A stretch of DNA of 64,000 nucleotides from Clostridia bacterium (GTDB lineage Bacteria > Bacillota > Clostridia > Oscillospirales > CAG-272): positions 62,001-126,000 of the forward strand of contig JAFTYG010000003.1 in assembly GCA_017461365.1 (NCBI GenBank). The letters are read 5' to 3'. Position numbers and translations under genes: made by a program. This document shows, piece after piece, positions 1 to 64,000 of the stretch. The notes under the pieces are model-generated. The model saw nothing but the letters and a program-made list of their open reading frames with translations, had not been told where the DNA came from and searched no databases. Each line of letters opens with the position of its first letter. The first letter of the stretch is position 1.

Positions 1-26
1 TAGCGTTAGATGAAAGATAAAATATT

Positions 27-2342
27 ATGGTAATGTGTTCTAAATGTCACAAGCGCGTAGCAGTCGTGTTTGTAAATAAGATGGAAAACGGAAATAAGAT
101 CTCCGAGGGACTTTGCCTGAAATGCGCAAGAGAGCTCGGAATTCCCGTTGATAATATGCTGGGAAATATGATGAATCAAATGGGCATATCACCCGAGCAA
201 CTTGAAAATATGGAAGATGATATGAATAATTATATCAGAGAAGCGCAAAATCTTCCTACTGATAATGATGATCTTGAGGAAGGTGGAGCTCCTGCTATAG
301 ATATGCCTCAACTCTTCGGAGATGCAGGATTTCCAGTACCTCAAAATCCTCAAAAGAATTCTTCAAACGCTAAAAAGGCAGAAAAGAACGAAAACGGAAA
401 GAAAAAATACAAATTTCTTGATACCTACTGCCGCAATCTCACACGACGCGCTGAAAACGGTAAGCTTGACAGAATAATTGGTAGAGATAAGGAGCTTGAC
501 AGAGTTATTCAGATACTTTGCCGCCGTCAAAAAAACAATCCATGTCTTATCGGTGAACCCGGAGTAGGTAAGACAGCTATTGCTGAAGCCTTGGCGCAGA
601 AGATAGCCGACAATGACGTGCCCTATAAGCTGAAAGGCAAACAGATATATCTTGTCGATCTGACGGCGATCGTAGCTGGAACGCAGTTCAGAGGTCAGTT
701 TGAGTCGAGGATACTCGGACTTCTTAATGAGGTTAAGGAAGCAGGGAACGTTATACTGGTCATAGATGAGGTTCACAACATCGTGGGTGCGGGAGATGCA
801 GAGGGCAGTGTAAACGCCGCAAATATTTTAAAGCCCGCGCTTTCAAGAGGTGAGGTGCGCATCATTGGAGCGACTACACTGAATGAATACAGAAAATATA
901 TTGAAAAGGACTCGGCGCTTGAGCGACGCTTTCAGCCCGTGACTGTCAACGAACCCTCAATTGACGAAACGGTGGAAATGCTTGAAGGTATAAAGCATTA
1001 CTATGAGGAATTTCACTCTATAAAAATTCCCGATGACGTTGTACGCAGAGCGGTCGTTTTATCCGAAAGGTATATAACCGACAGATATTTGCCCGATAAG
1101 GCAATAGACCTTATTGATGAGGCGGCATCAAGACTTTCTCTCAACAGCTCTGAGCTCAACGAAACACTTGAGATCAGAGAAACACTTCTCACATTGCGTG
1201 AACAAAGAGAAGCACTTGAATCGACAGCACCGACTGATGATAAACAGGCGCAAAAATGTTATGAAGAGATAGCGGGAATAAAGGCTAAAGAAATAAAGCT
1301 CTCCGAAAGATTACGAGAGATCGAGCCATCCTGCAATAATATTTATCTTACCACATCCGATATTGCGTCGGTTATCGAGATATGGACGGGAGTACCTGCT
1401 ACGGATATTGATGAAAACGAATTCGAACAGATCGACAAGCTTGAGGCGCGTCTTAAAGAACGCATAATCGGTCAGAATGAAGCAGTCGTTGCCGTAGCTA
1501 AGGCTATAAAGAGAAACCGCGCGGGAATATCTTATAAGAGAAAACCTGTGTCATTTATATTTGCAGGTCCTACGGGTGTAGGTAAAACAGAACTTGTAAA
1601 GACGCTTGCCGCCGATCTCTTCCATTCTCCCGAAACGCTTATCAGACTTGATATGTCCGAATTTATGGAAAAGCACTCGGTTTCAAGAATAATCGGAGCA
1701 CCTCCCGGATATGTGGGATATGATGAGGCGGGACAGCTTACCGAAAAAATACGCCGTCGCCCCTACTCGGTCGTTCTTTTCGATGAGATTGAGAAAGCTC
1801 ATCCTGACGTTCTGAATATTCTTTTACAGATACTTGACGACGGAAGAATAACGGATGCTCACGGAAAGACGGTAAACTTTGAAAATACCGTTCTGGTCAT
1901 GACGACAAACGCAGGCTCAGACCGTTCATCGGCAACGGTAGGATTTTCAATACAAGAAGGAAGCATTGACAATGATAACACGATGAAGGCTCTGTCGAAA
2001 TTTCTTCGTCCCGAATTTATAAACCGTGTTGATGAGATCATAACGTTCAACTCTCTGACAGAGTCCGATTTTTCCCATATTGCAAAGATCATGCTCAACG
2101 AGCTCAAGGTGGCTCTCGGAGAGAAGAATATTCTATTCACTTATTCTCAACCTGCTGTCGATTTTATCGCCAAAAGCTCTTATTCCAAGAAATTCGGAGC
2201 AAGAAATATGCGCAGATTTATACGCAGTAACGTAGAGGATCTTATTGCCGAAAAGATCGTTTCGGATTATAACAGAACTATCGCGGGAATTGCGTTGAAA
2301 TACTCCAAAAAGGAAGATAAATTAGTTATTGAGTGTATCTGA
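27..2342 (+). CDS. clpE: ClpE-like ATP-dependent Clp protease ATP-binding subunit
   Basis: Hsp100-family unfoldase of 771 residues that should feed substrates to ClpP in the cytoplasm. It opens with a C4-x2-C7 ... C30-x2-C33 zinc finger instead of the usual double Clp-N repeat, which is the ClpE arrangement. Two AAA+ modules follow: Walker A GEPGVGKT near residue 176 with DEVH near 247, and GPTGVGKT near 514 with [10 protein letters not shown] charged helical insert around 390-445 fits the middle domain. VGFS near 638 matches the ClpP-docking loop, so it is a protease partner rather than a ClpB disaggregase. An in-frame TAA at 18 bounds the start; ATG at 33 is an alternative. No strong Shine-Dalgarno is visible. 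The membrane gene downstream follows after 2 bases. Confidence 0.88.
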
Positions 2343-2344
2343 AA

Positions 2345-5056
2345 ATGAACGAAAAATGGTTTAGACTCAGCATTGCTGACATCGAGAAAAAACTGAAAAC
2401 CAATGCCGCCTCGGGACTTTCCCGAAAGGCGGCTCGTTCTCGTGGAAACAGAGGTGCTGGGCATTTGTTTTATCTCCCCCGTAGGTCTGGCTGGCGATTG
2501 CTATTGGATATACTGTCCGATTTTTCGCTCGTAATTTTGTTGCTCGGAGCTGTTTTTTCACTGTTTTTTGAGATAGAAGAATATCTCAGGGGCATTACTG
2601 TATTATGTATCGCAGTTTGCGCCCTGATATTTTGCGGAATAGTGTACTATCGCTCTCAGCGTACAATGGAATCTCTTACGTCCTTTTCTTATCCTTTTGC
2701 TAAGGTCGTGCGGGGCGGAAAATTGTTTGCCGTCGATTACCGTTCGGTGGTGATCGGAGATATTATTCTCTTGGAAAAAGGAGACATTGTTTGCGTTGAC
2801 GCAAGACTTGTAACATCCGACGGACTTAAAGTAAAAATGCGTACGTCCGCCAATGAATATGTCATGCTTGAAAAAAACGCCGGTACGCCTATCGATCCGA
2901 AAGAGCAACGGGCAAGAGAAATGACGAATATGATACATGGCGGTTCTATCGTAACTGCGGGAAGCGCAAGAGCGATCGTCACGGCAGTGGGAAAATATAC
3001 ATACCTTGGGGCCATGACAGGCGGAATACCGTTGCCTGTGTCAAATGCTCAGCCTAAATTGTTAACGAAGCTGCGCAAGCATTGCTCAAAAATAAATATG
3101 ATCTCTCTTATAGCAATACTTCCGTTTACGCTTATAAGCCTTTTGTTGGGAAATATGCTTTCCGAGCGTCAATCTCTTCTTTCGGTTGCATTTTTGACAG
3201 GCTTGGCTCTCGCCGCCACCACTATGTCTCAATCAATGTGTGTGTTACTTAAAATGTACTATACACATAAGATACGAAGGCTTGTCGTAGGCGAACATCC
3301 TACGGTAGTAAAATCGGTAGAAGCGTTTGATAAGCTATCATCCGCAGACTACATATTTATGCTTGACGGATGCGCTGTAACCGACGGTGTATTGCATTTT
3401 AACTCTGCCGTTTGTTCCGAAGGCGAGATACGGCAATATAATGCATTGAACAAGACCGCAAAAATATTTTCAGAATACGTATCACTCTACCTTACTGCCG
3501 CTACACAAATGCCAACCACGGGCGTCAGTGGAGCAGGGGAGTGTATCCTCGGGATACGAAGCTTTACGGATAAATGCAACGTCGATAACGAAGCGTTAAA
3601 AATAAGATGCTCATTAAAGTCTTATATGGTTGGAAATATGCTTGATACTCCCGAACGCTTGCTCTTTGCAGATATGGGAGGGACATACTGCCTGAGTGTT
3701 TGGAGATCTCCTTATGCGATACAAGACTGCAAAAATATACTTCTCAGCGGAAATATGCAGCCCTTGAGCGCAGAGGGAATAAAAAGCTTTCAGCAAATGT
3801 GGAGAAAACGAGAGGCATCGGGGGAGACTCCAATACTCTTCACACTTTCTACCGCTCAAAGCAATTATAATGATACCTGCATTTTGGGTATAGTTGTTTT
3901 GAAGGAAGGTGTAGATCCCGATTTAAAAAACAATCTTCTTTCACTTGAGCGTCTCGGCTGTAAGGTGATCTCCTTTGTAAAACGCGGAAATGCGCCTAAA
4001 ATTCCGTCGGATATAACGAGTAGAGGATGCGTTGTAAAAGCGGCTTTTGAAAGAAATAAGCTTCCGATAACTTATAACTTTGGAAGTATCAGCGCTTATT
4101 CCGATCTTTCGGATAAGGATATACTTGAGCTTATTACTTGCGCGCACTCGCAAAACAAAAAGGTATTGGTTATAGGTTTTACGGAAAACGCTGCAAAAAT
4201 TGCAAGTAAGGCAGACGGCTTTATAACCTGCTCTGATATAAATCCTAAAACATTCGGATACTTGAATGAAGAGCTCCAAACGTCGGAAATTGCGGGAGAA
4301 TGCGGAAGCACAAGTTGTATCCAGACCGTCAAGGAGAAGGCCGATTGTCTGATAACACGCTCCAAAAACGGGCGTGGAGGCCTTTTATCTCTTATTTCGG
4401 CACTGACAGATATTCGTACGGTTTACCGTAATATTTCGGATTATTTGCGTTACGTTATATCCACACAGATCATTAGATTGACCGTTGTAGGAATACCCAT
4501 GTTTTTTGGAGATGCGATACTCGACGCGCGCCATGTAATGCTTTGCGCTTTTGTTCTCGATATGTTTGTCTTTTTTGCCTTAATGTTAAGAAAGAATGTT
4601 TATGCTAATAGACGAATGAAAAATTACTGTAGCGCAAAGGGATTGAAGGATTATTTTGTCGGTGACAATGCCATTACACTTTCAAGCCTGATTGCTTCAT
4701 TGACAGCGATACTTCTTCCGAGTTTATCCGATATTATATTTGGAGGATACGATTATAAATTAGAGGTACTTTTCACATCTCTTTTGCTTTTGCATATAGT
4801 TTCCTTTATATTGGTATATTACGGCAATAACCTTAAAGAGCTTCTGAACGTTTATAAAAACCAATTACTTCTTATTGAAATTGCCGTAACGCTTGTAGTT
4901 TGGATACTTTGCTTTACAGTAGCGCCCTTTGGAATGTTGTTTGGCGTTGAGGGATGGATGTCGGCGTTGTATTTTGCCGTATCGTTGGTTTCACCTGTGG
5001 TATTTACGGTTATATTCATATTCATTAACCGCAAAAAACAAATGAAAAAGTTTTGA
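2345..5056 (+). CDS. Degenerate P-type ATPase-like membrane protein (probable pseudoenzyme)
   Basis: About 903 residues with P2-type ATPase layout: helices M1-M2 near residues 45-100, an actuator-like domain, M3-M4 near 245-305, a large cytoplasmic region, and about six C-terminal helices. The fold is recognisable but the chemistry is not. The DKTGTLT phosphorylation loop reads LDGCAVTDG (Asp341 kept, Lys and Thr lost). The PEGLP segment of M4 reads TTMSQSM. The actuator TGES is absent. The hinge GDGxND aligns with GSTSCI, losing both aspartates. No KGAPE or DPPR motif is seen. I infer it does not pump ions by the normal cycle and may be a regulatory or structural paralogue. The reading frame is intact over 2.7 kb, so it is not a fresh pseudogene. 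ATG 2345 is preferred; an in-frame GTG at 2333 overlaps the clpE stop. Confidence 0.75.
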   Translation: MNEKWFRLSIADIEKKLKTNAASGLSRKAARSRGNRGAGHLFYLPRRSGWRLLLDILSDFSLVILLLGAVFSLFFEIEEYLRGITVLCIAVCALIFCGIVYYRSQRTMESLTSFSYPFAKVVRGGKLFAVDYRSVVIGDIILLEKGDIVCVDARLVTSDGLKVKMRTSANEYVMLEKNAGTPIDPKEQRAREMTNMIHGGSIVTAGSARAIVTAVGKYTYLGAMTGGIPLPVSNAQPKLLTKLRKHCSKINMISLIAILPFTLISLLLGNMLSERQSLLSVAFLTGLALAATTMSQSMCVLLKMYYTHKIRRLVVGEHPTVVKSVEAFDKLSSADYIFMLDGCAVTDGVLHFNSAVCSEGEIRQYNALNKTAKIFSEYVSLYLTAATQMPTTGVSGAGECILGIRSFTDKCNVDNEALKIRCSLKSYMVGNMLDTPERLLFADMGGTYCLSVWRSPYAIQDCKNILLSGNMQPLSAEGIKSFQQMWRKREASGETPILFTLSTAQSNYNDTCILGIVVLKEGVDPDLKNNLLSLERLGCKVISFVKRGNAPKIPSDITSRGCVVKAAFERNKLPITYNFGSISAYSDLSDKDILELITCAHSQNKKVLVIGFTENAAKIASKADGFITCSDINPKTFGYLNEELQTSEIAGECGSTSCIQTVKEKADCLITRSKNGRGGLLSLISALTDIRTVYRNISDYLRYVISTQIIRLTVVGIPMFFGDAILDARHVMLCAFVLDMFVFFALMLRKNVYANRRMKNYCSAKGLKDYFVGDNAITLSSLIASLTAILLPSLSDIIFGGYDYKLEVLFTSLLLLHIVSFILVYYGNNLKELLNVYKNQLLLIEIAVTLVVWILCFTVAPFGMLFGVEGWMSALYFAVSLVSPVVFTVIFIFINRKKQMKKF

Positions 5057-5068
5057 ATATAGACAAAG

Positions 5069-5115
5069 CTCCCTTGCATAGATTTTATTAGCTATACTAT
5101 GTAAGGGAGTTTTTT
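5069..5115 (+). terminator. Rho-independent terminator overlapping the next gene's ribosome binding site
   Basis: CTCCCTTGCATAG (5069-5081) pairs with CTATGTAAGGGAG (5097-5109) across a 15-base loop, with one G-U pair, followed by six T. The AAGGGAG in the 3' arm is also the only Shine-Dalgarno for the ATG at 5116, so termination and translation initiation are mutually exclusive in the folded state. Confidence 0.8.
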
Positions 5116-5403
5116 ATGGAACGCTTCAGCACTTGTGAATTGAGAGAGAAAGAAGTTATAAATCTGTGTGACGGTACTCGACTGGGATGTCCGTGTGACT
5201 TTGAATTCAACGTGTATGAGGGAGTTATAACCGCTATCATAATTCCGCGTCCAAGCGGCTTTTTGGGGCTCAGCAGAGCAAATGATCTTGTTATTCCGTG
5301 GGAAAGAATAGAATGTATAGGTACAGATGCAATACTTGTAAGAATGCCGTCGGATGAGCGAAATGTTCCGTATAAAGATAGAAATGCGAGCAAACAATTG
5401 TAA
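5116..5403 (+). CDS. ymxH: YlmC/YmxH-family PRC-barrel sporulation protein
   Basis: Small 95-residue protein of the YlmC/YmxH family, a single PRC-barrel-like domain found almost only in spore-forming Firmicutes. The pattern with an N-terminal LREKEVINL segment, a GxRLG turn and a VIPWERIECIGTDAILV C-terminal strand is typical of the family. Its molecular function is not known; the family name comes from sporulation-associated expression. The start is fixed by AAGGGAG at 5103-5109, which lies inside a terminator hairpin. No clear sigma-A promoter lies between the hairpin and the ATG, so expression depends on read-through, refolding or a sporulation sigma factor promoter that I cannot identify. 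Confidence 0.82.
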   Translation: MERFSTCELREKEVINLCDGTRLGCPCDFEFNVYEGVITAIIIPRPSGFLGLSRANDLVIPWERIECIGTDAILVRMPSDERNVPYKDRNASKQL

Positions 5404-5430
5404 ATAATTTGTAAATATATCATTTAGCTC

Positions 5431-5459
5431 TTGAAGTATTTATAATTCTATGGTATAAT
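5431..5459 (+). promoter_or_regulatory. Sigma-A promoter of rpsB-tsf
   Basis: TTGAAG at 5431-5436, a 17-base spacer and TATAAT at 5454-5459 with TGG just before the -10 box. Transcription should start near 5466, giving a leader of about 140 bases. Confidence 0.8.
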
Positions 5460-5466
5460 CTCTCTT

Positions 5467-5609
5467 GTTGCGCGAAATGATTGTCCGCGCAATAATAAAA
5501 TACACACACATTCGCAGGAGGCGGTGCGGTTGTTGTTGCGCAATGTTGTGGCGCGGCAATAAAGCCGCTATGTTAATGTGGTGGAAAAAAACCGAAGGAG
5601 GACATTAAA
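5467..5609 (+). promoter_or_regulatory. Structured rpsB 5' leader, possible ribosomal-protein autoregulatory element
   Basis: The 143-base leader contains a perfect 7-bp hairpin, TTGCGCG (5468-5474) with CGCGCAA (5486-5492), and a second hairpin, GCGGC (5553-5557) with GCCGC (5564-5568), followed by the ribosome binding site GGAGG before the ATG at 5610. Autoregulatory leaders bound by S2 are known in other bacteria; assignment here is inference from position and structure, as no T-run suggests transcription attenuation. Confidence 0.4.
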
Positions 5610-6359
5610 ATGTCTATTATTTCAATCAAACAGCTTCTCGAAGCAGGTGTTCATTTCGGACATCACACCAGAAGATGGAACCCTAAGATGCAGGAGTACA
5701 TCTTCACAGAAAGAAACGGTATCTACATCATCGATCTTCAGAAAACAGTTAAGAAGTTTGATGAAGCTTACGCGTTCGTACGCGATGTAGCAGCCGAAGG
5801 CGGAAACATCCTTTTCGTTGGAACAAAGAAGCAGGCAGCTGAGGCTATCAAGGAAGAAGCTACACGTTGCGGAATGTACTACGTAAACGTTCGCTGGCCC
5901 GGCGGAATGATGACAAACTTCAAGACCATCAAGCGTTCTATCGCACGTCTCAACAGCCTTGAAAAGATGCAGGAGGACGGAACGTTCGATCTTCTTCCTA
6001 AGAAGGAAGTTGCTGCTAAACAGAAGGAGATCTTCGACCTCGAAAAGAACTACGGTGGTATCAAGAATATGGAAGAGCTTCCCGCAGCTATCTTCATAGT
6101 TGATCCTAAGAAGGAAAGAAACGCCGTTCTCGAGGCAAAGAAACTCGGAATTCCCGTTGTTGCTATCGTTGACACTAACTGTGATCCTGACGATGCTGAT
6201 TACATCATCCCCGGTAACGATGACGCTATCCGCGCTATCAAGCTTATCTCTGCTTCTCTTGCTGATGCCGTTATCGAAGGCAAGCAGGGTGAGCAGCTCG
6301 TAGAGGATGTTGCTGAAGAAACAACCGAAGAGGTTGCTACTGACGCAGACGCTGAGTAA
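5610..6359 (+). CDS. rpsB: 30S ribosomal protein S2
   Basis: Ribosomal protein S2, 249 residues, needed for binding of S1-like factors and mRNA at the 30S platform. The N-terminus ([19 protein letters not shown]), the FVGTKKQA segment and the WPGGMMTNF and DTNCDPD motifs are diagnostic. The C-terminus is an acidic tail rich in Glu and Asp, common in Firmicutes S2. An excellent GAAGGAGG lies 9 bases before the ATG. It is the first gene of the rpsB-tsf operon, the arrangement found across bacteria. Confidence 0.98.
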
Positions 6360-6395
6360 TTTTCTTACTATAAATATCTTGAAAGGAATACTAAA

Positions 6396-7325
6396 ATGGC
6401 AAATATAACTGCAAAAGACGTTGCGGCTCTCCGCGCTAAGACCGGTATCGGTATGATGGAGTGCAAGAAGGCACTCGTTGAGGCTAACGGCGACGTTGAA
6501 GAAGCAATAAAGATACTCCGCAAGAGAGGCGAGCTCAAGGCTGAGGCTAAGGCTGCTTCCAGAATTGCTGCTGACGGTATCGTTGATATTATGAGCGAGA
6601 ACGGCGTAACAGCTATGATCGAGGTCAACTCTGAAACTGACTTCGTCGCAAAGAACGCATCTTTCCAGGAATTTGTAAAGAACCTCCTCAAGACCATTAT
6701 CGCTAACAAGCCCGCTGATGTAGACGCTCTTATGGCATCCACATATATTGACGGTTCTGCGACAGTTGATGCTAAGCTCAAGGAAATGATCTTCGTTATC
6801 GGAGAAAAGCTCAGCATTCGCCGTTTCGTAGTCGTTGACGGACTTACAAGCACTTACATTCACGGTGCAGGTACTATCGGCGTCATCGTAACATTTGACG
6901 CAGATGAGGCTGTTGCCGCAAAGGATGAGTTTGCAGCATTCGCGAAGAACATCGCTCTTCAGGTTGGTGCATATCCTACACCTTATCTCAACAGAGAGTC
7001 TGTTCCTGCTTCCGTTATTGAGGAAGAGAAGGCAATTCTTATGGCTCAGATCGCTAACGATCCCGCAAATGCTAAGAAGCCTCCTCAAATCATCGAGAAG
7101 ATGGTTACGGGTAGAATCAGCAAGTTCTACGACAACAATTGCTTGCTCGATATGGGATATGTTAAGGATGACGACATGAAGGTTGGTCAGTATGTAAACG
7201 CTACTGCTAAGGAGCTCGGCGGAAACATCACAGTTACAGGCTTCTACCGCTTTGAAAAGGGCGAAGGCATCCAGAAGAGAGAAGAAAACTTTGCAGAAGA
7301 AATTGCAAAGCTCACAAATAAGTAA
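6396..7325 (+). CDS. tsf: Translation elongation factor Ts
   Basis: EF-Ts, 309 residues, the guanine nucleotide exchange factor for EF-Tu. The N-terminal UBA-like domain with LRAKTGIGMMECKKAL is the family signature, followed by NSETDFVAKN, which makes the EF-Tu contacts (TDFV), and the two alpha/beta core subdomains. AAGGAA precedes the ATG. It lies 36 bases after rpsB and is followed by a strong terminator, so rpsB-tsf form a two-gene unit. Confidence 0.98.
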   Translation: MANITAKDVAALRAKTGIGMMECKKALVEANGDVEEAIKILRKRGELKAEAKAASRIAADGIVDIMSENGVTAMIEVNSETDFVAKNASFQEFVKNLLKTIIANKPADVDALMASTYIDGSATVDAKLKEMIFVIGEKLSIRRFVVVDGLTSTYIHGAGTIGVIVTFDADEAVAAKDEFAAFAKNIALQVGAYPTPYLNRESVPASVIEEEKAILMAQIANDPANAKKPPQIIEKMVTGRISKFYDNNCLLDMGYVKDDDMKVGQYVNATAKELGGNITVTGFYRFEKGEGIQKREENFAEEIAKLTNK

Positions 7326-7366
7326 TTTAATTATTTATTTTGAGAGTGATTTTATAAAAATAATGG

Positions 7367-7405
7367 ATTGCACCTCAAAATTATTTGAGGTGCAATTTGC
7401 TTTTT
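7367..7405 (+). terminator. Terminator of rpsB-tsf
   Basis: A perfect 13-bp stem, ATTGCACCTCAAA (7367-7379) with TTTGAGGTGCAAT (7384-7396), a 4-base loop, then TTGCTTTTT. The next gene's ribosome binding site begins only about 7 bases later, leaving no room for a promoter between them. Confidence 0.9.
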
Positions 7406-7422
7406 AATTTCAAGGAGTTTCC

Positions 7423-8277
7423 ATGTATAAAATTGTTAAAAAGGAAATTTTAAATCCTACTGTTACAAAAATGGAGATAGAAGCTCCGTTTGTTGCAGCA
7501 AAGGCTGAGCCCGGACAGTTCATAATACTTCGTGTAAATGATGACGGGGAACGTATTCCTCTTACAGTTGCGGGATATGACAGAAAAAAGGGAACTGTTA
7601 CGATAATATTCCAAATCGTCGGAGCCACAACCGCCCTTCTCAATAACAAAGATGAAGGCGATTTTATATCTGATTTTGTAGGTCCTCTCGGCAATAAAAC
7701 GCGTCTTGACGGACTAAAGAAAGTTTGTATCGTTGGCGGTGGCGTTGGTTGCGCAATTGCTCTTCCTATCGCGCAAAAATTAAAGGAAATGGGATGTGAC
7801 GTCACTTCCGTTATAGGTTTCAGAACAAAGGATCTTTTAATACTCGAAGATGAATTCAAGGCAGCATCGAGTAGACTGATCGTAATGACCGATGACGGTT
7901 CATACGGCAGACAAGGAAATGTATGCGTTCCCTTAAATGAAATGTTTGATGGTGGAGAGCGCTTTGATGAAGTTATAACGATCGGTCCTCTTATAATGAT
8001 GAAGTTTGTCGTTAAGACCGTAGAACCCACAGGTATCCCATGTACTGTATCAATGAATCCCATAATGATAGACGGTACGGGTATGTGTGGCGGATGTCGC
8101 CTTACTTTGAACAGAGGCGGACAGAAGATCACGGAATTTGCTTGCGTCAACGGTCCGGACTTTAACGGATATGAGGTGGATTTTGACGAAGCAATGCTGA
8201 GAGGCGGAATGTATAGGGAATTTGAACGTCACGCTTATGAAAGTACCTGCAATCTCTTTAAAAAGGAGGCAAAATAA
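7423..8277 (+). CDS. nfnA: NfnA: FAD/[2Fe-2S] subunit of NADH-dependent ferredoxin:NADP+ oxidoreductase
   Basis: 284 residues of the ferredoxin-NADP reductase/dihydroorotate dehydrogenase electron transfer subunit type. It has an FAD-binding beta barrel (PGQFIILRVND, ERIPLTVAGYD), an NAD-binding lobe with VGGGVGCAIALPIAQ near residues 105-120, and a C-terminal [2Fe-2S] cluster site MCGGCR ... FACVNGPDF. Paired with the next gene it matches NfnAB (SudBA), which couples NADH, ferredoxin and NADP by flavin-based electron bifurcation in anaerobes. The AAGGAG site 6 bases before the ATG sets the start. A related sulfide dehydrogenase role cannot be excluded. No promoter is evident between the preceding terminator and this gene, so partial read-through from tsf is possible. 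Confidence 0.85.
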   Translation: MYKIVKKEILNPTVTKMEIEAPFVAAKAEPGQFIILRVNDDGERIPLTVAGYDRKKGTVTIIFQIVGATTALLNNKDEGDFISDFVGPLGNKTRLDGLKKVCIVGGGVGCAIALPIAQKLKEMGCDVTSVIGFRTKDLLILEDEFKAASSRLIVMTDDGSYGRQGNVCVPLNEMFDGGERFDEVITIGPLIMMKFVVKTVEPTGIPCTVSMNPIMIDGTGMCGGCRLTLNRGGQKITEFACVNGPDFNGYEVDFDEAMLRGGMYREFERHAYESTCNLFKKEAK

Positions 8278-8279
8278 AA

Positions 8280-9692
8280 ATGGCTAATATGAGCGCAAAT
8301 AAAAATCCTATGCCAACGCAAGAGCCTTCTATCAGATGCAAAAATTTTAACGAGGTTGCGCTTGGATATAGCGAAGACAATGCAATTGACGAGGCTATGC
8401 GATGTCTCAACTGTAAGACTATGCCTTGTGTTACGGGATGTCCTGTAAACGTGCATATTCCTCAATTTATTGCAAAAATAAAGGACGGAGATTTTGAAGG
8501 CGCATATCAAATAATCGCTCAAAGCTCAAGTCTGCCTGCAGTCTGCGGACGTGTTTGTCCTCAGGAAACGCAGTGCGAAAGCAAGTGTGTAAGAGGAATA
8601 AAGGGTGAGCCCGTGGGTATCGGTAGGCTCGAGCGCTTTGTTGCTGATTGGCACAATGCTCATTCTGATACGCCTCCCGTAGTTGAAAGCTCGAACGGTC
8701 ATAAAGTAGCTGTGGTAGGTGCAGGTCCAAGCGGTCTTACCTGCGCAGGCGATCTGGCAAAAAAGGGATATAAAGTCACCGTATTCGAAGCTCTTCACGC
8801 CGCAGGCGGTGTACTTGTTTACGGTATTCCAGAATTCCGACTTCCCAAGGCGATCGTTCAAAAAGAGGTCGACAATCTCAAAAATATGGGTGTCGATATT
8901 GAGACGAATGTGGTTATCGGAAAAACACTGACGGTGGACGAGCTTTTTGATAATGGCTATGAGGCGGTATTTATAGGCTCGGGCGCAGGACTTCCAAGCT
9001 TTATGGGAATACCTGGTGAGTCACTTAACGGCGTTTATTCCGCAAATGAATTTTTAACTCGTTCAAACCTAATGAAAGCATATAAGGATGAGCCAATAAC
9101 ACCTATCATGAAAGGCGGTAAGGTTGCCGTGGTAGGCGGTGGAAACGTGGCTATGGATGCTGCGAGAACCGCTTTGAGGCTTGGTGCGGAAAAGGTGTAC
9201 ATAGTTTACCGTCGTTCCATGGAAGAGCTTCCCGCGCGTAAAGAAGAGGTTGAGCACGCTATTGAAGAGGGAATTGAGTTTATGCTTCTCAATAATCCCG
9301 TTGAGATACTTGGACATCATTCCGAAGATAGATACGATTCCAAAAACGGTTTTGTATGCGGCATGAAGTGTATCAAAATGGAGCTTGGCGAGCCTGACGA
9401 GCGCGGCAGACGACGTCCTATTCCTGTTGAGGGCAGTGAATTTGTTCTTGACGTTGATACAGTTGTTATGTCTATCGGAACTACACCTAATCCTCTTATT
9501 AAGATGACCACAGAGGGACTTGAGGTCAATAGAAGAGGCGGTATAGTTGTTGAAGAAAATACAGGCGCTACAACGCGTGACGGAGTGTTTGCGGGCGGTG
9601 ATGCTGTCACGGGAGCTGCTACGGTAATTTCCGCAATGGGTGCGGGAAAGGTAGCCGCTAAGGCAATAGACGAGTATATACAGGCAAAATAA
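8280..9692 (+). CDS. nfnB: NfnB: NADPH-dependent glutamate synthase small-subunit-like flavoprotein
   Basis: 470 residues of the GltD/NfnB family. The N-terminal cysteine cluster (MRCLNCKTMPCVTGCPV, then CGRVCPQETQCESKCVRG) should hold two [4Fe-4S] clusters. It is followed by an FAD Rossmann site VAVVGAGPSGLTCAGDL near residue 142 and an NADPH site VAVVGGGNVAMDAARTAL near 283. No glutamate synthase large subunit lies nearby, and the partner is NfnA two bases upstream, so the bifurcating transhydrogenase NfnAB is favoured over glutamate synthase. AAAGGAGG precedes the ATG inside the end of nfnA. This enzyme would supply NADPH for the amino acid pathways encoded in the rest of the window. Confidence 0.87.
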   Translation: MANMSANKNPMPTQEPSIRCKNFNEVALGYSEDNAIDEAMRCLNCKTMPCVTGCPVNVHIPQFIAKIKDGDFEGAYQIIAQSSSLPAVCGRVCPQETQCESKCVRGIKGEPVGIGRLERFVADWHNAHSDTPPVVESSNGHKVAVVGAGPSGLTCAGDLAKKGYKVTVFEALHAAGGVLVYGIPEFRLPKAIVQKEVDNLKNMGVDIETNVVIGKTLTVDELFDNGYEAVFIGSGAGLPSFMGIPGESLNGVYSANEFLTRSNLMKAYKDEPITPIMKGGKVAVVGGGNVAMDAARTALRLGAEKVYIVYRRSMEELPARKEEVEHAIEEGIEFMLLNNPVEILGHHSEDRYDSKNGFVCGMKCIKMELGEPDERGRRRPIPVEGSEFVLDVDTVVMSIGTTPNPLIKMTTEGLEVNRRGGIVVEENTGATTRDGVFAGGDAVTGAATVISAMGAGKVAAKAIDEYIQAK

Positions 9693-9748
9693 GACGGAAA
9701 AGGCTTATAGAAAACAAATATTATGTATCGATCACCGATTACGTTGAG

Positions 9749-10693
9749 GTGGACCGTAAAAAAGATGTATCGGACGGAATACAGAGGGCGATAGACGAAA
9801 ACCCGAATAAAACGATATTTTTTCCCGATGGAGAATATTTAATTGATAAGCCTGTTCTTACACCCGCCGATCCGGCAAAGAGTATATCTTTAAGGCTGGC
9901 TGATTTTGCCGTGTTGAGGGCGACTGATAGTTGGTCTTCCGAAGAGGCGATGGTTCGTCTTGGTGCTAAAGAGCCCGGAAATGACATATTTACTCCCGGT
10001 AGTAATTACGGTCTTGAGGGCGGTATAATTGATTGCCGAGGGCTTGCCAAGGGAATTTCCATTGATGGCGGAAGAGAAACTTATGTGAGAAATACTTCTG
10101 TTAAAAGCGCCGTTTGCGGACTTCATATCAAGTATGGAACAAATAGCGGTTCCTCTGACTCGGATATTTTCGGTGTGAATATAACAGGAACGGGTGAGAA
10201 AAATTCAATAGGTGTTCTTGTTGAAGGTCTTGACAATACGTTTACCAATATGCGTATAGGTAATGTATTTGTAGGTGTTGAGATAAGAAGCGGCGGAAAT
10301 ATTCTTCGTAATATCCATCCGCTTTATTACGTATCGTCAGCGTCGTATCCTCATTACGAGGAAAGCATAGGCTTTTTAGACTCGTTTGGTAGAAACAATT
10401 GGTTTGACACTTGCTATAGCGATCAGTTTGCAGTCGGGTTCAAAACCATTGCAGGGGGAAGTGTTTATTCAAACTGCTTCTGTTATTGGTACTCAACACA
10501 AGAAAAAAGTCATATTGCATTTAAATGTAACACGTCATTTTCAGGTAGAATAAGCGGTCTGCTCATTGGCGGAAAAGCGCCTGAGGGATCTGAAAATAGA
10601 TTTACAGAAGGCTTAACACTTACCGAAGATGCCGTGATAAGAGACGTTACCGTCAACGGTAAATTGTTATCTAGTGAAGCGCTATTAAAATAA
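9749..10693 (+). CDS. Right-handed beta-helix (pectate-lyase-like) protein lacking its normal start
   Basis: 314 residues from the first GTG. DVSDGIQRAIDENP followed by TIFFPDGEYLI is the entry strand of Pectate_lyase_3-type beta helices, and repeated short strands rich in Gly, Asn and Ile follow. No signal peptide is seen. The open frame continues upstream of the GTG to 9662 and still encodes family-like residues (YYVSITDYVEV), but contains no ATG, GTG or TTG; an ATA at 9689 overlaps the nfnB stop. So the gene either lost its start, starts at ATA, or starts at GTG 9749 with a clipped first strand. It has no recognisable catalytic residues to name a substrate. It lies 56 bases after nfnB with no promoter. 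Confidence 0.6.
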   Translation: MDRKKDVSDGIQRAIDENPNKTIFFPDGEYLIDKPVLTPADPAKSISLRLADFAVLRATDSWSSEEAMVRLGAKEPGNDIFTPGSNYGLEGGIIDCRGLAKGISIDGGRETYVRNTSVKSAVCGLHIKYGTNSGSSDSDIFGVNITGTGEKNSIGVLVEGLDNTFTNMRIGNVFVGVEIRSGGNILRNIHPLYYVSSASYPHYEESIGFLDSFGRNNWFDTCYSDQFAVGFKTIAGGSVYSNCFCYWYSTQEKSHIAFKCNTSFSGRISGLLIGGKAPEGSENRFTEGLTLTEDAVIRDVTVNGKLLSSEALLK

Positions 10694-10702
10694 TGTCATT
10701 AC

Positions 10703-10748
10703 AAAAATATCCTCCTTTACAGTTGATTCCGTAAAGGAGGATATTTTT
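10703..10748. terminator. Bidirectional terminator between convergent genes
   Basis: An 18-bp perfect stem: AAAAATATCCTCCTTTAC at 10703-10720 pairs with its complement at 10731-10748 around a 10-base loop. The A/T ends give a U-run in both directions, serving the beta-helix gene on the plus strand and the UPF0291-pheT side on the minus strand. It overlaps the stop codon of the minus-strand gene. Confidence 0.92.
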
Positions 10749-10950
10749 ATTTGTCTTTCTTGAGAGACTTGCGAGAGCCGTCGGGATATTGAATAACGGT
10801 ATTGTCCAGCATTGCGCCGAAGGATGCCCTTATCTCGTTGATATACTCTTGACGAAGCGCAGCTTGCTCTACTTTTTCCTCTTCTGTAAGCTCTGTTTCC
10901 TTCGATTTTTTTGCAAGCTCATTGATCCTGTTAAGCTTTTCTTTTTCCAT
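10747..10950 (-). CDS. UPF0291/DUF896 (YnzC-like) small protein
   Basis: 67-residue protein of the UPF0291 family. RINELAKKSKETELTEEEKVEQAALRQEYI is reduced here to its key parts: RINELAKK, an LTEEE turn, and AALRQEYI, the three-helix bundle signature. B. subtilis YnzC belongs to this family; its role is not established, though it has been tied to the SOS-linked yneAB-ynzC region. It lies 10 bases after the pheT stop on the same strand, so it is probably the last gene of the phe cluster. The reading frame ends inside the bidirectional terminator. Confidence 0.85.
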   Translation of the reverse strand: MEKEKLNRINELAKKSKETELTEEEKVEQAALRQEYINEIRASFGAMLDNTVIQYPDGSRKSLKKDK

Positions 10951-10960
10951 TTTGCGACCT

Positions 10961-13354
10961 TTAAGCGCGAAGTGTGATATTAAACGCTTTATTGAGAGCG
11001 GTCAATATCTTTGTGCTTATCTTTTCCGCCTCTTCAACAGTAAGTGTTCTATCCGAAGCACGGAGGGTTACACGAATGGAAACAGATTTTTTATTTTCTC
11101 CGACCTGAGGACCGCGATAAATATCGAAAAGCGCTACCGATTCAACAAGCTTTCCGCCTGCCTTGCTCATTTCTTCCTCAATGACACCTACTTCAATATC
11201 CTCATCGCAAACAAATGAGAAATCACGGGTGGTTGCAGGGAACTTGGGCAGAGGAGTATAAAGCTTTTCGGTCGCCATCATAGAAAAGATAGCTTCAAAA
11301 TCAAGCTCAGCCGCATAAACGTCACAATCTACGCCATAGTTTTGCATAACAAGAGGATGCACCTGACCAAGAATACCTACCTGTTTTCCGCCTACATAAA
11401 TACGGGCGCATCTGCCGGGATGATAAGAAGGATCATTGGCTTCGGAACGAATGGTGTAATTATCAATACCTGCAACTTTCAATACGTTTTCGCATACGCC
11501 CTTGAGCACGAAGAAATCGCAATCACCGTACATACCGACAGATACTACCTTATTTTCGTTAGGAAGAGTATCAATGCCTGTGGGAATATATACGGTAGCT
11601 ATTTCAAACAAACGGACATTTTCATTGTTGAAGTTATAGTTTCTCGCAATTACCTCAAGCATAGAGGGCAGAGAAAGAGTTCTCATTACGCTTGTATCCT
11701 CCCCGAGAGGATTGGAGATAACTACGGAATTTCTAAGCACACTATCGGCAGCAAGACGTACTTTATCGTAATATTTTGGGCTGATAAACGAGAATGTCTG
11801 TATCTGATTTATTCCCATTCCGCACATCGCATTTTCAAGATCGACCTCAAACTGCTGCTTGGGAGTTCTTCCGCCCTGCGTCATTTCGCCCTTGATAAGC
11901 GTTGATCTGATCTTGTTATAACCGTAAATGCGCGCGATCTCCTCGGCAATATCGTTCATACAACCAAGATCGGCGCGGAAAGACGGAGGAATGAGCGTGT
12001 CTCCTTCAACCTTAACCTCGAGAGCTTCGAGCGTCTTTTTCATGTCCTCGGCTGAAACATCTGTTCCGAGAAAGCTATTTATCTTTTCACAATCGAAATC
12101 AAGTACGACAGGCTCTGCCTTTGTGGGATAAACATCAATATACTCATTTACTACCTCGCCCGCACCAAGCAGTTCAATAAGCTCACAAGCTCTTTCAAGT
12201 CCGCCAAAGCAATTTTCGGGATCAAGTCCTTTTTCATATCTTGCTGAGCTCTCGGTACGCATACCGTTCTTTTTAGCAGTAACTCGTACAGATGCGCCGT
12301 TGAAGCAAGCAGACTCAAAGACGATAGTTTTTGTATCATCCTTGATTTCACTGTTTGCTCCGCCCATAACACCAGCAAGGGCAACTGCGCGATCCTTATC
12401 GGCAATTACGAGCATATCGGAATTAAGGGTATGGTCCTGGTCATCAAGCGACTTAAAGCTTTCATTTTCAAGGGCTCTGCGTACAACTATCGAAGAACCG
12501 TTGAGACAACTGTAATCGAATGCGTGCATAGGCTGACCGTATTCAAGCATAACATAGTTAGTTATATCAACTATATTATTGATAGGTCTTACACCGCTTG
12601 CGCGGAGACGCATACGAAGCCAAAGAGGAGAAGGCTCTATCTTTACGTTCTTCACAACTCTTGCCATGTATCTGTAACAAAGATCGGGGGCGTCAATCTT
12701 GACGGAAAGATAATTTCCAATCTTATCACCATCGTTTGCGCAGTTTACTTTGGGCGTATGAAGCTTCAAGGGACGATTAAATGATACGGCTGTCTCTCTT
12801 GCAAGTCCTATGACCGAGAGGCAATCGGGACGGTTTGAGGTTATCTCGAACTCAACAACAGTATCGTTGAGCATAAGAGCCTCTCTGATGTCCATACCGA
12901 TCTTGTCAGCATAAGTATCATCGAGTATCAAAATACCGTTAGGCTCCTTGCCCGGCATATCGTGCTCGGTAAGCTCAAGCTCACCCATAGAGCAGAGCAT
13001 TCCGTCAGATTGAACGCCTCTGAGCTTTCCTGATTTGATAACAACGTTTCCCGGGAGCTTAGCCACGGGAATAGCCGCGGGAACGATAGCGCCTTCAAAT
13101 ACGTTCTGTGCGCCTGTAACGATCTGAGAGATCTTTCCGTTTCCTATATCTACCTGACATATTTGCAGATGGTCGCTGTTTTCGTGAGGTGTGATCTTGA
13201 GTATCTTTGCAACAACGACATTTTCAATATTACCGCCGAGCTCTTCAAAGCACTCAACTTTAGAGCCTGTATCTGTCATTCTATCGCAGTAATCCTTAGA
13301 AGAAACGTCGCTGACATCCACAAAATCAGACAGCCAATTTCTTGATAAATTCAT
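10961..13354 (-). CDS. pheT: Phenylalanine-tRNA ligase beta subunit
   Basis: 797 residues, normal for PheT. The N-terminus (MNLSRNWLSDFVDV) leads into a tRNA-binding EMAP-like domain (residues about 40-150), the B3/4 editing domain, B5, the catalytic-like core and a C-terminal anticodon-binding domain (FPATTRDFSFVCDEDI). It forms the alpha2-beta2 enzyme with PheS that charges tRNA-Phe and edits Tyr-tRNA-Phe. AGGAGT lies just before the ATG. An SDR gene separates it from pheS, which is unusual. Confidence 0.97.
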   Translation of the reverse strand: MNLSRNWLSDFVDVSDVSSKDYCDRMTDTGSKVECFEELGGNIENVVVAKILKITPHENSDHLQICQVDIGNGKISQIVTGAQNVFEGAIVPAAIPVAKLPGNVVIKSGKLRGVQSDGMLCSMGELELTEHDMPGKEPNGILILDDTYADKIGMDIREALMLNDTVVEFEITSNRPDCLSVIGLARETAVSFNRPLKLHTPKVNCANDGDKIGNYLSVKIDAPDLCYRYMARVVKNVKIEPSPLWLRMRLRASGVRPINNIVDITNYVMLEYGQPMHAFDYSCLNGSSIVVRRALENESFKSLDDQDHTLNSDMLVIADKDRAVALAGVMGGANSEIKDDTKTIVFESACFNGASVRVTAKKNGMRTESSARYEKGLDPENCFGGLERACELIELLGAGEVVNEYIDVYPTKAEPVVLDFDCEKINSFLGTDVSAEDMKKTLEALEVKVEGDTLIPPSFRADLGCMNDIAEEIARIYGYNKIRSTLIKGEMTQGGRTPKQQFEVDLENAMCGMGINQIQTFSFISPKYYDKVRLAADSVLRNSVVISNPLGEDTSVMRTLSLPSMLEVIARNYNFNNENVRLFEIATVYIPTGIDTLPNENKVVSVGMYGDCDFFVLKGVCENVLKVAGIDNYTIRSEANDPSYHPGRCARIYVGGKQVGILGQVHPLVMQNYGVDCDVYAAELDFEAIFSMMATEKLYTPLPKFPATTRDFSFVCDEDIEVGVIEEEMSKAGGKLVESVALFDIYRGPQVGENKKSVSIRVTLRASDRTLTVEEAEKISTKILTALNKAFNITLRA

Positions 13355-13388
13355 TTTTTAACTCCTACGTTACGAATTGATTTTAATA

Positions 13389-14195
13389 TCAGCCTCTTGT
13401 CTTTCCGCCCGCAACGTTAAGTGTTACGCCATGGATGTAAGAAGCCTGCTCGCTTGCCATAAATGCGACTGTCGAAGCAACCTCTGAAAGCTTACCCGAA
13501 CGTCCGAGAGGTGTTGTACCTGTCTTGCTGTATCCTGCTCTGAGCTGATCAACGGTAATGCCTCTTGTATATGCAAGGGCTGTTTCGTAGGAAATGGTAC
13601 GGAGACCTGTTGCTTCAAGGATACCGGGAGCGATACCTACAACACGGATGTTCTTCTTACCAAGCTCCTTAGCCCAAGAACGCGTAAGAGCGTTGACAGC
13701 AGCCTTGGATGCCGCATATACACTCTGTCCCTCGGAGCCCTCGAGACCGCATTCAGAGGACATATTGACGATAACTCCGCCACCGTTTTTAACCATTACT
13801 CTTGCAGCTTCCTGAGAGCAGAAGAAAAGGCCCTTAACGTTTACGTTCATAACCTTATCCCAAACAGACTCATCAAGTTCATACTGACCTGCTTCATCAA
13901 CAAGAAGTCGGGGAATATTTATTCCTGCGTTATTTACGAGAATATCAACGGTTCCAAAGGTCTCAACCGCCTTGTCAACCATATTCTTAACGCTTTCACG
14001 CGACGTAACGTCAGTGGGAACGTAGAGCACCTGTCCAGCCTTTGCGTCCTTGAATTCGGGAGCAGTGGGATTTATGTCGCATACTACAACGTTAGCGCCG
14101 TCGCGAATGAATTCTTCAACCGTTGCATATCCGATACCAGATGCTCCACCTGTGATAATAACTGTCTTATTTTCAAGATTTAACCAATTGCTCAT
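13389..14195 (-). CDS. Short-chain dehydrogenase, sorbitol-6-phosphate 2-dehydrogenase-like
   Basis: 268-residue classical SDR. It has the nucleotide site TGGASGIG near residue 16, VNNAGIN near 88, and the catalytic Ser-Tyr-Lys set (NMSSEC ... YAASKAA). The segments SNWLNLENK, EATGLRTISYE and AGYSKTGTTPLGRSGKLSEV, plus the GGKTRG end, closely resemble the sorbitol-6-phosphate dehydrogenases of Gram-positive bacteria that make fructose 6-phosphate, so a sugar-phosphate or polyol substrate is likely but not proved. AAAGGAG precedes the start. It lies between pheS (48 bases) and pheT (34 bases), on the same strand, so it should be transcribed with them and fall under the Phe T-box. No sugar transporter accompanies it. 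Confidence 0.85.
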   Translation of the reverse strand: MSNWLNLENKTVIITGGASGIGYATVEEFIRDGANVVVCDINPTAPEFKDAKAGQVLYVPTDVTSRESVKNMVDKAVETFGTVDILVNNAGINIPRLLVDEAGQYELDESVWDKVMNVNVKGLFFCSQEAARVMVKNGGGVIVNMSSECGLEGSEGQSVYAASKAAVNALTRSWAKELGKKNIRVVGIAPGILEATGLRTISYETALAYTRGITVDQLRAGYSKTGTTPLGRSGKLSEVASTVAFMASEQASYIHGVTLNVAGGKTRG

Positions 14196-14243
14196 TATTC
14201 ATTTCTCCTTTAGTATTTATTATTTTAATATTTTTTGTTAAGT

Positions 14244-15257
14244 TTAAAACTGTTCAAGGAAACGAACGTCATTTTCGTAAAGCAGACGCATATCGTCAAT
14301 GCCGAACTGCTTCATAGCAAGTCGTTCAATACCCATACCGAATGCAAATCCGCTGTACACCTCGGGATCTATGCCGCAGTTTGATAGTACAAACGGATGT
14401 ACCATTCCCGCGCCGAGTATCTCTATCCATCCCTCATTCTTGCAGACGCGGCATCCTTTTCCACCGCAGACAAAGCAAGATACGTCTATTTCTGCCGAAG
14501 GCTCTGTGAAGGGGAAGTGATGCGGGCGGAAGCGAAGTCTCGTATTTTCACCGAAGAATTCCTTTGCAAAGGTCTCCATCATACCTTTCCAATCCCCCAT
14601 TGTAACGCCTTTATCGACTACAAGTCCCTCTACCTGGTGGAAGAGCGGGGAGTGCGTTGCGTCAACGGCATCCGAACGGTAAACACGTCCGGGAGAGATA
14701 ACTCTTATGGGAGGCTTCTGCTTTTCCATTGTTCTTACCTGAACGGGAGAGGTCTGCGAACGGAGAAGAATATTTTCCGTGATGTAAAATGTATCCTGCG
14801 TATCACGCGCGGGATGGTTGGGAGGAATATTAAGTGCCTGGAAGTTGTAGTAATCATACTCTACCTCAGGGCCCTCTGCGATTGAAAATCCCATTCCGAT
14901 GAAGATGTCCTCGATCCTTCTTTGTACCGCGGTAAGAGGATGGATATGTCCGATCTTTGATGCGGTAGCGGGAAGTGTTACGTCTATCTTTTCGGATTTC
15001 AGTTTTTCCTCCAACTGTTTTTGCTTCAAAAGCTGTACTTTTTCAGCAAGAGCTTTTTCGATAGCGCTTCGTACCTCGTTGGCAAGCTGACCGATCACAG
15101 GTCTTTCTTCACTTGACAACGCTCCCATACCGCGCAACACAGAGGTAAGCTCACCCTTTTTTCCCAGATACTGAATACGGATCTGCTCAATATCGGCATC
15201 TGAAGCTTCAATAGCAGACAACGCATTTTCTCTGATACGCTGCAATGTTTCTTTCAT
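14244..15257 (-). CDS. pheS: Phenylalanine-tRNA ligase alpha subunit
   Basis: 337 residues, a class II synthetase catalytic subunit. An N-terminal coiled coil (about 1-90) precedes the motif 2 and 3 core. [40 protein letters not shown] and [13 protein letters not shown] are the standard PheS signatures. It forms the heterotetramer with PheT. Transcription starts about 290 bases upstream and passes through a T-box leader that should sense uncharged tRNA-Phe. Confidence 0.97.
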
Positions 15258-15310
15258 TGAATTGCCCTTTCTTTAATTTTGATTATTGTATAAGCATAAA
15301 AATAATAAAA

Positions 15311-15546
15311 CCCCGTCCTACAAATAATAGGACGGGGAAAATACACCGCGGTACCACCTAAATTTTGATAATAAATATCAACACTCAAATAACGGTAACG
15401 GCGTTGTCCGTACCAAGCTATTTTTCACAAGAATTTCACTCGGTCTGCTCCGAAGGGAAATGCAGAAATTCTCTCTGTAACCGCTCTCAGCGTATGCGAT
15501 CTCTCTGTAACAGATTGCAGAAAACTGCCGACTTCATCATAGCATT
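15311..15546 (-). promoter_or_regulatory. T-box leader of pheS (tRNA-Phe sensing)
   Basis: Read on the minus strand, the leader carries the conserved T-box AGGTGGTACCGCG (15347-15359), which pairs with the uncharged tRNA acceptor end. It is followed by the terminator stem CCCCGTCCTA (15328-15337) with TAGGACGGGG (15311-15320) and a TTTTATTATTTTT run. Stem I near 15430-15540 includes ACAGAGAGA-type AG-bulge sequences. A UUC that could be the Phe specifier lies at 15431-15433; this codon placement is tentative. Confidence 0.93.
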
Positions 15547-15552
15547 TAAGAT

Positions 15553-15581
15553 ATTATACCACAACAGTTCGTTTTTTTCAA
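15553..15581 (-). promoter_or_regulatory. Sigma-A promoter of the pheS T-box operon
   Basis: On the minus strand TTGAAA (15576-15581), a 17-base spacer ending in TGTGG, and TATAAT (15553-15558). It begins only 18 bases after the gpmI stop, so the leader starts almost directly behind gpmI. Confidence 0.85.
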
Positions 15582-15598
15582 TAGATTTTCAAAAAAAA

Positions 15599-17254
15599 TC
15601 AGAATTTAATAATACTTTCATCCCACATATCGGGAGCTTCATAGCCCATAAGATTTACCATTGTAGCGGCTACGTTGGAAAGACCGAAGCTTCCGTTATC
15701 ATCCTTGACAGTGTAGCTATCGGAATAGAAATTATCATAAATTATGCAGGGAACGGGATTGAGCGTGTGGCTCGTTTTTGCCTTGAAATTACCGTTTTTA
15801 TCCGCCTTGGGCATCCCCGTTTTCTTGTCGATCTCATACATTTCGTCAGCGTTTCCGTGATCGGCGGTAATAAGAGCAACACCTTTTGCCTTATCTACTG
15901 CGGCGATAATTCTTGCAAGCTGAAGATCAAGCGCCTCCATGGAGCATCTTGTAGCAAGGAGAGAGCCTGTGTGACCAACCATGTCTCCGTTGGGGAAGTT
16001 TACACGCAAGTACTGATACTTGCCGGACTCGATGCACTCGATCAGCTTGTCTGTGATCTCTGCGCACTTCATCCAAGGTCTCTGTTCAAAGGGAACTACA
16101 TCGGAGGGAATTTCGATATACGTCTCAAGCTCCTCGGAGAACTTACCCGAACGGTTACCGTTCCAGAAGTAGGTTACATGACCGTATTTCTGTGTCTCGG
16201 AGATAGCGAGCTGATTTACACCTGCATTTGCAAGATATTCGCTCATGGTGTTTGTGATCTCGGGAGGAGATACGAGGTATCTCTGAGGAATATGGAGGTC
16301 ACCATCGTATTCAAGCATTCCCGCATATACAACAGAGGGAACTCTCTTACGGTCGAATTTATCAAATGCGCCTTCGGGAGCATCGAATGCCTTGGATATT
16401 TCGATGGAACGGTCGCCGCGGAAATTGTAGAATATCACGCTGTCGCCGTCATTTATCGTTCCAACAGGCTTACCATCCTCAGCTATAACAAACGGAGGAA
16501 GATCCTGGTCGATTACCTTGAGCTCTTCTCTGTACGTATTTACGGCTTCAGCAGCACTTGCGAAAGTTCTGCCTTCACCAAGCACGTGTGTCTGCCAGCC
16601 TCTGTCTACCATAGACCAGTCTGCCTCGTATCTGTCCATGGTTATCTTCATACGTCCTCCGCCCGATGCGATTTTAATGTCGAAATCGGCAGAACGAAGA
16701 TCTGCGATAAAGCCTTCAAACGGTTCGATATATTCAAGCGCACTTGTCTCACCGACGTCACGACCGTCAATAAGAATGTGAATTCTTACCTTGTTGATGC
16801 CCTCGCTCTTTGCCTGAACTATCATAGCCTTTAAGTGGTCGATATGAGAGTGAACGTTACCGTCGGAGAAAAGACCGAGGAAGTGAAGTGTGCTTGCGTT
16901 AGCCTTTACGTTAGAGACTACTGTTTTCCAAGTATCTGAAGCAAACATTTTACCGCTCTCGATAGATTGAGAAACAAGCTTTGCGCCTTGAGCGAACACC
17001 TGACCTGCACCAAGCGCGTTATGTCCGACCTCGGAGTTACCCATATCATCGTCAGAGGGAAGTCCAACTGCTGTTCCGTGAGCCTTGAGCTTTACTGTGG
17101 GATATTTCTCCATAAGCATATCAAGAGTAGGAGTATATGCGCCCTTAACAGCATTTGCTATCGTATCGGGAGCAATTCCGACACCGTCCATTACAATGGT
17201 AAGGACGGGACCTTGTACGCCGTCAAATTTTGAAAGTTTTTTCAATTCTGCCAT
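15599..17254 (-). CDS. gpmI: 2,3-bisphosphoglycerate-independent phosphoglycerate mutase
   Basis: 551 residues, alkaline-phosphatase superfamily enzyme that interconverts 3- and 2-phosphoglycerate using two Mn ions. Metal and catalytic motifs are present: IVMDGVGI at the N-terminus, MGNSEVGHNALGAG with the phosphoacceptor Ser, HSHIDHLKAMI, DGRDVGETSALEYI, ITADHGNADEM and KTSHTLNPVP. It is about 40 residues longer than the 510-residue B. subtilis enzyme; the extra length is spread over loops. GGAGG lies 5 bases before the ATG. It is a single-gene unit with its own promoter, next to the phe cluster. Confidence 0.96.
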   Translation of the reverse strand: MAELKKLSKFDGVQGPVLTIVMDGVGIAPDTIANAVKGAYTPTLDMLMEKYPTVKLKAHGTAVGLPSDDDMGNSEVGHNALGAGQVFAQGAKLVSQSIESGKMFASDTWKTVVSNVKANASTLHFLGLFSDGNVHSHIDHLKAMIVQAKSEGINKVRIHILIDGRDVGETSALEYIEPFEGFIADLRSADFDIKIASGGGRMKITMDRYEADWSMVDRGWQTHVLGEGRTFASAAEAVNTYREELKVIDQDLPPFVIAEDGKPVGTINDGDSVIFYNFRGDRSIEISKAFDAPEGAFDKFDRKRVPSVVYAGMLEYDGDLHIPQRYLVSPPEITNTMSEYLANAGVNQLAISETQKYGHVTYFWNGNRSGKFSEELETYIEIPSDVVPFEQRPWMKCAEITDKLIECIESGKYQYLRVNFPNGDMVGHTGSLLATRCSMEALDLQLARIIAAVDKAKGVALITADHGNADEMYEIDKKTGMPKADKNGNFKAKTSHTLNPVPCIIYDNFYSDSYTVKDDNGSFGLSNVAATMVNLMGYEAPDMWDESIIKF

Positions 17255-17297
17255 TTCAGCCTCCTAAAATTATAGAAATATTATTCCAATCTTATAT

Positions 17298-17326
17298 ATT
17301 ATACATCCATTTTGGATTTTTTTCAA
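17298..17326 (-). promoter_or_regulatory. Sigma-A promoter of gpmI
   Basis: On the minus strand TTGAAA (17321-17326), 17-base spacer, TATAAT (17298-17303). The start would be about 35-45 bases upstream of the gpmI ATG. Confidence 0.8.
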
Positions 17327-17388
17327 GTAGATATTTAAAATAAATAAAATATTTTTCCAAAATCATATCTGCAATTCACACAAATCGC

Positions 17389-17417
17389 TTGAATTTATAT
17401 CGAGTTTTTGATATAAT
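17389..17417 (+). promoter_or_regulatory. Intact sigma-A promoter before a broken acetyltransferase gene
   Basis: TTGAAT (17389-17394), 17-base spacer, TATAAT (17412-17417). It is followed after 20 bases by the truncated GNAT frame at 17438, which has no ribosome binding site. Confidence 0.7.
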
Positions 17418-17437
17418 TATATATCATATCAAATTAA

Positions 17438-17799
17438 ATGTCCGAAGATCATATTTTTATAGGTGCGTATAATGAAGGTAAATGCATCGGACTTGCCATT
17501 ATGAAACACGAATGGTTCAAATATATGTATTTGTATGACTTGAAAGTAAACAGTGCTTACCGAGGTAAAGGTATTGGCGATATGCTTATTGATAAATGCA
17601 AAGAAGTAGCGTTTTTACACGGCTATCGAGGCGTTTATACGCAAGGACAGAAAATAATCTCGAAGCGTGTAAGTTCTACTTAAAATGCGGATTTCAGATT
17701 GGTGGAGTCAATACTTTTATTTACAACGGAACGTCGCAGGAGGATAAGAAGGACATCTTTTTCTATATCGATACGTATATGTCTCAATGTAATGGATAG
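17438..17799 (+). pseudogene. GNAT-family N-acetyltransferase remnant (5' truncated and frameshifted)
   Basis: The first frame (17438 to about 17650) encodes the middle of a GNAT fold resembling streptothricin acetyltransferases: GAYNEGKCIGLAIM, a YLYDLKVN strand and the acetyl-CoA loop YRGKGIGDMLIDK. The match then jumps to the +2 frame (TENNLEACKFYLKCGFQIGG ... DIFFYID), which carries the C-terminal half. A missing base near 17647-17650, where CAG is directly followed by AAAATAATC, explains the switch. About 60 N-terminal residues expected for the family are absent and no ribosome binding site precedes the first ATG. The gene is therefore probably dead, although its promoter is intact. Confidence 0.75.
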
Positions 17800-17932
17800 C
17801 AATGAGGATGGCAAACGCTTTTGGACAAACCGAGGTTGGGATAAGAATGACTTTCTCAGCTTTTACAGCAAATCGATTACGGATAAAGAAAATTTGCCTT
17901 TGTTTGAGTCAAAACAACAAATTACTAATTGA
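17792..17932 (+). pseudogene. Short C-terminal gene fragment, possibly acetyltransferase-related
   Basis: A 46-codon frame overlapping the end of the GNAT remnant by 8 bases encodes a charged, aromatic-rich piece (GKRFWTNRGWDKNDFLSFYSKS). FWxxRGW followed by FLxFYSK looks like the end of a GNAT protein, but the fragment is too short to be sure. No ribosome binding site is seen. Most likely debris from the same decayed region. Confidence 0.3.
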
Positions 17933-17967
17933 CAATGATACGTAAGATACATAAGGGAGAACAACGA

Positions 17968-18555
17968 ATGAGTAATAAAATAAGATGCAGTTGGCTAAAT
18001 TTGAACAATGAGGTGTATGTCAAGTACCACGACGAAGAATGGGGGCGCCCTTTGTATGACGACAGAAAGCTCTATGAGCTTTTGATTTTGGAATGCTTTC
18101 AGGCGGGGCTTTCTTGGGAATGTGTCTTAAATAAGCGCGAAAAATTCCGCGCTGCCTTCGATAACTTCGACATTAACAAAATTGTTGCATATGACGATAC
18201 GAAAAAGCAGGAGCTTATGAATGATCCCAGTATTATCCGCAACCGCTTGAAGATCAACGCCGCAGTGAATAACAGTGTCGTTTTCAAGGCAATTCAGGAT
18301 GAATACGGCTCATTTTCAAACTACATATGGTCGTTTACCGACAATAAGGTAGTTATAGAGGAATTTACCGTAAGAACGACATCTCCGCTGTCTGATGCCA
18401 TCTCAAAGGATCTGAAAAAGCGCGGTATGACCTTCGTAGGCTCAACTATAATTTATTCCTTCTTGCAGTCTATGGGTGTAATAAACGGACACTCAAAAGA
18501 TTGTATGTGCTACCGTGCTTGTTTTGGAAAATACCGAAATTCTTTCATTTCGTAA
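17968..18555 (+). CDS. tag: DNA-3-methyladenine glycosylase I
   Basis: 195 residues. Tag removes 3-methyladenine from alkylated DNA. The zinc-snap residues are all visible: the Cys of RCSWL, the His of YHDEEWG near residue 21, and GHSKDC at the C-terminus. The helix-hairpin-helix core with LFELL-type FQAGLSWECVL and the NRLKINAAVNN segment are typical. An upstream in-frame ATG at 17929 exists, but AAGGGAG at 17953-17959 correctly spaces the ATG at 17968. It sits in a region of gene fragments and may itself be an accessory gene. Confidence 0.92.
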   Translation: MSNKIRCSWLNLNNEVYVKYHDEEWGRPLYDDRKLYELLILECFQAGLSWECVLNKREKFRAAFDNFDINKIVAYDDTKKQELMNDPSIIRNRLKINAAVNNSVVFKAIQDEYGSFSNYIWSFTDNKVVIEEFTVRTTSPLSDAISKDLKKRGMTFVGSTIIYSFLQSMGVINGHSKDCMCYRACFGKYRNSFIS

Positions 18556-18685
18556 AGACGATGCCGGAAATGATGTAACCTTTAAAGGCGGTATTTTTAC
18601 AAAAAGATATTCGCAATGAAGCAATTATAGAATTTTTACAAGTTATTAAAAGGGATAAATATTTATTACGGACTTTGGACTCAAG

Positions 18686-19357
18686 ATGAAAATGAAATTG
18701 TTATTAAATGCACTTATAAAATTTATAGTCGGTCTTGTTCTTGTGGGTGCATTAGTCTTTCTTCCGGCAGGTAGCTTTGGTTACATAAACGGTTGGTTGT
18801 TTATCGGCTTATTGTTTATTCCTATGCTCATTCTCGGAATCGTTCTTTTTATAAAAGCTCCCGATTTACTTGAAAAGCGACTTGGTGCAAAGGAAAAGGA
18901 GAGCACACAGAAAGGCGTTGTTGCGCTTTCTGGGATAATGTTTATCGGCGGCTTTATTGTTGCAGGACTTGACTTTCGCTTGGGTTGGTCGCACGTTCCG
19001 ACTTGGGTAGTTATCGTTGCTTCTGTTATACTGCTTGTTGCTTACGCTCTTTATGCCGAGGTTATGAAAGGAAACGCATATCTTTCAAGGACTATCGAGG
19101 TGCAAGAAAATCAAAAAGTTGTCGATACAGGGCTTTACGGTATTGTCCGTCATCCGATGTATGCTGTAACAATATGGCTCTTTCTTGCCATTCCCGTGGT
19201 GCTTGGTTCTTGGTGGTCACTCCTTTGCTTTGTGCCTTACGTTGCCGTTATTGTCATTAGAATACTGAACGAGGAAAAGGTGCTTGAACAAGGGCTAAAA
19301 GGTTATGCAGATTATAAAAAACGTGTAAAATACAGAATTTTACCATTCATTTGGTAA
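18686..19357 (+). CDS. Isoprenylcysteine carboxyl methyltransferase-family membrane methyltransferase
   Basis: 223 residues with about five transmembrane helices (near 5-27, 30-53, 75-95, 103-123 and 155-190). The C-terminal region GIVRHPMYAVTIW followed by NEEKVLEQGLKGYADYKKRV is the S-adenosylmethionine-binding signature shared by ICMT, PEMT and related phospholipid methyltransferases (RHPxY and EExxL). The bacterial substrate is unknown; lipid or small-molecule methylation is most likely. The ribosome binding site is weak. A short open remnant, 18579-18689, ends in a TGA overlapping this ATG; I cannot assign it. Confidence 0.8.
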   Translation: MKMKLLLNALIKFIVGLVLVGALVFLPAGSFGYINGWLFIGLLFIPMLILGIVLFIKAPDLLEKRLGAKEKESTQKGVVALSGIMFIGGFIVAGLDFRLGWSHVPTWVVIVASVILLVAYALYAEVMKGNAYLSRTIEVQENQKVVDTGLYGIVRHPMYAVTIWLFLAIPVVLGSWWSLLCFVPYVAVIVIRILNEEKVLEQGLKGYADYKKRVKYRILPFIW

Positions 19358-19417
19358 GGAAGCTCGCTGAAGTCAGAAATATAACTTTTGTTCGAATTTT
19401 ACAAAATAAAATAGTTC

Positions 19418-19440
19418 ATATCGGGATTGACAGCCGATAT
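19418..19440 (+). promoter_or_regulatory. Operator-like inverted repeat around the -35 box
   Basis: ATATCGG (19418-19424) and CCGATAT (19434-19440) form a perfect 7-bp dyad with a 9-base centre that contains the -35 hexamer TTGACA (19427-19432). No T-run follows, so it is not a terminator. A repressor bound here would block RNA polymerase at the TerB/BrxD/helicase operon. Confidence 0.55.
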
Positions 19441-19455
19441 TTGATATGGTAAAAT
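19427..19455 (+). promoter_or_regulatory. Sigma-A promoter of the TerB-BrxD-helicase operon
   Basis: Consensus TTGACA (19427-19432), 17-base spacer ending TATGG, TAAAAT (19450-19455). It lies 35 bases before the first gene of the operon. Confidence 0.82.
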
Positions 19456-19489
19456 ATTATAATAAGAATTTTGCAAAAAGGAGGAGCGT

Positions 19490-21106
19490 ATGGATAACAA
19501 AAATTCAAGAAAAAAAGAGCTTGACGATTTTTGGGATATATCCGAGCTCATTCCCCGAAAAAGCGATAGCTTTGGTCATCCTAAATCAACGGACACCGTT
19601 GAGATAGTAGCCGCTCCAAAAAGCACGGAACTCTTCGACAAAGAAAGCAGTACCTTAATAAAACGCTATATTCCGCCTCACAGTGGCAATTCAGAGCTCA
19701 GCGCTAAAGCGCAGTTTGACGACGTGGAGAGCTATGCTCCCGATGCCTCACTGATACACAGAGTAACTGTAAAAAAGCATAAAACAGCGTATAATTATTA
19801 CGGAGCGTTTTTGAAGGACGCGATAAATTATATGGATACCCGCGGAACGCCTTGTGATTATATTCCGTTTTTCTCATACGTTCCGCAATACGACCAAATG
19901 AATGACGAACAGCGAGCGTATTATTTTTGGTTTCGCGAGAACGCAAGGCGCGGTAATTTTATAAAGACAGATCAAGGATACCTTTTTCTGTATGTATTCG
20001 AGCTTTTAAATTTAGGGAAGCGGTTGAACGTAAAGGAAACACAATATATCCTTATGTCACTCTGGAACGAATACAACGGTGTCTTTCCCGCAATATCTTC
20101 AAAGCTTGCCGATTGGATATGTGACTACAGTCTTCTACACCATCTTTCTCCGCCCGTAAATCTCAGCTCTAATATCATAAAGAAGGTCATATCACTGAAA
20201 GAGTTTTATATCAGCCTTCCAAAAGGAGACATGAAAAGATGCGCGCAGACGCTTATGTGCTATTGCTCATCGTATGATTACCGATCAAGCAAGTTTTATA
20301 CGGACCAAAACAAGGAGCTTTTTGACACACATATTTTAGGTGCGCTTACAGTAGCCGTAAGATACTATTCGCAAGACGGCAACATCCTTTCAGGGCTCAA
20401 TTTCGGAGACAGCACCATATCAAGGGACGTTTACTCGGGAGCCGTTTGCGTGTCCGACGAGAAATACCGTATTGAGGTCGACTTTTGCTCCTTTTCGCGT
20501 TCTAATGAATTACGATTCTTTGTAGGCGATATTGTAAGGTATTCGGAAAATAAGCTGAGAGCTTATATCGGTGTAAAATCAAAAATGACTGTATATTCGG
20601 TTACAGTAGAACTGAGAAGGCTTATAGACGAATATTTTACGTCGTCATTACCGTCCAAGCATCAGATAAAACAAAAAGCCACCGAAAAGCATGAGTATGA
20701 TGTTCTTTATGATGTACCCATAAAGCCACTGTCTTTATCCGAAGCGGCAAAAATAGAGGCGGGATCTTGGGAGACAACAAAGGAACTTATTTCAGCGTTT
20801 GACGAAAGCATTGATGCGCTTGACATATTTGAAGAAAAGACCGTGCCCGAGATAGATAGCAGAGAAGAGTCCGCCGCGGCGGCTGACGGAGACGTTTTTG
20901 AAAAATACAGAGCCGTCATTATTTCCTTGATAAACGGAAACCTATCTGCAATTTCCGATTTTGCCAAAGCTACGGGAAAAATGTCCGACAGCATAATTGA
21001 CGAAATAAATGAAATTGCATATGATAGCTTCGGAGATCTTCTTATTGAGGATGACGGTACGGGAAATTACTCTGTAATAGATGATTACAAATCTTACTTT
21101 ATTTAA
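19490..21106 (+). CDS. TerB-N/TerB-C domain protein of a helicase-ATPase cluster
   Basis: 538 residues, soluble. After a low-complexity N-terminal 100 residues comes a TerB_N domain (about 105-310) with PFFSYVPQYDQMNDEQRAYY and FWFRENARRGNFIKTD. The C-terminal part (about 413-538) resembles TerB_C: LSEAAKIEAGSWETTKELI, then IDEINEIAYDSFGDLLIED. I see no clear central TerB metal-binding helical bundle between them, only a less conserved 310-410 stretch. These domains occur in Ter-type stress systems and in clusters with ATPases and helicases. AAAGGAGGAG precedes the ATG. It is the first gene of a three-gene operon, 15 bases before the ATPase. It is likely a scaffold or sensor; this is inference. 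Confidence 0.8.
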   Translation: MDNKNSRKKELDDFWDISELIPRKSDSFGHPKSTDTVEIVAAPKSTELFDKESSTLIKRYIPPHSGNSELSAKAQFDDVESYAPDASLIHRVTVKKHKTAYNYYGAFLKDAINYMDTRGTPCDYIPFFSYVPQYDQMNDEQRAYYFWFRENARRGNFIKTDQGYLFLYVFELLNLGKRLNVKETQYILMSLWNEYNGVFPAISSKLADWICDYSLLHHLSPPVNLSSNIIKKVISLKEFYISLPKGDMKRCAQTLMCYCSSYDYRSSKFYTDQNKELFDTHILGALTVAVRYYSQDGNILSGLNFGDSTISRDVYSGAVCVSDEKYRIEVDFCSFSRSNELRFFVGDIVRYSENKLRAYIGVKSKMTVYSVTVELRRLIDEYFTSSLPSKHQIKQKATEKHEYDVLYDVPIKPLSLSEAAKIEAGSWETTKELISAFDESIDALDIFEEKTVPEIDSREESAAAADGDVFEKYRAVIISLINGNLSAISDFAKATGKMSDSIIDEINEIAYDSFGDLLIEDDGTGNYSVIDDYKSYFI

Positions 21107-21121
21107 TCACGGAGTGTAAAA

Positions 21122-22483
21122 ATGAATAACAGTGTTGATATACAAAAAATACCTAAAAGAGTGCTCAACTCTCTTTTGGTGTCTGTTTCTGCTGGTGTTG
21201 TGCCGAGAATAGGCGCGCCGTATATAGCGATTGGACGCAAGGACGAGATAGCGGCGCTTCTTTCAGATCTTGAGCAGGTAAACGAGGGCAGCGGAACGAT
21301 GCGCTTTATAATCGGACGTTACGGAAGCGGAAAAAGCTTTCTTATGCAGCTTATCCGTGGGTACGCTCTTGAGCGCAATTTTATCACGGCAGATGCAGAC
21401 CTGTCTCCTGAGCGCAGACTTTACGGAGCATCGGGAAGTGGCGTAGCCACCTACCGCGAGCTTATAAAAAACATGGCATCGAAATCATCTCCCGACGGCG
21501 GCGCCCTCCCGAAAATGATCGCCAGATGGATCGAGCTTTTGCGTTCGGATATTATAGCCGAGGGAATAGATCCCGACAGCGACAGATTTAGTTCGAGACT
21601 TAATTCTCTTGTTTCCGAAAAACTGCGGGAAGTTGAATTTATGGTCGGCGGATTTGATTTTTCAAGAGTGATCACAGAATATTACCGTTCGTTTATCGAA
21701 GGCAACGATGAAAAACGAAGCGCTTGTCTGCGTTGGCTCAGAGGTGAGTATTCATCAAAGACAGAGGCGCGTTCCGCTCTCGGTTTTTCGGTGTCGGTCA
21801 TTATTGATGATGACAACTGGTATGATTTTATCAAGCTTTGGGCGATCCTTGTAAGATTTATCGGATACAGAGGTCTTATTGTATTTATAGACGAATGTGT
21901 AAATCTCTATAAGATAACCCACAGAGTGAGCCGCGAAAACAACTATGAAAAGATACTTTCCATGTTCAACGATACACTGCAGGGAAGAGCGCCCGGACTT
22001 GGCTTGATACTCGGCGGTACACCTCAGTTTATGGATGATCAAAGGCGCGGACTTTTTAGCTATGAAGCGCTAAAGAGCAGACTTTGCGACAGTCGTTACG
22101 CTCTTGACGAATACAGAAATTATATCGGCCCTGTTATAAGGCTAAAACGGCTTACCGACGATGAGCTATTTGCACTTATATCCCGTATTACTAAGCTATA
22201 TGCCGTAAATTACGGTGTTACTCCGAGAATAAGTGAGACGGAAATGGTTCGTTTTCTCGAAATATCGCTCTCCCGCGCAGGCGCAGATCAGCTCATAACT
22301 CCGCGTGAAATGCTTAGGGACTATATGACAGTGCTTAACATTCTGATGCAAAACGAAAATGTGAAATTCGAGCAGATAATAAATAAGGCTGTTTTGAATG
22401 GTGATACCGAGCAAAAAAACGAAGAAAAATCGGAGACACCTGCGCGCTCCCCGGAATTTTCAGCGGAGGATATAGAATTTTAA
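21122..22483 (+). CDS. BrxD-type (DUF2791) P-loop ATP-binding protein
   Basis: 453-residue ATPase of the BREX ATP-binding (BrxC/BrxD, DUF2791) group. The N-terminus IPKRVLNSLL, Walker A GRYGSGKS at 65-72, the ADLSPERRLYG strand, Walker B GLIVFIDECVNLYK near 250-263 and the sensor region LILGGTPQFMDDQRRGLFSYEALKSRL are in the expected order. In BREX type 2 and related systems such an ATPase is encoded beside an Lhr-like helicase (BrxHI), as here. No methylase (PglX), PglZ phosphatase or BrxA/B is found in the window. The ribosome binding site is CGGAGTG; the C-terminal 25 residues are acidic and probably disordered. Confidence 0.85.
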   Translation: MNNSVDIQKIPKRVLNSLLVSVSAGVVPRIGAPYIAIGRKDEIAALLSDLEQVNEGSGTMRFIIGRYGSGKSFLMQLIRGYALERNFITADADLSPERRLYGASGSGVATYRELIKNMASKSSPDGGALPKMIARWIELLRSDIIAEGIDPDSDRFSSRLNSLVSEKLREVEFMVGGFDFSRVITEYYRSFIEGNDEKRSACLRWLRGEYSSKTEARSALGFSVSVIIDDDNWYDFIKLWAILVRFIGYRGLIVFIDECVNLYKITHRVSRENNYEKILSMFNDTLQGRAPGLGLILGGTPQFMDDQRRGLFSYEALKSRLCDSRYALDEYRNYIGPVIRLKRLTDDELFALISRITKLYAVNYGVTPRISETEMVRFLEISLSRAGADQLITPREMLRDYMTVLNILMQNENVKFEQIINKAVLNGDTEQKNEEKSETPARSPEFSAEDIEF

Positions 22484-22495
22484 GGAGGCCCTTGT

Positions 22496-24730
22496 ATGAC
22501 CGAAGCAGATATTATATTCGAAAGATTTCCGTCATTTATCCGCGAATACGTTTATTCACACTCATGGGATAATCTCAGACGTGTGCAAATAGAAGCCGCA
22601 AAGACAATACTTGACAGCGAAAACAATCTGCTTTTGACCTCCTCTACCGCAAGCGGAAAAACAGAAGCCGTATTTTTTCCCATACTGACGAAAATATGCG
22701 ATGAGCAAGCGTCGGGAATTTCGGTGCTGTATATCGCGCCGCTGAAAAGTCTTATAAACGATCAATTTTTCAGAATTGAAGATCTATTGAAAGAGAGCGG
22801 CATCAAGGTCACGCATTGGCACGGCGACGTTGCGACATCAAAAAAGAAAAAACTCTTACAAAAGCCCGAGGGAATATTGCAGATAACGCCCGAGTCGCTC
22901 GAAGCAATGCTTATCAACCGTTCAAGCGATATACCGAGGTTGTTTTCCGAGCTTCGATTTGTGATCATAGACGAGATACACTCTTTAACGGGATCGGACA
23001 GAGGAAATCAAATACTCTGCCAACTCAACAGAATAGAGCGGCTGACAAACAATTCTCCGCGAAGAATTGGGCTTTCCGCAACCGTCGGAAATCCCGAGCT
23101 TGCCGCAAAATGGCTCAGCGCAGGAAGCGACAGAGTGACCGATGTACCTATTTTTCCCGAAGAAAAAATAAAATGGCGATTGGGACTTGAACATTTTTTT
23201 ATTCAAAACCGCAATTTTGATCAAACGCAAGGCAACGCCGTAAAGGAAAATTCTCAAACTGCAACAATGGACGCAGGTTATGAATATCTCTACGATTGCG
23301 TAAAAGACAGAAAGTCCATAGTATTTTCCAATTCGAGAGAAGAAACCGAATACGTTTGCGCTACGTTGCGACAGATAGCCAAAAAGCGTAACGAGAACGA
23401 TGTGTTTCTCATTCACCACGGAAATCTTTCCGCATCCTTGCGTGAAGAAGCCGAACTAAAAATGAAGGATGACGAGAGCTTTGCTGTTACCTGCGCTACA
23501 GCTACAATGGAGCTCGGTATTGACATAGGAAGGCTTGAACGTATCGCGCACGTTGATTTTCCAAATTCCGTATCGGGATTTTTGCAACGTCTCGGACGCT
23601 CAGGAAGACGGGGACAGCCTCCCGAAATGATGGCGGTATTCAGAGAGGAAGAGCCACTGCCAAACGCTCCGCTTCCACAGATAATTCCTTGGAATCTGAT
23701 AAGGGCGATAGCAATTATACAGCTTTATATTGAAGAGCGTTTTGTAGAACCGCCATACAGTAAGAAGGAGCCGTTCAGCCTTTTGTTCCACCAAACGCTA
23801 AGCATACTTGCTGCGTCGGGAGAACTGAAAGCATCGGAGCTTGCAGATCGAATACTTAAACTGCCTCCGTTTGTCAACGTTTCTAAAGAAAAATACAAGA
23901 TCTTGCTTGTTTCTATGTTAAACAACGGTTTTCTTGAAATGACAGATGAAAAAGGCCTGATTGTGGGAATGTCGGGGGAGCGCTTATTGAACAGCTTTAA
24001 ATTCTACGCCGTTTTCAATGACAGCGAGGATTTTACCGTTCGATGCGACTCCGAAGAAATAGGAACGATAACCACACCTCCTCCTATTGGTGACAGATTT
24101 GCTTTAGCGGGACGTGTGTGGGAGGTTTTGGAGCTTGACGTACAGCGACGTCTTGTTTATGTAAAAAGTGTCGAGGGAAAAATGGAAGTATCGTGGCCTG
24201 GAGAATACGGCGCGATACACACGCGTATTCTTGAACGCATGAAACAGGTGCTGTCCGAAGATACGGTGTATCCGTATTTGAAAGATAATGCAAAGCGCAG
24301 ATTGATTCTTGCAAGACACGTCGTAAATAATACAAACATCAAAGATCATTCACTAGTACATCTTGGAGGCTTTACATGGTGTCTGTTCCCATGGCTCGGA
24401 ACAAAAGCATTTCGGGCATTGCGTAAAGCAATAGGAAATATAGCGTCGGATTTCGGTGTTTCGGGCATTGATTACGAAGGATGTTATTTCATAAAATTCA
24501 GAATGGAGAGAGGAACACCTTACGAATTTTTGAACTGTCTGTATGCAGAGCTGAGATCATCCGTCGGTACTCCGCAAATGCTTGTGCGCGCCTCTGAGCT
24601 TCCCGTTTTTGAAAAATACGATCAGTATATTCCCGGGGAATTGTTAAGAAGTGCATATGCCGTCGATAAGCTCGATGTTGCAGAGGCCGCGGAGAGGACG
24701 TTACAGATACTTAACGAGTATCGCAATTGA
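22496..24730 (+). CDS. Lhr/BrxHI-like DEAD/DEAH-box helicase
   Basis: 744-residue superfamily 2 helicase. Motif I TASGKT is at 51-56, motif II DEIH at 159-162, motif III SAT near 193, and motif VI RLGRSGRRGQ near 365-374. The order of SLTGSDRGNQ after DEIH and the FPNSVSGFLQRLGRSGRR segment place it in the Lhr group rather than with UvrB or RecQ. The 380-744 half carries a winged-helix-like and Lhr-core-like C-terminal region. It follows the BrxD-type ATPase by 12 bases with TAAGGAGG as ribosome binding site, matching the brxD-brxHI pairing. No terminator hairpin follows; the ilvA promoter begins about 45 bases downstream. Confidence 0.87.
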   Translation: MTEADIIFERFPSFIREYVYSHSWDNLRRVQIEAAKTILDSENNLLLTSSTASGKTEAVFFPILTKICDEQASGISVLYIAPLKSLINDQFFRIEDLLKESGIKVTHWHGDVATSKKKKLLQKPEGILQITPESLEAMLINRSSDIPRLFSELRFVIIDEIHSLTGSDRGNQILCQLNRIERLTNNSPRRIGLSATVGNPELAAKWLSAGSDRVTDVPIFPEEKIKWRLGLEHFFIQNRNFDQTQGNAVKENSQTATMDAGYEYLYDCVKDRKSIVFSNSREETEYVCATLRQIAKKRNENDVFLIHHGNLSASLREEAELKMKDDESFAVTCATATMELGIDIGRLERIAHVDFPNSVSGFLQRLGRSGRRGQPPEMMAVFREEEPLPNAPLPQIIPWNLIRAIAIIQLYIEERFVEPPYSKKEPFSLLFHQTLSILAASGELKASELADRILKLPPFVNVSKEKYKILLVSMLNNGFLEMTDEKGLIVGMSGERLLNSFKFYAVFNDSEDFTVRCDSEEIGTITTPPPIGDRFALAGRVWEVLELDVQRRLVYVKSVEGKMEVSWPGEYGAIHTRILERMKQVLSEDTVYPYLKDNAKRRLILARHVVNNTNIKDHSLVHLGGFTWCLFPWLGTKAFRALRKAIGNIASDFGVSGIDYEGCYFIKFRMERGTPYEFLNCLYAELRSSVGTPQMLVRASELPVFEKYDQYIPGELLRSAYAVDKLDVAEAAERTLQILNEYRN

Positions 24731-24773
24731 CAAAATGCACAAAAAAAAAATGTTTATTTGTTCAAAATAGATA

Positions 24774-24802
24774 TTGACATTTTTCGCAAAAAAGAGTAAT
24801 AT
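24774..24802 (+). promoter_or_regulatory. Sigma-A promoter of the ilvA T-box operon
   Basis: TTGACA (24774-24779), 17-base spacer, TAATAT (24797-24802). Transcription should begin near 24809, at the start of the T-box leader. Confidence 0.8.
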
Positions 24803-24808
24803 ATTATG

Positions 24809-25055
24809 TGCTATGATAGGGAGCGGTAGGAGAATACGCTTTACAGAGAGCCGTTGGTAGGTGTGAAACGGTATGCGCGCTCTTACTAAATCACCCTTGA
24901 GCCTGCTGTCGAGAGTCTTATGACAGGTAGAACAGCACGTTTTCCTGCGTTAAAGGATGATGTATTTTATGTACAGATAAGCTTTTTTAAGCAAAAGAGT
25001 GGTACAGCGAAAGTTTTTTACCTTCGTCTCTTTATCCGAGAGACGAAGGTTTTTT
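24809..25055 (+). promoter_or_regulatory. T-box leader of ilvA-ridA
   Basis: This fills the 358-base gap before ilvA. The T-box AGAGTGGTACAGCGA is at 24996-25010; it reads ACAGCG where ACCGCG is usual. The terminator is CCTTCGTCTCT (25021-25031) with AGAGACGAAGG (25039-25049) and six T. A stem I with ACAGAGAG (AG bulge) lies at 24840-24890. I could not place the specifier codon with certainty; isoleucine or threonine is expected from the gene controlled. Confidence 0.88.
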
Positions 25056-25088
25056 AATTAAATTTTATGTAAGTGAAAGGAAGAAAAT

Positions 25089-26285
25089 ATGCTTACTCTT
25101 GATAAGATCTATCACGCCGCATTTGTTCTCAAAAATGTAGTCAGAGAAACAAATCTCACACCTTCTCCCAAGCTCAACCCTGCTTGTAAAAACGTTTATT
25201 TAAAAACAGAAAATTTACAGCTTACGGGATCGTTCAAGGTCAGAGGTGCAGGTTATATGATCTCTCAGCTCACCGAGGAGGAAAAAGCAAGAGGCGTTAT
25301 TGCTTGTTCTGCGGGAAATCACGCGCAGGGCGTTGCGCTTGCATCCCAAAAATACGGTATCCGTTCGATAATTTGTTTGCCCGAGGGAGCTCCTATTTCA
25401 AAGGTAGAGGCGACAAAGAGCTACGGCGCAGAGGTAGTAATGGTAAAGGGTGTTTATGACGATGCGTACAAGCACGCTTTGAAGCTCAGAGACGAGATGG
25501 GCTATACCTTTGTTCATCCCTTCGATGATGAAAACGTCATAGCAGGTCAGGGAACTATCGGTCTCGAATTGCTCAATCAGTGCGGCGATCTTGACGCGGT
25601 CGTAGTACCGATAGGCGGCGGCGGACTTATTTCGGGCGTTGCCTATGCTATAAAACAGCTTTCTCCTCATATAAAGGTGTACGGCGTTCAGGCCGCGGGC
25701 GCACCGAGTATGAGAAATTCCGTTAAGGACGGTAAAATAGAAAAGCTTGCTTCTGTTTCAACAATCGCAGACGGTATCGCTGTAAAACAACCGGGTGAAA
25801 ATACATTTAAATTCTGTTCTGAGTACGTTGACGATATTGTCACGGTAACTGAGGATGAAATATCCTCTGCCATCCTTGCTCTTATAGAACAGCACAAGAT
25901 GATCGCCGAAGGTGCGGGCGCTGTCTCTGTTGCGGCGGTTATGTTCGACAAGCTTCCCGTTAAGGGCAAGAACGTCGCTTGTGTGGTTTCGGGCGGTAAT
26001 ATCGACGTTACCATTCTCTCAAGAGTTATGGAGCGCGGTCTTCTCAAATCGGGTAGAACCTGCAATCTTTGTATCGAGCTTATGGATAAGCCCGGTCAGC
26101 TTCGCGACGTTTCAAGCATTATCGCTTCTTTGGGCGCAAACGTGATCTCCGTTCACCACGAAAGAGCGAGCGAGACGACAGATATAAACGGATGCTTTTT
26201 GCGCATAGTGCTTGAAACAAAGGATTATGAACACATTCAGCTTATCACATCTGCGCTTACCGATGCAGGATTTCATTTGGTTTAA
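25089..26285 (+). CDS. ilvA: Threonine ammonia-lyase
   Basis: 398 residues. It deaminates threonine to 2-oxobutanoate, the entry into isoleucine synthesis, using PLP. The Schiff-base Lys is in TGSFKVRGA near residue 53; CSAGNHAQGVA and PIGGGGLISGVA bind the cofactor phosphate. The C-terminal ACT domain (about 325-398, CIELMDKPGQLRDVSSI) gives allosteric control. The length matches the short one-ACT form, also used for catabolic threonine dehydratase, but the T-box and the ilv neighbours favour biosynthesis. GTGAAAGGAAG precedes the ATG. Confidence 0.94.
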   Translation: MLTLDKIYHAAFVLKNVVRETNLTPSPKLNPACKNVYLKTENLQLTGSFKVRGAGYMISQLTEEEKARGVIACSAGNHAQGVALASQKYGIRSIICLPEGAPISKVEATKSYGAEVVMVKGVYDDAYKHALKLRDEMGYTFVHPFDDENVIAGQGTIGLELLNQCGDLDAVVVPIGGGGLISGVAYAIKQLSPHIKVYGVQAAGAPSMRNSVKDGKIEKLASVSTIADGIAVKQPGENTFKFCSEYVDDIVTVTEDEISSAILALIEQHKMIAEGAGAVSVAAVMFDKLPVKGKNVACVVSGGNIDVTILSRVMERGLLKSGRTCNLCIELMDKPGQLRDVSSIIASLGANVISVHHERASETTDINGCFLRIVLETKDYEHIQLITSALTDAGFHLV

Positions 26286-26320
26286 AAATTAAAAATACAT
26301 ACAATGAGGAGTTAAGAAAA

Positions 26321-26692
26321 ATGGAAAAGGTATATACAAAAAACGCCCCTGAGGCAATCGGACCGTATTCACAGGCTGTAAAATGCGGAGGACTTGTTTT
26401 TACATCTGGACAGATAGCTATTGATCCCGCAGATGGACAGGTGCACGCAACAACGATAGAAGAGCAGACGGAGCAGGTATGCAAAAATCTTTGCGAAGTT
26501 CTCAAAGCGGCGGGAACATCAATCGACAAAGCCGTAAAAACAACTTGCTTTTTGGCAAACATGGGAGATTTTGCCGCATTTAATGTCGTTTACGGAAAAT
26601 ATTTTACAGAAAAGCCCGCAAGATCTTGTGTCGCTGCGAAAGAACTCCCTAAAAACGTACTTGTTGAAGTAGAGGTAGTAGCGGAATTGTAA
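26321..26692 (+). CDS. ridA: RidA family reactive enamine/imine deaminase
   Basis: 123-residue RidA (YjgF/YER057c/UK114) protein. AIGPYSQAVKCGGLVFTSGQIAIDP is the family's opening, here recognised from GPYSQAV and TSGQIA, and PARSCVAAKELPKNVLVEVEVVA carries the Arg that binds the substrate carboxylate. RidA speeds hydrolysis of the 2-aminocrotonate/2-aminoacrylate intermediates released by IlvA, preventing PLP enzyme damage. Its position 35 bases after ilvA in the same T-box operon fits that role directly. AGGAG lies 8 bases before the ATG. Confidence 0.95.
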   Translation: MEKVYTKNAPEAIGPYSQAVKCGGLVFTSGQIAIDPADGQVHATTIEEQTEQVCKNLCEVLKAAGTSIDKAVKTTCFLANMGDFAAFNVVYGKYFTEKPARSCVAAKELPKNVLVEVEVVAEL

Positions 26693-26782
26693 TTCAGGCA
26701 TTGTAAGAATGTCACAAAAAACAATGTCACTTTTTGAAAAATTGTGCAAAATCTATGATTTTAAAATAATTAAAAAATTCTA

Positions 26783-26811
26783 TTGACAAAGGTCGATTTT
26801 CGTGATAAAAT
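26783..26811 (+). promoter_or_regulatory. Sigma-A promoter of the ilvB-leu operon
   Basis: TTGACA (26783-26788), 17-base spacer, TAAAAT (26806-26811). The transcript should begin near 26818 and enter the T-box leader. Confidence 0.82.
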
Positions 26812-26817
26812 ATCAAC

Positions 26818-27099
26818 ATATTTAAGGCGTTATAATAGGGACTCAGTAGTAGCGTGCGCATTTGCAGAAAGCCGATGGCAGATGAAAATCGGTAATGTCA
26901 GCCTATGAATCTCCTCCCTTAGCTTCCCATTGAAGACCATGTTAGGTTGTGTAGATGCGGACGGAGTGTCACCGTTATCATAGGCAGCTTTACTGACTGG
27001 TAAAGCATGAGTGGCTGATATTTCAGCAACAAGAGTGGTACCGCAGAGCGTCAATGACCTTTGTCTCTTAAAGTCTATTAAGAGATAAAGGTCTTTTTT
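26818..27099 (+). promoter_or_regulatory. T-box leader of the ilvB-N-C/leu operon
   Basis: The 445-base gap between ridA and ilvB holds a full T-box leader. Stem I spans about 26830-26925, closed by GGGA and TCCC. The conserved T-box AGAGTGGTACCGC lies at 27031-27043. The terminator is GACCTTTGTCTCTT (27056-27069) with AAGAGATAAAGGTC (27080-27093) and six T. The 3' side of the specifier region reads GAATCTCC, offering CUC (Leu) or AUC (Ile); Leu would suit control of a combined ilv-leu operon. The choice is not settled from sequence. Confidence 0.92.
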
Positions 27100-27137
27100 G
27101 ATAATTTATCCCGACGATGTCGGAAAAGGAGGTTGAA

Positions 27138-28799
27138 ATGATTTTAAATGGTTCTGAAATTCTCGTAAATGTTCTTATCGAGCAGGGTGTTGATACCGTG
27201 TTTGGTTATCCCGGAGGAGCAGTGCTTAATATCTATGACGCGTTGTACAAGTACAGCGATAAGATAACGCACTATATGACCGCTCATGAGCAGGGTGCCG
27301 CCCACGCTGCAGACGGATATGCGAGATCGACAGGAAAAACAGGCGTTGTTATCGCAACAAGCGGTCCCGGCGCTACTAATTTGGTAACAGGAATTGCTAC
27401 GGCTTATATGGATAGCGTACCTATGGTCGCTATTACGGGTAACGTACCTAATGCACTGATAGGATGCGACAGCTTCCAGGAGGTGTATATTGCAGGTATA
27501 ACGATGCCCATAACCAAGCACAATTTTGTTGTGCGTAAGGTAGAAGATCTTGCCGATACGATCCGCGACGCTTTCAGGATCGCATCCAGCGGCAGGCCCG
27601 GTCCCGTTCTTATAGATATTCCTAAGGACGTTACTGCGGATAAAACTACTTACATCCCTGCTCCCGCTCCCGTAGAAAAGGAGATGCCCGAGCACGTAAT
27701 CGGTGATATTGAAGAGGTAGCTGAGCTCATCAACAGAGCAGAGCGTCCGTTTGTATATTTCGGAGGAGGCGTTCGTCTTTCTGGCGCTTCCGAGGAACTC
27801 AGAGAATTGCTTCTTACCGCTGATATTCCCGCTGCGTACACATTGATGGCGGCAGGCGCATTGAAATACGGCGAAAAACAAAACCTCGGACTTATCGGTA
27901 TGCACGGATGTTATTCAGCCAACTGCGCGGCAAACAGAGCAGATGTTATGATCGCTATCGGAACACGTTTCAGTGACCGTGTTGCGCTTAATACAAATAA
28001 GTTCGGACATAACGCAAAGATCGTACATATTGACATCGATTCCGTTGAGATCAACAAGAATATCGTTGCCGATTACAGCATAATAGGAGACGTAAAGGCA
28101 GTTCTCAAGGAGCTTATGCAGTATATCAAGCCTGCAGATCACAGCGAGTGGTTCGAAAAGATCGAAAAATGGAAAGCGGATGACTATCACCCTGAGGATT
28201 GTGAAACCGTTTTGCGTCCTCATCAGGTTATAGAAACAGCTTGCTCAGTCGCAGGCGAAGATGCGATCTTCGTTACCGATGTCGGACAGCATCAAATGTG
28301 GGCAGCTCAGTATCTGCACCATGTCAAACCGAGAAGCTTCTTAACAAGCGGCGGACTTGGTACTATGGGTTACGGTTACGGCGCGGCAATAGGCGCACAG
28401 ATTGCAAATCCCAACGTTCCCGTCGTTCACTTTACGTCAGACGGATCGCTCCATATGAATATGAATGAGCTTTGTACCGCAGTCAGCTACAAAGTACCCG
28501 TTATTACAGTTATTTTGAATAATGCGGTATTGGGCATGGTCCGTCAGTGGCAGGGAGTGTTCTATGGAAGAAGATTCGCTTCGAGCGAACCCGAAAGAGT
28601 TACCGACTACGTTAAAGTAGCCGAAGCATTCGGAGCTGTCGGTTTCCGTTGTACTACTCCCGCGGAATTTGAAGAGGCAATGAAGAAAGCAATGACGGTG
28701 GGCGGTCCTGTGTGGATCGAGTGCGTGATCGACAGAGAAGAAAAAGTCCTTCCTATGATACCCGCAGGTGGAACGGTTCACGATACTATGTTTAACTAA
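27138..28799 (+). CDS. ilvB: Acetolactate synthase, large (catalytic) subunit
   Basis: 553 residues. TPP- and FAD-dependent enzyme that joins two pyruvates, or pyruvate and 2-oxobutanoate, the first common step of valine, leucine and isoleucine synthesis. The N-terminal FGYPGGAVLNIYDAL contains the approach to the TPP-activating Glu (HEQGAAHAADGYAR), and GGLGTMGYG and MNMNELCTAVSYKVPVI-type segments follow. The TPP diphosphate motif reads TSDGS rather than TGDGS. An earlier ATG at 27117 exists, but AAAGGAGG at 27124-27131 sets the start at 27138. It lies directly behind the T-box terminator, 13 bases before ilvN. Confidence 0.95.
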   Translation: MILNGSEILVNVLIEQGVDTVFGYPGGAVLNIYDALYKYSDKITHYMTAHEQGAAHAADGYARSTGKTGVVIATSGPGATNLVTGIATAYMDSVPMVAITGNVPNALIGCDSFQEVYIAGITMPITKHNFVVRKVEDLADTIRDAFRIASSGRPGPVLIDIPKDVTADKTTYIPAPAPVEKEMPEHVIGDIEEVAELINRAERPFVYFGGGVRLSGASEELRELLLTADIPAAYTLMAAGALKYGEKQNLGLIGMHGCYSANCAANRADVMIAIGTRFSDRVALNTNKFGHNAKIVHIDIDSVEINKNIVADYSIIGDVKAVLKELMQYIKPADHSEWFEKIEKWKADDYHPEDCETVLRPHQVIETACSVAGEDAIFVTDVGQHQMWAAQYLHHVKPRSFLTSGGLGTMGYGYGAAIGAQIANPNVPVVHFTSDGSLHMNMNELCTAVSYKVPVITVILNNAVLGMVRQWQGVFYGRRFASSEPERVTDYVKVAEAFGAVGFRCTTPAEFEEAMKKAMTVGGPVWIECVIDREEKVLPMIPAGGTVHDTMFN

Positions 28800-28812
28800 G
28801 GAGAAATTAAAA

Positions 28813-29310
28813 ATGAAAAAACAGTGTATGGTGATACTCGTAGAAAACAACGCAGGTGTTCTTGCCCGTGTTTCGTCCTTGTTCATGCAGAGAGGATTTA
28901 ACATTGATTCATTAACCGTTTCGTCTACCGAAAATCCCAAAATATCAAGGATAACTGTTATGACAACGGGCGATCAAAAGAATTTCAGCCAAATTCTTAA
29001 ACAAACCGGAAAGCTTGTTGAGACCAAAATGATATTCTCGGTTGAGCCCTCGTTCAGTCTTATCCGTGAGCTTTTGCTCGTTAAATTCTCTACCGAACAC
29101 ATAGACGTATCGGTTCTTAAAAAGATCATTGACGATTTCGGCGCTACCATAATCGATATTACAAATGGCTGTTTCGTCGCTGAGCTTTCGGCGTCGTCCC
29201 AGAAAATAGACGATTTTCTCGAAGCAACAAAGGACTATGAAATGATTGAAATGTGCCGTTCGGGTGCAATAGCCATGGAACGCGGCAAAGTTTCATACGA
29301 CATCAATTAA
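28813..29310 (+). CDS. ilvN: Acetolactate synthase, small regulatory subunit
   Basis: 165 residues. An N-terminal ACT domain (VILVENNAGVLARVSSLF, then RGFNIDSLTV) binds the feedback inhibitor, and a C-terminal ALS_ss domain (FGATIIDITNGCFVAEL) follows. It activates and confers valine inhibition on IlvB. The reading frame is open further upstream, but TAAGGAG at 28798-28804, spanning the end of ilvB, places the start at 28813. Confidence 0.95.
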   Translation: MKKQCMVILVENNAGVLARVSSLFMQRGFNIDSLTVSSTENPKISRITVMTTGDQKNFSQILKQTGKLVETKMIFSVEPSFSLIRELLLVKFSTEHIDVSVLKKIIDDFGATIIDITNGCFVAELSASSQKIDDFLEATKDYEMIEMCRSGAIAMERGKVSYDIN

Positions 29311-29361
29311 AACTTAAAAGCAAATTTAATTTAAAAATTATATTATTTAAGGAGACAAAAA

Positions 29362-30372
29362 ATGATCACCAAGTATTATGACTCTGATTGCAATCTTGGA
29401 TTGCTCGACGGCAAAACAATTGCCGTTATCGGCTTTGGAAGCCAGGGACACGCTCATTCTATGAACCTTGCTGAAAGTGGATGCAACGTTGTTGTCGGAC
29501 TTCGCAAGGGAAGCGGACATTGGCAGAAGGCTGCTGATTTTGCCGCTACACATCCTAACTTCAAGGTTATGGAGGTAGAGGATGCCGCTAAGGCTGCGGA
29601 CATCGTTATGATGCTCGTTCCCGATGAGCTTGCTGCTGATATTTACAACAAGCAGGTAGCTCCTCATATGAAGGACGGCGACGTTCTTATGTTTGCTCAC
29701 GGCTTCAACATTCATTTCAATTTCATTCAGCCCGCTAAGAATATCGACGTTATCATGGTAGCGCCCAAGGGCCCCGGACACACTGTAAGAAGCCAGTATC
29801 AGGAAGGTAAGGGTGTTCCCAGCCTTATCGCTGTTCATCAGGACTACACAGGCAAGGCTAAAGAATATGCGCTTGCTTATGCTTCGGGAATCGGAGCAGG
29901 CAGAGCAGGCATCCTTGAAACATCCTTCCGTGAAGAGACCGAGACCGACCTCTTCGGTGAGCAGGCTGTTCTTTGCGGCGGTGTTACCGAGCTTATGAAG
30001 GCAGGCTTCGATACTCTTGTTGAGGCCGGATATGAGCCTGAAATGGCATACTTTGAGTGTATCCACGAAATGAAGCTTATCGTTGACCTTATCAATAACG
30101 GTGGCTTTGCAATGATGAGATATTCTATTTCCAACACCGCTGAATACGGCGATTACAGAACAGGTAAGCGCCTTATTACAGAGGAAACACGCAAGGAAAT
30201 GAAGAAGGTACTTTCTGAAATTCAGGACGGTACATTCGCATCTGAATTCATGCAGGAATTCTCCGCAGGAAGAAAGGCTAAGTTCCTTGCAACTCGCCGC
30301 AAGGAGAGCGAGCATCAGCTTGAGAAGACGGGCGCTGAGCTTCGTCAGATGATGAGCTGGCTCAAGAAGTAA
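29362..30372 (+). CDS. ilvC: Ketol-acid reductoisomerase (class I)
   Basis: 336 residues, the short class I form. NADPH site [19 protein letters not shown] near 22-40. The metal-binding and knotted C-terminal domain contains [12 protein letters not shown] and [14 protein letters not shown], with the Glu and Asp ligands for two Mg ions. It converts acetolactate to dihydroxyisovalerate and the isoleucine homologue. AAGGAGAC precedes the ATG. Codon choice is noticeably more biased than in neighbours, as expected for a highly expressed enzyme. Confidence 0.97.
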
Positions 30373-30385
30373 AAATCAACAGATC

Positions 30386-30417
30386 TTCGGGGAGATCTCC
30401 GCAGAGATCTCCCCGAA
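30386..30417 (+). other. Strong intercistronic hairpin after ilvC
   Basis: TTCGGGGAGATCT (30386-30398) and AGATCTCCCCGAA (30405-30417) form a 13-bp perfect stem with a 6-base loop, followed by AAAAAG rather than a T-run. It is not a standard terminator. It may stabilise the upstream ilvBNC message or mark a processing site, separating high-level ilvBNC from the rest of the operon. Confidence 0.6.
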
Positions 30418-30433
30418 AAAGTTAGGAGTATTT

Positions 30434-31231
30434 ATGTTATTAGCGGTCAATATCGGAAATTCGCATATATCCGCAGGTATATTCAATGATTCAGGAGCTC
30501 TATCTGTTAATTTTAAGATCTCAACAGATGTAAATAAAACGTCCGACGAATACTCCACCTTAATACATTCAATAATCAGTGAACGTAACTTTGATATTAC
30601 GCAAGTAGATGCGGTAATTATTTCATCGGTAGTACCGCAGTTGACCTCAACAATGCTCAATACTCTTATGCGTATAACGGGTATTACACCGTTAATCGTA
30701 GGTCCGGGTGTAAAAACAGGTTTTTCGATTAAAATTGATAATCCGTCCGAGCTCGGAGCTGATATGGTGGCCAACACAGCTGCCGTTATTGAAAATCAAA
30801 AGAGAAGCGGTGGGCAAATAAGTCCATCCGTGATCGTTGATATGAATACCGTAACAACGGTTTCTGCCGTAAACAAAAGCGGCGAATATGCGGGGTGCGC
30901 TATTTTTCCCGGTGTACAGATGTCATTCGACTCTATGCACGGAAATACGGCGTTACTTCCAAATGTAATGCTTTCCTCTCCTCAGAAAGCAATAGGTAAA
31001 AACTCACAGGACTCTGTCCGTTCGGGTGTTATACTGGGAAATGCTATCATGCTTGACGGATTTGTTTACAGATTTTCCAGAGAAATGAAATGTAAAATTG
31101 AGGAGCTTAATTTGACTATTACTGGTGAATACGCAAAAAGTGTCATAAACGTATGTAATTCGAAATTTGGTTATGATGAGCATCTTACCCTGAAAGGCTT
31201 ATACTGTATTTACCGTAGCAATATAAAATAA
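30434..31231 (+). CDS. Type III pantothenate kinase (CoaX)-like protein with altered active site
   Basis: 265 residues with the ASKHA fold of CoaX, which phosphorylates pantothenate in CoA synthesis. Three signature motifs are changed. The first, DxGNT, reads NIGNS, so the catalytic Asp6 position is Asn. The GADR motif reads GADM (Asp kept, Arg lost). DFGTATT reads DMNTVTT. Length, the PGVQMSFDSM segment, LPNVMLSSP and the SVRSGVILGN end match the family well. It may be a weak kinase, a non-catalytic regulator, or specialised for another substrate. It sits between ilvC and an ECF transporter substrate component. TTAGGAG precedes the ATG. Confidence 0.75.
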   Translation: MLLAVNIGNSHISAGIFNDSGALSVNFKISTDVNKTSDEYSTLIHSIISERNFDITQVDAVIISSVVPQLTSTMLNTLMRITGITPLIVGPGVKTGFSIKIDNPSELGADMVANTAAVIENQKRSGGQISPSVIVDMNTVTTVSAVNKSGEYAGCAIFPGVQMSFDSMHGNTALLPNVMLSSPQKAIGKNSQDSVRSGVILGNAIMLDGFVYRFSREMKCKIEELNLTITGEYAKSVINVCNSKFGYDEHLTLKGLYCIYRSNIK

Positions 31232-31266
31232 TAGCGGATAATTCCGTTTATTATAAAATTTCTAAG

Positions 31267-31340
31267 CGTTGTACCTCACGTGGACAACAGCATCGGGTGA
31301 AATTCCCGAAGAAAGGGAACTTTATGTTCAAATCGAATTC
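31267..31340 (+). promoter_or_regulatory. Small structured region upstream of the ECF gene
   Basis: Two consecutive hairpins are visible: GTTGT (31267-31271) with ACAAC (31283-31287) enclosing CC/GG pairs, then TCGGG with CCCGA at about 31291-31306. They precede the ribosome binding site of a 22-codon frame. I do not recognise a known riboswitch (TPP, FMN, THF, preQ1 consensus motifs are absent). Confidence 0.3.
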
Positions 31341-31392
31341 TTTTAAGGCGGCACTTACGGTCGTACTTACAAAATCGGAGGTATCGAGATGA
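31324..31392 (+). CDS. Possible 22-codon leader peptide translationally coupled to the ECF gene
   Basis: ATG at 31324 has AAAGGGAA 4-10 bases upstream and encodes a basic, Ser- and Lys-rich peptide beginning MFKSNSFKAALTVV. Its TGA (31390-31392) overlaps the ATG of the next gene as ATGA, the classical geometry for reinitiation. It shows no similarity I can name and no codon run that would sense an amino acid. Either a coupling ORF or chance. Confidence 0.35.
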   Translation: MFKSNSFKAALTVVLTKSEVSR

Positions 31393-32012
31393 GAGAAAGT
31401 CAAAATCAAAAGATCCTTCGTCTGGTACAGCTTGCTATGCTTGCGGCGCTTGTGGTAGTTCTGCAAGTAATAAGCGCTCTTATCCCACCTGTCGCGGGAG
31501 CTGTATCAATAACCTTTACACTTGTACCCGTAGTTGTAGGAGCGATCCTGTTTGGGGTAAAGGGCGGCGCTATTCTCGGCTTTGCCTTTGGTTTGATAGT
31601 TTTGATCAACTGTATTACAGGACTTGATATAGGCGGAAATCTGTTGTGGAGCGCCAATCCCTTTTTCACTGCGATAATCTGCTTTATTAAGGGCGTAATG
31701 GCAGGCATTATACCTGCATTGCTTTATAAGGCAGTAAAAGGGAAGAGCGAAACTGTCGGAAACGGCAGAAAGTTTGTTGCTGCTTTGGTAGCCGCGCTTT
31801 CAGCCCCTATCGTTAATACCGGATTGTTCATATGCGGTATGTTTCTCTTGTTCAACGATACGCTGTATGCATGGGCAGGCGACACGAACGTTATTACCTA
31901 TGTTTTAGTAGGTCTTGCGGGAATAAATTTCTTAGTTGAGTTTTTGATAAATATTATTCTCACGCCTGCGATTGTAAGGATCGTTGAGGTAGTAAAGAAA
32001 AACAAAAAATAA
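31389..32012 (+). CDS. ECF transporter substrate-binding (S) component, predicted pantothenate-type
   Basis: 207 residues with about six transmembrane helices. It starts with a short cytoplasmic N-terminus ending LVQLAMLAALVVVLQ, which carries the AxxxA-type helix that packs against EcfT, and belongs to the general ECF_trnsprt S-component family. S components import vitamins through a shared EcfAA'T module, which is not encoded here. The neighbouring CoaX-like gene and the place in a ketoisovalerate-making operon suggest pantothenate, as for PanT, but substrate assignment is by context only. GGAGG 7 bases before the ATG. Confidence 0.75.
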   Translation: MRESQNQKILRLVQLAMLAALVVVLQVISALIPPVAGAVSITFTLVPVVVGAILFGVKGGAILGFAFGLIVLINCITGLDIGGNLLWSANPFFTAIICFIKGVMAGIIPALLYKAVKGKSETVGNGRKFVAALVAALSAPIVNTGLFICGMFLLFNDTLYAWAGDTNVITYVLVGLAGINFLVEFLINIILTPAIVRIVEVVKKNKK

Positions 32013-32030
32013 AGATTTAGGAGAAAAATT

Positions 32031-33695
32031 ATGTCACTTCGTTCCGATAATGTAACAAAGGGCGCAGAAAGAGCGCCGAACAGAAGCTTGTTTTATGCTA
32101 TGGGATACACCAAGGAGGAGCTTGAGCGTCCTCTTATCGGTGTTGTAAGCGCTCACAGCGAGATAGTTCCCGGACATTATCATCTCGATAAGATAGCAGA
32201 TGCTGTAAAAGCAGGAATTAGAATGGCAGGCGGTACGCCTGTGCTTATCCCTTCCATCGGTGTTTGTGATGGTATCGCTATGGGGCACATCGGAATGAAG
32301 TATTCCTTGGCAAGCCGTGAGCTTATCTGCGATAGCGTTGAAACAATGACGATGGCGCATCAGCTTGACGGACTTGTACTTGTACCTAATTGTGATAAGA
32401 TAGTTCCTGGCATGCTTATGGCAGCTGTAAGAATGAATGTCCCCGCTATCGTTTGCAGCGGAGGTCCTATGCTTGCGGGTACGTATAACAACGAAGAAGT
32501 CAGCCTCTCAAAAATGTTCGAAGCAGTAGGCGCATATAAAGCGGGGATCATTGACGAATGCAAGCTTGAGGAGTGCGAGCAGGGAGTTTGTCCCGGTTGC
32601 GGAAGCTGTGCGGGAATGTACACCGCAAACAGCATGAACTGTCTGTGTGAGGCGCTTGGAATAGCTCTCCCCGGTAATGGTACTGTTCCAGCTGTAAGCA
32701 ACAAGAGAACCATGCTTGCTAAACATGCGGGTATGGCAATTATGGAGCTCGTACGCAATAACATTTGCGCACGCGACATCGTAAATGAGCGTTCTATCCG
32801 TAACGCTCTTGCTTGTGATATGGCGCTTGGCTGTAGCTCCAATAGCGTACTGCATCTTTTAGCTATCGCAAATGAGGCAGGTGTTAAGCTTGACCTTAAC
32901 ATATTCAATGAAATGAGCGCGAAGGTGCCTAATCTTTGTCACCTTGCTCCTGCGGGATCCACACATATGCAGGATCTTGAAGCGGCAGGAGGTATCCGCG
33001 CGGTACAGGCAGAGCTTATAAAGAAAGACCTGCTCGATACTGATGCAATTACCGTTACGGGTAAGACCTTGGGTGAAAACGTTGCGGGCGCATATATAAA
33101 GGATACGAATTCGATAAGACCTATCAGCGATCCGTATAGCGAGACGGGCGGTATTCAAATACTTTGGGGTAACATAGCTCAAAAGGGTTGCGTTGTAAAA
33201 CGCAGTGCTGTTGCTCCCGAAATGCTTTGCCACAGCGGTCCCGCGCGCGTATTCAATTCCGAGGATGAGGCTATTATGGCAATATACTCGGGTAAGATCG
33301 TGGATGGAGACGTAGTTGTTATCCGCTATGAAGGTCCTAAAGGCGGTCCCGGAATGAGAGAAATGCTCAATCCTACCAGCGCGCTCGCAGGAATGAAGCT
33401 TGATAAAACGGTAGCACTTATCACGGACGGACGTTTCTCGGGCGCAAGCCGCGGCGCGTCTATCGGACACGTCAGTCCAGAGGCCGCAGACGGCGGAAAC
33501 ATCGCTCTTATTGAAGAAGGCGATATTATCGAGATAAATATTCCCGATGCATCTATAAACGTTAAGATAAGCGATGAAACACTTGCAGAACGCAGAGCAA
33601 AATACGTTGCACCTGAACCCAATATCAAGAGCGGCTGGCTTGCAAGATACGCAAGACTTGTCAGTGGCGCAGATCAAGGCGCTGTTATGAAATAA
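32031..33695 (+). CDS. ilvD: Dihydroxy-acid dehydratase
   Basis: 554 residues. Removes water from dihydroxyisovalerate and dihydroxymethylvalerate to give the 2-oxo acids. Fe-S cluster ligands are in [10 protein letters not shown] and [36 protein letters not shown] is the C-terminal signature. It needs an oxygen-sensitive cluster, in keeping with an anaerobe. TAGGAG precedes the ATG. Confidence 0.97.
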
Positions 33696-33717
33696 TACAG
33701 GAAGGTACAAGAACCGA

Positions 33718-35388
33718 ATGATGAACAACGCAAATAAATATACACGTCAGTATTTTCCCGCTCCCAGCGTGGAAGGAAAATGGATGAAAAAAAACTACAT
33801 ATCAAAAGCTCCCAAATGGTGCTCCGTTGACCTTAGAGACGGAAATCAGGCGCTTATAATTCCAATGAGCCTTGAAGAAAAGCTCGATTTCTTCCGTATG
33901 CTTGTAAAAATAGGCTTTAAGGAGATAGAGGTTGGTTTTCCTGCGGCTTCCGAAACCGAATATAAGTTTCTTCGTACGCTTATTGAGGAAGACCTTATTC
34001 CCGACGACGTCACCGTTCAGGTACTTACACAGTCTAGAGAACATATAATAAAAAAGACGTTTGAAAGTCTTAAAGGCGCAAAAAATGCAATCGTTCACCT
34101 TTACAACTCCACGTCGGTGGCACAGAGAGAGCAGGTATTCAAGAAGTCCAAAGAGGAGATCATTGATATTGCGGTAAAGGGCGCTGAGCTGTTTAATAAA
34201 TACAGCGAGGAAATGGGCGTAAATTACAGATATGAATATTCTCCTGAGTCCTTTACGGGAACAGAGCCCGAGTTTGCTCTTGAAATATGCAATGCAGTGC
34301 TCGACGTATGGAAGCCTACCAAAGAGCGTCCCGTTATTATCAATCTCCCCGTTACCGTTCAGGTATCTATGCCTCACGTTTACGCTAATCAGGTCGAGTA
34401 TATGAACGATAATCTGAAATACCGTGAGAACGTTATTATTTCGCTTCATCCTCACAATGACCGCGGTTGCGCTGTTGCAGATGCCGAAATGGGTATTCTT
34501 GCGGGAGGTGACAGAATAGAAGGAACTCTGTTTGGTAACGGAGAACGCACAGGTAATGTTGATATTGTTACGATGGCGCTCAATATGTACGCTCAGGGTG
34601 TTGATCCCGAGCTTGATCTCTCGGATATGCCTTCTATTACAGAGCTTTACGAAAGAGTTACAAGAATGCAGGTATATGACAGAACGCCTTACGCAGGTAA
34701 GCTCGTGTTTGCCGCATTCTCAGGCTCGCATCAGGATGCGATAGCAAAGGGTATGAAGTGGCGTGAAGATCACACCTGCCGCTATTGGACCGTTCCGTAC
34801 CTTCCCATCGATCCGCAGGACGTTGGACGAGAATACGAAACAGATGTTATTCGTATCAACTCTCAGTCGGGCAAGGGAGGAATCGGTTGGCTTCTTGAGC
34901 ACAACTACGGATACGTATTGCCGCCTAAAATGCGTGAGGATGTCGGATATACCGTTAAAAATGTGTCCGACAGATCTCATAAAGAGCTTGCCCCTGCAGA
35001 AGTACTTGAAATATTCAAAAATGAATATGTTAATATCAATACCCCTATTGAGCTTGAGGACTATCACTTTGTCCGTAAGACTGATTGCATGAAAGCGATA
35101 GTAACAATATCTCAGAACGGTGAGACAAGAGATATTTCTGCAGAGGGTAACGGACGTCTCGATGCCGTAAGTAACGCGATCAAGCGTCATCTCGGTATTG
35201 ACTATTCCAATTTGACATATACGGAACACGCGCTCACGAGCGAATCTTCCTCTCAGGCGGTAACGTATGTAAGCATAACCTTCAGCGATGGAAAGACAAG
35301 TTGGGGGGCAGGTGTGCATGACGACATAATTTCGGCATCTATTTGCGCGCTGATCTCGGCTATCAACCGCAAAATGTGTGATAAATAA
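33718..35388 (+). CDS. leuA: 2-isopropylmalate synthase (type 2)
   Basis: 556 residues. Condenses ketoisovalerate with acetyl-CoA, the committed step to leucine. N-terminal YTRQYFPAPSVEGKWMKK is characteristic of the LeuA type 2 group (shared with actinobacteria and some Clostridia). The TIM barrel has SVDLRDGNQAL (metal Asp) and LHPHNDRGCAVAD (metal His residues). The C-terminal LeuA dimer domain (about 430-556) is the leucine feedback site. The start has tandem ATGs at 33718 and 33721 behind AGGAAGG. Confidence 0.95.
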   Translation: MMNNANKYTRQYFPAPSVEGKWMKKNYISKAPKWCSVDLRDGNQALIIPMSLEEKLDFFRMLVKIGFKEIEVGFPAASETEYKFLRTLIEEDLIPDDVTVQVLTQSREHIIKKTFESLKGAKNAIVHLYNSTSVAQREQVFKKSKEEIIDIAVKGAELFNKYSEEMGVNYRYEYSPESFTGTEPEFALEICNAVLDVWKPTKERPVIINLPVTVQVSMPHVYANQVEYMNDNLKYRENVIISLHPHNDRGCAVADAEMGILAGGDRIEGTLFGNGERTGNVDIVTMALNMYAQGVDPELDLSDMPSITELYERVTRMQVYDRTPYAGKLVFAAFSGSHQDAIAKGMKWREDHTCRYWTVPYLPIDPQDVGREYETDVIRINSQSGKGGIGWLLEHNYGYVLPPKMREDVGYTVKNVSDRSHKELAPAEVLEIFKNEYVNINTPIELEDYHFVRKTDCMKAIVTISQNGETRDISAEGNGRLDAVSNAIKRHLGIDYSNLTYTEHALTSESSSQAVTYVSITFSDGKTSWGAGVHDDIISASICALISAINRKMCDK

Positions 35389-35406
35389 TTAGAAGAGGTA
35401 GATAAT

Positions 35407-36669
35407 ATGGGAATGACAATGACACAGAAAATATTGGCGGCTCATGCAGGTCTTGAGTCTGTCAAGGCAGGTCAGCTCATCATGGCTAACCTTGATCTGG
35501 TGCTCGGAAACGACATCACCTCACCCGTAGCTATCAATGAATTCAACAAAAACGGCTTTGACGGTGTATTCGATAAGGATAAGATAGCTCTTGTAATGGA
35601 TCACTTTGTTCCAAACAAGGATATAAAAGCGGCTCAGCAGTGTAAGCAGTGCAGAACGTTTGCAAAGTGTTACTCAATAACTAACTACTTTGACGTCGGA
35701 GATATGGGCATTGAACACGCACTTCTTCCCGAAAAGGGACTTGTCGGTCCCGGCGAGCTCGTTATAGGTGCAGACTCACATACTTGTACATACGGTGCTC
35801 TCGGAGCGTTCTCTACGGGTGTAGGAAGCACGGATATGGCAGCAGGTATGGCAACGGGTAAAGCTTGGTTCAAGGTTCCTTCCGCTATCAAATTCAATCT
35901 TATCGGCAAGCTTCAGCCACTCGTTTCGGGAAAGGACGTTATACTCCACATAATCGGAATGATAGGCGTTGACGGTGCTCTTTACCGTTCAATGGAGTTT
36001 ACCGGTGAGGGACTTTCCTCGCTTTCTATGGATGACCGTCTCTGTATGGCTAATATGGCGATCGAGGCAGGTGCAAAGAACGGTATATTTGATGTCGATG
36101 ATGTTACTATGGCGTACATCAAGGATCGTGTTAACCGTCCTGTAACCGTATATAAGGCAGACTCTGATGCTGAATATGATGAGGAATATACAATCGATCT
36201 TTCTTCCATCGAGCCTACTGTAGCTTGTCCTCATCTTCCCGAGAACACCAAGAACGCAAAAGAGCTTTCCGATATAATCCCCGATCAGGTGGTTATAGGC
36301 TCTTGTACAAACGGCAGACTTTCGGATATGGCTGCAGCAGCAAAAATAATGCAGGGTAAACATATCGCAAAAGGTGTTCGCTGTATAATTATCCCCGCTA
36401 CACAAACTATATACAAGGAATGTATCAAGCTTGGATATATCGATACGTTTATAGATGCAGGATGCGTGGTATCTACGCCTACCTGCGGTCCTTGCCTTGG
36501 CGGATATATGGGTATTCTTGCAGAGGATGAAATTGCTGTCGCAACAACCAACAGAAACTTTGTAGGCAGAATGGGACACATTACATCCAAAATATATCTT
36601 GCAAGCCCCGAAGTTGCAGCGGCTACCGCTATTGCGGGCAAGATATGCGATCCAAGAGAATTGAACTGA
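35407..36669 (+). CDS. leuC: 3-isopropylmalate dehydratase, large subunit
   Basis: 420 residues, the short aconitase-like form that pairs with a separate LeuD and is common in Clostridia and archaea. Cluster cysteines occur in [12 protein letters not shown] and [34 protein letters not shown] is recognised from [11 protein letters not shown] and GVGSTDMA. Isomerises 2- to 3-isopropylmalate. AGAGGT before the ATG; leuD follows 12 bases later. Confidence 0.96.
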
Positions 36670-36681
36670 GGAGGTATAAAA

Positions 36682-37170
36682 ATGGACGTAAAGGGATATG
36701 TACATAAATACGGAGATAACGTTGATACAGACGTTATCATTCCCGCAAGATATTTGAACACCTCCGATCATAAGGAGCTTGCCTCTCACTGCATGGAGGA
36801 TATAGATGCCGATTTCACCAAAAAGGTAAATAACGGCGATATTATGGTAGGCGGAGCAAACTTCGGTTGCGGTTCTTCAAGAGAACACGCACCCATTGCC
36901 ATAAAGAATTCGGGAATTTCCTGTGTTATCGCAAAAACATTTGCGCGCATCTTTTTCCGCAACGCTATAAACATTGGACTTGCAATTCTCGAATGTCCCG
37001 AAGCTAGTGAGAGGATCGACAGCGGAGATGAAGTCTCCATTGATTTCGATACGGGGGTTATTACCAACATCACAAAAAATGAGATCTATCAGGCAGAGCC
37101 TTTCCCCGAGTTTATCAAGGATATTATTCGGGCAGACGGTCTGATGAATTCCATTGGAGGAAAAAAGTAA
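36682..37170 (+). CDS. leuD: 3-isopropylmalate dehydratase, small subunit
   Basis: 162 residues, the swivel domain of isopropylmalate isomerase. [15 protein letters not shown] and the loop [13 protein letters not shown], which positions substrate, are clear, and [13 protein letters not shown] follows. The length is that of the short LeuD paired with the LeuC type above. GAGGAGG precedes the ATG. Its TAA shares a base with the leuB ATG (TAATG). Confidence 0.97.
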
Positions 37171-38240
37171 TGAAAAAGAATATTGCTGTTTTAAAGGGAG
37201 ACGGTATCGGCCCTGAGATAGTTGATCAGGCTATACTCGTACTTGACACAGTAGGAAAGAAATTCGGACATGAATTCACATATTCCTATGTCGACATCGG
37301 CGGTTGTAGCATTGATAAATACGGCGTTCCGATAACAGACGAAGGAATGGCAATATGCAAAGCCTCCGACAGTGTACTTTTGGGAGCAGTTGGTGGACCT
37401 AAGTGGGATAACGTAGATCCCTCCATCCGACCTGAAAAGGCCCTCTTGGCTGTTCGTAAAGAGCTTGGACTTTTTGCAAATCTTCGCCCTACAAAACTCT
37501 TTCCTCAGCTTGCCGACGCATCGCCGTTGAAGGAAAATATCGTAGGTAACGGAATAGATCTTATGATCGTTCGCGAGCTCACGGGCGGTATTTACTTCGG
37601 AGCAAGAAGAACCACCATTGAAAACGGTGAAAAAACAGCGACCGATGAAATGACTTATAGTGAGCATGAGATAGAGAGAATAGGCAGAGTTGCATTTGAA
37701 AGTGCTCGCAAGAGAGGAAAGAAAATAGCATCTGTTGATAAAGCTAACGTTCTCGATTCATCAAGACTTTGGAGAGCTGTTATGCATAAGCTTTCCGAGG
37801 AATACCCCTATGTCGAATATTCCGATATACTTGTAGACAACACCGCTATGCAGTTAGTAAAAAATCCCGGACAGTTCGATGTTATCGTTACAGAAAATAT
37901 GTTTGGTGACATTCTTTCCGATGAAGCAAGTATGCTTACAGGATCTATAGGTATGATGCCCTCAGCAAGTCTTTCTTCCGGAACGCTTGGTATGTATGAG
38001 CCCATCCACGGCTCAGCTCCCGATATTGCGGGAATGGACATCGCAAATCCCATAGGAACTATTATGTCTGTTGCAATGATGCTTCGTTTCTCTTTCGATA
38101 TGATGGAAGAGGCAGATGCTATCGAAAATGCTGTAAACAAAGCGCTTGACGACGGTTACAGAACTGCCGATATTTGGAAAGATAGATTTAAAAAGGTTGG
38201 TTGTAAAGAAATGGGAGCTATTATCGCTTCTGATCTTTGA
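37170..38240 (+). CDS. leuB: 3-isopropylmalate dehydrogenase
   Basis: 356 residues. NAD-dependent oxidative decarboxylation of 3-isopropylmalate. [12 protein letters not shown] at the N-terminus, [10 protein letters not shown] near 136, the catalytic Lys-Asp pair ([34 protein letters not shown] reduced to DNTAMQL) and the NAD motif [12 protein letters not shown] are present. Overlaps leuD by one base, so translation is probably coupled. GGAGG lies in the leuD tail. Confidence 0.97.
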
Positions 38241-38257
38241 GGAAAGGAAATACAAAA

Positions 38258-39328
38258 ATGCTTAATATCAAATACGAATTAGTATCAGAAAAAAAGGCTA
38301 AACCCGATTGGGACAATTTGGGATTTGGTAAATATTTTACCGATCATATGTTTATAATGGATTATGATGCGGGACAGGGCTGGCACGACGCGCGTATAGT
38401 TCCTTATCAAAATCTTTCTCTCGATCCTGCCTGCATGGTATTCCATTACGCACAGGAAATGTTTGAAGGTCTTAAGGCATATCGCACCCCCGACGGATCT
38501 ATCCAGCTTTTCAGACCTGATAAAAACATTGAGCGAATGAATAATACCAACACCCGACTTTGTATCCCTCATCTTGATCCCAACGACGTGCTCGATGCTT
38601 TGAAAGCTATCGTAAACGTTGAAAAGGATTGGGTTCCCGTAAAAGAGGGAACGTCGCTCTATATCCGTCCTTTTATTATTGCAACGGATGTTCAACTCGG
38701 AGTTCACCCCTCCAAGAGCTATAAGTTTATCATAATCATGAGCCCCGTCGGAGCTTATTACGCAGAGGGTATCAAGCCTGTTAAGATATTCGTTGAAACA
38801 GAGTACGTAAGAGCTGTTAAGGGTGGAACAGGCTTTGCCAAGGTCGGCGGAAACTATGCATGCTCTCTTATCGGTCAGGAAAAGGCCGAGAGACTCGGAT
38901 ATTCTCAGGTGCTTTGGCTTGACGGTATTGAGCACAAATACATTGATGAAGTCGGCGCGATGAATGTATTCTTTGTTATAGACGGAAAGGTAGTCACTCC
39001 CGCGCTTGACGAGGGAAATATCCTGCCCGGTGTCACGAGAGCATCTTGCATTGAGATACTCAAAAAGTACGGATATACAGTCGAAGAGCGTAAGCTCTCC
39101 TTAGCTGAGGTCGTCGATGCTTATAAAGCAGGTAAGCTCAATGAAGCATTCGGAACGGGTACGGCTGCAGTCGTTTCTCCTATGGGAGCGCTTGACACCG
39201 AGACCGAGAAGATGGTAATAAACAATGGTGAGATCGGTAAAGTAGCTCAAAAGCTCTACGATACACTTACGGGAATTCAGTGGGGAAGACTTCCAGACGA
39301 ATTCGGATGGACGGTTAAAGTCAACTGA
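38258..39328 (+). CDS. ilvE: Branched-chain amino acid aminotransferase
   Basis: 356 residues, fold-type IV PLP enzyme that makes the final transamination to Leu, Ile and Val. The PLP Lys lies in GTGFAKVGGNYA near 200; the Glu and threonine-loop motifs (LWLDGIEHKYIDEVGAMN, GTGTAAVVSP) are typical of the long BCAT subgroup. A TTG at 38237 extends the frame, but GAGGAAAGGAA sets the ATG at 38258. Last gene of the ilv-leu operon, before a GC-rich hairpin. Confidence 0.95.
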   Translation: MLNIKYELVSEKKAKPDWDNLGFGKYFTDHMFIMDYDAGQGWHDARIVPYQNLSLDPACMVFHYAQEMFEGLKAYRTPDGSIQLFRPDKNIERMNNTNTRLCIPHLDPNDVLDALKAIVNVEKDWVPVKEGTSLYIRPFIIATDVQLGVHPSKSYKFIIIMSPVGAYYAEGIKPVKIFVETEYVRAVKGGTGFAKVGGNYACSLIGQEKAERLGYSQVLWLDGIEHKYIDEVGAMNVFFVIDGKVVTPALDEGNILPGVTRASCIEILKKYGYTVEERKLSLAEVVDAYKAGKLNEAFGTGTAAVVSPMGALDTETEKMVINNGEIGKVAQKLYDTLTGIQWGRLPDEFGWTVKVN

Positions 39329-39334
39329 TAAATA

Positions 39335-39367
39335 CGGTCGCGGGTGGCTATATGTCGCCTGCGACCG
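39335..39367 (+). terminator. Hairpin at the end of the ilv-leu operon
   Basis: CGGTCGC (39335-39341) and GCGACCG (39361-39367) close a 14-pair stem that continues inward with G-U pairs to a TATAT loop. Only ATTTG follows, so it is a poor intrinsic terminator by itself; a factor-dependent stop or mRNA end stabiliser is possible. Confidence 0.5.
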
Positions 39368-39472
39368 ATTTGTGCGGATGAATAAAATTTGTATATATAC
39401 ATATTTATACGTATATATATTCACTAAAATTATTCGATTTTTTCATTACAATATTCAAAATTGTGCAAGTTG

Positions 39473-39486
39473 TCGATAATTATTGA
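39473..39486 (+). promoter_or_regulatory. Possible upstream second ARG box
   Basis: TCGATAATTATTGA resembles an imperfect ArgR half-site pair, about 88 bases centre to centre from the main box. Weak on its own; its position is what makes it worth noting. Confidence 0.3.
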
Positions 39487-39518
39487 ATTAAATTATTAAA
39501 TATTGTCGTTTAAACATA

Positions 39519-39547
39519 TTGACAATTGGTATCTTTGGGTGTATAAT
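39519..39547 (+). promoter_or_regulatory. Sigma-A promoter of the arginine operon
   Basis: TTGACA (39519-39524), 17-base spacer, TATAAT (39542-39547); a near-perfect consensus. Start expected near 39554. Confidence 0.87.
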
Positions 39548-39560
39548 ATACACAAATCAA

Positions 39561-39573
39561 TGAATAATATTCA
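39561..39573 (+). promoter_or_regulatory. ARG box (ArgR/AhrC operator)
   Basis: TGAATAATATTCA is a perfect palindrome with an A centre and closely matches the ArgR/AhrC consensus TGAATAATTATTCA. It lies just after the start site, where a bound hexameric repressor would block initiation when arginine is plentiful. Confidence 0.75.
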
Positions 39574-39612
39574 GCCGAGCTTTTATCGGTCAAAAATCCA
39601 GGAGGCATAAAA

Positions 39613-40839
39613 ATGGAAAAGAAAGATATTAAAAAGGTTGTCCTTGCTTATTCGGGAGGATTGGATACATCCATAATCATTCCGTGGCTCAAGGAGAATT
39701 ACAACAATTGCGAGGTTATCGCAGTAAGCGCGAACGTCGGTCAGAACGACGAGCTTGAGGGACTTGAAGAAAAGGCTATCAAAACAGGTGCATCAAAGAT
39801 ATATATTGAAGACCTTACCGACGAGTTTGTTGACGACTATGTAATCCCTACCGTTATGGCTGGTGCAAAGTATGAGTCCTATATGTTGGGAACGTCTTTC
39901 GCCCGTCCTGTTATCGCCAAGCGTATCGTTGAGATTGCTAAGGCAGAGGGTGCTGACGCGATCTGCCACGGATGCACAGGTAAGGGAAATGACCAGGTTC
40001 GTTTTGAGCTTACAATAAAGGCATTCGCACCCGATATGCCTATAATTGCTCCTTGGCGTGAATGGAGCATCAAATCCCGAGAGGAAGAGATTGACTATGC
40101 CGAGGCGCACAACGTTCCTCTTAAGATAAACCGCGAAACCAACTACTCCAAGGACAAAAACCTTTGGCATCTCAGCCATGAGGGACTTGACCTTGAGGAT
40201 GCAGGAAACGAGCCTCAGTATGAGAAAGAAGGTTTCTTGGAAATGGGCGTTTCGCCTCTCCAGGCTCCCGATGCTCCCACCTACATAACACTCGAATTCG
40301 AGCAGGGACGTCCCGTCGCTTATAACGGTGTTAAGATGAGCGCTAAGGACATCATCCTCAACCTTAATAAGGTTGGCGGAGAAAACGGTATCGGTCTTCT
40401 CGATATAGTCGAGAATCGTCTTGTAGGTATGAAGTGTCGCGGCGTTTATGAGACTCCCGGTGGAGAGATACTCTACGCTGCTCATAACTATCTTGAAACA
40501 CTTTGCCTTGATAAATACACAGCTCACAAGAAAGAAGAACTTTCTGTAACCTTTGCTGATCTTGTTTACAACGGTCAGTGGTTCACACCTCTTCGTGAGG
40601 CACTCAGCGCATTTGTTGACAAGACACAAGAGCACGTTACAGGTAAGGTAAAGCTTAAGCTCTACAAGGGTAACATCATCAAAGCAGGCGCATGGAGCGA
40701 TTATTCACTCTATTCCGAGGAGATCGCTACATTCGGTGAGGATCATGTATTCGATCAGTCCGACGCAACAGGCTTTATCAACCTCTTTGGCTTGCCTATA
40801 AAGGTTCAGGCTCAGGTTAACGAAAAGAACGCAAAATAA
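39613..40839 (+). CDS. argG: Argininosuccinate synthase
   Basis: 408 residues. Joins citrulline and aspartate using ATP. N-type PP-loop [16 protein letters not shown] at residues 11-26, citrulline/aspartate loop [16 protein letters not shown] recognised from [10 protein letters not shown], and [17 protein letters not shown] precedes the ATG. First gene of a seven-gene arginine operon under the ARG box. Confidence 0.97.
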
Positions 40840-40862
40840 TTAAAAATCAAAAAAGGACTCGT

Positions 40863-40891
40863 TTGCCTGCCGCCCAAAAAGCGACAGGCAA
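40863..40891 (+). other. Intercistronic hairpin between argG and argH
   Basis: TTGCCTG (40863-40869) pairs with CAGGCAA (40885-40891), then a C/A mismatch and CGC/GCG inside. No T-run follows. It is likely an mRNA-stability or processing element that lets argG be expressed at a level different from the later genes. Confidence 0.5.
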
Positions 40892-40909
40892 TACGCGCTA
40901 AATATACTT

Positions 40910-42286
40910 ATGGAAAAAATGTGGGCAGGAAGGTTTGCCAAAGCTCTTGACAGTAAGGCAGACGACTTTAATTCATCTATCCGCTTCGATTGTAAGATGT
41001 ACCGTCAGGATATAAAAGGCTCTATCGCGCACGCAGAAATGCTTGCTGCTCAGAAGATCATATCAGAGAGCGACAGAGACGTAATAGTAAGCGGACTTTG
41101 CGATATACTTCGTGATATTGACAACGGCGATCTTGAAATAGATATGAGCTGTGAAGATATTCATATGTTCGTAGAATCGGAGCTTACAAAACGCGTAGGC
41201 GATGCTGGCAAGCGTTTGCATACTGCGAGAAGTCGAAATGACCAGGTAGCAGTTGACGTAAGATTATATCTGCGCGACGAAGCTGACGAGATACTTGCGC
41301 TTTTAAAACAGCTTGTCGAAGATATTACCGACAAAGCAGAACAGAATAAAGCGGTAATCGTACCCGGATACACGCATCTGCAAAGAGCTCAGCCTATAAC
41401 ATTCGGTCATCATCTTATGGCGTATGCGATGATGCTTTTGAGAGATATTGGCAGGATAAAAGACGCTACCGCAAGAATGAACTACTCACCCTTAGGCTCT
41501 TGCGCGTTGGCGGGTACTACCTACAATACAGACCGCCGCATGGAGGCAGCAAAGCTCGGATTTGACGGCATTATGCTCAACAGTATCGACGGAGTTTCGG
41601 ACAGAGATTTTTGTATCGAATTCATGAGCGCATTTTCAACCATAATGATGCATTTGTCAAGATTTTCCGAAGAAATAATTCTTTGGTCAAGTTGGGAATT
41701 CAGATATGTAGAGCTTGACGATTCGTTCACAACGGGCTCGTCGATAATGCCCCAGAAAAAGAACTCTGATATGGCAGAGCTTGTACGCGGTAAAACGGGT
41801 AGAGTTTACGGCGACCTTATGACCATTCTCACACTCATGAAGGGACTTCCTCTTGCTTACAACAAGGATATGCAGGAGGATAAGGAAGCGCTATTCGATT
41901 CCATTGAAACAGTTAAAATGTGCCTTGATATTTTTGCGCCCATGATACGCACAATGAAGGTAAAACCCGAAAATATGTACAGAGCGGCGCAGGAAGGCTT
42001 TATAAATGCGACCGACCTTGCCGATTATCTGACAAAGAAAGGAATGCCTTTCAGAATCGCATATAAGACAGTCGGACAAATAGTTGCGGAATGTATAGAA
42101 AAGAAATGCGTGCTCGACGATCTTCCGATTGAAGCTTACAGAGCCCACAGCGAACTTTTCTGCAATGATCTTTATAACGAAATATCCTTGGAAACCTGTG
42201 TAAGCAAACGACTCTCGGAGGGCGGAACATCCGTAAGCTCGGTAGAAGCACAGATCACTTACGTAAGAAAGGAACTGCAAAAATGA
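40910..42286 (+). CDS. argH: Argininosuccinate lyase
   Basis: 458 residues of the fumarase/aspartase superfamily. WAGRFAKALDSKADDFNSS at the start, HTARSRNDQVAVD, the catalytic loop GSSIMPQKKNSDMAEL near 278-293 and GYTHLQRAQP are diagnostic. Splits argininosuccinate to arginine and fumarate. The ribosome binding site before ATG 40910 is weak. Its stop overlaps the argC start as ATGA. Confidence 0.97.
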   Translation: MEKMWAGRFAKALDSKADDFNSSIRFDCKMYRQDIKGSIAHAEMLAAQKIISESDRDVIVSGLCDILRDIDNGDLEIDMSCEDIHMFVESELTKRVGDAGKRLHTARSRNDQVAVDVRLYLRDEADEILALLKQLVEDITDKAEQNKAVIVPGYTHLQRAQPITFGHHLMAYAMMLLRDIGRIKDATARMNYSPLGSCALAGTTYNTDRRMEAAKLGFDGIMLNSIDGVSDRDFCIEFMSAFSTIMMHLSRFSEEIILWSSWEFRYVELDDSFTTGSSIMPQKKNSDMAELVRGKTGRVYGDLMTILTLMKGLPLAYNKDMQEDKEALFDSIETVKMCLDIFAPMIRTMKVKPENMYRAAQEGFINATDLADYLTKKGMPFRIAYKTVGQIVAECIEKKCVLDDLPIEAYRAHSELFCNDLYNEISLETCVSKRLSEGGTSVSSVEAQITYVRKELQK

Positions 42287-43212
42287 AAAAAATATTCATT
42301 GACGGAAGTGTCGGTACAACCGGACTCCGCATTGCTGAGCGTCTCGAAAACAGAAAAGATATAGAGATCATTACGCTTCCCGAGGATAAAAGAAAAGATC
42401 CGAATTCAAGAAAAAAAGCTCTGAATTCTTGCGACGTTGCCTTTCTTTGTCTCCCCGATCCCGCGGCGATAGAAGCGGTTGAGATGATCGATAATCCCAA
42501 TACAGTGGTTATAGATGCCTCCACAGCTCACAGAACCAACGACGGTTGGTGCTACGGATTTCCCGAACTTTCCGACACCATAAAGGACAGGCTCCCCACA
42601 TCAAAGCGAATTGCCGTTCCGGGATGCCATGCAAGCGGCTTTATATCGCTTGTGTATCCATTGATCGAAGCGGGATTTATATCAGCTGATACGAAGCTCA
42701 CCTGTCACTCTATAACAGGTTATAGCGGAGGCGGGAAGAAGATGATAGCGGAGTACGAGGATGAAGGCAAGGACTTTCTTCTTAAAGCGCCGAGACAGTA
42801 CGGACTTACTCAACAGCATAAGCATCTCAAAGAGATGAAAAAAATAACAGGGCTTGAAAGCGAACCTATTTTTTGTCCGATAGTTTCAGACTTTTACAGT
42901 GGAATGACGGTAACTGTACCATTGTTTGCCACCGACTTAAAAAAGGGAACTATCGACGATATTAAAACGCTTTACAAAGAAAAGTACAACAGCGATATTG
43001 TTAAATATACAGACGGAGATACATTGGAAGGCTTTATTTCGGCGCACAACGTTGCCAAAAAGGATTCTATGCAGGTCACCGTTTGCGGAAACAGCGACAG
43101 AATACTTCTTGTAGCTATGTACGACAACCTTGGAAAAGGTGCGTCAGGTGCAGCAGTTGAATGTTTAAATTATGTTTTGGGTGTAGCACCCGAAACGGGA
43201 CTTGAATTATAA
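42283..43212 (+). CDS. argC: N-acetyl-gamma-glutamyl-phosphate reductase (type 2)
   Basis: 309 residues, the short type 2 AGPR rather than the usual 345-residue form. DGSVGTTGLRIAERL binds NADP, the catalytic Cys is in VPGCHASGF near 117, and GYSGGGKKMIAEYE follows. Reduces N-acetylglutamyl phosphate to the semialdehyde. Coupled to argH through a 4-base ATGA overlap. Confidence 0.95.
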   Translation: MKKIFIDGSVGTTGLRIAERLENRKDIEIITLPEDKRKDPNSRKKALNSCDVAFLCLPDPAAIEAVEMIDNPNTVVIDASTAHRTNDGWCYGFPELSDTIKDRLPTSKRIAVPGCHASGFISLVYPLIEAGFISADTKLTCHSITGYSGGGKKMIAEYEDEGKDFLLKAPRQYGLTQQHKHLKEMKKITGLESEPIFCPIVSDFYSGMTVTVPLFATDLKKGTIDDIKTLYKEKYNSDIVKYTDGDTLEGFISAHNVAKKDSMQVTVCGNSDRILLVAMYDNLGKGASGAAVECLNYVLGVAPETGLEL

Positions 43213-43225
43213 CAGGAGAAAAATT

Positions 43226-44437
43226 ATGGAACAGATAAAAGGCGGAGTATGCGCCGCTCTCGGTTTTAAAGCAAACGGAATACATTGCGGAATACGCCGT
43301 AATAAATCCAAGCGCGATCTTGCTTTGATATACAGTGAGATATCTGCAAACGCGGCTGCTGTTTATACACAAAACCTTGTAAAGGGAGCACCTCTTACAG
43401 TAACGAAAGCTCATATCGCCGACGGCAAGGCGCAGGCTATGATCTGCAACAGCGGAAACGCGAATACCTGCAATGCAAACGGTATAGAAATTGCAGAGCA
43501 GATGAGTGACCTTCTCGCGAAGGAGATGCAGATAAATCCCAAAGACGTCATCGTTGCTTCGACCGGTGTTATAGGTCAGCCCTTAAATATTGAACCGATA
43601 GCAACGGGGATTCCCGCACTCGTAGCAGGGCTCGGTGACCACAGCGACTATGCTTGCGAAGGTATAATGACTACCGATACAAAACCGAAGGAAATAGCTT
43701 TCGAGTTTGAGATAAACGGGACAAAATGTCATATCGGCGGAATTGCCAAGGGAAGCGGAATGATCCATCCCAATATGGCAACAATGCTCGTCTTTGTAAC
43801 CACCGACTGCGCAATATCCTCCGAAATGCTTTCCAAGGCATTAAAGGAAGATGTTAAAACGTCATTTAACATGGTAAGTGTTGATGGCGATACGTCCACC
43901 AACGATATGGTATCGATCATGGCTAACGGTCTTGCGAAGAACAAGGAGATCACAACAGACGGCACAGATTTTGACGTATTCTGTGAGGCTCTTCATGCGG
44001 TAACAGCATATCTGTGCAGAATGATCGCAGGCGACGGCGAAGGCGCTACAAAGCTGCTTGAATGTGTTGTTACAGGCGCTAAGGACGGTGAGACTGCAAA
44101 AGTGGTCGCTAAGTCTGTTATTTGCTCCTCGTTGTTCAAAGCCGCTATGTTCGGAGCTGACGCTAACTGGGGACGTGTGCTTTGCGCTATCGGTTACAGC
44201 GGAGCTGATGTAAATATCAATGCTGTAGACGTTGCGTTCCGTTCGGTAAAAGGTGAGATTGCTGTTTGCAAAAACGGCGCAGGCATTGAATTCTCTGAAG
44301 AGAAGGCAAAAGAGATACTTCTTGAAAGTGAAATACAAATACTTATTGAATTAGATACTGCCGACGGTGCTGCGACCGCTTGGGGATGTGACCTTACTTA
44401 CGATTACGTTAAGATAAACGGAGATTACAGAACATGA
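43226..44437 (+). CDS. argJ: Glutamate N-acetyltransferase / amino-acid acetyltransferase
   Basis: 403 residues. ArgJ transfers acetyl from N-acetylornithine to glutamate, allowing the cyclic pathway; bifunctional forms also use acetyl-CoA. The autoprocessing site Ala-Thr lies in GMIHPNMATMLVFV near residue 185, where cleavage makes alpha and beta chains with Thr as nucleophile. CNSGNANTCN and the GDGEGATK motif are typical. The frame is open upstream to a TTG at 43202, but CAGGAG places the start at 43226. No separate argA or argE is present in the window, consistent with the cyclic route. Confidence 0.95.
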   Translation: MEQIKGGVCAALGFKANGIHCGIRRNKSKRDLALIYSEISANAAAVYTQNLVKGAPLTVTKAHIADGKAQAMICNSGNANTCNANGIEIAEQMSDLLAKEMQINPKDVIVASTGVIGQPLNIEPIATGIPALVAGLGDHSDYACEGIMTTDTKPKEIAFEFEINGTKCHIGGIAKGSGMIHPNMATMLVFVTTDCAISSEMLSKALKEDVKTSFNMVSVDGDTSTNDMVSIMANGLAKNKEITTDGTDFDVFCEALHAVTAYLCRMIAGDGEGATKLLECVVTGAKDGETAKVVAKSVICSSLFKAAMFGADANWGRVLCAIGYSGADVNINAVDVAFRSVKGEIAVCKNGAGIEFSEEKAKEILLESEIQILIELDTADGAATAWGCDLTYDYVKINGDYRT

Positions 44438-45321
44438 TCGGAGACAATATGGAGATAAATAACGCACAAAGGGCACAGATACTCATTGAAGCCTTGCCCT
44501 ATATAAAGAAATATTATAATAAGATCATAGTTATCAAATACGGCGGAAACGCTATGATAAACGACGACCTTAAGGAAGCTGTAATGGGAGATATAGTTCT
44601 TCTCTCGCTTATAGGTATAAAAGTCGTTCTTGTTCACGGCGGAGGTCCTGAGATCACGGAAATGCTTTCCAAGGTAGGAAAGAAGACCGAATTTGTTGAC
44701 GGTCTACGCGTTACCGACAAGGAAGCTGTTGATATTGTACAGATGGTACTTGCTGGAAAGATAAATAAAAATCTTGTAAATCTTTTGCAAAACAAAGGCG
44801 GCAAGGCTATCGGACTTTGCGGTATCGACGGTCATATGATAAAGGCTGAGCAGCTCGATGAGCGTCTCGGATATGTAGGCGAAATAACAGACGTAAACGT
44901 TGATCCTATTCTCGACGTTTTGGAAAAAGGATATATTCCCGTCGTATCTACCATAGGATATGATGACGAGGGTAATTCTTATAATATCAACGCAGATACG
45001 GCTGCGGCAAGAATTGCAGGTCAACTAAAATGTGAAAGCCTTTTCTCAATGACAGATATTGACGGCATACTCAGAGATAAAAATGATCCTTCCACACTCA
45101 TCTCAAAGATAAATGTAAGTGATGCTCCTCAGCTTATCCGCGAGGGAGTTATCAGCGGAGGAATGATACCTAAAGTCAACTGTTGCATTGAAGCGATCAG
45201 ACGCGGAGTTGGAAAGGTATTTATCATAGACGGACGGATACCACACGCTATACTTATCGAAACATTGACCGATGAAGGAATTGGCACAATGTTCGTTTCG
45301 GGTAATTATTATGAGCATTAA
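44434..45321 (+). CDS. argB: Acetylglutamate kinase
   Basis: 295 residues. Phosphorylates N-acetylglutamate, normally the arginine-feedback step. VIKYGGNAM, LVHGGGPEITEML and the NINADTAAARIAGQL segment are diagnostic of the amino acid kinase family. The N-terminal helix of about 25 residues before the first strand fits arginine-sensitive hexameric forms. ATG 44434 overlaps the argJ stop as ATGA; ATG 44449 behind CGGAG is an equally plausible start and better fits typical ArgB N-termini. Confidence 0.95.
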   Translation: MIGDNMEINNAQRAQILIEALPYIKKYYNKIIVIKYGGNAMINDDLKEAVMGDIVLLSLIGIKVVLVHGGGPEITEMLSKVGKKTEFVDGLRVTDKEAVDIVQMVLAGKINKNLVNLLQNKGGKAIGLCGIDGHMIKAEQLDERLGYVGEITDVNVDPILDVLEKGYIPVVSTIGYDDEGNSYNINADTAAARIAGQLKCESLFSMTDIDGILRDKNDPSTLISKINVSDAPQLIREGVISGGMIPKVNCCIEAIRRGVGKVFIIDGRIPHAILIETLTDEGIGTMFVSGNYYEH

Positions 45322-46474
45322 AGAACTTGATAAAGAATACGTTGCGGCGACCTATGCGCGTTTTCCGATATGTTTAACGGCAGGAAACGGTTCAAGAGTC
45401 GTTGACGACGAGGGAAAGGAATATATCGACCTCGGTACGGGAATTGCCGTTAATACCTTTGGATATTCCGACAATGCATGGGCAGATACGGTATCTAAGC
45501 AATTGAATACGATACAACACACGTCCAATCTTTATTACAGTGAGCCCTGCGCGCGCCTTGCGGAACAGCTTTGTCTGCGCACGGGAATGAAAAAAGTCTT
45601 TTTTTCCAATTCCGGTGCAGAAGCAAACGAATGTGCGATCAAGGCTGCAAGAAAGTACGGAGAGCTCAACAAGGGAGCTGAATATACTACTATAATCACG
45701 CTTCGTGACAGCTTCCACGGAAGAACCGTAACTACGCTTGCCGCAACAGGTCAGGAAGTTTTTCACAAGGACTTTTTGCCTCTTACAAGCGGATTTGTAC
45801 ACGCGATTGCAAACGATATTGAGGATGTAAAGAGACTCGCATCTGAAAATAAGTGCTGCGCCGTAATGTTCGAGGTCGTTCAGGGAGAAGGCGGAGTGCG
45901 TCCTCTCACCCAAGAATTTTTGACTGCTCTTGAGTCCTTTGCAAGAGAAAACAATCTTTTGCTTATCGCAGACGAGGTACAAACAGGAAACGGAAGAACG
46001 GGACAGCTTTACGGCTATATGAATTTTGGTATCACCCCAGATATTGTATCGACGGCTAAGGGACTTGGCGGAGGTCTGCCGATAGGGGCCACTATGCTCG
46101 GAGAACGCGTAAAGGACGTACTTGGTGCAAGTATGCACGGTTCAACCTTTGGCGGAAATCCCGTTTGTTGCGCGGGCGCGTTAAATATCCTCTCACGTCT
46201 CACTGATGAATGTCTCGAAGGAGTTCGTCAAAGGAGCGCGTACATATTCGATCAACTCACAGGCGCAAAGGGCATAAAGAATGTCAGCGGTTTGGGACTT
46301 ATGATCGGTGTTGAATGTGAAAAAGACGCAACCGATGTGATTACAGCTTGCAGAGAGCGTGGCGTTCTCGTTATAAAGGCAAAGAATAAAGTAAGACTTC
46401 TTCCTGCATTGAATATACCAATGGACGATCTTAAAAAATCAATTGAAATACTCAAGGAGGTGTGCGCTGAATGA
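45311..46474 (+). CDS. argD: Acetylornithine aminotransferase
   Basis: 387 residues, class III PLP aminotransferase. IDLGTGIAVNTFGY near the N-terminus, FSNSGAEANECAIKAARKY, FHGRTVTTLAATG, LIADEVQTGNGRTG and the PLP Lys in STAKGLGGGLPIGA near 239 are clear. The frame is open upstream into argB, but homologues start at about MSIKELDKEYV, so ATG 45311 is used, overlapping argB by 11 bases. Its stop overlaps argF. Confidence 0.95.
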   Translation: MSIKELDKEYVAATYARFPICLTAGNGSRVVDDEGKEYIDLGTGIAVNTFGYSDNAWADTVSKQLNTIQHTSNLYYSEPCARLAEQLCLRTGMKKVFFSNSGAEANECAIKAARKYGELNKGAEYTTIITLRDSFHGRTVTTLAATGQEVFHKDFLPLTSGFVHAIANDIEDVKRLASENKCCAVMFEVVQGEGGVRPLTQEFLTALESFARENNLLLIADEVQTGNGRTGQLYGYMNFGITPDIVSTAKGLGGGLPIGATMLGERVKDVLGASMHGSTFGGNPVCCAGALNILSRLTDECLEGVRQRSAYIFDQLTGAKGIKNVSGLGLMIGVECEKDATDVITACRERGVLVIKAKNKVRLLPALNIPMDDLKKSIEILKEVCAE

Positions 46475-47373
46475 AACACTTGTTGAAACTTATGGATCTT
46501 TCCACAGCGGAGATCACAGAAATTCTCAATCTTGCAGACCAATTAAAATATGAAAAGAAAAACGGAATAAAGCACCATATTCTGGAGGGAAAGACTTTAG
46601 GACTTATTTTTGAAAAGTCCTCTACGCGTACGCGCGTTTCCTTCGAGGTAGGTATGTACGATCTCGGAGGCTCAGCGCTCTTTCTCAGCTCGCGCGATCT
46701 GCAGATAGGCAGAGGCGAGCCCGTCGAAGATACCGCTCGCGTCCTTTCCCGTTATCTTGACGGCATTATGATACGTACTTTTGCTCAGGAAGAGGTAGAA
46801 GCTCTTGCAAACTACGGTTCTATTCCGATAATTAACGGACTTACCGATTATTGCCATCCTTGCCAGGTTCTTGCCGACCTTATGACGATCAGAGAGCATA
46901 AAGGCGTTATAAAGGGCAACAAGCTCTGCTACATCGGAGACGGAAATAATATGACAAATTCTCTTATCGTCGGTGGTATAAAGATGGGAATGTCTGTAGC
47001 TGTTGCTTGTCCCAAAGGATATGAACCCGATGCCGAGATCATGAAATGGGCAAGCGAAAACGGAGATTTCCTTTGTACAGACAATGTTCTTGAGGCAGCA
47101 AAGGATGCGGACGTACTTTATACCGACGTATGGGCATCTATGGGCCAGGAGGCAGAAGCCGAGGAAAGAAAGAAGATATTCAAGGGCTATCAAATAAATT
47201 CCGAGGTAATGTCTGTTGCGCATAGCGACGCTATGGTACTCCACTGCCTGCCCGCTCACCGTGAAGAAGAGATCACGGCAGAGGTATTTGAAGCTCACGC
47301 AGATGAAATATTCGACGAAGCAGAAAACAGATTGCACGCCCAAAAAGCTGTACTTGTTAAGTGTATATCGTAA
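46471..47373 (+). CDS. argF: Ornithine carbamoyltransferase
   Basis: 300 residues. Makes citrulline from ornithine and carbamoyl phosphate. Carbamoyl phosphate loop [13 protein letters not shown] near 50, [11 protein letters not shown], and the HCLPAHR motif near 258 are all intact. GGAGGTG in the argD tail precedes the ATG, which overlaps argD by 4 bases. No carbamoyl phosphate synthase genes lie in this window. Confidence 0.97.
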
Positions 47374-47393
47374 AAAGGGAAGAGGTGACAAAT

Positions 47394-48626
47394 ATGAACA
47401 AGTACAGAGATTACGATAACTACTTAAAGGAAGTTCCCTCTAAGGACGGATATTTCGGTGAATATGGCGGCTCTTTTTTACCGCCCGAGCTTATTCCCGC
47501 ATTTGAAGAAGCTACAAATGCATATCAGGCGATCGCTCAGTCTGCGCAGTTTATAAACGAACTCAGACGTATCCGCAAGGATTTTCAGGGCAGACCTACG
47601 CCTGTTTACCATTGCGAAAGACTTTCCAAGCTTTTTGGTAACTGCCAGATATATTTGAAGAGAGAAGACCTCAACCACACGGGTGCGCATAAGCTCAATC
47701 ACTGCATGGGTGAAGGACTTCTGGCAAAGTATATGGGCAAGAAAAAGCTTATCGCCGAAACAGGAGCAGGACAGCACGGTGTTGCTCTTGCAACCGCGGC
47801 GGCATATTTCGGAATGAAATGTGATATTTATATGGGTGAGGTAGACATCGAAAAGCAGAAGCCCAACGTAATCAGAATGAAGATGCTCGGCGCAAACGTC
47901 GTCCCCGTTACACACGGTTTAAAGACACTTAAAGAAGCCGTAGATGCCGCATTCGAGGCTTATATGAATGAGTATGAGGATGCTATCTATTGCATCGGCT
48001 CTTGCCTTGGCCCGCATCCTTTCCCCATGATGGTAAGAGACTTCCAATCGGTCATCGGTATTGAAGCAAGAGAGCAATTTTACGAAATGACGGGACATCA
48101 TCCCGACGCTATAACTGCTTGCGTGGGCGGCGGCTCGAATTCTCTCGGTATGTTTACTCCATTTCTTGCTGATCCTGTTGAAATATATGGCGTAGAGCCT
48201 CTTGGAAGAGGTCCTAAAACGGGAGATCACGCGGCAACTATGCAGTTCGGAACCAAAGGAAGACTTCACGGATTTGAAAGCTATTTGTTGCAGGACGAAA
48301 ACGGAGATCCGCTTCCCGTATATTCAATAGCAAGCGGTCTTGACTATCCGGGCGTAGGTCCCGAGCATGCATATCTGCGCGATCTTGGAAGAATACATTA
48401 TGAAACGGCTACCGACGAAGAGGCTATGGAAGCGTTCTTCCTTCTCAGTCGTTATGAGGGTATCATTCCCGCTATCGAAAGCTCGCACGCATTGGCTTAC
48501 GCAATTAAATACGCAAAAGAAAAGAAGAGCGGCTCTATACTTGTATGTCTCTCAGGCAGAGGCGATAAGGATATAGATTACGTTTACGAAAACTACGGTT
48601 GCGGAGAACAGTTCTTCAATAAATGA
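47394..48626 (+). CDS. trpB: Tryptophan synthase beta chain
   Basis: 410 residues, TrpB1 type. [16 protein letters not shown] at the N-terminus, PLP Lys in [14 protein letters not shown] near 95, catalytic Glu in [11 protein letters not shown], and [10 protein letters not shown] binding the PLP phosphate (SLG where AIG is usual). It condenses serine with indole. It follows argF by 20 bases with AGAGGTG as ribosome binding site, and a strong terminator follows. No trpA or other trp gene is present, so it may salvage indole or pair with a TrpA encoded elsewhere; its co-transcription with arginine genes is unexpected. Confidence 0.95.
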
Positions 48627-48655
48627 TCTTATGCTCCCACAAAAGGAATAAAAAC

Positions 48656-48709
48656 GGTTCTATAGTAAGTGTTGGTTTCACCCCAACATTTATTATAGAA
48701 CCAATTTTT
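48656..48709 (+). terminator. Terminator of the arg-trpB operon
   Basis: A long stem: GGTTCTATA (48656-48664) with TATAGAACC (48694-48702), continuing inward through TAA/TTA to TGTTGG/CCAACA around a short loop, then AATTTTTG. Confidence 0.92.
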
Positions 48710-48763
48710 GTGCTGTCGCATTTACTTTATTAAAAAAATTAGCGTTTATCATCGTTTTTTCTG

Positions 48764-48792
48764 TTGACTTTACATTCCGTTTATGGTATAAT
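48764..48792 (+). promoter_or_regulatory. Sigma-A promoter of the purine operon
   Basis: TTGACT (48764-48769), 17-base spacer ending TATGG, TATAAT (48787-48792). The start near 48799 is directly before the ZTP riboswitch. Confidence 0.85.
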
Positions 48793-48808
48793 ATGCAGTG
48801 TAAAGGAG

Positions 48809-48922
48809 CTTATTGCGACCGGCGGAGTTTGTGGAATCAACCACAGTGGGAACAATAGGCAATACAGCCGACCGCCTGGGCAAGCCTGTTTGTTTTAGGA
48901 TAGGTTTGTCCGTATTTTTATT
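48809..48922 (+). promoter_or_regulatory. ZTP riboswitch (pfl motif) with terminator, controlling purE
   Basis: The 3' conserved core CCGCCTGGGCA is at 48872-48882, and the 5' conserved part with GACCGGCGGA ... GTGGGAACA at 48817-48853. These are the two halves of the pfl/ZTP aptamer, which senses ZMP/ZTP when 10-formyl-tetrahydrofolate is short. GGGCAAGCCT (48878-48887) can instead pair with AGGTTTGTCC (48902-48911) followed by TATTTTTATTT, a terminator that would compete with the aptamer's final hairpin, so ligand should switch the operon on. Both AICAR formyltransferase and GAR formyltransferase, the folate-using steps, are in this operon. Confidence 0.9.
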
Positions 48923-48937
48923 TAACGGAGGAGCATT

Positions 48938-49432
48938 ATGAAAAAGATCGGTATTGTAATGGGAAGTGACAGCGACCTTCCTATCGTAAAAAAAGCTATT
49001 GATACACTTACAGAGTTTGACGTGCCTTTTGAGATTCATGTATATTCGGCACACAGAACGCCTGTAGAAGCAAAGGAATTTTCCGCAAATGCAAGAGCAA
49101 ACGGATTTGGCGCTATTATAGCCGCCGCGGGAATGGCAGCTCACCTTGCGGGAGCTATTGCGGCTAACACTACGCTTCCCGTTATAGGTATCCCGGTTTG
49201 TTCTAAAAATCTCGGCGGTATGGAAGCGCTTCTCGCCACAGTACAGATGCCCTCGGGTATTCCCGTAGCTACGGTTGCAATAGACGGAGCTACAAACGCG
49301 GCTCTTTTGGCTATACAAATGCTTGCGATAACCGATAAGGAGCTTGCGGACAAGCTCGATGCAAAACGCAGAGCAGCTACCGAAGCAGTTCTTGAAAAGA
49401 ACAAGAACATAGAGGCTCAATTCAATAAGTAA
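48938..49432 (+). CDS. purE: N5-carboxyaminoimidazole ribonucleotide mutase
   Basis: 164 residues. [15 protein letters not shown] and the [14 protein letters not shown] motif with the catalytic His are the PurE core, then [17 protein letters not shown]. It matches class I (N5-CAIR mutase) length and motifs, which normally works with PurK; no purK is in the window. ACGGAGGAG lies before the ATG. First gene after the ZTP riboswitch. Confidence 0.95.
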
Positions 49433-49462
49433 TCAATAATCAGACATAAAAGGAGAATGAAA

Positions 49463-50500
49463 ATGAAAAGTTACAGTGAAAGCTACAAGGCAGCAGGCGT
49501 AGATATAACCGCAGGATATAAAGCTGTTGAGCTTATGAAATCTCACATTGCAAGAACAATGACAAGCGGTGTCGTTTCGGATATAGGCGGATTTGGCGGA
49601 CTGTTTGAGCTTGATATTGAAAATATAAAGAAGCCCGTGCTCGTCAGCGGAACTGATGGCGTTGGTACAAAGCTAAAAATAGCGTTTATCATGGATAAGC
49701 ACGACACCGTCGGTATTGACTGTGTTGCAATGTGTGTAAACGACATTATCTGTTGCGGTGCAAAGCCCCTTATTTTCCTTGACTATATAGCTTGCGGAAA
49801 AAATGTGCCCGAGAGGATCGCAGCTATCGTTTCAGGCGTTGCTGAAGGCTGTGTTCAGGCAGGTTGCGCCCTTATCGGCGGTGAAACGGCGGAAATGCCC
49901 GGCTTCTATCCCGAAAACGAATACGACCTTGCGGGATATTCCACAGGCGTCGTTGATAAGTGCAAGATTCTTAACAATAAAGAGATCAAGGAAGGAGACG
50001 TTATTATCGCGCTTCCTTCAAGTGGCGTTCACTCAAATGGATTTTCGCTTGTACGAAAGGTATTTGACGTAGAATCTGCCGATATTACCCGTCCTTGCGC
50101 TGAGCTTGGCGGTAAATCTATCGGTGAAGTTCTCCTGACACCTACAAAAATATATGTAAAGCCTATGCTTAAGCTCTTTGACGAGGTTAAAGTAAAGGCA
50201 GTTTCACACATTACAGGCGGCGGATTTTATGAAAATATCCCGAGAAGCATCCCTAAGGGATATTCAGCGAAAATAGCTAAGAACGATGTCCGCGTGCTTC
50301 CTATTTTCGAGCTTATCGAAAAAACAGGAAAAATTGATAACCGCGATATGTTCAACACCTTTAACATGGGTGTCGGAATGAGCGCAGTAGTTGATAAAAA
50401 TGATGCTGATCACGCCATAGAGGTGCTTAACTCTTGTGGTGTTGATGCGTACGTTCTCGGTGAAATAGTTAAATCGGATGAAGGAGTTATCCTTTATTGA
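49463..50500 (+). CDS. purM: Phosphoribosylformylglycinamidine cyclo-ligase (AIR synthetase)
   Basis: 345 residues. Closes FGAM to AIR with [22 protein letters not shown] at the N-terminus, [14 protein letters not shown], and [11 protein letters not shown] are signatures of the PurM/PurL superfamily. Of two in-frame ATGs, 49463 has AAGGAG at a proper 7-base spacing; 49457 lies too close to it. Confidence 0.97.
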
Positions 50501-50523
50501 GTAAACACAGGGAGGTATAATTT

Positions 50524-51150
50524 ATGGCTTCTGAAAATAAAGTTAAAATTGCAGTTCTTGTATCAGGCGGAGGTACTAATCTTCAGGCGTTGATAGACGC
50601 TCAGAAATCGGGCATTATCAAACACGGAGAAATATCTCTTGTTGTTTCAAACAATCCCGAAGCATATGCAATAACAAGAGCTGATCAGGCAAATATACCG
50701 AGCGAGATAATTTCAAGCAAAGAATATAACGAACAGGCGACTTTTGAAGCGAAGCTAATTGAGACTCTTGAAAAGAATAATATCGAGCTTATAGTTCTTG
50801 CGGGATTTATGAGAATATTGAGCGCAAACTTCACATCAAGGTATCCCAAAAGAATAATCAACGTACATCCTTCGCTTATTCCTGCATTCTGCGGAAAGGG
50901 CTTTTACGGACTCAAGGTCCATGAAGCGGCACTTGCTTACGGTGTAAAAGTAACGGGCGCTACGGTACATTTTGTGAACGAGATCCCCGACGGCGGAGAG
51001 ATCATTCTTCAAAAAAGCGTTTGTGTAAAGAAAGGCGAAACAGCGGAAAGCCTTCAGCAAAGGGTAATGAGGCAGTCTGAATGGGTAATACTGCCGCGAG
51101 CTGTCGAGCTTGTATCAAGAGACATCATTTCGGAAAGGAAAGAAAAATAA
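50524..51150 (+). CDS. purN: Phosphoribosylglycinamide formyltransferase
   Basis: 208 residues. Formylates GAR with 10-formyl-THF. VLVSGGGTNLQALIDA binds the ribotide phosphate; the catalytic Asn-His-Asp set is visible in INVHPSLIPAFCGKGFYG and NEIPDGGEIILQ. GGGAGGT precedes the ATG. The next ATG immediately follows its stop. Confidence 0.97.
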   Translation: MASENKVKIAVLVSGGGTNLQALIDAQKSGIIKHGEISLVVSNNPEAYAITRADQANIPSEIISSKEYNEQATFEAKLIETLEKNNIELIVLAGFMRILSANFTSRYPKRIINVHPSLIPAFCGKGFYGLKVHEAALAYGVKVTGATVHFVNEIPDGGEIILQKSVCVKKGETAESLQQRVMRQSEWVILPRAVELVSRDIISERKEK

Positions 51151-51870
51151 ATGGGTATATATAACGTAGCAAATATGGGAGATATTCTGAGCAAAAATAC
51201 ATATCCGGGACGTGGAATAGTTATCGGAAAAACTCCCGATGGAAGCAAAGCCGTATTCGCATACTTTATCATGGGAAGAAGCGAAAACAGCAGAAACCGT
51301 ATCTTTATCGAAAACGGAGACGATGTTGTCATCCATCCCTTTGACGCTTCAAAGGTCGAGGATCCGTCTCTCATTATTTACTCTCCTATACGCAAGCTTG
51401 AAAACAAGGTAATAGTAACAAACGGAGATCAAACAGATACCGTTTATGACGGTCTTGTTTCGGCAAAGAGCTTTGAAGAGGCTTTGCGTTCGCGTTGCTT
51501 TGAGCCCGATGCGCCCAATTTCACTCCCAGAATAAGCGGAATACTTGAATTTTGCAATTCTGATTTCACTTACAAGATGAGTATTCTTAAAAGCGGAGAC
51601 GAAAAGGGAAGCGTATGCAACCGTTACACCTTTGAATATACTCCCATAAACGGTCTCGGTCACTTTATTCACACTTATAACTGTGACGGCAATCCCATCC
51701 CTACGTTCACAGGAGAGCCTGAGAGAGTTGAAATATCAGATAGCATCGATGAGTACGCCGAGCTTCTTTGGAATAATCTTAACGAAAAGAATAAAATATC
51801 TCTGTATGTGAGATACATTGATCTTACCGACGGATCCGTGGAAAACAGAATGATCAATAAAAACGCTTGA
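51151..51870 (+). CDS. purO: IMP cyclohydrolase, archaeal PurO type
   Basis: 239 residues of the IMP_cyclohyd family first known as archaeal PurO, unrelated in fold to the N-terminal domain of PurH. YPGRGIVIGKTPDG, AYFIMGRSENSRNRIF and the TPRISGILEF segment mark it. It should close FAICAR to IMP, the last step. It sits between purN and a stand-alone AICAR formyltransferase, so the two together replace fused PurH. GGAAAGG in the purN tail is the probable ribosome binding site. Confidence 0.88.
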   Translation: MGIYNVANMGDILSKNTYPGRGIVIGKTPDGSKAVFAYFIMGRSENSRNRIFIENGDDVVIHPFDASKVEDPSLIIYSPIRKLENKVIVTNGDQTDTVYDGLVSAKSFEEALRSRCFEPDAPNFTPRISGILEFCNSDFTYKMSILKSGDEKGSVCNRYTFEYTPINGLGHFIHTYNCDGNPIPTFTGEPERVEISDSIDEYAELLWNNLNEKNKISLYVRYIDLTDGSVENRMINKNA

Positions 51871-51881
51871 GGTAATAAACT

Positions 51882-53066
51882 ATGAAGGAATTTGAATTAA
51901 AATACGGATGTAATCCCAATCAAAAGCCCGCAAAGATCCTTATGGATAACGGCAAGGAACTTCCTATCGAGATACTTTGCGGCAAGCCGGGATATATTAA
52001 CTTTCTTGATGCGTTCAACAGTTGGCAGCTTGTAAAGGAGCTTAAAGAAGCAACGGGTATGCCTTGCGCCACCTCTTTCAAGCATGTAAGTCCTACGTCG
52101 GCGGCTGTTGGTCTGCCTCTTTCGGATACGTTAAAAAAGGCTTGCTTTGTCGACGATATTGAAGGGCTTGATGACTCTCCCTTAGCTTGTGCTTACGCGA
52201 GAGCGAGAGGAACCGACAGAATGTCCTCATTCGGTGACTGGGTAGCTCTCAGCGACGTTTGCGATAAAACGACCGCGCTTATCCTCAAAAGAGAAGTATC
52301 CGACGGTATAATAGCACCAGGTTACACAGATGAGGCGCTTGAGATACTCCGTACAAAGAAGAAGGGCAACTACAATATCGTAAAGATCGATGCCGACTAC
52401 GTTCCCGATCCTATTGAACGCAAGCAGGTGTACGGAGTTACATTCGAGCAGGGAAGAAATAATTTTGAAATAAACAAAGAGCTTCTTTCGAATATCGTTA
52501 CAGAAAATAAGAATATACCCGAAGAGGCGGTTCTCGATCTTGTCATTGCTTTGATTACTCTCAAATACACACAGTCCAATTCCGTATGCTTCGCTTATAA
52601 CGGACAGGCTATCGGTGTAGGTGCAGGACAACAGTCAAGAATACACTGTACGCGTCTTGCGGGAAATAAGGCTGATATTTGGCATCTGAGACAGCACCCC
52701 AAGGTGCTTGCACTTCCTTTTCTCGATACGCTTGGACGTCCAGACAGAGATAACACCATCGACGTATATATATCTGACGAATGTGACGACGTTCTTGCAG
52801 AGGGTAGATGGCAGAATTACTTTAAGTACAAGCCCGAGGCTCTTACATCAGCAGAAAAGAAGGAATATCTTGCATCAATTACAGGAGTTTCCGTTGGAAG
52901 TGATGCTTTCTTCCCGTTTGGTGACAACATTGAAAGAGCAAGAAAGAGCGGTGTAACGTATATCGCAGAGCCCGGCGGTTCAATACGCGATGACAACGTT
53001 ATAGACGTCTGCAACAATTACGGAATGGTAATGTGCTTCACTGGCATGAGACTTTTCCATCACTGA
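51882..53066 (+). CDS. Stand-alone AICAR formyltransferase (PurH C-domain homologue)
   Basis: 394 residues homologous to the AICARFT part of PurH only; the MGS-like cyclohydrolase domain is missing. LKYGCNPNQKPAKI at the start, the catalytic Lys-His in TSFKHVSPTSAAVG near 66-79, CAYARARGTDRMSSFGDW recognised from ARARGTDRMSSFG, and GAGQQSRIHCTRLA near 246 are conserved. Uses 10-formyl-THF to make FAICAR for the PurO-type enzyme encoded 11 bases upstream. Ends GMRLFHH, as in PurH proteins. Confidence 0.93.
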   Translation: MKEFELKYGCNPNQKPAKILMDNGKELPIEILCGKPGYINFLDAFNSWQLVKELKEATGMPCATSFKHVSPTSAAVGLPLSDTLKKACFVDDIEGLDDSPLACAYARARGTDRMSSFGDWVALSDVCDKTTALILKREVSDGIIAPGYTDEALEILRTKKKGNYNIVKIDADYVPDPIERKQVYGVTFEQGRNNFEINKELLSNIVTENKNIPEEAVLDLVIALITLKYTQSNSVCFAYNGQAIGVGAGQQSRIHCTRLAGNKADIWHLRQHPKVLALPFLDTLGRPDRDNTIDVYISDECDDVLAEGRWQNYFKYKPEALTSAEKKEYLASITGVSVGSDAFFPFGDNIERARKSGVTYIAEPGGSIRDDNVIDVCNNYGMVMCFTGMRLFHH

Positions 53067-53088
53067 TTTTGCAAGGAGTTAAAGCAAA

Positions 53089-54357
53089 ATGAAAATAATG
53101 GTAGTTGGCGGTGGCGGCAGAGAGCACGCCATCATCAAAAAAATAAAGCAGAGCCCCTTGGCAGAAGAAATATTCGTTCTCCCCGGAAATGCGGGCATGA
53201 AGAACGACGCTACTTGTGTTGACATAGGAGCAAAGGATCTTGACGGTATCGTAGCGTTCGCAAAGGAAAACAAAATAGATTACGCTATCGTAGCTCCCGA
53301 TGATCCTCTTGTACTCGGCGCTGTTGACAGACTTAACGAAATAGGAATTCCTTGCTTTGGGCCTAAGGAAAATGCCGCGATAATCGAGGGCAGTAAGATA
53401 TTTTCAAAAAATCTTATGAAGAAGTATAACATCCCTACGGCTAAATATGAAGTGTTTACCGATATGGATGCTGCGCTCAAGTATCTTGAAAATGAAACCT
53501 ATCCAACAGTTATTAAAGCCGACGGATTGGCGCTCGGAAAAGGCGTTGTTATAGCTATGAACAAAGAAGAAGCGACAGAGGCGATACATTCTATGATGGA
53601 AGACCGTATGTTCGGAGACAGCGGAAGCCGTGTCGTTATTGAGGAATTTTTGACGGGCCCTGAAGTATCCGTACTTGCGTTTACAGACGGTAATACAGTA
53701 ATACCCATGATCTCCTCAATGGATCACAAGAGAGCGCTTGATAACGATATGGGACTTAACACAGGCGGTATGGGAACTATTGCGCCAAATCCTTACTATA
53801 CTAAGGATATAGCTGCTATTTGTATGAAGGATATTTTTCTTCCCACGATCAATGCCATGAATGAGGAAGGTCGCACGTTCAAGGGCTGCCTTTACTTCGG
53901 CCTTATGATAACCCCTAAAGGCCCCAAGGTAATAGAATACAATTGCCGATTCGGAGATCCCGAAACACAGGTAGTTTTGCCTTTGCTTGAGAGCGATCTC
54001 CTTGAAGTCATGATGGCTTGTACAAACGGAACGCTCGATAAGACCGAGGTAAAATTCTCGGATAATTCTGCGTGCTGTGTAATTATGGCATCGGGCGGAT
54101 ACCCAAAATCATACAAGAGCGGATTTGAAATAACTGTTTCGGACGGTATGACTGCGGACATTTATTTTGCGGGCGCAAAGGATTCGGACGGTAAGCTCGT
54201 TACCGCGGGCGGACGCGTTCTTGGTGTTACCGCCGTTGAAAAAGACCTTGCTTTTGCCATAGACAAGGCGTATGAAAACGTAAAGAAAGTCAATTTTGAG
54301 GGTGCGCATTACCGCAAGGACATCGGTAAGAGAGCTATGGCGGCATCCGCAAACTAA
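53089..54357 (+). CDS. purD: Phosphoribosylamine-glycine ligase
   Basis: 422 residues, ATP-grasp enzyme making GAR. VVGGGGREHAI at the N-terminus, FGPKENAAIIEGSKIFSK, the ATP-grasp core ALGKGVVIA, and the metal-binding EYNCRFGDPETQVVLPLL recognised from NCRFGDPETQ. CAAGGAG precedes the ATG. purL starts 10 bases later. Confidence 0.97.
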   Translation: MKIMVVGGGGREHAIIKKIKQSPLAEEIFVLPGNAGMKNDATCVDIGAKDLDGIVAFAKENKIDYAIVAPDDPLVLGAVDRLNEIGIPCFGPKENAAIIEGSKIFSKNLMKKYNIPTAKYEVFTDMDAALKYLENETYPTVIKADGLALGKGVVIAMNKEEATEAIHSMMEDRMFGDSGSRVVIEEFLTGPEVSVLAFTDGNTVIPMISSMDHKRALDNDMGLNTGGMGTIAPNPYYTKDIAAICMKDIFLPTINAMNEEGRTFKGCLYFGLMITPKGPKVIEYNCRFGDPETQVVLPLLESDLLEVMMACTNGTLDKTEVKFSDNSACCVIMASGGYPKSYKSGFEITVSDGMTADIYFAGAKDSDGKLVTAGGRVLGVTAVEKDLAFAIDKAYENVKKVNFEGAHYRKDIGKRAMAASAN

Positions 54358-54367
54358 AGGAGTATAT

Positions 54368-57300
54368 ATGGTTTACAGAGTTTATGTTGAAAAGAAGAAG
54401 GAGCTTGCAAATGAAGCCCGCAGTCTTTTTAACGAAATTAAAAATCTTCTTTTTATCAATAATCTTAAAGATCTGCGTATGATGAACAGATACGATGTTG
54501 AAAACATCGAAAAGTCGCTGTTTGATTATGCGGTCAATACGGTATTTTCAGAGCCTCAGCTTGATATTGTTACATACGATCTTCCCACGGATAATGCAAC
54601 GATATTCGCAGTTGAATATCTGCCCGGTCAGTTCGATCAACGCGCTGATTCGGCGGCTCAGTGCATTCAGCTCTTTTCTCAGGGTGAGCGTCCCACTGTA
54701 AGAACAGCAAGAATATATATTCTTTACGGAGATCTTACTGCTGAAGAAATAGCCGCTATAAAGAAATACGTTATCAATCCCGTTGAAAGCCGAGAAGCAT
54801 CTTTGGATACAGTAGAAACACTTGCCGTTTCTTATGACATTCCCACAACGGTACAGACGCTTGACGGATTTACCGACCTTGATGAGGACGGTCTTGCAGA
54901 GTTTGTAAAGAAATACGGTCTTGCGATGGATCTTGACGATATTCGCTTCTGCAGAGATTATTTCAAAACAGAGCAGAGAGATCCCACAATTACAGAGATC
55001 CGTATGATAGATACATATTGGTCAGATCACTGCCGTCATACCACATTCCTTACGACAATTGATAACGTCAAGTTCGAGGATAAGCTTCTTGCAAAGGCTT
55101 ATGACGAATATGTAGCTACGCGCAAGGCTCTTGGCAGAACGAAGCCCATAAACCTTATGGATATTGCCACTCTTGCAGTAAAGCATCTTCGCAAGGAGGG
55201 CAAGCTTCCTCATCTTGACGAGTCCGAGGAGATCAACGCTTGTACTGTTAAGATCAAGGTGGATGTCAACGGCGAAGAGCAGGATTGGCTTTTGCTCTTT
55301 AAGAACGAAACTCATAATCATCCCACAGAAATAGAGCCTTTCGGCGGTGCGGCTACTTGTATCGGAGGCGCAATAAGAGATCCTCTGTCTGGAAGATCCT
55401 ATGTTTATGCCGCTATGCGCGTTACGGGCGCGGCAGATCCGAGAAAGCCTGTTGATGAGACTATTCCAGGTAAGCTTCCTCAGAGAAAGATCGTTACTAC
55501 CGCGGCGGCAGGTTATTCCTCTTACGGTAACCAGATAGGTCTTGCGACAGGTCAGGTAGACGAGCTTTATCATGACGGATACGTCGCTAAGCGTTTGGAG
55601 ATTGGCGCAGTTATTGCCGCTGCTCCTGCAAAGAACGTACGCCGTGAGGTTCCCGAGGACGGAGATATTGTTATTCTTCTCGGCGGAAGAACAGGTCGAG
55701 ACGGATGCGGAGGAGCTACGGGTTCTTCGAAATCTCATACTCTTGAGTCTCTTGAGTCATGCGGAGCAGAGGTTCAGAAAGGAAATGCTCCCGAAGAAAG
55801 AAAGCTTCAGCGACTTTTCCGCAACCCCGAGGCATCTGCTATGATCAAGCGTTGCAACGACTTCGGTGCAGGCGGTGTATCTGTTGCGATCGGTGAGCTT
55901 GCAGACGGCCTTTATATCGACCTTAACGCAGTTCCCAAGAAATATGACGGACTTGACGGCACAGAGCTCGCTATAAGTGAGTCTCAGGAAAGAATGGCTG
56001 TTGTCGTTGAAAAGCAGGATGTTCAGCGCTTCATTGATCTTGCTAACAAAGAAAATCTTGAAGCGACGGTTGTTGCTCACGTTACAGCAGAGCCTCGTCT
56101 TGTTATGAATTGGAACGGTCAAACGATAGTCAATGTTTCAAGAGAATTTCTCAATTCCAACGGCGCCGAAAAGCATATAGAAGTCGTAGCGGCCAAGCCT
56201 ATGTCATTTGATAGGAAGGCTGACGGTAGCTTTACAGAAATGATGAACAAGCTCCCGAAGGACCTAAATATCTGCTCGAAGCGCGGACTTGTTGAGCGCT
56301 TTGACTCCACTATAGGAGCGGGTACCGTCACTATGCCTTATGGCGGTAAGACACAAAGCACGCCTTCTCAGGTAATGGTAAACAAGGTATCGGTCGAAGC
56401 GGCTATAACAGATACCTGTTCCTTTATGGCGTGGGGATATAATCCTTTCATTTCCGAAAATAGTCCTTATCACGGAGCATATCTTGCTGTTGTTGAATCT
56501 GTATCCAAGCTCATCGCGGGTGGAGCAGAATATAAGGACGTATATCTTACGTTCCAAGAATATTTTGAAAAGCCTTTGAAGGACTCCAAGCGTTGGGGCA
56601 AGCCCATGTCGGCGCTTCTAGGCGCATTTATGGCGCAGAAGGATTTTGGAATCGGCGCTATCGGTGGTAAGGACTCTATGAGCGGTAGCTTTGAAAATAT
56701 CGACGTTCCTCCCACGCTTGTATCCTTCGCCGTTACCACAGGAAAGGTATCTCAGGTAGTAACGCCCGAATTCAAAGCGGCAGGACACAATGTATATCTT
56801 TTGAAACCTGAATATACAAAAGACGGTCTGCCTTGCGCAAAATCTCAGATGGCGCTTTACGATAAGATATACGGACTTGCTAAAGAAGGAAAAGCAGTTT
56901 CTGTCTACACACCTACCTATGGAGGCGTTGCCGAGGGTATAATGAAAATGTGCTTCGGTAATAATATAGGCTTTAAATACGCTAACGAAATTGCTCTCAA
57001 TGAAATTTTCGGTTATAATTATGGCGCGTTTATAGTTGAGACGGCTGACGGCTGTGAACTTGATGAAACACTTCTCGGAACTACTGATCAAAGCTACGTT
57101 ATCTCCTATAACGGTGAACATATTGCGCTCGCTGACGTCTACAAAGATTATGAAAATACACTTGAGAGCGTTTATCCTACGAATGCATCGGAAGCAAAGA
57201 ACAATATTCCTGCGTTCTCTTATAATAAAAAGAGCAATGTAGCTCCCGCGATCCTCTGCAAGAAGCCCAAGGTACTTATTCCCGTATTCCCCGGAACAAA

Positions 57301-58063
57301 CTGCGAATACGACACACAGAAAGCGTTCATTAAAGCAGGTGCCGATGCCGAGATCTTTGTTATCAATAATCTGAGCTCCGCAGGTATCACAGACTCTGTA
57401 AATGCATTTGCGACAAAGGCAAAGGACGCGCAGATCATCTTTATCCCCGGTGGATTTTCGGGCGGTGATGAACCTGACGGTTCAGGTAAGTTTATAACCG
57501 CGTTCTTCCGCAATGGCGCGATAAAGGAAGAGGTCAATACGCTCCTCAAGGTAAGAAAAGGACTTATGTGCGGTATTTGTAATGGCTTCCAGGCTATAAT
57601 CAAGCTCGGTCTTGTTCCTTACGGTGAGATCATAGATACAGACGAAAACTGCCCCACGCTTACGTTTAACTCTATCGGACGCCACCAGTCGAGAATAGTT
57701 CAGACGAGAATAGCATCCAATATGTCGCCTTGGCTTGCCAAGACCGAGGTTGGAGATATACATTCTGTTCCAATATCTCACGGTGAAGGTCGTTTTCTTG
57801 CCTCCGACGAGCTTATTATGAAGCTGGCGCAAAACGGACAAATAGCAACGCAGTATGTTGATCTTGCGGGAAATCCCACATCGGATATTCTGTACAATCC
57901 CAACAATTCCTGCTTTGCTATCGAGGGTATTACCTCTCCCGACGGTCTTGTATTCGGTAAGATGGGACATTCTGAACGTTATGATAACGGTCTTTATAAG
58001 AATGTTCCCGGTAACTATGATAACAAGATGTTCGAAGCTGCTGTTGAATATTTTAATAAATAA
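54368..58063 (+). CDS. purL: Phosphoribosylformylglycinamidine synthase (large single-chain form)
   Basis: 1231 residues, synthetase and glutaminase fused in one chain instead of the PurSQL complex of Bacillus. An N-terminal PurS-like region precedes two PurM-like halves (SDHCRHTTF near 220, HNHPTEIEPFGGAATCIGG recognised from NETHNHPTEIEPFGG). The C-terminal class I glutaminase (about 965-1231) has FPGTNCEYDT, the Cys nucleophile in MCGICNGFQ, and SHGEGRF with its His. The frame is open further up, but AAAGGAG sets ATG 54368. Last gene of the purine operon; purF, purC and purB are not in the window. Confidence 0.95.
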   Translation: MVYRVYVEKKKELANEARSLFNEIKNLLFINNLKDLRMMNRYDVENIEKSLFDYAVNTVFSEPQLDIVTYDLPTDNATIFAVEYLPGQFDQRADSAAQCIQLFSQGERPTVRTARIYILYGDLTAEEIAAIKKYVINPVESREASLDTVETLAVSYDIPTTVQTLDGFTDLDEDGLAEFVKKYGLAMDLDDIRFCRDYFKTEQRDPTITEIRMIDTYWSDHCRHTTFLTTIDNVKFEDKLLAKAYDEYVATRKALGRTKPINLMDIATLAVKHLRKEGKLPHLDESEEINACTVKIKVDVNGEEQDWLLLFKNETHNHPTEIEPFGGAATCIGGAIRDPLSGRSYVYAAMRVTGAADPRKPVDETIPGKLPQRKIVTTAAAGYSSYGNQIGLATGQVDELYHDGYVAKRLEIGAVIAAAPAKNVRREVPEDGDIVILLGGRTGRDGCGGATGSSKSHTLESLESCGAEVQKGNAPEERKLQRLFRNPEASAMIKRCNDFGAGGVSVAIGELADGLYIDLNAVPKKYDGLDGTELAISESQERMAVVVEKQDVQRFIDLANKENLEATVVAHVTAEPRLVMNWNGQTIVNVSREFLNSNGAEKHIEVVAAKPMSFDRKADGSFTEMMNKLPKDLNICSKRGLVERFDSTIGAGTVTMPYGGKTQSTPSQVMVNKVSVEAAITDTCSFMAWGYNPFISENSPYHGAYLAVVESVSKLIAGGAEYKDVYLTFQEYFEKPLKDSKRWGKPMSALLGAFMAQKDFGIGAIGGKDSMSGSFENIDVPPTLVSFAVTTGKVSQVVTPEFKAAGHNVYLLKPEYTKDGLPCAKSQMALYDKIYGLAKEGKAVSVYTPTYGGVAEGIMKMCFGNNIGFKYANEIALNEIFGYNYGAFIVETADGCELDETLLGTTDQSYVISYNGEHIALADVYKDYENTLESVYPTNASEAKNNIPAFSYNKKSNVAPAILCKKPKVLIPVFPGTNCEYDTQKAFIKAGADAEIFVINNLSSAGITDSVNAFATKAKDAQIIFIPGGFSGGDEPDGSGKFITAFFRNGAIKEEVNTLLKVRKGLMCGICNGFQAIIKLGLVPYGEIIDTDENCPTLTFNSIGRHQSRIVQTRIASNMSPWLAKTEVGDIHSVPISHGEGRFLASDELIMKLAQNGQIATQYVDLAGNPTSDILYNPNNSCFAIEGITSPDGLVFGKMGHSERYDNGLYKNVPGNYDNKMFEAAVEYFNK

Positions 58064-58068
58064 TCAAA

Positions 58069-58103
58069 TGATCCCCGATAGAAGCATTTTCTATCGGGGA
58101 TCA
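58069..58103. terminator. Terminator between purL and the convergent membrane gene
   Basis: A 15-bp perfect stem, TGATCCCCGATAGAA (58069-58083) with TTCTATCGGGGATCA (58089-58103), loop GCATT. T-richness after the stem is modest (TCATTATT on the plus strand; TTTGATTATTT on the minus strand), but position and strength fit a bidirectional stop. Confidence 0.75.
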
Positions 58104-58106
58104 TCA

Positions 58107-58460
58107 TTATTCGTTTGTGTCATCTTGATCTTCTTTTATGTTATCTTCCTTAATTTTTTCCTCAACAAAATCCATAACATTATTTTTCCAATTTTTTCCC
58201 TTAGACACTGACACTTGAAATTTTTGAAACTCAGAATCTTCACTATCTGCAAGAAATGTTTTACGAATACGAAACTGTTCTATCAAAGATATTATAACGT
58301 CGATAATAAAAAGTATCAGTCCTATATACAAACAAGGCTTTATAAAAATTCCGATAACCAACAAACATATGCTCGGGATAAAAAGCCCAATAAAGCGAAG
58401 TACAATATTTATGATCAAGCCGATCATAAACAAACTTATCGGATACTTTCTCTTTTCCAT
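58107..58460 (-). CDS. Unknown small membrane protein
   Basis: 117 residues, no family recognised. Two transmembrane helices (about 8-30 and 33-62, rich in Ile and Leu) are followed by a charged cytoplasmic tail ending in an acidic stretch EDNIKEDQDDTNE. Lies 2 bases downstream of the YesL-family gene on the same strand, so it is probably co-expressed with it. AAAGAGAA is the only weak ribosome binding site; the start lies against the previous stop. Confidence 0.6.
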   Translation of the reverse strand: MEKRKYPISLFMIGLIINIVLRFIGLFIPSICLLVIGIFIKPCLYIGLILFIIDVIISLIEQFRIRKTFLADSEDSEFQKFQVSVSKGKNWKNNVMDFVEEKIKEDNIKEDQDDTNE

Positions 58461-58462
58461 AT

Positions 58463-59449
58463 TTATTCAACATCTGCAGAGTGCTCGTCGCTGTCCGCTT
58501 CTGCATTTTTTTCGCTCTCATAAGGCGCTATCATATATTTATCAATGACGGGATATGCGGCATAAACAGAAATAAATCCTATTATTGCCACGATATATAC
58601 AAAGGGAAGTATAAGCGGTATAGTAATTCCCATTGGCAAGAGCCAGATAATCAGTATTACATGAAGAGCAAGAAGTAAGACAATTCCGATAAGTCCCATA
58701 AGGTTTCGGAAAATACCAAGAATAGAAAAAATGAGTGAATTTTTTATCATCTTGATTATCTTCATATCAAAGGTGATCAACAGCTGGTATATGTAAAAGC
58801 GCATGAAAATATAGATTATCGCCACAGCAACCATAATTCCAAGCATTATATCGATACCAAGACTGCTTGCAGAAGTCATAAAGAAATAAATATCTATTAT
58901 GAGTACCGCACAGCAAACAAAATCTATCATTCCTACTATAAGACCTTGCTTCCAATTTTTCTTTATTCCGTAGAAATAATCTGAAAAGACAAATACGGGA
59001 TCGCCTCTGAAAAGTCCCCTGAGAACGTATGCCGCACCGACATTCTGCCATCCGAATGTAATAAACAGAAAGATTGCAAGCACAGCCATCCCCAAAAGCA
59101 TCAATGGCGTTACCAACGGAGCTTCTATCTGATTGCCGATAAGATCAAGCTTATTAAAAAGAGCAGGGGAGTCAACGATCTTGGAGATACCGTATAACGG
59201 AGCATACAGCGCACTTGACGTATTAAAGGTTTTTGCACCGAATATGTTTATAAGAACTATTCCAAGAATAGGCAATACTTGAAACAGCATCAATAGGTTA
59301 AGCTGCAACAATTGTGTCAGCTTACGCCACAGCAATACAAAGAAGAATTTAAGATTTGGCTTTCTGTTTTCCTCTTCATATACACCTTTGCCGTCTCTGT
59401 TCAGATCAAAGAGCTTAAATTTTTTCTTTTTTTCATTTTTGTTTTTCAA
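58463..59449 (-). CDS. YesL/DUF624-family membrane protein
   Basis: 328 residues with six or so transmembrane helices. A Lys-rich N-terminal tail precedes them. The block VLRGLFRGDPVFVFSDYFY followed by KKNWKQGLI is the conserved centre of DUF624, the family of B. subtilis YesL, whose genes often sit near carbohydrate transport loci; biochemical role unknown. No sugar genes are near here. The C-terminus is an acidic tail. AGGAAG lies before the ATG. Confidence 0.82.
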   Translation of the reverse strand: MKNKNEKKKKFKLFDLNRDGKGVYEEENRKPNLKFFFVLLWRKLTQLLQLNLLMLFQVLPILGIVLINIFGAKTFNTSSALYAPLYGISKIVDSPALFNKLDLIGNQIEAPLVTPLMLLGMAVLAIFLFITFGWQNVGAAYVLRGLFRGDPVFVFSDYFYGIKKNWKQGLIVGMIDFVCCAVLIIDIYFFMTSASSLGIDIMLGIMVAVAIIYIFMRFYIYQLLITFDMKIIKMIKNSLIFSILGIFRNLMGLIGIVLLLALHVILIIWLLPMGITIPLILPFVYIVAIIGFISVYAAYPVIDKYMIAPYESEKNAEADSDEHSADVE

Positions 59450-59471
59450 TTTTGTACTTCCTTTTTTGTAT

Positions 59472-60083
59472 TTATAAAATAAAAATAACTATACAATATA
59501 TTCCGTTCAATAGGAGCGTAGTGCCCAAGCCTGCCACAGTATATAGCAAAATAAACAGTAACGGCCTTATCTTAATATTGATCCGATGTACAGAGGTAAA
59601 CTCTTTTAATTCAAATGAATGTACCGCAAGACCGTATAAGTAAAATAAAATAAATATGAGAAACGCGATTTTAAATCCGACAAACCAAATAAGCTTAGAT
59701 ATTGAAACTATCTCATAAATACGGATACATCTGTACAAAACAACGGCTGAAAACCCAACGTTGATTCCCTCATAAAAAAAGATGACATCCGAAGCAAGAT
59801 AATTAAAGATCGAAAAAGTAAAGCAAAACGCGCAGACAATGCAGATGATCTCGGGAGCAGAATAACATAAAGCCGTGATCGTTATATTGTACAGCGGCTT
59901 GTCTTTTGGAAACGCAGCCGAAAAATGAATACGAATTTGTTCAATAAAAGACAGTAACAGCCCATTATTAACAAAATTTGCAATAGCACAACCCAGCACC
60001 AAAGAAAACAACAATACGCAAATGTATTGAAAGAATATCTTCTTTTTTTCTACCGTAATATCGCTATCTATCTTGGTCAACAT
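59472..60083 (-). CDS. Unknown multi-pass membrane protein
   Basis: 203 residues, about five transmembrane helices (near residues 20-42, 70-100, 103-125, 130-152 and 180-203). The general layout recalls SpoIIM-like or stage II sporulation membrane proteins, but no signature is strong enough to assign. The longer frame starts at 60098; GAGG at the beginning of that frame is 7 bases before the ATG at 60083, so the shorter start is preferred. It leads the three-gene membrane cluster with the YesL-like protein. Confidence 0.6.
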   Translation of the reverse strand: MLTKIDSDITVEKKKIFFQYICVLLFSLVLGCAIANFVNNGLLLSFIEQIRIHFSAAFPKDKPLYNITITALCYSAPEIICIVCAFCFTFSIFNYLASDVIFFYEGINVGFSAVVLYRCIRIYEIVSISKLIWFVGFKIAFLIFILFYLYGLAVHSFELKEFTSVHRINIKIRPLLFILLYTVAGLGTTLLLNGIYCIVIFIL

Positions 60084-60149
60084 ATAACATCCTCGCATAA
60101 TTTATAAAAATAACTATTATTATAAATTTATGCAAGAAAACAGCAAAAA

Positions 60150-60974
60150 TTACTTTTTACCTCCGCCAAGCTCTTCGGCACGCTTTGTACACGCTAACAT
60201 AGCGTTTGATATTGCTTCATCAAACTTGTATTCATCAAGTTTCAAAAGCGCCTGCTCAGTAGTACCTCCCTTAGAAGCAACCTTTGAAATAAGCTCCTCA
60301 GGAGTATCTGATGATTGCTTAAGCATAAGAGCAGAACCGATAACCACATCGCAGACGGAATTCAAAAGCTCTCTATCTGTAAGTTTCTGAGACAGCGCGC
60401 CTTTGTATATTGCATTTATAAATTTAAAAACATACGCGGGCGACGACGATGTCACACCTATTACTCTATTCATTTCAGCTTCATCGATAATCAGAACACT
60501 GCCTGCCGCTTTGAATACGGAGCAGACAAAATCGAAATCATATTCGCTTGCCGATTTATTCTCGCAGATTACCGAGACACCTTCGCCAATAATCATTGGA
60601 ACATTGGGCAAAACTCTTATTACACACGCACCTCCGAGAGCAAATGACACACTATCCGAGGTAATGCCCGCACCGATAGAAATATAGAGCTTTTTTTCAC
60701 ACCCCTCAACACGCGATATTTCCGAAAGTATCTCATCATAGTTCTGCGGCTTAACCGAAAGCAATACGCAGTCTGCTGACATAACAGCTTCGGTGGCGGA
60801 TAAGGCATATGAGTATGGAATTTTTCCGTTATCTAATTTATCATACTGAGAAGCGTTCTTATCGTACAGAAGAATATTCGATATTTCTATATCCGAAGAA
60901 ATAATACCCGAGATTATAGCGCTTGCCATATTGCCAACGCCAAGAACAGCCAATGAACGAAATCTTGTGCTCAA
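60150..60974 (-). CDS. proC: Pyrroline-5-carboxylate reductase
   Basis: 274 residues. Last step of proline synthesis. VLGVGNMASAIISGII binds NAD(P)H, LLSVKPQNYDEIL follows, and the C-terminal dimer domain has VIGVTSSSPAYVFKFINAI, SKGGTTEQALLKLDE near 235, the standard ProC signature with TxxGGT-type turn. The start is TTG at 60974, preceded by AAGGAG at 9 bases; no ATG fits homologues. Confidence 0.93.
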   Translation of the reverse strand: MSTRFRSLAVLGVGNMASAIISGIISSDIEISNILLYDKNASQYDKLDNGKIPYSYALSATEAVMSADCVLLSVKPQNYDEILSEISRVEGCEKKLYISIGAGITSDSVSFALGGACVIRVLPNVPMIIGEGVSVICENKSASEYDFDFVCSVFKAAGSVLIIDEAEMNRVIGVTSSSPAYVFKFINAIYKGALSQKLTDRELLNSVCDVVIGSALMLKQSSDTPEELISKVASKGGTTEQALLKLDEYKFDEAISNAMLACTKRAEELGGGKK

Positions 60975-61062
60975 TGTAAATATCTCCTTATTCCAAAATC
61001 AAAGCATATTATAACATATTTTTTTTAACAAATATTAAATAGTTATAGCTTAATTTTTTAAG

Positions 61063-61833
61063 TTAGCGATTATATCTCAATATTTCGAAGCCAAAAACTG
61101 CTGCAGCCGCCGAAGTTGAAAGAGAACCGCCGAATTCTCCGCCGTAATCTATCCTGACTACTTTGTCTGCCATATCAAGTACATTTCTCGATATTCCTCT
61201 TTTTTCACCGCCCAAAATAACAAGCAAAGGATACGAAAGATCCGTATCGAATATCGATTCGGAGTCACGGATACCCGCGCATACGACCTTGTAACCTTTT
61301 GCCTTAAATAATTCAATAGCGCTAGCAGGCTCCGAAACGTACATATTCATAAGCTCCGACGCACCGGCAGATGACCTGGCAACTACCCCCGCCGCTCCCA
61401 TCCAATTGCGTTCGCCAAGAATTATACCGTTAACTCCTGATGCATAAAGAGATCGTACCGCATACCCGAAATTGTAAGGATCTTCCACTCCTTCGAGAAT
61501 GAAATAGACTCCCTTATCAACAATGTTTTCAACGGTCAGACAGGGAAGCGTTCTCGGCGTACATTCGGCAATAATTCCACCGTGGGTATTACCGATAGCT
61601 TGGGCGTTTATAATCTCCGAAGAAACAAGTTCTATACAAAATTCGAGTTCATTTGATTTTGCCTTCAAAAAAGCTAATTCTCGGGATTTTGATCTTATTT
61701 TAGATTTATCAAATAAAATTCTTATGATCTTTCGATCATTACCATTATTTGACATCCCTTTGATAAGTGCCGAAATCGACGACATACCTTCAAGCCAATC
61801 CGAATTTCCGATTTTTTCCAATTCTTTTTTCAC
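61063..61833 (-). CDS. TrmH/SpoU-family RNA 2'-O-methyltransferase
   Basis: 256 residues. An N-terminal substrate-binding segment (about 1-100) precedes a trefoil-knot SPOUT domain. Motif 1 is ILEGVEDPYNFGYAVRSLYASG in short form EDPYNFGYAVRS, motif 2 LVILGGEKRGISRNVL, and motif 3 SLSTSAAAAVFGFE; the last has Ser-Thr-Ser where SLNVSVA is typical. The target is probably a 23S rRNA or tRNA ribose; exact site cannot be assigned. No strong ribosome binding site is visible upstream of the ATG. Confidence 0.82.
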   Translation of the reverse strand: MKKELEKIGNSDWLEGMSSISALIKGMSNNGNDRKIIRILFDKSKIRSKSRELAFLKAKSNELEFCIELVSSEIINAQAIGNTHGGIIAECTPRTLPCLTVENIVDKGVYFILEGVEDPYNFGYAVRSLYASGVNGIILGERNWMGAAGVVARSSAGASELMNMYVSEPASAIELFKAKGYKVVCAGIRDSESIFDTDLSYPLLVILGGEKRGISRNVLDMADKVVRIDYGGEFGGSLSTSAAAAVFGFEILRYNR

Positions 61834-61918
61834 AATAAAACCAAACCTTTTTATAATATTTTACACATAGCGTTACATATATTTATAGAGAAATATATTT
61901 TTGAAAGAGGATCAAACT

Positions 61919-62194
61919 ATGCGAACCATATCCCGTGAGGAAAGATGTGTAACGCTCGCAAATTATCTTGTAGAAAATAAAGCCACAGTACGAAAGGTGG
62001 CTTCACATTTTGGAATAAGCAAAAGCACCGTACATAAAGATATAACACAAAAATTAAAACGGATAAATCAATCGCTTTATCAACAAGCAAAAGAAATTTT
62101 AGATATAAATAAACAGGAACGCCATATAAGAGGCGGCGAAGCTACAAAAAACAAATATAAATGTAAAAATATTGACGCAAAAAATTATGATTAA
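61919..62194 (+). CDS. spoIIID: Sporulation transcription factor SpoIIID
   Basis: 91 residues. Helix-turn-helix protein that switches mother-cell gene expression after sigma-E. KATVRKVASHFGISKSTVHKD is the recognition region (shown here as VRKVASHFGISKSTVHKD), and RHIRGGEATKNKYK is the conserved basic C-terminal helix. A TTG at 61901 extends the frame, but GAGG at 61907-61910 fits ATG 61919. The tail after NKYK is about 9 residues longer than in B. subtilis. Strong evidence for endospore formation. Confidence 0.95.
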   Translation: MRTISREERCVTLANYLVENKATVRKVASHFGISKSTVHKDITQKLKRINQSLYQQAKEILDINKQERHIRGGEATKNKYKCKNIDAKNYD

Positions 62195-62592
62195 ACGCAC
62201 AGATGTATGATAAAGATAAGCATTCTTATAAAAATCGAAAATAGTATATAAATTTTTCGTACGGCACCGAGATGCCATTTGTCATATGAAAATAGCATGT
62301 TTAACTATCTTTACTTACAAAATGTTTATTTTTAAAGGAAGTCAACTCCCCTCAATTATACAAAATTTGCATTTTGTATAATCGTCTCGATACCTCGGTT
62401 CACGCGCGGCGTTCTGCTCTGCGTTGCCTGTTTGGACTCTATTTAAGTAACTGACGTACTTTGACGGATTAGCAATCTATATCGCTTTTTTACATAAAAA
62501 ATTCTTTTACCTCGTAATTTTACCATATTTTTCGATTTGTGTCAAGGAATAATGCCAATGCTTAATTTTTTATTTTAATTTTCCAAAAACTA
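62195..62592. other. Intergenic block with a GC-richer island and an AT dyad
   Basis: No gene is supported here. TACAAAAT and ATTTTGTA at about 62358-62379 form a dyad, directly followed by a GC-richer island (about 62380-62450, CGTCTCGATACCTCGG, GCGCGGCGTTCTGC) unlike the AT-rich flanks. It has no open frame of useful length. A dispersed non-coding repeat or a degraded element is possible. Confidence 0.35.
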
Positions 62593-62621
62593 TTGATTAT
62601 TTTACGTATATTTGGTATAAT
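62593..62621 (+). promoter_or_regulatory. Sigma-A promoter of the 144-residue protein gene
   Basis: TTGATT (62593-62598), 17-base spacer ending TTTGG, TATAAT (62616-62621), then a leader of about 30 bases. Confidence 0.78.
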
Positions 62622-62656
62622 TATCGTAGATATTATTTTTTGGAGGATTTTTAATT

Positions 62657-63091
62657 ATGGCACTCAAAATGAGATTTCTCTATTACTCCAGCAAAGCTAA
62701 AATCAAAACGATGGCTGAATTGGTAAAGACGGAATTCGAACTCTCTCAAAATCACAATGCGATCGATATTATTCCCCCCGCATATCCTTGTGAAAACGAA
62801 AGATTGGTAATTCTTGCTGTTTCCGGTAAGGGTGAGCCTGACGACGTTCTTCGTAGATTCTGCTCTGAGCTCAAGAAAGCAAAGGCTCAGAATGTTGCTT
62901 TGCTTATAGACGGTGACGAAAAGATTGCAAGCCGCTTGCTTGAAGTCTTGAAAGAAACAGGTACAAATGTTATTGAAAACGTTCTGTACATAAATGCGCC
63001 TTTCAAGCTCTTCGGAGGCTCTAAGGTCAGCGACGATGAGAAAAAGCAACTTCTTGATTGGGTTCACGACTGTGTAAACAATCTTAAATAA
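62657..63091 (+). CDS. Unknown 144-residue protein, possibly flavodoxin-like fold
   Basis: No family recognised with confidence. The pattern of strands and helices (MRFLYYSSKAKIKTMAELVK, then RLVILAVSGKG, NVALLIDGDE, NVIENVLYINA) suggests an alpha/beta Rossmann- or flavodoxin-like fold, but no phosphate-binding TxTGNT loop is present, so FMN binding is not supported. It has a good ribosome binding site (TGGAGGAT), its own promoter and terminator, and codon use like the highly expressed genes, so it is a real monocistronic gene. No membrane segment or signal peptide. Confidence 0.7.
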   Translation: MALKMRFLYYSSKAKIKTMAELVKTEFELSQNHNAIDIIPPAYPCENERLVILAVSGKGEPDDVLRRFCSELKKAKAQNVALLIDGDEKIASRLLEVLKETGTNVIENVLYINAPFKLFGGSKVSDDEKKQLLDWVHDCVNNLK

Positions 63092-63103
63092 CTAAAGACA
63101 ATT

Positions 63104-63144
63104 AAAGCCTTTGTGGTATTTTTATTTACCGCAAGGGCTTTTTG
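63104..63144 (+). terminator. Terminator of the 144-residue protein gene
   Basis: AAAGCCTTTGTGGTA (63104-63118) pairs with TACCGCAAGGGCTTT (63127-63141), 15 pairs with two G-U, followed by TTTTG. Confidence 0.88.
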
Positions 63145-63168
63145 TATTGGCTATATAAAAGTAAATGG

Positions 63169-63197
63169 TTGATTTTTTGACAAAAATATGCTATAAT
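63169..63197 (+). promoter_or_regulatory. Sigma-A promoter of the frameshifted gene
   Basis: TTGATT (63169-63174), 17-base spacer, TATAAT (63192-63197). Confidence 0.65.
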
Positions 63198-63222
63198 ACA
63201 CTATACCTTTTCTCCAATAAAA

Positions 63223-63728
63223 ATGAGAAAATATCTCGAACAAGATATGCTTGCGGAATCATTGCAAGGTAGAATTAGGTATGGATGTACTACGTATGTT
63301 GGAATGGATGGATGTCGGATTTTTGAGGTTTGTATATTGATGGGATACAAGTGAAACGATTTTCTTGGGAAACAGTAAATACATATTTTATAGATAATGG
63401 CTATACAAAAAATCCGCATCCAAGTGGTATATCTGAATATTGGGCAGAATTTATGCCATTGTTGAAAAAATATTCAATCGATCAACGGACAGAATATACA
63501 GACGAAGAATTTTGTGAAGCTTTGGAAGTGTATCGTAATCAAGATATACAAAAAAGTATAAGTTCCTGCAATCCTTTAGTCAGAATGTTTGCTGTTTTAG
63601 ATAGAAGAATTGGAAAAAGAACACTCGCAAAAATATATGACGCAACAGAAGAGCAACCTGAATGGTTACGTCAATTTTATATATTAAGAACAAATGCAGA
63701 AAATATACTACCCAACGAGCTTATTTAA
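63223..63728 (+). pseudogene. Frameshifted gene of an unknown (SF0329-like) family
   Basis: ATG 63223 opens a frame encoding KYLEQDMLAESLQGRIRYGC and CRIFEV, which runs into TGA at 63352. The sequence continues naturally in another frame from about 63333 (YIDGIQVKRFSWETVNTYFI to the TAA at 63726), so the two pieces form one protein of about 167 residues. Two extra bases (TG at 63331-63332) or one missing base break it. The LAESLxGRIRY plus later DGxxV pattern recalls SF0329-family proteins of unknown function. A sequencing error is the alternative to real decay. No good ribosome binding site is seen. Confidence 0.65.
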
Positions 63729-63801
63729 TAAATTCAATATTCGAGTATAGTACAGTCGTTATATTTCTAAATGTTTTTTGTAAAATAATTTCTAAAACAG
63801 A

Positions 63802-63830
63802 TTGTAAATTCGGATAAAATATGGTATAAT
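63802..63830 (+). promoter_or_regulatory. Sigma-A promoter of the last gene
   Basis: TTGTAA (63802-63807), 17-base spacer ending TATGG, TATAAT (63825-63830). Confidence 0.75.
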
Positions 63831-63872
63831 AAAGGGTGTATATTTTATTTTAGATTTAAAGAGGTCATACAT

Positions 63873-64000
63873 ATGAAATATTTAATACTTATTCCCGATG
63901 GAATGGCAGACGAACCTATAGCAGAGCTTGGCAATATGACACCTATGGAAAAGGCAGATAAGCCCACGATGGATATGCTTGCCGCAAGATCCGTTGTTGG
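63873..64000 (+). CDS. Cofactor-independent phosphoglycerate mutase, ApgM type (partial, runs off the window)
   Basis: Only the first 42 or so residues are present: [19 protein letters not shown], then [16 protein letters not shown]. This is the opening of the archaeal-type ApgM family (alkaline phosphatase superfamily; metal-binding Asp in PDGMAD). Bacterial members are either phosphoglycerate mutases or are re-used as homoserine kinase in threonine operons; the downstream genes needed to decide are outside the window. AGAGGT lies before the ATG. Confidence 0.85.

Follow-up and report, generated by a model that had tools for sequence, protein, structure and literature searches.

Shango genes are retained in most sampled genomes of a clostridial family, and SngB and SngC stay co-retained in that family even when they are not adjacent. 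The trio itself is already known; its family-wide retention with dispersed genes is what is unusual. The locus studied here lies in a 64,000 nt stretch of DNA from a Clostridia bacterium (the window), and its three genes are, as judged from their sequences, the sngA, sngB and sngC genes of this published anti-phage system. We consider it probable (roughly 0.6) that the trio, kept in most sampled genomes of the host family, acts as a resident machine for DNA surveillance and not as a mobile defence cassette.

Reading of the open reading frames (ORFs) in the window gave three intact plus-strand genes separated by 15 and 12 bases, which agrees with the original prediction of three tightly spaced genes that likely form a single operon. 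Pfam and PADLOC also bear out its domain calls (TerB_N/TerB_C, BrxD-type ATPase and Lhr-like helicase). The features of the locus are:

19427..19455, plus strand: promoter-like site TTGACA-17-TAAAAT ahead of sngA, with TG before the second hexamer (11/12 consensus; a consensus match only)
19490..21106, plus strand: sngA, TerB_N/TerB_C protein of 538 aa (PADLOC SngA 7.5e-45, residues 92-534)
19781..20143, plus strand: TerB_N domain of SngA, residues 98-218 (PF13208, 2e-17)
20753..21058, plus strand: TerB_C domain of SngA, residues 422-523 (PF15615, 1.3e-9)
20861..21103, plus strand: possible winged-helix region at the SngA C-terminus, residues 458-538
21122..22483, plus strand: sngB, BrxC/BrxD-family ATPase of 453 aa (Pfam BrxC_BrxD 9.2e-153; PADLOC SngB 2e-165)
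21314..21337, plus strand: SngB Walker A, GRYGSGKS, residues 65-72 (sequence reading and 51-row alignment)
21890..21895, plus strand: acidic pair D257 E258 of SngB, presumably Walker B (invariant in the 51-row alignment)
22496..24730, plus strand: sngC, Lhr/BrxHI-type superfamily 2 helicase of 744 aa (PADLOC SngC 4.9e-239)
22646..22663, plus strand: SngC motif I (Walker A), TASGKT, residues 51-56 (invariant in a 53-row alignment)
22970..22981, plus strand: SngC motif II, DEIH, residues 159-162 (D159, E160 and H162 do not vary among the 53 aligned rows)

Within the SngB Walker A motif, residues G65, Y67, G68, S69, G70, K71 and S72 are invariant across the 51 rows and R66 is nearly so. SngC carries DEAD (2.8e-31) and Helicase_C (5.5e-18) domains, and a Pfam scan found no nuclease domain in any of the three proteins. 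When the window was considered together with 67 related loci, 59 loci as called held both SngA and SngB, 57 of them with a spacing of no more than 100 bases; the corresponding figure for SngB and SngC is 51 of 59. The SngABC gene order exceeds chance.

The best PADLOC model of each gene is its own Sng model, and the protein families that make up Shango (a TerB-type SngA, a BrxD-like ATPase with Walker motifs and an Lhr/BrxHI-like superfamily 2 helicase) are encoded together here. These are the same three families as in the Shango systems of Pseudomonas aeruginosa PA14 and Escherichia coli. The combined function had originally been called uncharacterised, and this no longer holds for a trio that the PADLOC models place in an established system. 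Millman et al. (2022) is reportedly a further source on Shango. The proposed link to defence is upheld, in that the available text of Johnson et al. (2023; PMC10250203) describes phage protection by the PA14 trio and cites such activity for E. coli.

The kinship of the ATPase and helicase to BREX proteins was also correctly anticipated, since SngB hits the PADLOC BrxD model (3.3e-48) and SngC the BrxHI model (2.2e-130). That the locus is a degraded BREX system, or a BREX relative whose PglX and PglZ have given way to a TerB protein as was first suggested, is nevertheless barely credible. The Shango models fit far better (SngB 2e-165; SngC 4.9e-239), SngB scores 160.9 of the 350 bits set as the NCBIfam BrxD cut-off, and the single BrxC/D (PF10923) match in the whole assembly is the window's own, so that no BrxC was found. 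Although BREX shares these related ATPase and helicase families, it also has PglX, PglZ and BrxC; neither the PglX methylase nor PglZ, nor any other BREX gene, was found by PADLOC at 1e-10 among the 48 other window ORFs. For the window locus we reject the BREX remnant on the strength of the Shango models, the lone BrxC/D match, the missed BrxD cut-off and the lack of BREX matches among the 48 other window ORFs.

Housekeeping genes surround the trio. The edge of a defence island had been predicted from broken or accessory genes upstream. A remnant at 17441-17798, which we take to be acetyltransferase-like, does have a broken frame in three-frame reading. It is followed by two unbroken ORFs, one for a methyladenine glycosylase (17929-18555) and one for a PEMT/ICMT-type methyltransferase (18686-19357). 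Comparison of the 48 other window ORFs of at least 100 aa with PADLOC models at 1e-10 revealed no further clear defence gene, and the island edge was rejected. Elsewhere in the window PADLOC gave three matches, all on a ClpB-like protein (27-2342, to which the DolB and PDC-M37B matches belong), plus one PD-T4-2_B match (2.1e-31) untraced to an ORF. Leaving that match aside, the hotspot setting that is usual, though not defining, for Shango is absent at the window locus. The predicted consensus promoter stands as a sequence match at 19427..19455, but the region as a whole holds 11 promoter-like sites against a shuffle mean of 12.0, that is, no excess.

SngB is present in 204 of 295 sampled host-family genomes (69%), in 110 of the 151 better genomes and in 55 of 71 genera. 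Across the 204 carriers, best matches are never weaker than 5.6e-69, which is still stronger than the match of the window's SngB to the BrxD model. For comparison, Cas1 occurs in 45 of the 295. A class-wide sample gave SngB matches stronger than 1e-130 in 16 of 245 genomes; the family count comes from a protein query and the class count from the PADLOC model, so these are different queries. Universal housekeeping conservation in the class had been named as grounds for doubting a role in defence. Wide retention is indeed seen in the host family (204/295), but not in the class (16/245). An order-level sample, in which six of the 13 host-family genomes listed carry SngB, agrees with the family count genome by genome, although the share is poorer. 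Many genomes give more than one SngC match, the extra ones being pieces or paralogues.

Co-occurrence of SngB and SngC in the family is nearly complete, with 196 genomes holding both, eight SngB only, eight SngC only and 83 neither (Fisher 8e-54). Placement of the two genes was compared in 114 genomes, taken neither at random nor necessarily exhaustively from the matches listed for both proteins; all other rows were left out of the counts. The genes are adjacent in 84, 104 kb apart on one contig in one, and on different contigs in 29. Thus, the assemblies do not show adjacency in 30 of 114 genomes, and SngA was found in 28 of these 30. In all 15 of the 30 genomes in which both sides were inspected, unrelated genes occupy the partner's place. 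One genus has SngA, SngB and SngC each on a different contig in six of eight genomes. Adjacency may still hold in genome G249, inspected on its SngA and SngC sides, because both SngB and SngC sit at contig ends there; among the remaining 14 of the 30, SngB lies at a contig end in G038 and close to one in G056 and G167. Some splits may also be assembly faults, since locus L071 appears split while its near relatives are unsplit in a quick-method tree that carried long-branch warnings. Judging from translations rather than a family scan, the genes that separate SngB from SngC or follow them in loci L043, L045, L050, L051, L062, L065 and L071 look miscellaneous.

The separated genes are under strong purifying selection with their ATPase motifs intact. 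The motifs are kept in 21 of 21 SngB and 21 of 21 SngC proteins in the loci read, and dN/dS (Nei-Gojobori) where calculable is 0.087-0.124 for SngA, 0.057-0.087 for SngB and 0.048-0.063 for SngC, with dS often near saturation and several pairs not calculable. SngA diverges fast, with 28-53% identity to the window's protein compared with 58-82% for SngB. For one pair of loci (L065/L069), dS reaches 1.37 in SngA versus 0.29 in SngB and 0.42 in SngC. This combination of fast divergence and high dS suggests allele exchange of the kind seen in defence genes.

The predicted structure of SngC aligns over its length with Mycobacterium Lhr (5v9x; TM 0.72, approximately 21% identity), and the modelled protein is Lhr-like along its length. 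It differs from Lhr and MrfA/YprA (6znp) in its low identity to 5v9x and in belonging to a three-gene system. SngC reaches no NCBIfam helicase cut-off among the 25 matches listed; the best, TIGR04121, scores 212.3 of 850 bits, so that SngC falls short of the score set for a ligase-associated/Lhr repair helicase. The SngA model (mean pLDDT 84.5) had no Foldseek match at E 0.001, and a second look gave only weak matches, mostly to winged-helix proteins. Single-sequence searches found no solved relative of SngA or SngB, and profile searches gave weak matches only.

In genus g12, addB and addA, genes of AddAB/RecBCD double-strand-break resection, directly follow SngC in an overlapping, operon-like order (SngABC-addB-addA). 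AddB is present in 272 of 295 family genomes, whereas a comparison by eye of the matches listed for SngC and AddB showed addB beside SngC only in g12. The mechanism that we infer would begin with SngA, through its TerB domains and possible C-terminal winged helix, assembling with SngB on abnormal or foreign DNA, candidates being phage replication intermediates or stalled forks. This assembly would load SngC, an Lhr-like translocase, which would remodel or strip the target DNA. As the trio itself has no nuclease domain by Pfam, we propose that the exposed ends would then be handed to a host nuclease, and the g12 gene order makes AddAB the most likely recipient, for degradation or repair. One activity would in this way both protect against phages and help to maintain the genome.

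An ordinary, horizontally acquired Shango cassette that is common in the family, with separated copies arising by repeated gain, loss and rearrangement, is an unlikely account of these data, even though Shango has been tested as an anti-phage system in P. aeruginosa (available text of PMC10250203). Flanking genes mostly differ from genus to genus, SngA is a fast-evolving protein whose alleles may be exchanged, and at E 1e-40 SngC-type helicases, perhaps with some BrxHI among them, occur on 687 plasmid records. However, SngB is widespread, is a single match in 198 of 204 carriers, and is all-or-none in 21 of 44 genera with at least three genomes (mean 6.1 and maximum 14 in 2000 shuffles), although Cas1 is also genus-bound beyond its shuffles (25 versus a mean of 16.9). 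SngB identity follows PheT identity well if imperfectly (Spearman 0.73 over 75 genomes, taken neither at random nor necessarily exhaustively from the matches listed in both searches), and a search of 50,697 phage records gave no SngB match at 1e-10. Co-retention without linkage is likewise unexpected of a transferable cassette.

Quite improbable, in our judgement, is the opposite extreme, a purely housekeeping DNA-repair complex that derives from Shango and no longer acts on phages. The overlap of SngC with addBA in g12, the Lhr-like fold of the SngC model, the housekeeping neighbours in the window and the strong purifying selection all favour such a complex, and Lhr is a repair-linked helicase. 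Against it, SngB is missing from 16 of 71 genera (eight of these with at least three genomes), so that the genes are dispensable, a point that also weighs against the resident machine; SngA is fast-evolving and possibly exchanged, and the trio is still close to the Shango models. The resident surveillance machine differs from known Shango in that the window locus lies in no recognised defence island, the genes are widespread in the host family, and in many relatives they are non-adjacent or linked to addBA or alaS.

A defence system is normally expected to be a mobile cassette of patchy distribution that keeps its genes together. Selection here seems to act on joint function rather than on a transferable unit, because the system is kept in most of the family while its genes disperse. 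More tentatively, Shango may have joined the core genome-maintenance machinery of this clostridial family: its genes would have been fixed, then lost their linkage and entered housekeeping operons, in one genus directly with AddAB, with SngABC and AddAB forming one break-processing and anti-phage complex. If so, tools that depend on clustered genes would overlook systems dissolved in this way. The natural pairings (SngAB with unlinked SngC; SngABC with AddBA) make the mechanism of Shango directly testable and suggest that annotation based on gene clusters undercounts dissolved systems. In search listings of the open-licence literature we found no report of dispersed or family-wide Shango or of its mechanism, and the available portion of PMC11834463 contains no occurrence of Shango. 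Available portions of two other papers list Shango among the DefenseFinder systems of rumen genomes (PMC13356809) and describe RM colocalising with Shango outside defence islands (PMC10924106).

In genera g40, g10 and g66, alaS follows SngAB. In genera without SngC beside SngAB, a gene of 871-916 aa behind SngB was considered as a new effector or third gene and proved, by Pfam in three members, to encode alanyl-tRNA synthetase. Further linked genes encode a penicillin-binding protein and an M42 peptidase or correspond to ahcY; these linkages and that to alaS have no DNA theme and may be due to chance.

The three ORFs of the original prediction, with their gaps of 15 and 12 bases and their domain calls, were all borne out by ORF calling and Pfam searches. 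For each window gene the best PADLOC model is a Shango component (SngA, 7.5e-45; SngB, 2e-165; SngC, 4.9e-239), and the BrxD and BrxHI models are second-best matches, far behind. Because these best models agree with the published description of Shango, we assign the trio to this known system. The original prediction considered its combined function uncharacterised, a view superseded by the Shango report (PMC10250203). As described there, Shango combines an ATPase and a helicase with a TerB-like protein and resides in a P. aeruginosa core defence hotspot, and the cloned P. aeruginosa trio produced a modest (10-100 fold) plating change with many phages but not all (PMC10250203). Another report groups SngC with BrxHI, DruE and DpdJ, which may form an SF2 clade of their own (PMC12278908).

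The locus contains the following features:

17441-17798, frame-broken remnant between gpmI and the glycosylase gene
19490-21106, + strand, sngA (TerB_N/TerB_C protein)
21122-22483, + strand, sngB (BrxC/D-type ATPase)
22496-24730, + strand, sngC (Lhr/BrxHI-type helicase)
24804-25034, T-box leader (Rfam RF00230; 97.6 bits, E 7.8e-21) preceding the threonine ammonia-lyase gene
25020-25050, terminator-like hairpin of 13 pairs accompanying the T-box leader

The remnant presumably resembles a GNAT acetyltransferase. A good promoter-like site does lie ahead of the first gene as predicted, but such sites are no commoner than in shuffled sequences. The order upstream is pheT, a dehydrogenase gene, pheS, gpmI, the broken acetyltransferase-like gene, and glycosylase and methyltransferase genes. 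Downstream, the T-box leader and threonine ammonia-lyase gene are followed by genes for a Rid protein and acetolactate synthase, and further on for ketol-acid reductoisomerase, pantothenate kinase and dihydroxy-acid dehydratase; the trio precedes ilv genes in the window and in about nine related loci. G+C content is 41-45% for the three genes versus 43% for the whole window. PADLOC (1e-10) revealed no second clear defence system among the 48 other window ORFs, with one PD-T4-2_B match unassigned to an ORF. The window lies within a 212 kb contig of a 2.4 Mb, 92-contig assembly, whose closest named relatives are mostly metagenome-derived assemblies of ruminant-gut Clostridia or Oscillospiraceae.

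SngB is widespread in the host family, occurring in 204 of 295 genomes (twice in six of them), 110 of 151 better genomes and 55 of 71 genera. The same 295 genomes yielded PheT in 278, AddB in 272 and Cas1 in 45. In the order sample the SngB model matched in 44 of 197 genomes, 41 of these stronger than 1e-150, and among the matches listed in 6 of 13 host-family genomes. In the class sample it matched in 30 of 245 genomes, 16 of them (including the window's genome) stronger than 1e-130; nine of the remaining 14 fall at 1e-56 to 1e-67 and, by inference, are probably BrxD. Presence is genus-bound, with 13 all-present and eight all-absent genera among the 44 represented by at least three genomes. 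That makes 21 uniform genera, whereas shuffles averaged 6.1 and never exceeded 14. The corresponding values for Cas1 are 25, 16.9 and 24, a uniformity due to absence, since no genus carries Cas1 throughout. Identities of SngB and PheT to the window proteins are correlated (Spearman 0.73; 75 genomes among the matches listed).

SngB is accompanied by a strong SngC match (E < 1e-20, with 13 weaker matches scored absent) in 196 of the 295 family genomes; each occurs without the other in eight, and 83 have neither. Positions compared in 114 genomes, among the matches listed for both proteins, place the two genes adjacent in 84, 104 kb apart on the same contig in one and on different contigs in 29. 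SngA was found in 28 of these 30 non-adjacent genomes, remaining beside SngB in those of genera g67, g40, g14, g66, g44, g64 and g10 and in those examined of g71, g52, g56 and g38. In genus g53 the three genes occupy separate contigs in six of eight genomes; in one, SngA is close to SngB on the opposite strand with SngC elsewhere, and in one a search for SngA found none. The SngB locus and the SngC locus were both read in 15 of the 30 genomes (G249 was read in part, with 14 others outside this set), and in all 15 other genes occupy the side where the partner was expected. Many genomes have at least two SngC matches, none adjoining SngB in these 15. The 93-row SngB tree requires at least five changes of arrangement; all eight order-sample rows forming its outgroup have SngC at most 1.5 kb away.

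Several new linkages were seen. In genus g12, addB begins within the 3' end of SngC and is followed by addA (SngABC-addB-addA, L090:10356-17053; same order in loci L127-L132). The overlap is 4 bases in L090, L091 and L095 and 4 to 8 bases in L127-L132, larger in L129, where it depends on the start chosen; L091 and L127 are the same contig. SngC and addB are neighbours by position in eight of nine g12 genomes, in one of which a contig end cuts addB; the ninth (G275) lies outside these cases. Among the matches listed, g12 AddB is 27-34% identical to AddB of other genera. The alaS gene lies 3' of SngB at 13, 14, 3 and 31 bases in g40 (four genomes read), 9 bases in g10 (one genome) and 273 and 115 bases in g66 (two genomes), the distances of 31 and 115 being derived from gene coordinates. 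A penicillin-binding protein gene follows SngA in two g53 genomes read. Separated SngC adjoins or nears a gene of one cluster in L108, L118 and L124 (g67 and g66), identified by Pfam as an FkbM-type methyltransferase in L108 and L118. Two loci encode membrane proteins of similar appearance, 364 and 370 aa long, directly behind SngB (L043:4240-5334 and L045:9136-10248). That of L043 sits between SngB and SngC; in L045, SngC was not found between the membrane-protein gene and the contig end.

The separated genes remain under selection. Motifs are intact in 21 of 21 SngB and 21 of 21 SngC proteins from loci L107-L146, six g12 loci included (for SngC, 18 by a first pattern and three more on allowing DEVH for DEIH). 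Where dS was computable, dN/dS is 0.048-0.063 for separated SngC, 0.057-0.087 for SngB and 0.087-0.124 for SngA (g53).

Gene identity, conservation, dispersal, selection and linkage are shown here, and the simplest account is that Shango was fixed early in much of the host family and kept for a joint activity as cassette linkage was lost. We infer a dual use in defence and upkeep, and likewise each biochemical step: SngA and SngB would recognise abnormal DNA and load on it, SngC would translocate along and remodel that DNA, and processing would be completed by a nuclease of the host, with AddAB the likeliest candidate.

SngA is the fastest-evolving partner throughout. For the L065/L069 pair of loci, dS is 1.37 for SngA versus 0.29 for SngB and 0.42 for SngC, an excess that hints at exchange of SngA alleles.
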